A stretch of DNA of 19,225 bases, taken from NCBI GenBank assembly GCA_003697085.1, contig RFFU01000017.1, positions 1-19,225 of the forward strand, written 5' to 3'. Below, piece after piece: positions 1-19,225 of this stretch; positions within the stretch are counted from its first letter, which is position 1; each line of letters starts with the position of its first letter. Below the pieces are notes generated by a model, which was not told the DNA's origin, made no database searches, and saw nothing but the letters and a program-made list of their open reading frames with translations. The position numbers and the translations under genes are program-made. This DNA is from Candidatus Hydrogenedentota bacterium (GTDB taxonomy: Bacteria; UBA8481; J006).

Positions 1-139
1 CGTACGGCGCACGTAGCGACAGATCAGAATCATGGGTGGAATTTCCGACCGAGTGCTATTCGGCTTGTCCAGCAATAAGTGCCCATTGCACACCAGGAAC
101 CTCCATTTGACCGGAGGGAGGAAGTCAGGCCTTTGACAG
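1..139. other. Leading segment with no supportable gene
   Basis: No gene can be supported here. One frame is open from base 1 to a TAA at 76-78 and could be the last 25 codons of a gene that begins outside the window, but nothing in that peptide is recognisable. A GGAGGGAGG purine stretch near 114-122 resembles a ribosome binding site, yet it lies about 18 bases before the first GTG of the next gene, which is too far to assign confidently. Confidence 0.3.
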
Positions 140-1081
140 GTGGTGGGCGACCGGAAATCCGATATGTCGTATGAAACTCAAAGGGGATCGAAAAATTTCC
201 ATCCGCCTTCTCCCGTAAAAACGAGACGCTTTCAGACGACGTTTATCGCGTTGGGAACTCTTCTTCTTTTTGGGGCCGTCACCGATATGTTCCTTCTGAT
301 CCGGCGGGAAGTTCTTCTGACCGAAGTTCATCCCCTCCAGCATCTATCCGTCGATAACAAAAAAATCGTTCTGTGCGAAACAAATCATGTACACATATTC
401 GATCTCAACGGGAAGAAGATCGCGTCCTTTAAGACGGCCGGAAAGGATTACATCGAGGCCGTTTCGGGAAGAGACAATACGGTTTGGGTAGCGGATAAAG
501 GGAACAGGCGCCTACTCCATTACGATATGGACGGTAATCTTATTCGAGAAATTAAGGACAACCGGCTCGTCTTGGACTTTCATCTCCGCGTGTCTCCAAG
601 AGATGAACTGTGGGTTATGAACACGACTGGCCACGAGATACGTCGCTATTCTTCGGCCGGTGAGTTTTTGGGCCTCTTTCCCGGGAAAAAGAAACCTCCC
701 CGGCTCTTGCGAAAATATTTGCGCAACAGAGGCATTGGCCCGCAGGAATATGCTCACTTTTACCCGCGAGACGTTGCGTGGGGATCGCACGGAGAAATCT
801 TCGTTGCGGAACACTCCTGGAAACTGGTGACAGTGTGGAACGACACGGGGGAGTTCCTCAGGGCGTTTCCCCTTCGGGCTGAAATCAACGGGAAAGAGGA
901 TTGCTGGCCGCATGATTTTGGTGGACTGCCAAGTACCACGGTAGGTGGAAAAAAAACTTGTGGAGATGCCGCTGGGCGGGTCAGGGGAGGGAACGATAAT
1001 ATTCCCTTCAGGTTTCACCGCGGCCAACATCCTTGCGGGACCGCTTGGCTGTCCGAGTATGCTGGCGAGTTCGGGCGATAG
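140..1081 (+). CDS. N-terminal fragment: membrane anchor plus NHL-like beta-propeller
   Basis: This open frame of 313 codons starts at GTG 140, with an in-frame ATG at 164 as an equally plausible start; neither has a well-placed ribosome binding site. Residues about 33-53 form a hydrophobic helix (signal anchor). Residues about 65-250 contain repeating beta-propeller blades of the NHL/6-bladed type, with motifs such as VWVADKGNRRLLHYDMDG, LWVMNTTGHEIRRYSSAG and IFVAEHSWKLVTVWNDTG. The final 45-60 residues look out of frame: the propeller continues in the next forward frame, where a strand RMILVD can be read at 909-926. The fragment is the front part of the broken gene covering 140-3606 and is probably not functional alone. 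It could be a real secreted propeller if slippage occurs, which I consider less likely. Confidence 0.5.
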   Translation: MVGDRKSDMSYETQRGSKNFHPPSPVKTRRFQTTFIALGTLLLFGAVTDMFLLIRREVLLTEVHPLQHLSVDNKKIVLCETNHVHIFDLNGKKIASFKTAGKDYIEAVSGRDNTVWVADKGNRRLLHYDMDGNLIREIKDNRLVLDFHLRVSPRDELWVMNTTGHEIRRYSSAGEFLGLFPGKKKPPRLLRKYLRNRGIGPQEYAHFYPRDVAWGSHGEIFVAEHSWKLVTVWNDTGEFLRAFPLRAEINGKEDCWPHDFGGLPSTTVGGKKTCGDAAGRVRGGNDNIPFRFHRGQHPCGTAWLSEYAGEFGR

Positions 1082-3047
1082 TCTGTTTGTTCTGGCGGTT
1101 GAAGGGGGAGGATTCAATTTCGGCGATGTGTATTCGATTTCAGGTGATCTGATCCGAACGCACCTGCGGATTCCGGAGTCTCTTCGCCCCTTCGACGCCT
1201 CCTCCTTTGGAATCGTGAAGAATACGCTTCTGGTGCTCGACCACGACCAATCTCAAATTGCCGCCTTTTCGCCGGACGGACGATTAACCGGGCGGTTTCA
1301 GGAGTCGGATCTGTTTCGTACCGTTCGGGAGGTTCGCCGGCGAAGACAAACAGCAGGGGAACGAAGACCGTGGTTGATGGGTGGTTTTGTCGTGTTGCTT
1401 TTGCTCTCGCTGGTCGCTCTCTTTTTGGGGCTTAAGGACCGCTTCGGGAAGAGGCCGACGGCACTGGAGCAGGACAGTTCTCAGATTGTTGCCTGGGGGA
1501 AGGCTTTCGTCTCGGCCTTGATTCCCGCAGCGTTGCTTTCGTTTTTCACCATCGGATTCGTTACCATGATTAACCCGAGCGAAGTGGATTCCGTTCGGGA
1601 GTGGTTTCCTCCGACCGGGTTACTCCTGATCTTCTTGAGCACGGTCATTATTAAGTGGAGGTATATGGAACGCCGGAGGAAGCCACCATCTGAGAAGACA
1701 TTGTCGCCAGCCCGGGTTACCGCGGATCGCTCAACAACGATCAAGCAATACCTGATTGCGGCGGCCGTTGCTTTTGTCGCGTTTCCACTGATTGGTTCCT
1801 TCACAATGTTGTACCCCCTTTTCCTTCCCTTCGGTTGGGGGATTGTCGGACTTGTCCTCCTGCCGCCCCTCCTCTTCGTTCTTTCCACGGTCACTATCAA
1901 AATACTGTTGGTCGAAAGAATTTGGGGACGACTGGCGTCGGCGCCCGTGTGTGAGTCGGAAACGAAAACGTTATCCTCGGATTTGCGAGATTCCGGGAAA
2001 GATCCCGCTTCCGTTCCCGATCCCGAACTCGCACCCTCTCCCGTTTCCGTCCCGTCAAAGTCCAAAGTCCCGTTGGCACTTCATCAGGTGATTCTCATTT
2101 CCCTTATGATTCAGTTGTTCTTTTTCAACATCGAATGGGAGTTTTTGGTTTTGGTTCTTCTGGCTACCGGTTTACGGAGTTTTTCAGGGTTCATGTCGGG
2201 TGGCACGGAGGGGATCATCGCTTTCCTGATCGGTTACGCGTTCGTTTTTGTTTTGGTTCGCCGATACGGTCGCCGATCCCCGCCGGACGAATCAAGAGTT
2301 GTCGATGTTTGGCGGGACCGATTGTTGAGCGCCTCCAGAATCATCGCGTCGATTTCCGGCGGCTATACCAGTCTGAGGATCGGGATGAGTTGCTATAAGG
2401 TGATGGCGCTTGACTCCCGGCCCGGTTACTTCGGTAATGGCGTCGTCACGGCTGTAATCGATTCCCTTCGCGGAGGAGTGATCGTGGGATGCCTGGTTTT
2501 TGGTGCTCTTTATCTGCTGATCGGTCTTTCTATGAAGTTCCGGCAAAGTGTGACGGCGGGGACAACCAAGAGTGCGACGCAGAGGTTTCTCGTGGGCGCA
2601 ATTCCGGCCGCGATCGTTATCCTCCTCTCGTTCCTCGTTTTCGGAGGGCGACCGCGCTACCCCGGTTTTGGATATGCGTCACTCTTCTTTGGCTTCGGCC
2701 TGTCCGTTTTTGGGATGCCGTTGTTTCTCGTATGGATAGCGATTCGCGCGCTGGGGGTCAAAAAAGGCGCCTCCCTGGATTCTTGCAGCCGCATGGCTTC
2801 TCCTCGGCATCGGTTCTCTCTTCATGCTTGGTCGAGGTTCTCTCTTCCTTATCGTCGTCCCGGCGTTCCTGTGTTCCTCCGCTACTCTTATTTCCGAGGC
2901 AATCGATTTCCGGCTTCTGCCCGCGGTAAGAAGGAAACGGTTGGCGTGGGGGGGGCCTCGTGTTGGTCGCCTTTCCAGTGCTGTTCCACTTTGTCAGCGC
3001 CCCCCGCGTTCGGCAGGGAGAGTGGATTGCGGTTGAGGGCACGGTGA
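945..3047 (+). CDS. Central fragment: end of propeller plus polytopic membrane domain
   Basis: This open frame of 700 codons begins at GTG 945, directly after a TAG at 942-944. Its first 120 residues are still beta-propeller (for example TLLVLDHDQSQIAAFSPDGR), so this is not a natural N-terminus. From residue about 145 there are some eleven hydrophobic helices, starting with the helix containing GGFVVLLLLSLVALFLGL. Two-helix units appear to repeat: FLSTVIIKW followed by ME and VLSTVTIKI followed by VE occupy equivalent places, and a third SALIPAAL/GAIPAAI-like unit occurs near the end. After residue about 605 (base 2760) the frame loses membrane character and becomes rich in Ser, Arg and Cys. 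The true continuation is in the next frame, so the last 95 codons are spurious. No transporter or enzyme family is recognised. Confidence 0.5.
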   Translation: MEKKLVEMPLGGSGEGTIIFPSGFTAANILAGPLGCPSMLASSGDSLFVLAVEGGGFNFGDVYSISGDLIRTHLRIPESLRPFDASSFGIVKNTLLVLDHDQSQIAAFSPDGRLTGRFQESDLFRTVREVRRRRQTAGERRPWLMGGFVVLLLLSLVALFLGLKDRFGKRPTALEQDSSQIVAWGKAFVSALIPAALLSFFTIGFVTMINPSEVDSVREWFPPTGLLLIFLSTVIIKWRYMERRRKPPSEKTLSPARVTADRSTTIKQYLIAAAVAFVAFPLIGSFTMLYPLFLPFGWGIVGLVLLPPLLFVLSTVTIKILLVERIWGRLASAPVCESETKTLSSDLRDSGKDPASVPDPELAPSPVSVPSKSKVPLALHQVILISLMIQLFFFNIEWEFLVLVLLATGLRSFSGFMSGGTEGIIAFLIGYAFVFVLVRRYGRRSPPDESRVVDVWRDRLLSASRIIASISGGYTSLRIGMSCYKVMALDSRPGYFGNGVVTAVIDSLRGGVIVGCLVFGALYLLIGLSMKFRQSVTAGTTKSATQRFLVGAIPAAIVILLSFLVFGGRPRYPGFGYASLFFGFGLSVFGMPLFLVWIAIRALGVKKGASLDSCSRMASPRHRFSLHAWSRFSLPYRRPGVPVFLRYSYFRGNRFPASARGKKETVGVGGASCWSPFQCCSTLSAPPAFGRESGLRLRAR
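2764..3036 (+). pseudogene. Frame-shifted continuation of the membrane domain
   Basis: After the A6 run at 2760-2765 the frame beginning at 2764 reads KAPPWILAAAWLLLGIGSLF and then a second helix around SLFLIVVPAFLCSSATL. These are two more membrane helices that fit directly onto the end of the preceding membrane domain. This frame loses sense after the G8 run at 2948-2955. The following frame then reads GLVLVAFPVLFHFVSA and an extracytoplasmic stretch containing IAVEGTVRLEGE (to about 3088), which is the first strand of the C-terminal beta domain. It has no start site of its own. It is listed separately because it proves that coding sense continues in a different frame. Confidence 0.5.
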
Positions 3048-3120
3048 GGTTGGAAGGGGAAACGGATCACGGTGGAGTGCGAGTGAGATAAGGGAACGTT
3101 ATCAAGGCATCGATGAGGAA

Positions 3121-3606
3121 GTGCCCGGTGCTCAAGCCACCACTGATTCCTCTGGACGCTACCGAATCGTCAGGTTTCTTCCGCGTGACGGCGAAAAAAT
3201 GTTACGTGGTCCCGCTTTTTCTGGCCCCTCCGGCGTACTGGTGTTTGAGAAGAAAGGTTTTGAAGTTCGCAGGAGATCGGGAATTTCCGAGGGGGTTCTC
3301 GGAACAGCTTCCGATACCCCGTACAAGTGTTTTCGGGTGGATCCGCTTGTGATGCCGAAAAAATCAAAAGCCATTCGCGCGTTTCTAACGTCGTGGGACG
3401 ATTGGAGAAACCGCAGAACGGTATTCCGGCCCACCTCCTGGCCGCGTGAAATTTTTGGGACTCCATTGGACGGGGAACTGCGGTTTTATCTATACGCGAA
3501 CAGTTACGACAAGCCGCCGTTATCGGACTCCGAAGCGGCGCATATCATTTCGCTCTGGCCTTCGCCCGTGCCCGAGGAGGTGGCGGATCTGGAGATATCG
3601 GAATGA
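3121..3606 (+). CDS. C-terminal fragment: carboxypeptidase-regulatory/CnaB-like domain
   Basis: This 161-codon open frame starts at GTG 3121, but coding sense extends upstream in the same frame to about 3088 (IRERYQGIDEE). The sequence VPGAQATTDSSGRYRI is the typical signature of the small beta-sandwich carboxypeptidase-regulatory-like/CnaB-like domains, followed by a strand LVFEKKGFEV. The remaining 90 residues are polar and unrecognised, with several Trp and Pro. It ends at TGA 3604-3606, about 95 bases before a strong intrinsic terminator. There is no ribosome binding site in front of 3121, so independent translation is doubtful. I read it as the C-terminus of the broken gene starting at 140, sitting outside the membrane as a binding or spacer module. 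Confidence 0.5.
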   Translation: MPGAQATTDSSGRYRIVRFLPRDGEKMLRGPAFSGPSGVLVFEKKGFEVRRRSGISEGVLGTASDTPYKCFRVDPLVMPKKSKAIRAFLTSWDDWRNRRTVFRPTSWPREIFGTPLDGELRFYLYANSYDKPPLSDSEAAHIISLWPSPVPEEVADLEISE

Positions 3607-3701
3607 TGCGCTCTTCGGATGTGGTGTGTTACGGTTATCCGAGGAGTAAGCGGTTTAGGTATCGGGTCGGCTGCTGGCGCCTGAAACCGGAAATATTCGC
3701 G

Positions 3702-3742
3702 GGCGGCCGGGCGGAGACGCCCGGCCCGCCGTTTTTGTTTTT
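3702..3742 (+). terminator. Intrinsic terminator
   Basis: A perfect 9-bp GC stem (GGCCGGGCG at 3705-3713 with CGCCCGGCC at 3718-3726) closes a GAGA tetraloop. Three further pairs (3702-3704 with 3728-3730) form if C3727 is bulged. The T-rich tract TTTTTGTTTTT at 3732-3742 follows one base later. The orientation serves the broken gene upstream and separates it from the genes to the right. Confidence 0.88.
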
Positions 3743-3831
3743 CCCGTGGCGGGTGGGGGTCTGTATGGCGCCAAAATCCACGGTCATGTCTAGCGGAGAA
3801 AGTGAGGCCGACGTAGCATCTGGTCATCGGT

Positions 3832-3837
3832 AGGAGG
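3832..3837 (+). promoter_or_regulatory. Consensus ribosome binding site AGGAGG
   Basis: AGGAGG lies 8 bases before the GTG at 3846. It is the best argument for starting the small membrane protein there, although the first 33 codons from that start are rich in Cys, Gly and Trp and look less protein-like than the rest. Confidence 0.6.
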
Positions 3838-3845
3838 ACAGGCAG

Positions 3846-4343
3846 GTGACGGGTGGCCGGTGTTGGGGAGATAAAAGTGAAGGTTGTTGTGAGGGCTTTT
3901 GCCGGGTGTCCGGATCTTCAGAACGCCGAGAAAGTATTGCGGCAGTGAATCATCTCCGGACGGAGGGCAGGAATTTCCTTGCCACCGTCGTATTCTCTTC
4001 CTTGAGCGGGATTCTTTTCGCGATACTGGTTCCCTGGTTCGCGTTGTTGGACGTTATGCTGATGGACAGTGGTTATCAGGCAGGACCCGAAGGCATCACA
4101 AATCAAATTAAACTGACCAATTATCCCGCTCTCGCCAGCGTGCTTATCCTGGCGCTGGTGATGGTCGGGCTTGGGCTTTACGGTCTTTCGGAAGATTCTC
4201 GAGAGGTTCGCGTTTCCGGCCGCGTCAGAATCCTGCCCGAATTTCCAGCCGGTGCACGCATCCCGCCTGCGGGAAGGAAGCGAGGGTTCTCCAACCTGGG
4301 AGCGGGTAGCGCGGGCATCTTGCCTGCAAAAACAGGTTCGTAG
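3846..4343 (+). CDS. Hypothetical small membrane protein, start uncertain
   Basis: This 165-codon frame contains two clear membrane helices, about residues 45-68 (ATVVFSSLSGILFAILVPWF) and about 97-115 (ALASVLILALVMVGLGLYGL). They are separated by a polar loop of about 28 residues. No family is recognised. The GTG at 3846 has an AGGAGG 8 bases upstream. However, residues 1-33 look non-coding, and an internal GTG at 3945 would give a more compact 132-residue protein starting just before the first helix. The last 45 residues are made from dispersed repeat sequence: the palindrome GCGGGCATCTTGCCTGC at 4311-4327 encodes AGILPA. The original C-terminus may therefore have been replaced by a repeat insertion. 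It stands alone between a terminator and a long gene-free stretch. It may be a decaying gene. Confidence 0.45.
   Translation: MTGGRCWGDKSEGCCEGFCRVSGSSERRESIAAVNHLRTEGRNFLATVVFSSLSGILFAILVPWFALLDVMLMDSGYQAGPEGITNQIKLTNYPALASVLILALVMVGLGLYGLSEDSREVRVSGRVRILPEFPAGARIPPAGRKRGFSNLGAGSAGILPAKTGS
3877..3948 (+). CDS. Possible 23-residue leader ORF
   Basis: GTG 3877 is preceded by GGGGAG with a 6-base gap and opens a 23-codon frame, read as MKVVVRAFAGCPDLQNAEKV plus three residues. It ends at TGA 3946-3948, so its stop overlaps the GTG at 3945 of the membrane-protein frame (GTGA). The peptide looks more natural than the overlapping frame read from 3846. It could be a translated leader coupled to the membrane protein, or its original N-terminus separated by a one-base indel near 3945. 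The evidence is only the ribosome-binding-like site, the composition and the overlap. Confidence 0.25.
   Translation: MKVVVRAFAGCPDLQNAEKVLRQ
4261..4327. repeat. Dispersed palindromic repeats (first location)
   Basis: Two small palindromes lie close together: TCCCGCCTGCGGGA at 4261-4274 and GCGGGCATCTTGCCTGC at 4311-4327, the latter a 7-bp stem with one G-T pair and a TCT loop. The second matches, on the opposite strand and with two differences over 17 bases, the palindrome at 19045-19061. They overlap the 3' end of the small membrane-protein gene. Confidence 0.6.
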
Positions 4344-4992
4344 AGGATCAACTTTCGGACTCCCGATCCTTTGCGGCGTTTCGCCCACGAGTAGACTAAC
4401 CCGATCCGGCAAAAGGTGCCCATTTTTCGCCATGCCCCCCGTGACGAGATAGTCCGCCGGTATTCAAAAGGACGTACCGCTCCTGTGCTTGGAATCATTG
4501 AGATCATGACGTTCTTTCCCCGGTCGGCTTACTCGGACCTTCCCCTATTGCCCCACCTCGGCTGACACTCGTTTTGATTCTTCTCCCCGGAAGAAATTTT
4601 TTCTAAACCGGTTTCCACCGATCTACCTCTCTTCCATTCGGAGAGAAATCACGGTTTGAAAGCGTTACGAAAAAATGCCCGGAAGCATAACCCTTTGTTC
4701 GACTGAAAAACCTGTGTTCCATTGAAGATATTTTCGCCGAGAACGAAGGACATGTGTCTTGGCCGGAACTGTTGCGGATTTGTGAAACCTGATTTAGGCG
4801 AAAAAATACACCGGCACCGCACGCTACCGAGTCCCCCTCCAAAAAAACTTATCCCTTTTGTTCGTGAAATAATAAGAAATCAAAAGAAATGAAATGAGAG
4901 ATTTGGAAATATGACTTGATGGCGACGAAATTGACAAAATGGAAGAATGACACCTTTTTTCCACAGGTTGTTAAGGGGGTTCGGAGGGTTTC
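4344..4992. other. Long gene-free stretch before the mraZ promoter
   Basis: No open frame with protein-like composition, RNA gene or clear terminator is visible on either strand in these roughly 650 bases. The part from about 4850 onward is visibly richer in A and T than its surroundings. A TTTTCCACA at 4957-4965 is one base from the TTATCCACA DnaA-box consensus, but it is single and unsupported. Confidence 0.5.
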
Positions 4993-5042
4993 AAAAAATT
5001 TCAAATTTCTTATTTGACCTCCAAAGGATTGGGTGGTTTTAT
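4993..5042 (+). promoter_or_regulatory. Promoter of the dcw operon (UP-like tract, -35, -10)
   Basis: TTGACC at 5014-5019 is a 5-of-6 match to the -35 consensus. After a spacer of exactly 17 bases, TTTTAT at 5037-5042 matches the -10 consensus at four positions. Directly upstream, 4993-5012 is made of A and T tracts (AAAAAATTTCAAATTTCTTA) like an UP element. Transcription would start near 5049, giving a short leader of about 40 bases before the mraZ start. The spacer contains one GTGG unit of the putative MraZ operator. Confidence 0.65.
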
Positions 5043-5077
5043 GCGCTTGTCGGTGGAGCCAGGTGGAGAGAAGTGGA
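5033..5077 (+). promoter_or_regulatory. Putative MraZ operator: GTGG repeats at 10-base spacing
   Basis: GTGGA occurs at 5053-5057, 5063-5067 and 5073-5077, exactly 10 bases apart, with a further GTGGT in the same phase at 5033-5037. Known MraZ proteins bind short G-rich direct repeats spaced one helical turn apart just downstream of their own promoter (TGGGN units in Escherichia coli, GTGG-containing units in Mycoplasma). The position, between the -10 element and the mraZ ribosome binding site, fits autorepression of the operon. The last repeat overlaps the Shine-Dalgarno sequence GGAGG at 5075-5079. Confidence 0.7.
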
Positions 5078-5089
5078 GGACTTCCGAGC

Positions 5090-5527
5090 GTGAACGTAGG
5101 AAGATATGAGCAGCACATCGACGCTAAAGGACGCATCATCCTGCCCGGGGCCTTTCGGCAGGCGCTCGGATCGTCCTTCATCATCTCCGCCGGCTTTGAC
5201 CGCGCCCTCTGTCTCTGGAATCCTTCCGATTGGGAAGCCTTCGTCGAGCGCGAGATTTCCCGCCGCAGTGATCTTTCCGCGCAAGCCCGTATGCTCAATC
5301 GTTGGCTTCATTCCTCCGCTCATCACGTCAAACTCGATTCTCAAAAACGCTTCGTCGTTCCTCCGGTTCTGCGCCGTGAGGCACAACTTGAACATCAAAT
5401 TATTTTGATCGGTGCCGGGAATCGCGTCGAGATCTGGTCGCGGAAGAATTGGGAGGAGTACATCCAACGCGCCAACGCCTCGATCGAGGAGATCGCCGAA
5501 TCGCTCTCGCGGGACCTGCGCGTCTGA
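5090..5527 (+). CDS. mraZ: Transcriptional regulator MraZ
   Basis: MraZ is a ring-forming DNA-binding protein that controls the dcw operon by binding repeats upstream of itself. This product of 145 residues has the usual length and two SpoVT/AbrB-like halves. The first carries YEQHIDAKGRIILP (residues 6-19) and the second VKLDSQKRFVVPP (80-92), each with the DxxxR signature. The start is GTG 5090, placed by GGAGG at 5075-5079 ten bases upstream and because MraZ proteins begin a few residues before the conserved YEHxxDxKGR segment. The open frame extends further upstream to 5033, but that part overlaps the promoter. It is the first gene of the operon and is preceded by GTGGA repeats likely to be its own operator. 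rsmH follows after 19 bases. Confidence 0.95.
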   Translation: MNVGRYEQHIDAKGRIILPGAFRQALGSSFIISAGFDRALCLWNPSDWEAFVEREISRRSDLSAQARMLNRWLHSSAHHVKLDSQKRFVVPPVLRREAQLEHQIILIGAGNRVEIWSRKNWEEYIQRANASIEEIAESLSRDLRV

Positions 5528-5546
5528 TCGAGAACGCGGGTCTTCC

Positions 5547-6572
5547 ATGACGACGCGCCATCTTCCCGTTCTCCCGGCGCTCGTAAGAAACCTCTTTCTC
5601 GATGAGCCCCGACGTGTCCGCCGTATCCTCGATGCCACCTGCGGCGGCGGAGGCCACGCGCGGATTTTGGCGGAAGCGGGACACGCCGTAATTGCGCTCG
5701 ATCGCGACCCCCGTGCGATCGAAATCGCGCGCGAAAACCTCGGCGACCTCGCACTACCCCCTCCGTCCGCTTCTCGGCAGCCGCCGAATCCCGTTCCCGG
5801 GCGCGTTCTTCTTCTGAACCGCTGCTTTTCCGATTGTACCGACCTCGCTCCTCTGGATGGCGTCGTCGCCGACCTTGGTCTCTCTTCCGATCAACTCGCC
5901 GATTCCGAACGCGGATTCTCGTTTCGGGCCGACGGGCCGCTGGATATGCGGATGGATCCCCGCGCCGGCCGCACGGCGGCGGAATTCATCGCCGAGGGAC
6001 GTCCGGAGGAATTGGAGCGGATTCTCCGTTTGTACGGCGAGGAGCGCTCGTCCCGTCTCCTGGCCCGCAGGTTGTCCGGCCGTTCCTTCGCCTCCGCCGA
6101 AGCGTTGGCCGAGGAGATCGCTCGGATCGTTCGGCGTTCGCGACGGATCCGTCGCGGGCGTATTCATCCCGCGACCCGTGTTTTTCAAGCGTTACGGATC
6201 GCCGTCAACGACGAACTGGGGGAATTGGAGCGTTTTCTGGAGCGGTTGCCGCCTCTGCTGTCTCCCGGCGCGCGGGTTCTCGTAATCACCTTTCATTCGT
6301 TGGAGGATCGGATCGTCAAGAGGGTCTTTCGCAACTGGACGCGTTCCGTTCCTCGGGGCTCCGGTCTGTTCCGGGAGCGATCCGGCGGAACGAAGGCGGA
6401 GGATACTGTTCCAAGGGCATGCTGCGACCGGAAAATGTCGGAAATGAAACGCGCGGTTTTCCTTTGGAAGGGTGTGAAACGTGCCGATGAAAAGGAGAGG
6501 CGGGCCAATCCGCGGTCGCGATCCGCGAAGGCCCGCGCCGTGGAAATCATCACAGCCGGGTACGAAGAATGA
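5547..6572 (+). CDS. rsmH: 16S rRNA (cytosine1402-N4)-methyltransferase RsmH
   Basis: RsmH (MraW) uses S-adenosylmethionine to methylate N4 of C1402 in the decoding centre of 16S rRNA. The 341-residue product shows the SAM-binding motif LDATCGGGGHA (residues 28-38) and an acidic residue after the second strand (ALDRDPRAI). The family block ADLGLSSDQL...RGFSF...GPLDMRMDP is present, as are ITFHSLEDRIVK and the C-terminal NPRSRSAKAR. ATG 5547 is chosen because the conserved HLPVL motif follows immediately; upstream codons in this frame overlap mraZ and have no family resemblance. No strong ribosome binding site precedes it, so translation probably depends on coupling with mraZ. Its stop overlaps the ftsL start as ATGA. 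At 341 residues it is somewhat longer than the usual 310-315, because of extra residues around 75-90. Confidence 0.95.
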   Translation: MTTRHLPVLPALVRNLFLDEPRRVRRILDATCGGGGHARILAEAGHAVIALDRDPRAIEIARENLGDLALPPPSASRQPPNPVPGRVLLLNRCFSDCTDLAPLDGVVADLGLSSDQLADSERGFSFRADGPLDMRMDPRAGRTAAEFIAEGRPEELERILRLYGEERSSRLLARRLSGRSFASAEALAEEIARIVRRSRRIRRGRIHPATRVFQALRIAVNDELGELERFLERLPPLLSPGARVLVITFHSLEDRIVKRVFRNWTRSVPRGSGLFRERSGGTKAEDTVPRACCDRKMSEMKRAVFLWKGVKRADEKERRANPRSRSAKARAVEIITAGYEE

Positions 6573-6883
6573 AACGCGGAAGATACGAAAAAAAGACGAT
6601 GAACTTCGAATGGCGCCGGGCCTGGGCTCACAACGCCGCAATTATCGGCGTAGCGCTCTTCTTGCTCTCACTGGTTGCGCAAAACGTCCGGTTTCACGAG
6701 ATGAGTCGGCGTCTTGTGAATTTGAGGAGGGAGGCGATCCGGATCGAGGAGGAGAAGACCCGGTTGGCTTTGCGGAAGCGCCATCTCAGCCGTCCATCGC
6801 GGATTCGGAAGATCGCTTCGGAAGAGTTGGGAATGATCACGCCGCCCGTCACGAGGATTCGGAACCTTCCCGGCGAAAAATGA
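6569..6883 (+). CDS. ftsL: Cell division protein FtsL
   Basis: FtsL is a small bitopic membrane protein that forms a complex with FtsB and FtsQ and activates septal peptidoglycan synthesis. The 104-residue product has the expected layout: a basic cytoplasmic tail (1-21), one membrane helix (about 22-40, NAAIIGVALFLLSLVAQNV) and a charged, probably coiled-coil periplasmic part (about 41-85). Sequence conservation in this family is low, so the call rests on size, topology and position between rsmH and murE. The start overlaps the rsmH stop (ATGA at 6569-6572) and its stop overlaps the murE start (ATGA at 6880-6883). The gene for its usual partner FtsI, normally next, is not present. Confidence 0.85.
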   Translation: MKRGRYEKKTMNFEWRRAWAHNAAIIGVALFLLSLVAQNVRFHEMSRRLVNLRREAIRIEEEKTRLALRKRHLSRPSRIRKIASEELGMITPPVTRIRNLPGEK

Positions 6884-8334
6884 AGATCTCTCGTCCTCTC
6901 GAGGAACTCCTTCCGGAATGCGGGGACTGTTCCGTTCTGAACGGAAGTCTCGAGACGGAGATCTGGGGCATCAGCGAGGACTCTCGAACGATCGAGCCGG
7001 GATATCTTTTCGTTGCGCGGCGCGGCCGGTGTGCGGACGGACTGCGTTATATCGAGGACGCCGTCGAGGCGGGAGCGGCGGCGATCCTTTGCGACCGCGA
7101 GCCGGAGAGGATTCCGGAGACGACGCTCGTCGTCGCCCGATCCCTTTCCGAATGCCTCCCGGATGTCTGCCGGCGCTTCTACGCGGATCCGAGCCGGAGG
7201 TTGATGTTGTTCGGCGTGACGGGGACGAACGGAAAGACGACGACGGCGTTCCTCCTCCAGAGGATCTTGGAACGTGCCGGAAGGAAGACCGCCGTGATCG
7301 GAACAACGGGTTTTCACTGTGGAGGCGAGGTTCGTTTGTTGGGAAACACGACTCCGGGGTTACCGCTCGTAAACGCATTATTGGCTGAGGCGTTGGAGCA
7401 AGGCTGCGAGGCGGTCGTGATGGAAGTCTCCTCGCACGCGCTCGATCAGGGACGGGTGGCGGGCTTGCGCTTTCGTGCCGGTGTCTTCACGAATCTCACG
7501 CAAGACCACCTCGATTACCACGAAACGATGGAGCAATATTTCAAATGCAAAGCAAGGCTCTTCGACGATCCGGAGACGGGGGGCGCGGTAAACGCGGATG
7601 ATCCTTGGGGGCGCCGTTTGCTTCAGCGCCGTCCCGACCTTCTCTCTTTCGGAGAGAACGGCGTGGTACGGGCCGCGGATGTGGTGTTGCGCCGCGACGG
7701 AACGGATCTGACGCTCTGTTTCGGTCAGGAGCGCCATTCGCTGAGAACGGGGTTGGTGGGGCGGGTGAACGTGCAAAACTGCTTGGCGGCGGCGGCGGCC
7801 GCGCGGGCGTGGGGGATGGAGCCGGCGGAGATTGGGGAGGGGCTCTCGGGGGCAACGGCGCCTCCGGGTCGTTTCGAAATCGTTTCACGCGCGGGTGACT
7901 TCACCGTGGCCGTCGATTATGCTCACACCCCAGACGCTCTCGAACGCCTTCTCCGAACGGCGCGCGAATTGGAACCGGCGCGGGTGCTGTTGGTATTCGG
8001 CTGCGGCGGCGATCGCGATCGCGCGAAGCGGCCGTTGATGGGAGCCGCGGCGTCGCGATTGGCGGACGAAATCTGGGTGACGTCGGACAATCCGCGGACG
8101 GAGAATCCGGAGAAGATCATCGAGGAGATCACCGCGGGAATGGGAGCCGCCTATCACGTGGAGGTGGAGCGGAGGGCGGCGATCGAGAAGGCCGTCCGGG
8201 CCTTGCAACCGGGCGATCTTCTGCTGATCGCCGGGAAGGGGCATGAGACGACGCAGGAGATCAACGGAGTAAAGCGACCGTTCGATGATCGGATCGTCGC
8301 CCGCGAGGCTTTGAGAAGGGAGAAGAAATTATGA
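6880..8334 (+). CDS. murE: UDP-MurNAc-L-Ala-D-Glu--meso-diaminopimelate ligase MurE
   Basis: MurE is the cytoplasmic ligase that adds the third amino acid of the stem peptide using ATP. The 484-residue product has the three Mur-ligase domains. The N-terminal UDP-binding part carries SEDSRTIEPGYLFVARRG, the P-loop is GVTGTNGKTT (112-121), and the central signatures are MEVSSHALDQGRV, TNLTQDHLDYH and FKCKARLF, whose lysine is the usual carbamylated residue. The C-terminal DNPR motif is at residues 403-406. DNPR is the established signature for meso-diaminopimelate rather than lysine. The ATG at 6880 overlaps the ftsL stop; a much longer in-frame extension upstream to 6481 overlaps rsmH and ftsL and is not part of the gene. 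Its stop overlaps the murF start (ATGA). Confidence 0.96.
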   Translation: MKISRPLEELLPECGDCSVLNGSLETEIWGISEDSRTIEPGYLFVARRGRCADGLRYIEDAVEAGAAAILCDREPERIPETTLVVARSLSECLPDVCRRFYADPSRRLMLFGVTGTNGKTTTAFLLQRILERAGRKTAVIGTTGFHCGGEVRLLGNTTPGLPLVNALLAEALEQGCEAVVMEVSSHALDQGRVAGLRFRAGVFTNLTQDHLDYHETMEQYFKCKARLFDDPETGGAVNADDPWGRRLLQRRPDLLSFGENGVVRAADVVLRRDGTDLTLCFGQERHSLRTGLVGRVNVQNCLAAAAAARAWGMEPAEIGEGLSGATAPPGRFEIVSRAGDFTVAVDYAHTPDALERLLRTARELEPARVLLVFGCGGDRDRAKRPLMGAAASRLADEIWVTSDNPRTENPEKIIEEITAGMGAAYHVEVERRAAIEKAVRALQPGDLLLIAGKGHETTQEINGVKRPFDDRIVAREALRREKKL

Positions 8335-9752
8335 AGAGAGCGATAGCATGGGAGCCGTGGACGGTGGAGGAGATCGCCCGCGCGGCGAAGGGCCGAATTG
8401 TTTCGGGAAGGGGGGACCGAGTCATCCGCGGAATCACGTTGGATTCCCGCCTCATTCCCCGCGCGGGCCTCTTCGTCGCCTTGCGCGGCGAGCGTGCGGA
8501 CGGTCACCAGTTCGTACCGGCGGCGGCCGCGTCGGGCGCCGCTGCGGTGATGGTGGAGGAGCCCGTCGTGGCGCCCTCTTCCGCCGCCGTGATTCGGGTT
8601 GCGGAAACGCGCCAAGCGCTTCTGGAACTTTCGGCCGCATATCGCGCGCGGTTCCGCCCGTGCGTCATCGGCGTGACGGGCTCGAGCGGAAAGACGAGCG
8701 TCAAGAATTTTCTCCACGCGATTCTCAAGAGGCGGCATCGGTCGCATTCGACACCCGGAAACTTCAACAACGAGATCGGGGTTCCCTTGACGCTCTTCGG
8801 CATCAAGGCTTCCACGGAATACGCCGTCGTAGAGATGGGAATGAGCGGATTCGGGGAGATCGCGACGCTGTGTCGCCTCGCGGATCCGGCCATCGGCGTC
8901 GTCACCTCGATCGGACCGTCTCATACGGAGCAGGTCGGCGGAGTGGACGGGGTCGTGAAGGCGAAATCGGAGTTGACGGAATATCTCAACGCGCGTGACG
9001 GGGTCCTGATTTTGCGGCGGGAGGATCCGTATTTTGGAGTGCTCCGTTCTCGGGCGAATTGTCGCGTTGTTACGGTGGGGGAGAGTGAGGAGGCGGAGAT
9101 CCGCATTTACGGGATCGAAGCGCGAGGGTTCGAACCGGCATCCTTCCATTACCGCGGCATTCGTGTGCCGTTGCGGCAATTCGGGCGTTCCGCGGTCTGG
9201 AACGCGGCTTTGGCGGCGGCGGCGGCGGAGACGGCGGGCGCCGATCCGCTCGATATCGTCTGCGGCTTGGCCGAGTGTTTTCCGGAGAAGGGACGATTGG
9301 AGCGACGTCGGTTGCGCGGAGCGACGGTCATCGACGACACCTACAACGCCAACCCGCTTTCGTTTCGCGCCGCGATCGAGTTGCTCAAGACCGCGACGGC
9401 GAATCGGCGGATTGTCGTGATGGGCGATATGCTTGAACTCGGTGAGGAATCCGACCGGTTCCATCGCGAGTTGGGAGACGCGTTGGCGGAGGCGGGAGTC
9501 GACATTCTCTTCACGCGGGGGCCCCATTCGCTTGAGGCCGGCGCGGCGTTTCGGAGACGGGCGGGAAAAGCAGCACGTGTTCACCACTGCGCCGAGAATT
9601 CCGAGATCGTCGATCTTCTCGACCGCGTTCTGCTTCCCGGTGATACGCTTCTCGTGAAGGGGTCGCGCGGTATGCGACTCGACGAGGTCGTGGAGGGATT
9701 GGTGGAACGGCGTACCGCCTCGGGGGAGGGCGTGGTTCCGCTGCGGCGTTGA
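8331..9752 (+). CDS. murF: UDP-MurNAc-tripeptide--D-alanyl-D-alanine ligase MurF
   Basis: MurF completes the cytoplasmic precursor by attaching D-Ala-D-Ala to UDP-MurNAc-tripeptide. The 473-residue product has an N-terminal domain with RGITLDSRLIPRAGLFVALR. The P-loop is GVTGSSGKTS (114-123), with serine in place of the TN found in the other Mur ligases, as is usual for MurF. Other family signatures are NFNNEIGVPLTL, VVEMGMSGFGEI, SIGPSHTEQ, DDTYNANPLSF and VMGDMLELG. It starts at ATG 8331 overlapping the murE stop and ends 4 bases before mraY. The dipeptide substrate is made by Ddl, encoded near the end of the same operon. A long open frame on the opposite strand across this gene is a by-product of its GC-rich codons. 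Confidence 0.96.
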   Translation: MKRAIAWEPWTVEEIARAAKGRIVSGRGDRVIRGITLDSRLIPRAGLFVALRGERADGHQFVPAAAASGAAAVMVEEPVVAPSSAAVIRVAETRQALLELSAAYRARFRPCVIGVTGSSGKTSVKNFLHAILKRRHRSHSTPGNFNNEIGVPLTLFGIKASTEYAVVEMGMSGFGEIATLCRLADPAIGVVTSIGPSHTEQVGGVDGVVKAKSELTEYLNARDGVLILRREDPYFGVLRSRANCRVVTVGESEEAEIRIYGIEARGFEPASFHYRGIRVPLRQFGRSAVWNAALAAAAAETAGADPLDIVCGLAECFPEKGRLERRRLRGATVIDDTYNANPLSFRAAIELLKTATANRRIVVMGDMLELGEESDRFHRELGDALAEAGVDILFTRGPHSLEAGAAFRRRAGKAARVHHCAENSEIVDLLDRVLLPGDTLLVKGSRGMRLDEVVEGLVERRTASGEGVVPLRR

Positions 9753-9756
9753 AGCG

Positions 9757-10869
9757 ATGCTCATCTATCTCGCGCGTTACGCGCACATCCTCGGACCCTT
9801 GCGCCTCTTTCAATATCTCTCGGTGCGCACGGCTCTGGCGGTTCTCATCTCTCTTCTGGTCTCCCTCTTGATCGGGCCGGCCTTTATCCGGGCCCTGAAA
9901 CGGTTCAGTATCTCCCAGGACGAAACGAAAGAGGCGCTCGATTTCCACCAGCATAAAGAGGGAACGCCCACGATGGGAGGCTTGATGGTCGTCGGGGTCA
10001 TCTGCCTTTCAATGCTCTTTTGCGGGAATTTCGAGAACAGGTTCATACCCTTGGTTCTTCTAACCACGATCGGCCTGGCCGCGATCGGATTCATCGACGA
10101 TTACTTGAAATTGATCGAGAGTCCCAAGGGACTGTCGGGACGTTCCAAGATTCTGGGACAACTCCTCGTCGCGCTCTCGATCGGTGCCGCACTTTATATT
10201 CGGCCCGTCGAGGCCGGCAGACTCTGGCTCTCTGAACCCGCGCGTCCCGAAAACGGACTGATGCTCACGGTCCCCTTCTTCAAGAACATCCTTCTTCCCC
10301 TTGGAATCTTTTACATCCCTCTCGTCGTTCTCGTTCTCATCGGTTCCTCGAACGCCGTCAATCTCACGGACGGCCTGGATGGACTTGCCGCGGGCTGCAC
10401 CCTGGCGTGTTCCGTGGCCTTGGCCGGACTGACCTATCTCGTCGGCAACGTCAAATTCTCCTCTTACCTCAACGTCATGTACGTCCGCGGCGCCGGTGAA
10501 CTCACCGTCTTCCTCGGAGCGGTCATCGGCGCCCTGGTCGGTTTCCTCTGGTTCAACACCTATCCCGCCGAGGTCTTTATGGGGGATACGGGTTCCTTGG
10601 CTCTCGGCGGAGTCCTCGGGACCGTCGCGATCCTCGCCAAACAAGAACTCCTCCTCGTCATCATCGGCGGCGTCTTTGTTCTCGAGGCGCTCTCCGTCAT
10701 CCTCCAGGTCGGATCCTACCGGCTCCGGGGAAAACGGATCTTCCGGATGGCACCGTTGCACCACCACTTCGAACTCAAGGGCTGGCCGGAACCCAAGGTG
10801 ATTGTTCGTTTCTGGATCATGGCGTTCGTCCTGAGCCTGGCGGCCGTGGCCACGCTCAAACTCAGGTGA
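9757..10869 (+). CDS. mraY: Phospho-N-acetylmuramoyl-pentapeptide-transferase MraY
   Basis: MraY is an integral membrane enzyme that transfers phospho-MurNAc-pentapeptide to undecaprenyl phosphate, making lipid I. The 370-residue polytopic product carries all main signatures: FHQHKEGTPTMGG (63-75), the aspartate pair in IGFIDDYLKL (114-115), and NAVNLTDGLDGLAAG (from 199). FMGDTGSLALGG (from 274) and the histidine triad in APLHHHFELKGW (335-337) complete the set. About ten membrane helices are spread through the chain. The ATG at 9757 lies 4 bases after the murF stop and has no strong ribosome binding site. The end overlaps the murD start as GTGA. Confidence 0.97.
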   Translation: MLIYLARYAHILGPLRLFQYLSVRTALAVLISLLVSLLIGPAFIRALKRFSISQDETKEALDFHQHKEGTPTMGGLMVVGVICLSMLFCGNFENRFIPLVLLTTIGLAAIGFIDDYLKLIESPKGLSGRSKILGQLLVALSIGAALYIRPVEAGRLWLSEPARPENGLMLTVPFFKNILLPLGIFYIPLVVLVLIGSSNAVNLTDGLDGLAAGCTLACSVALAGLTYLVGNVKFSSYLNVMYVRGAGELTVFLGAVIGALVGFLWFNTYPAEVFMGDTGSLALGGVLGTVAILAKQELLLVIIGGVFVLEALSVILQVGSYRLRGKRIFRMAPLHHHFELKGWPEPKVIVRFWIMAFVLSLAAVATLKLR

Positions 10870-12179
10870 CAGGCGTGGGAGGGGGCTGGAGGGGAAGGCG
10901 CGTCGGTGTCGTGGGTTGGGGCGTCTCCGGACGCGCCGCCGCGGCGCTTTTGGCGCGCCACGGCGCCGAGGTCTTCGTTTCCGAATCCCGTCCCGTCGAG
11001 TCATTCCCATCGAATGCGCGCGAGGAATTGTTTCGCTACGAATCGGAAACAGGAGGGCATTCCCGGCGCCTGCTCGAAAACGATCTCCTCGTTCTTTCGC
11101 CGGGAATCGATCCTCGGATCGAACCTCTCTCGGACTTCTCCGGTCCGATCTGGAGCGAGCCGGAGCTGGGGTTCCGTTTCCTTCCGAACTGCCGCATCGT
11201 CGGCGTGACGGGAACGAACGGGAAAACGACCGTCACCTCGCTTATGGGAGACCTTTTTGCTTCGAGCGGGGGAGCCGATCGCGTATTCGTCGCCGGCAAC
11301 ATCGGCGAACCGCTCTGTGCCGTCGCCGAGGAGATTTCCGCGGAGGACACCGTCGTTCTGGAACTCTCTTCCTTCCAGTTGGAGTTGATCGATTCCTTTC
11401 GTGCGGATGCCGGGGTACTCTTGAATCTTGCTGCGGATCACCTGGACCGTCACGGAAGTCTCGAGGCCTACCACGCCGCCAAATGGCGTCTCTTCGAGCG
11501 GATGGAGGAAGAGGATGCGGCGATTCTCGCCGTCACCGATGAAAAGATTCGGCGCGGGATGGAGCGGGGGATGAGAGGAAAGATTTATCGAATTGGCGAG
11601 GAGCCCTATTCGCCGGCAGCGCTGCGCGGAATCGTGACACCGGCGGTTTTGCGGGAGGTGAAGGCGTTCGAGAACGCGGCGTGTGTCGTGGCGGCTGCCG
11701 ACCATTTCGGAATCCCGCGCGGAGCGGTCCTGGAGGTTCTCTCGAACTTCCGCGGACTGCCTCATCGCCGCGAAGTCGTGGGGACCTTTCGAGGGATCAC
11801 CGTCGTTGATGACTCGAAGGCCACGAACGTCGATGCCGTGCGGAACGCGATTGTATGTTTTCGGGAGCCGATCGTTCTGATCGTCGGCGGAAGCGGCAAG
11901 GGGGAGTCGTTCACCCCGTTACGCGAAAGGCGGGATCGTTGCCGTGCCGTCGTCGCTTATGGAGAGGAAGGAAGGCGGATCGCCGAGGAGATCGGCGCCG
12001 AATGGGTCGGCCCCTTCGAGGAAGCGGTCCGGCGTGCCTGGAGCCTGGCGGAGAAAGGAGATCTTCTCCTCCTCTCTCCCGGTTGCGCTTCCTTCGATCA
12101 GTTTTCCGGTTACGCGGAACGCGGAAGGCGGTTTGTCGAGATCGTCCGCGGGCTGGTTCGAGAAGGGAACGTCTCGTGA
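10866..12179 (+). CDS. murD: UDP-MurNAc-L-alanine--D-glutamate ligase MurD
   Basis: MurD adds D-glutamate to UDP-MurNAc-L-Ala in the cytoplasm. The 437-residue product shows an N-terminal nucleotide-fold glycine pattern (VGVVGWGVSGRAAA, 13-26) and the P-loop GVTGTNGKTT (113-122). Further signatures are VAGNIGEPL, LELSSFQLE, LNLAADHLDRHGS, YHAAKWRLF, PHRREVVG, DDSKATNVDA, IVGGSGKGESF and LSPGCASFDQF. All are typical of MurD rather than MurC, E or F. The GTG at 10866 overlaps the mraY stop (GTGA); a second GTG four codons downstream is an alternative and would change little. Its own stop overlaps a GTG at 12176 that opens a small ORF leading to ftsW. Confidence 0.96.
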   Translation: MTGVGGGWRGRRVGVVGWGVSGRAAAALLARHGAEVFVSESRPVESFPSNAREELFRYESETGGHSRRLLENDLLVLSPGIDPRIEPLSDFSGPIWSEPELGFRFLPNCRIVGVTGTNGKTTVTSLMGDLFASSGGADRVFVAGNIGEPLCAVAEEISAEDTVVLELSSFQLELIDSFRADAGVLLNLAADHLDRHGSLEAYHAAKWRLFERMEEEDAAILAVTDEKIRRGMERGMRGKIYRIGEEPYSPAALRGIVTPAVLREVKAFENAACVVAAADHFGIPRGAVLEVLSNFRGLPHRREVVGTFRGITVVDDSKATNVDAVRNAIVCFREPIVLIVGGSGKGESFTPLRERRDRCRAVVAYGEEGRRIAEEIGAEWVGPFEEAVRRAWSLAEKGDLLLLSPGCASFDQFSGYAERGRRFVEIVRGLVREGNVS

Positions 12180-12307
12180 AACGGGAAATCGCGCGGACGG
12201 ATAGGAACGGAAAGGGCGTCTTTTCGGTAGGGGAAGATGATTGTTTTGATCAGGTGAAGGGTTCGCCGAAAGTCTGTCCTGCCTGGGGGAGGAGGGGATA
12301 CGGATGA
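12176..12307 (+). CDS. Possible 43-residue ORF bridging murD and ftsW
   Basis: The 124-base gap between murD and ftsW is spanned exactly by one open frame. Its GTG overlaps the murD stop (GTGA at 12176-12179) and its TGA overlaps the ftsW ATG (ATGA at 12304-12307), the same junction style as most genes in this operon. The predicted peptide has 43 residues, starts MKREIARTDRNGKGVFSVGE, is polar and has two cysteines; no family is recognised and there is no membrane helix. The last codons coincide with the ftsW ribosome binding site, which explains the Gly/Arg-rich end. A GC-rich stretch of this length is often open by chance, so this may be only a translational bridge or a remnant. Confidence 0.35.
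   Translation: MKREIARTDRNGKGVFSVGEDDCFDQVKGSPKVCPAWGRRGYG
12285..12297 (+). promoter_or_regulatory. Strong purine-rich ribosome binding site of ftsW
   Basis: GGGGGAGGAGGGG ends 6 bases before the ftsW ATG. It is the strongest Shine-Dalgarno sequence inside the cluster, where most genes have none and rely on overlap. It suggests ftsW is initiated independently of murD. Confidence 0.6.
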
Positions 12308-13446
12308 AGCCAAGGCGCCGGCACCGGGAAACTCTCTTTCCTCCCGATGCTTTTCTCGTTACAACGACACTTTTTCTCATGGCGGTGGGATTCATCTTCG
12401 TCTATTCCGCCGGTGTGATGAAGGCCGAAATCTACTACGGTTCCACCTCGCACTTTCTCGTTCGCCAGGCTTTGGCGGCGGTGATCGGTATCGTGACGAT
12501 GATCGTTCTTTCCCGCATTCCGGCCGACCTTCTCGAGCGGGCGGCGGGACCGTTTGCGATCCTGACGTTCCTCCTTCTCTTTCTCGTCCTGATTCCCGGG
12601 GTGGGGATTAAGATCAGTGGAGCGCGGAGGTGGCTGCCGATGCCCTTGCTGGGCCGCTTTCAGCCTTCTGAATTCGCCCGCCTGGCGGTCGTCATCGTCG
12701 TGGCACGTTACGTGGCGCGCAACGGAGAAGAGATCGGAACGTGGACAGGTGTCGGCAAGATGCTTCTCCCCCCCCTCCTCTTTTTTCTCCTCATCGTCGC
12801 CGAACCAGACTTCGATACGGCCATGATGATTCCGGCGCTGGCGCTCGTCATCCTTTTCGTGGCCGGCCTTCCCTGGAGGATTCTGACGGGGATCGTGGGC
12901 GTCCTTCTCGCCGGCGCCGCCGCCCTCGTCGCCGCGGCACCCTATCGGCTTGAACGAATCCGCGGCTTTCTCGACCCCTGGTCCGATGTTCAGGGAAAAG
13001 GCTACCACATCATTCAGGGTTGGACGGCGATGGGGTCCGGCGGCCTCTTCGGAAAAGGAATCGGACAAGGAGTGCAGAAGTACGGGTTCCTGCCGGAGCC
13101 GCACACGGATTTCATCTTCGCCGTGATCGGAGAGGAGATCGGATTGATCGGAACGGTGCTCGTGACCGCGGGGTTCATCGTACTGGCGTGGAGAGGGTAT
13201 CGGGCCGCGCTGGAACAGAAGGAACCCTTTGCACGCTATGCGGCGGCGGGCGTGACGGCGTTGATTACGGGTCAGGCTCTTTTGAATATGATGGTCGTCA
13301 CAGGGCTTGCGCCCACGACGGGAGTTCCCCTGCCGCTCATTTCCTATGGGGGAACGAGCATCGTCTTCACCTGCGCCGCCATCGGAATTCTCTTGAACTT
13401 CTCGCGGCGCCGTGTCTCATCCGGCAACGGAAGGTTCGGAGGATGA
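12304..13446 (+). CDS. ftsW: SEDS peptidoglycan glycosyltransferase FtsW
   Basis: FtsW is the septal SEDS-family polymerase that links lipid II disaccharides into glycan strands and normally works with the class B penicillin-binding protein FtsI. The 380-residue product is polytopic, with about ten helices. It carries the SEDS signatures GARRWLP followed by FQPSEFARLA, the region around AEPDFDTAMM, the periplasmic loop GKGIGQGVQKYGFLPEPHTD with FIFAVIGEEIG, and the C-terminal PLISYGGTS. FtsW rather than RodA is inferred from its place in the dcw cluster. The ATG at 12304 follows a strong purine-rich ribosome binding site. Its stop overlaps the murG start (ATGA). No ftsI is present in this cluster, so its transpeptidase partner must be encoded elsewhere. 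Confidence 0.94.
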   Translation: MKPRRRHRETLFPPDAFLVTTTLFLMAVGFIFVYSAGVMKAEIYYGSTSHFLVRQALAAVIGIVTMIVLSRIPADLLERAAGPFAILTFLLLFLVLIPGVGIKISGARRWLPMPLLGRFQPSEFARLAVVIVVARYVARNGEEIGTWTGVGKMLLPPLLFFLLIVAEPDFDTAMMIPALALVILFVAGLPWRILTGIVGVLLAGAAALVAAAPYRLERIRGFLDPWSDVQGKGYHIIQGWTAMGSGGLFGKGIGQGVQKYGFLPEPHTDFIFAVIGEEIGLIGTVLVTAGFIVLAWRGYRAALEQKEPFARYAAAGVTALITGQALLNMMVVTGLAPTTGVPLPLISYGGTSIVFTCAAIGILLNFSRRRVSSGNGRFGG

Positions 13447-14513
13447 AGGTTGTGATTGCGGCGGGCGGGACGGGTGGTCATATCTATCCCGGATTGGCCG
13501 TGGCGGACCGCCTGCGTGACCGCGACGATTCCGTCCTCTTCCTCGGCAGCCGGCGCGGGTTGGAGAAGGAGATCGTTCCGAGGCGCGGATACGACATCGA
13601 ACTTCTTCCCGTCGAGCCGTTTCATCGAACCCGCCCGCTTTCGGTGGGGACGGCCGGCGTCTCGGTTCTGAGGTCGCTTACGACGGCCCGCGAGATATTG
13701 CGTCGATTCGATCCCAACCTCGTTCTCGGGATGGGGGGATACGCTTCCTTTCCCGCGGGACTTGCCGCTCTTCTTCAGAAGCGCCCCCTTCTGCTTCACG
13801 AACAGAATGCCGTTCCGGGTTTAACGAACCGCATCCTCTTTCGTGGAGCCCGACGGATCCTGCTCGGGTTTCCCTCACGATCACCTTTTCCAGGAAAGAC
13901 CGTCGTTGTCGGGATGCCGGTGGACGAGAGGATTCGACCCGAGCGAAGGGAGGAGGTGCGGAGGGGGAGAGGCTGGAACGATGGCCTTCCGGTTTTGCTT
14001 GTCTTCGGTGGTTCGCGGGGGGCGCGTTCGATCAACGACGCCGTCCTCGGATTCTGGAATCGACTTCCCCCCTGCCGTCTCGTCTGGATCACGGGGCAGG
14101 CGCTTTTCGAGGAGGTGCGGAGGCGGATGCCGGAAAAACTGCCTGACACGCTTCTTTTGTTGCCCTATTGCGAAGAGATGCCCGATATGCTTGTGGCGGC
14201 CGATTTGGCGGTCTGTCGCGCCGGGGCCATGACGTTGGCCGAGTTGGCAAGAGCGGGAATCCCGGCTATTCTCGTCCCCTATCCGCGTGCGGCGGGTCGG
14301 CATCAGGAACGGAACGCTCTCTTGTGGGAAAAACACGGGGCCGGAGTCGTTGTTTCCGATGCGGATGTGCATCAACGGTTGTATGATTTCGTTGTGGAGT
14401 ACCTCGTTGATGAAGAAAAACGGCGTTTCCTGCGCGCCGCCGTGGTGAAATTGGCCGTCCCCGACGCGGCTGATCGCGTGGTGCGGGAGATTGATTCGGT
14501 GGTTGAAGAATGA
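13443..14513 (+). CDS. murG: Lipid II synthase MurG (GlcNAc transferase)
   Basis: MurG is a peripheral inner-face membrane enzyme (GT-B fold) that transfers GlcNAc from UDP-GlcNAc to lipid I. The 356-residue product has the N-terminal loop AAGGTGGHIYPGLAVA (6-21) and the block LGMGGYASFPAGL. HEQNAVPGLTNR and the second glycine loop VFGGSRGARSIND follow. The donor-binding part carries CRAGAMTLAELARAGIPAIL and the HQERNA segment. The start at ATG 13443 overlaps the ftsW stop and leaves the glycine loop close to the N-terminus, as in the family; upstream codons in this frame overlap ftsW and are not protein-like. Its stop overlaps the murC start (ATGA at 14510-14513). Confidence 0.96.
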   Translation: MKVVIAAGGTGGHIYPGLAVADRLRDRDDSVLFLGSRRGLEKEIVPRRGYDIELLPVEPFHRTRPLSVGTAGVSVLRSLTTAREILRRFDPNLVLGMGGYASFPAGLAALLQKRPLLLHEQNAVPGLTNRILFRGARRILLGFPSRSPFPGKTVVVGMPVDERIRPERREEVRRGRGWNDGLPVLLVFGGSRGARSINDAVLGFWNRLPPCRLVWITGQALFEEVRRRMPEKLPDTLLLLPYCEEMPDMLVAADLAVCRAGAMTLAELARAGIPAILVPYPRAAGRHQERNALLWEKHGAGVVVSDADVHQRLYDFVVEYLVDEEKRRFLRAAVVKLAVPDAADRVVREIDSVVEE

Positions 14514-15913
14514 TTCGTGTTCAAAAGATTCACTTCGTCGGGATCGGCGGAGTCGGAATGAGCGGGATCGCGGAGATCCTGCTCGATACCGGGTACGATG
14601 TCACGGGGTCCGATATTGCGGACAATCCCACGATCCACCGGCTCAAGGATCTCGGCGCGGTCATCCACCTCGGTCACCGGGCGGAAAACGTCGAGGAGGC
14701 CGACGCCGTCGTGATCTCCTCGGCGATCAGTCCGGGAAACGTGGAGGTGTTGGCGGCGCGGGAACGCGGCATCCCGGTCGTCAGAAGAGCCGAGATGCTG
14801 GCGGAGTTGATGCGCCTCAAATACGGGATCGCGATTGCGGGAACGCACGGGAAAACCACAACGACATCCCTTGTTGCGATGGTTCTTACGGAGGGGGGGA
14901 TCGACCCGACCGTCGTTATCGGAGGAAGACTCGAACAGTTGGGAAGCGGTGCGAAGGTGGGAGCCGGAGAGTATCTCGTGGCCGAGGCGGACGAATCCGA
15001 CGGCTCGTTTCTCAAACTCAGCCCCGCCGTCGCCGTCGTGACGAACATCGACGACGATCACCTCGATTTCTACGGCGATATGGGACGGCTTGCCGCCACC
15101 TTCGGAGAGTTCTGCAACCGCGTTCCCTTCTACGGCTTCGCGTTGCTCTGCAGCGACGATCCCCGTCTCCGCGGTATCGCCTCCTTGTGCAGCCGACGTG
15201 TCGTGACATTCGGGCTCGGTGAGCAGGCCGATTACCGCGCCGACCGGATCGAGACGACCGAGGAAGGAAGTCGATTTCGAATTCTGCAGCGGGGGGATGA
15301 GATGGCGGAGGTTTCGTTGAGATTGGTCGGGATCCACAATGTAACAAACGCGCTCGCCGCGGCCGCCGTGGGGATCGAGTTGGGATTGGAACCGGCGGCG
15401 GTCGTGGCCGGCTTGGAACGATTTCGCGGCGTCGACCGGAGGATGCAGTTGAAGGGCAAAGGACCGGGGGAGTCGCCGTGGCGCGTGTATGACGATTACG
15501 CCCACCATCCGACGGAGATCACGGCGACGCTGGCGGCGGCGCGCGCGCTGGCGCGGGGCGGACGATTGCTCGTCGTCTTCCAGCCCCACCGCTATTCCCG
15601 AACCGCGCTCCTCTACGAAAAACTCGCGGCGGCCTTGACCGCCGCCGATCGTCTCTGGCTCTTGCCCGTCTATCCTGCCGGTGAAGAGCCGCGGGAGGGG
15701 GTGTCCAGCGGATTGATCGCCGAAGCGTTGCGATTGAAAGGCTATTCCTCCTTTACCGAAATCGAGGGAGACGCGCGGGCGGCAGCAGGAGAAATCGCCC
15801 GGATTCTGGAACCACGCGATCTGCTTTTGACACTCGGTGCTGGAGACGTCTGGAAGATCGGTGAGGAGATATTGCGACTCTCCGCCGTGCGGCCGGAAAG
15901 GAAGAGTGCTTAA
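14510..15913 (+). CDS. murC: UDP-N-acetylmuramate--L-alanine ligase MurC
   Basis: MurC attaches L-alanine, the first residue of the stem peptide, to UDP-MurNAc with ATP. The 467-residue product begins with HFVGIGGVGMSGIAEIL (8-24). It has the MurC-type P-loop GTHGKTTTT (111-119), where histidine replaces the asparagine of the other Mur ligases. The sequence continues with VAEADESDGSFLKL, TNIDDDHLDFY, HNVTNALAAAA, YDDYAHHPTEI, FQPHRYSRT and LTLGAGDVWKIGEEI. These place it firmly as MurC and not Mpl. The start overlaps the murG stop, and the stop shares one base with the murB start (TAATG). A seven-G run near 14889 is kept in frame here, useful when judging the frame changes in the first gene of the window. 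Confidence 0.96.
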   Translation: MIRVQKIHFVGIGGVGMSGIAEILLDTGYDVTGSDIADNPTIHRLKDLGAVIHLGHRAENVEEADAVVISSAISPGNVEVLAARERGIPVVRRAEMLAELMRLKYGIAIAGTHGKTTTTSLVAMVLTEGGIDPTVVIGGRLEQLGSGAKVGAGEYLVAEADESDGSFLKLSPAVAVVTNIDDDHLDFYGDMGRLAATFGEFCNRVPFYGFALLCSDDPRLRGIASLCSRRVVTFGLGEQADYRADRIETTEEGSRFRILQRGDEMAEVSLRLVGIHNVTNALAAAAVGIELGLEPAAVVAGLERFRGVDRRMQLKGKGPGESPWRVYDDYAHHPTEITATLAAARALARGGRLLVVFQPHRYSRTALLYEKLAAALTAADRLWLLPVYPAGEEPREGVSSGLIAEALRLKGYSSFTEIEGDARAAAGEIARILEPRDLLLTLGAGDVWKIGEEILRLSAVRPERKSA

Positions 15914-16893
15914 TGAGTGGGACGCGGGAGAATCGATCCGCGGAATCGGTGGAGATCGGGAAGATCGGTGTCTTGTCCGAGATTCGAGGAACGCGCGAGG
16001 TAATGGAGGAACTCGGGGCCGTTCCGAACTATGTTCTGGCTCCGCTCACTTCGATAAAGATCGGCGGTCCCGCGGACTGGTTTCTTTCGGCCGAGAGTGC
16101 CGATGACGTGGCGGTGATGAACCTGATCGCGAAGGGGCGCGGCTTGCCCGTGACCATTATGGGAAACGGATCGAATCTTCTCGTCTCCGACCGCGGGGTC
16201 CGTGGAGTCGTGATCCGGATGGAGGGAGGGTTGGCGGCGGTCACGGAGGTCGGCGGCGGCTTGCTCAACGTCGGCGCCGGCGTTCGCCTGCCGGAGCTGG
16301 CTAAGTTCTTTCGCGATCAAAACGCCGGAGGTCTTGAGTGGGGGTTCGGTGTTCCGGGTTGTGTCGGTGGGGCGATCTATATGAACGCCGGAACCAGCCG
16401 GGGGGAAATGAAGGATATCGTCGAATCCGTCTTCGTTATCGGTAGGGGGGGAATCGTGAAGGAGATTCCGGCGCCGGAGTGCCACTTTGCCTACCGAACC
16501 TCGCGGTTTCAGCGAACAGGGGAGATCATTGTCGGCGCGATGATTCGAATGGCCGATCGTCCGTACGACGCCTCCGGGGCCGAAGAGAGCCTGCGGTACC
16601 GGAAGACGACCCAGCCGCTGGACCAACCCAACTGCGGCTCCGTCTTCCGCAATCCTCCGGGAACGACCGCGGGACAACTGATCGAATCGGTCGGGTTGAA
16701 GGGATATCGCATCGGGAATGCCCAGATATCACCGAAACACGCCAACTTCATCGTCAATCTCGGGGGAGCGCGCGCGGTCGAGGTGCGGGATTTGATGAAC
16801 CTTGCAAGGGAAAGGGTCAGGGAGAGTCACGGGATCGAATTGATCTCGGAGGTGCGGCTTTTTGGAGATTGGGGTGATGATGGGAGAGAGTAG
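15913..16893 (+). CDS. murB: UDP-N-acetylenolpyruvoylglucosamine reductase MurB
   Basis: MurB is the FAD- and NADPH-dependent enzyme that makes UDP-MurNAc, the substrate of MurC. The 326-residue product has the FAD-binding part with TSIKIGGPADWF (47-58) and IMGNGSNLLVSDRG (82-95). The region GVPGCVGGAIYMNAG follows at 146-160. Catalytic residues of the family can be placed at Arg195 (FAYRTSRF), Ser243 (NCGSVFRNP) and Glu313 (SEVRLFG); SPKHANFIVN is also typical. The length and these motifs fit the shorter type II MurB. About 40 residues before the conserved core are unconserved, so a later start is possible, but ATG 15913 gives the TAATG overlap with murC. After its stop there are 114 bases before ddl, the largest unbridged gap inside the operon. 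Confidence 0.95.
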   Translation: MSGTRENRSAESVEIGKIGVLSEIRGTREVMEELGAVPNYVLAPLTSIKIGGPADWFLSAESADDVAVMNLIAKGRGLPVTIMGNGSNLLVSDRGVRGVVIRMEGGLAAVTEVGGGLLNVGAGVRLPELAKFFRDQNAGGLEWGFGVPGCVGGAIYMNAGTSRGEMKDIVESVFVIGRGGIVKEIPAPECHFAYRTSRFQRTGEIIVGAMIRMADRPYDASGAEESLRYRKTTQPLDQPNCGSVFRNPPGTTAGQLIESVGLKGYRIGNAQISPKHANFIVNLGGARAVEVRDLMNLARERVRESHGIELISEVRLFGDWGDDGRE

Positions 16894-17007
16894 GCTGGGG
16901 GAGGGCGCGCCGCTTGGGTCGAGAAGATTCTTCTTCTTCCCCGACCCGGATTGTTCCGATCCCAGGAGGACGCGGCGGCGAAGAGATGCGGCGCGGAGGG
17001 GGAAGCG
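16894..17007 (+). other. murB-ddl spacer with imperfect hairpin
   Basis: This is the only sizeable gap inside the cluster without a bridging overlap. It contains an imperfect hairpin at 16916-16947: GGGTC pairs with GACCC, and AGAAGA with TCTTCT inside it. No T tract follows, so it is not a standard terminator. The spacer ends with the ddl ribosome binding site GGAGGGGG at 16995-17002. Confidence 0.4.
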
Positions 17008-17928
17008 ATGAGAGTGGCTGTTCTGATGGGCGGGCTCTCGCGCGAACGGGGAATTTCGCTCAAGACAGGCCGCGCCGTATTGCGGGCGCTTGAATTGCTG
17101 GGGTACGAGGGAATCGAGATCGACGTGGGGCGCGGTTTGGCGCGCGCGTTGGGCGATGTCGGGCCGGACGTCGCTTTCATCGCGCTTCACGGAAAGTACG
17201 GCGAAGACGGTACGGTTCAAGGGTTACTCGAGATTCTCGGCATTCCGTACACCGGTTCCGGCGTCCTCGCCAGTGCCGCCGCGATCGACAAGATCTTCAC
17301 GAAACAGATCTTTCGGGCGGAAGGCTTGCCGACGCCGCCCTTTTCCGTTCTCCGGATTCCCGGAAGAGCGGGGGGAAGCGAGACGGTCGAGATCGAGTTG
17401 AAGCCTCCGTACGTCGTCAAACCGTCCCGCGAGGGGTCTTCGTTGGGAATGAGTTTCGTCGAGCGGGAGGAGCAGTTGGAAGCCGCCGTGAAATTGGCCT
17501 TGAAGCACGACAACCGAATCCTCGTGGAGCGTTACGTTGAAGGAAAGGAGATCACGGTCGGAGTGATCGGGCGCGAAGAGATCGAAGCCCTGCCCCCGAT
17601 CGAGATCGTCCCGCGATCGGGGCGGTACGATTTCGAGTCGAAGTACACGGTGGGCGCGACGGAGTACCTGATTCCGCCACGCTTGCCGTCAACCGTGATC
17701 GAGGATTGCCGGGCTCTGGCTCTCTCGGCCCATCGGACCCTGGGTTGTTCCGGGATGAGCCGGGTCGATATGATCGTGGGCGAGGAAGGGATCGAGTTGT
17801 TGGAGGTGAATACGATTCCCGGGATGACCGAGACGTCGCTTCTTCCGAAGTCCGCGCGGGCCGCGGGCATCGAGTTTCCGGAATTGATCGATCGATTGAT
17901 CCGGTGGGGGCTGGAGGAAGAACGGTGA
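17008..17928 (+). CDS. ddl: D-alanine--D-alanine ligase
   Basis: Ddl is the cytoplasmic ATP-grasp enzyme that joins two D-alanines for use by MurF. The 306-residue product matches the short DdlB-like length. It has MGGLSRERGISLKTG (7-21, with Glu13 in the substrate-binding position) and ALHGKYGEDGTVQGLLE. GIPYTGSGVLASA, DKIFTK and VVKPSREGSSLGM (137-148) follow. Later come ILVERYVEGKEITVGVIG, YDFESKYT, MSRVDMIV and the metal/substrate motif LLEVNTIPGMTETSLLP. The ATG at 17008 is chosen because GGAGGGGG at 16995-17002 lies 5 bases upstream and the conserved region starts at once; an in-frame ATG at 16951 would add 19 unconserved residues. The stop overlaps the ftsQ start (GTGA). Confidence 0.96.
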   Translation: MRVAVLMGGLSRERGISLKTGRAVLRALELLGYEGIEIDVGRGLARALGDVGPDVAFIALHGKYGEDGTVQGLLEILGIPYTGSGVLASAAAIDKIFTKQIFRAEGLPTPPFSVLRIPGRAGGSETVEIELKPPYVVKPSREGSSLGMSFVEREEQLEAAVKLALKHDNRILVERYVEGKEITVGVIGREEIEALPPIEIVPRSGRYDFESKYTVGATEYLIPPRLPSTVIEDCRALALSAHRTLGCSGMSRVDMIVGEEGIELLEVNTIPGMTETSLLPKSARAAGIEFPELIDRLIRWGLEEER

Positions 17929-18818
17929 GCCGGAGGACGAGAGGGACGAAAACAGCGCGGGGGCGGAGCGCGAGTCGGGGAGAAGGAGCGGTCCGGCGGA
18001 GCGGAGGCGGTACCCGCGGGCGAGGGAATCGCCGGACCGTCTCTCGTGGCGCCGTACGGAGGAACCGGGGGAGGGGCGGTGGAAATGCGGCCGTTCAAAA
18101 GGATCGGATTGTCACCGTGATCGCGGTCGCAATCATCATTGCAGCCGCCGCGACGATCGGGATTGTTCTTCTTTCCTTTGCCGGGAAGGCTTACCACTAT
18201 GCCGTCGATACCGAAGACCTTATCGTCAAGAAAATCTCGGTGGAGGGGAATAATGTGCTTTCGGAGGAGGAACTTATTCGGATCAGCGGGATTCACCGCG
18301 GGGACGCGATAATGGATGTGGACCTTGCGAGGGTGAAGAAGGCGTTGGAAGCGAATCCCAGGATTCGCCGCGCCGTCGTTGTCAAGAAGATGCCGGATGA
18401 GATTCGTTTGGAGGTGGAAGAGCGGGTTCCCGTCGGTCTCGTTCAAGAGAAGGGAAAATTGTTGGGAGTGGATGCCGAGGGTGTGATCGTGCCGCTGGTT
18501 CCCGCCCGCGAGGAAATCCAGGCGCCGATCATAACCGGAGCGGTTCACGAGAACGGGTCGGCGGGGTTGCGCGAGGCGCTAGCGGTGATCGAGGAGTTGC
18601 GCCCGGATCTCGTTCGCCGTATCTCGGAAGTCCGATTGACCCCTGAATACGGCATATCGCTCATCACGACCGGCCGCCCGATTATGATTCGTCTCGGCCG
18701 GGGAGACTATGCCGCCAAGATCGATCGTTTGCGGAAGGTTCTTTCAGCGCTGGAGCGTGAGGGTTCGGAGAAGAGTTACATCGACCTTCGTTTCCGCGAT
18801 GTCATAACGAAGGAATAA
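17925..18818 (+). CDS. ftsQ: Cell division protein FtsQ with Arg/Gly-rich cytoplasmic tail
   Basis: FtsQ is a bitopic divisome protein that links early and late division proteins through its periplasmic POTRA domain. The 297-residue product has a cytoplasmic tail (1-61), one membrane helix (about 62-86) and a POTRA domain from about residue 99 (IVKKISVEGNNVLSEEELIR). The POTRA ends with ANPRIRRAVVVKKMPDEIRL, and the beta-rich FtsQ/DivIB C-terminal domain follows. GTG 17925 overlaps the ddl stop (GTGA); earlier in-frame codons overlap ddl. The tail is unusual: 18 of the first 61 residues are Arg, mixed with Gly and Ser, so it is probably disordered and strongly positive. FtsQ is the last gene of the cluster here; ftsA and ftsZ do not follow. 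Confidence 0.92.
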   Translation: MSRRTRGTKTARGRSASRGEGAVRRSGGGTRGRGNRRTVSRGAVRRNRGRGGGNAAVQKDRIVTVIAVAIIIAAAATIGIVLLSFAGKAYHYAVDTEDLIVKKISVEGNNVLSEEELIRISGIHRGDAIMDVDLARVKKALEANPRIRRAVVVKKMPDEIRLEVEERVPVGLVQEKGKLLGVDAEGVIVPLVPAREEIQAPIITGAVHENGSAGLREALAVIEELRPDLVRRISEVRLTPEYGISLITTGRPIMIRLGRGDYAAKIDRLRKVLSALEREGSEKSYIDLRFRDVITKE

Positions 18819-18827
18819 AAAGCGGAA

Positions 18828-18873
18828 GATTCCAACAGTCAGTCCGTTGAATCGCGGGAGTCCTTTTTTATTT
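18828..18873 (+). terminator. Possible weak terminator after ftsQ
   Basis: GATTCCAAC at 18828-18836 can pair with GTTGAATC at 18846-18853 if one C is bulged, forming an 8-bp stem. A T6 run lies at 18864-18869, then TTT at 18871-18873. The T tract is about 10 bases from the stem rather than adjacent, so this is only a candidate; it lies where the operon should end. Confidence 0.35.
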
Positions 18874-18987
18874 CCGTGAATTCCACGTGCTCGATTATTT
18901 TTCCAGTTTATCGTTTTTCGTTCACCGCTCTTCGTCCAACGTTTTTTGTTTCTTTGCCGAATCCTTTGGAATGTCGGCCCGTTCTTT

Positions 18988-19007
18988 CGCAGACTGGAGA
19001 GTCTGCG
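18988..19007. repeat. Perfect palindrome with 8-bp stem
   Basis: CGCAGACT and AGTCTGCG flank a GGAG loop. It is followed by CTCCG. It is similar in size and design to the palindrome 36 bases further on and probably belongs to the same kind of dispersed intergenic repeat. Confidence 0.6.
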
Positions 19008-19043
19008 CTCCGTATCTTCGCTGTCGGATGCGAACCGGTCTCC

Positions 19044-19062
19044 CGCAGGCAGGATGCCTGCG
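19044..19062. repeat. Dispersed palindromic repeat (second location)
   Basis: CGCAGGCA and TGCCTGCG flank a GGA loop, a perfect 8-bp stem. The 17-base core at 19045-19061 matches the reverse complement of 4311-4327 with two differences, so the same repeat family lies on both sides of the dcw cluster in opposite orientation. Confidence 0.65.
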
Positions 19063-19084
19063 CCACGGGGGGTGGCCCGCTCCG

Positions 19085-19137
19085 TGTCATTCCGAGGCGC
19101 GTCAGCGCCGAGGAATCCCCTCCACGTGGTATCCCGC
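19085..19137. repeat. Long intergenic repeat, copy 1
   Basis: It begins TGTCATTCCGAG (19085-19096) and ends with a 28-base unit at 19110-19137 starting GAGGAATCCCCTCCAC and closing with TATCCCGC. The middle GGCGCGTCAGCGCC is a small palindrome, and the outer ATTCC/GGAAT ends are also inverted, so the whole unit can fold. Confidence 0.65.
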
Positions 19138-19145
19138 AACTGCCC

Positions 19146-19215
19146 TGTCATTCCGAGCCCCTCGCATTCGCTCGGGACAGGCTCCGCGAGGAATCCCCTC
19201 CACAGGGTATCCCGC
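19146..19215. repeat. Long intergenic repeat, copy 2
   Basis: The first 12 bases (19146-19157) are identical to copy 1 and the last 28 bases (19188-19215) differ from copy 1 at two positions. The middle is longer and different, with CTCGCATTCGCTCGGGACAG. Conserved ends around a variable foldable centre suggest a mobile or duplicated intergenic element. The window ends 10 bases later, so further copies may follow. Confidence 0.65.
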
Positions 19216-19225
19216 CCCGTGGTGC

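Follow-up and report, generated by a model that had tools for sequence, protein, structure and literature searches.

The locus raises the question of whether a long gene, whose protein-like sequence passes through several reading frames beside a gene cluster in which every frame is open, was broken in the DNA of the organism or only in the assembled consensus. The window analysed comprised one whole contig of 19,225 nt from a draft genome (3.2 Mb in 145 contigs, 94.6% complete, 57% G+C). The broken gene starts 140 nt from the left end of this contig, which is no repeat. Most of the window is filled by the dcw (murein and division) cluster, the genes of which, named from their translations, we take to be in the usual order mraZ, mraW, ftsL, murE, murF, mraY, murD, ftsW, murG, murC, murB, ddl, and ftsQ. 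A terminator-like site 3′ of the broken gene, with only G-C pairs in its stem, would set this gene apart from the dcw cluster; terminator-like sites in the region were no more numerous than in shuffled sequences. Interspersed repeats common to many other contigs of the genome are located at 4305–4440, 4925–4960, and 18914–19225, and the right contig end sits inside the last of them. A small open frame with hydrophobic stretches (3945–4240) runs into the repeat at ~4305 and gave no family match above the cut-off.

Three-frame translation revealed a single protein-like path from 140 to 3603, which runs through frames 2-3-1-2-1 and is followed by a stop codon (Table 1). The limits of the four frame changes were set by stop codons alone, and codon-pair scores were trained on other genes of the same genome. 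The scores of the claimed frames of segments 1–5 were 15.4, 30.8, 1.2, 4.1, and 2.1, respectively, and the two alternative frames scored −5.5 to −253; for the short segments 3–5, the margin was small and weak by score alone. By hydropathy, it was the claimed frame alone that gave membrane helices in segment 3. These results confirmed the five segments in different frames that the original prediction had described, and the backward change that it had placed near 3077–3090 falls within the bracket of the fourth change. The coding signal thus carries on across frame changes that truncate the product, which is the pattern of a frameshift-type pseudogene, and no in-frame nonsense codon was found along the path of ~1,150 codons. 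The coding score is low for the genome (10th percentile for segment 1 and 2.5th percentile for segment 2), and GC3 is 0.56–0.62 in the two long segments versus 0.72–0.75 in the neighbouring genes, as for a weakly constrained accessory gene.

Table 1 Coordinates of the broken gene, its segments, the brackets of its frame changes, and the site downstream
Feature	Position	Strand	Evidence
Putative orphan propeller-membrane gene with four frame changes	140–3606	+	Frame tracks, stop brackets, no relatives in the genomes searched
Segment 1, frame 2, from GTG140: N-terminal membrane helix and first part of NHL-type propeller	140–948	+	Pfam NHL, phmmer, hydropathy
Segment 2, frame 3, from ~945–957: propeller-like stretch, ~ten or more membrane helices, proline-rich linker	957–2759	+	Codon scores, hydropathy
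Segment 3, frame 1, from ~2760: membrane helices	2767–2946	+	Hydropathy
Segment 4, frame 2, from ~2950: start of CarboxypepD_reg-like domain	2957–3088	+	Codon scores, weak Pfam match
Segment 5, frame 1, from ~3085: C-terminal domain and stop codon (3604–3606)	3091–3606	+	Open frame, codon score
Bracket of change 1 (frame 2 to 3), holds A8 (949–956)	945–1081	+	Stop codons at 942 and 1079
Bracket of change 2 (frame 3 to 1), holds A6 (2760–2765)	2740–3047	+	Stop codons at 2737 and 3045; beyond ~2767, helices in frame 1 only
Bracket of change 3 (frame 1 to 2), holds G8 (2948–2955)	2930–3036	+	Stop codons at 2927 and 3034
Bracket of change 4 (frame 2 back to 1), free of runs ≥6	3037–3091	+	Stop codons at 3034 and 3089; run list
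Terminator-like site 3′ of the broken gene	3705–3736	+	Stem with 9/9 G-C pairs, T tail

The results obtained for the encoded protein supported one of the two named domains. The propeller was borne out by one NHL repeat in segment 1 (PF01436, 24.4 bits versus the Pfam cut-off of 20) and by phmmer matches of this segment to NHL structures, with 9e-9 to the NHL region of Thin; a helix precedes it at residues 23–41 by hydropathy. To the eye, the propeller seems to continue into the start of segment 2. Joining segments 1 and 2 gave an NHL score of 22.2 bits versus 24.4 bits for segment 1 alone, so that profile evidence for a propeller is not increased by the second half. Hydropathy indicated ~ten or more helices in segment 2 and further helices in segment 3, and this membrane part matched no Pfam or NCBIfam family. 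The proposed CnaB domain is no more than a lead, from a sub-threshold match of the tail to CarboxypepD_reg (PF13620, 15.3 bits versus a cut-off of 32.3, E 0.027). The AlphaFold2 model of the middle segment alone reached a mean pLDDT of 45 and was not used. Judged by its anatomy, the intact protein would sit in the membrane and carry a propeller on one side.

Searches with the middle segment yielded no relative in its own genome, in 60 and 386 other genomes, in the single other genome searched from the phylum (two genomes in the set), or in the species collection, in which the scan reaches close relatives only. From these searches, the gene appears to be a lineage-specific orphan, and an architecture combining a propeller with ten or more helices stands without a relative in searches in which the phylum was represented by two genomes. 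A genome of the same order keeps mraZ-mraW-ftsL-murE, and its contig stops just upstream of mraZ, before the place where this gene would be expected.

The original prediction had put three of the frame changes at or near A8, A6, and G8 runs, all of which are present at 949–956, 2760–2765, and 2948–2955. In the sampled genome outside the broken gene, runs of eight or more occur at 0.09 per kb, or approximately one per 11 kb (94 in ~1.03 Mb). The brackets, which cover 489 nt, hold two such runs (A8 and G8) against 0.045 expected (P ~0.001), and this over-representation makes slippage, whether cellular or during sequencing, the likely origin of the changes at A8 and G8. The A6 run is no more than suggestive as a slippage site, since the genome has many runs of six (640 in 774 kb). 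As for the long runs that had been reported to stay in frame in the dcw cluster, the C8 run of ftsW is located at 12768–12775 as described, and the G7 run of murC, given as near 14889, exists at 14893–14899.

Whether long runs generally disturb the reading frame in this assembly was answered by a control made with a codon-pair hidden Markov model on stretches of 100 contigs of the same genome (1,034 kb in total). The frame is kept at 38 runs of eight or more that lie well inside coding segments in the first 774 kb, and in the whole sample only one convincing gene-internal frame change was found elsewhere, against four in 3.4 kb here. General homopolymer error was thus excluded, as had been argued from the in-frame runs, and frame changes are otherwise very rare in the sampled genome. 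The first detector recovered 281 of 300 simulated one-base indels, and the strict filter separating indels from gene boundaries passed 145 of the 300; the filter applied to the control candidates also overlooks the change at 945 in the broken gene itself. The true density elsewhere may therefore be twice that seen or more, yet far below four in 3.4 kb.

The single convincing case is a cheX-like gene on the minus strand of contig C40, the halves of which match CheX profile positions 1–52 and 52–94 in two frames; the change is located ~500 nt from the contig end and not at a run of six or more. Other internal candidates, read singly, were mostly gene boundaries or weak signals. Fourteen first-pass candidates were judged on inspection to be ordinary gene boundaries, and another list, of 26, consisted mostly of artefacts of the stop search in segments holding two genes. 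A further candidate is an RHS-like gene on contig C53, in which the coding model prefers another frame near 5599, within a glycine-rich stretch of low complexity.

The reading that we favour, with fair though far from complete confidence, is the recent decay of an orphan gene encoding a multi-pass membrane protein with an NHL propeller. According to this reading, the gene would have died recently: replication slippage at A8 and G8, possibly at A6 too, would have broken the frame, one further frame change would have arisen outside any run, and the neighbouring dcw genes would have remained intact meanwhile. We infer that the changes lie in the DNA of the organism, that they arose by slippage, and that production of the full protein has ceased. 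The clustered changes, the intact neighbours, the low coding score, and the lower GC3 are in keeping with an accessory gene that has fallen out of use. Since the long path carries no nonsense codon, the decay has to be recent. The same observation also counts against decay, in that substitutions left no nonsense mark and frame changes alone suit a consensus error equally; moreover, the gene ends a draft contig at an end that is not a repeat, and coverage there may be poor.

For this reason, the claim of decay rather than general homopolymer error, which the control backs, retains a local rival, namely that coverage was thin or of mixed strains where the first few kilobases of the contig were assembled, and that the changes are absent from the organism. 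We regard this as unlikely, albeit a possibility of real weight. The position of the gene at the end of a complete contig in a 145-contig draft, the path without nonsense codons, and the isolated change in cheX, which is also near a contig end, all agree with it, and the GeneTack authors attributed unclustered orphan frameshifted genes, once gene overlaps are set aside, partly to sequencing error and partly to indel mutation (PMC3711429). Against it, ~235 kb of coding sequence tested close to contig ends (within 4 kb) contained no other cluster of frame changes, the reading frame is kept at long runs elsewhere, and one site out of the four has no run. The contig sizes also suggest short reads, and short reads rarely err at runs of 6–8.

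Two further explanations keep the gene functional, and both fail because one change has no run. Phase variation, with A8 and/or G8 as contingency tracts that turn the gene on and off, and with the off state captured in the assembly, would account for two long runs inside the frame-change brackets of one membrane-protein gene, and we consider it improbable. By the count given above, runs of this length are nothing unusual for the genome, and in a phase-variable gene every change would lie at a hypermutable tandem tract, whereas here neither the change at a mere A6 nor the last one, in a bracket holding no run of six or more, would be switched in such a manner. Very improbable, in turn, is that transcriptional slippage at A8 and G8 rescues the gene, with some full-length protein being made as proposed for Blochmannia genes. 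In Blochmannia and Buchnera, single homopolymer-tract frameshifts may be, or are, corrected in this way (PMC3017870), but the precedent involves one indel in one tract of very AT-rich genomes, and here all four sites, including the one without a run, would have to be read past. The bolder proposal that several slippage sites gate a lineage-specific propeller-membrane protein, with the full product coming only from rare transcripts or cells, deserves even less credence. Finally, separate overlapping genes, to which the frame 3 GTG at 945 directly after a stop codon might point, were rejected as barely conceivable, given that propeller-like sequence would be cut in mid-domain at 945 and that no plausible start exists at the boundary of segment 3.

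Recent gene decay, the preferred reading, can be compared with systems already described, and the broken gene is a known kind of thing with nothing new in kind. Its propeller part resembles the NHL-repeat propeller proteins (PF01436), with one repeat above the cut-off and phmmer matches to NHL structures, and differs from them in being followed by ~ten or more helices without a Pfam or NCBIfam match. Note that an orphan gene of this type at a contig end can pass for a string of small proteins. The locus is similar to the GeneTack orphan singletons (PMC3711429), in which the coding signal of one gene switches frame and clustering relatives are lacking; unlike in those cases, four changes are present in one gene here. 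It also shares with the homopolymer-tract frameshifts of Blochmannia (PMC3017870) the feature that indels at single-base runs break otherwise readable genes. Unlike that reduced endosymbiont, the present genome has 57% G+C and 3.2 Mb, the runs are 6–8 long, several sites occur in one gene, and a rescue of the Blochmannia type is implausible.
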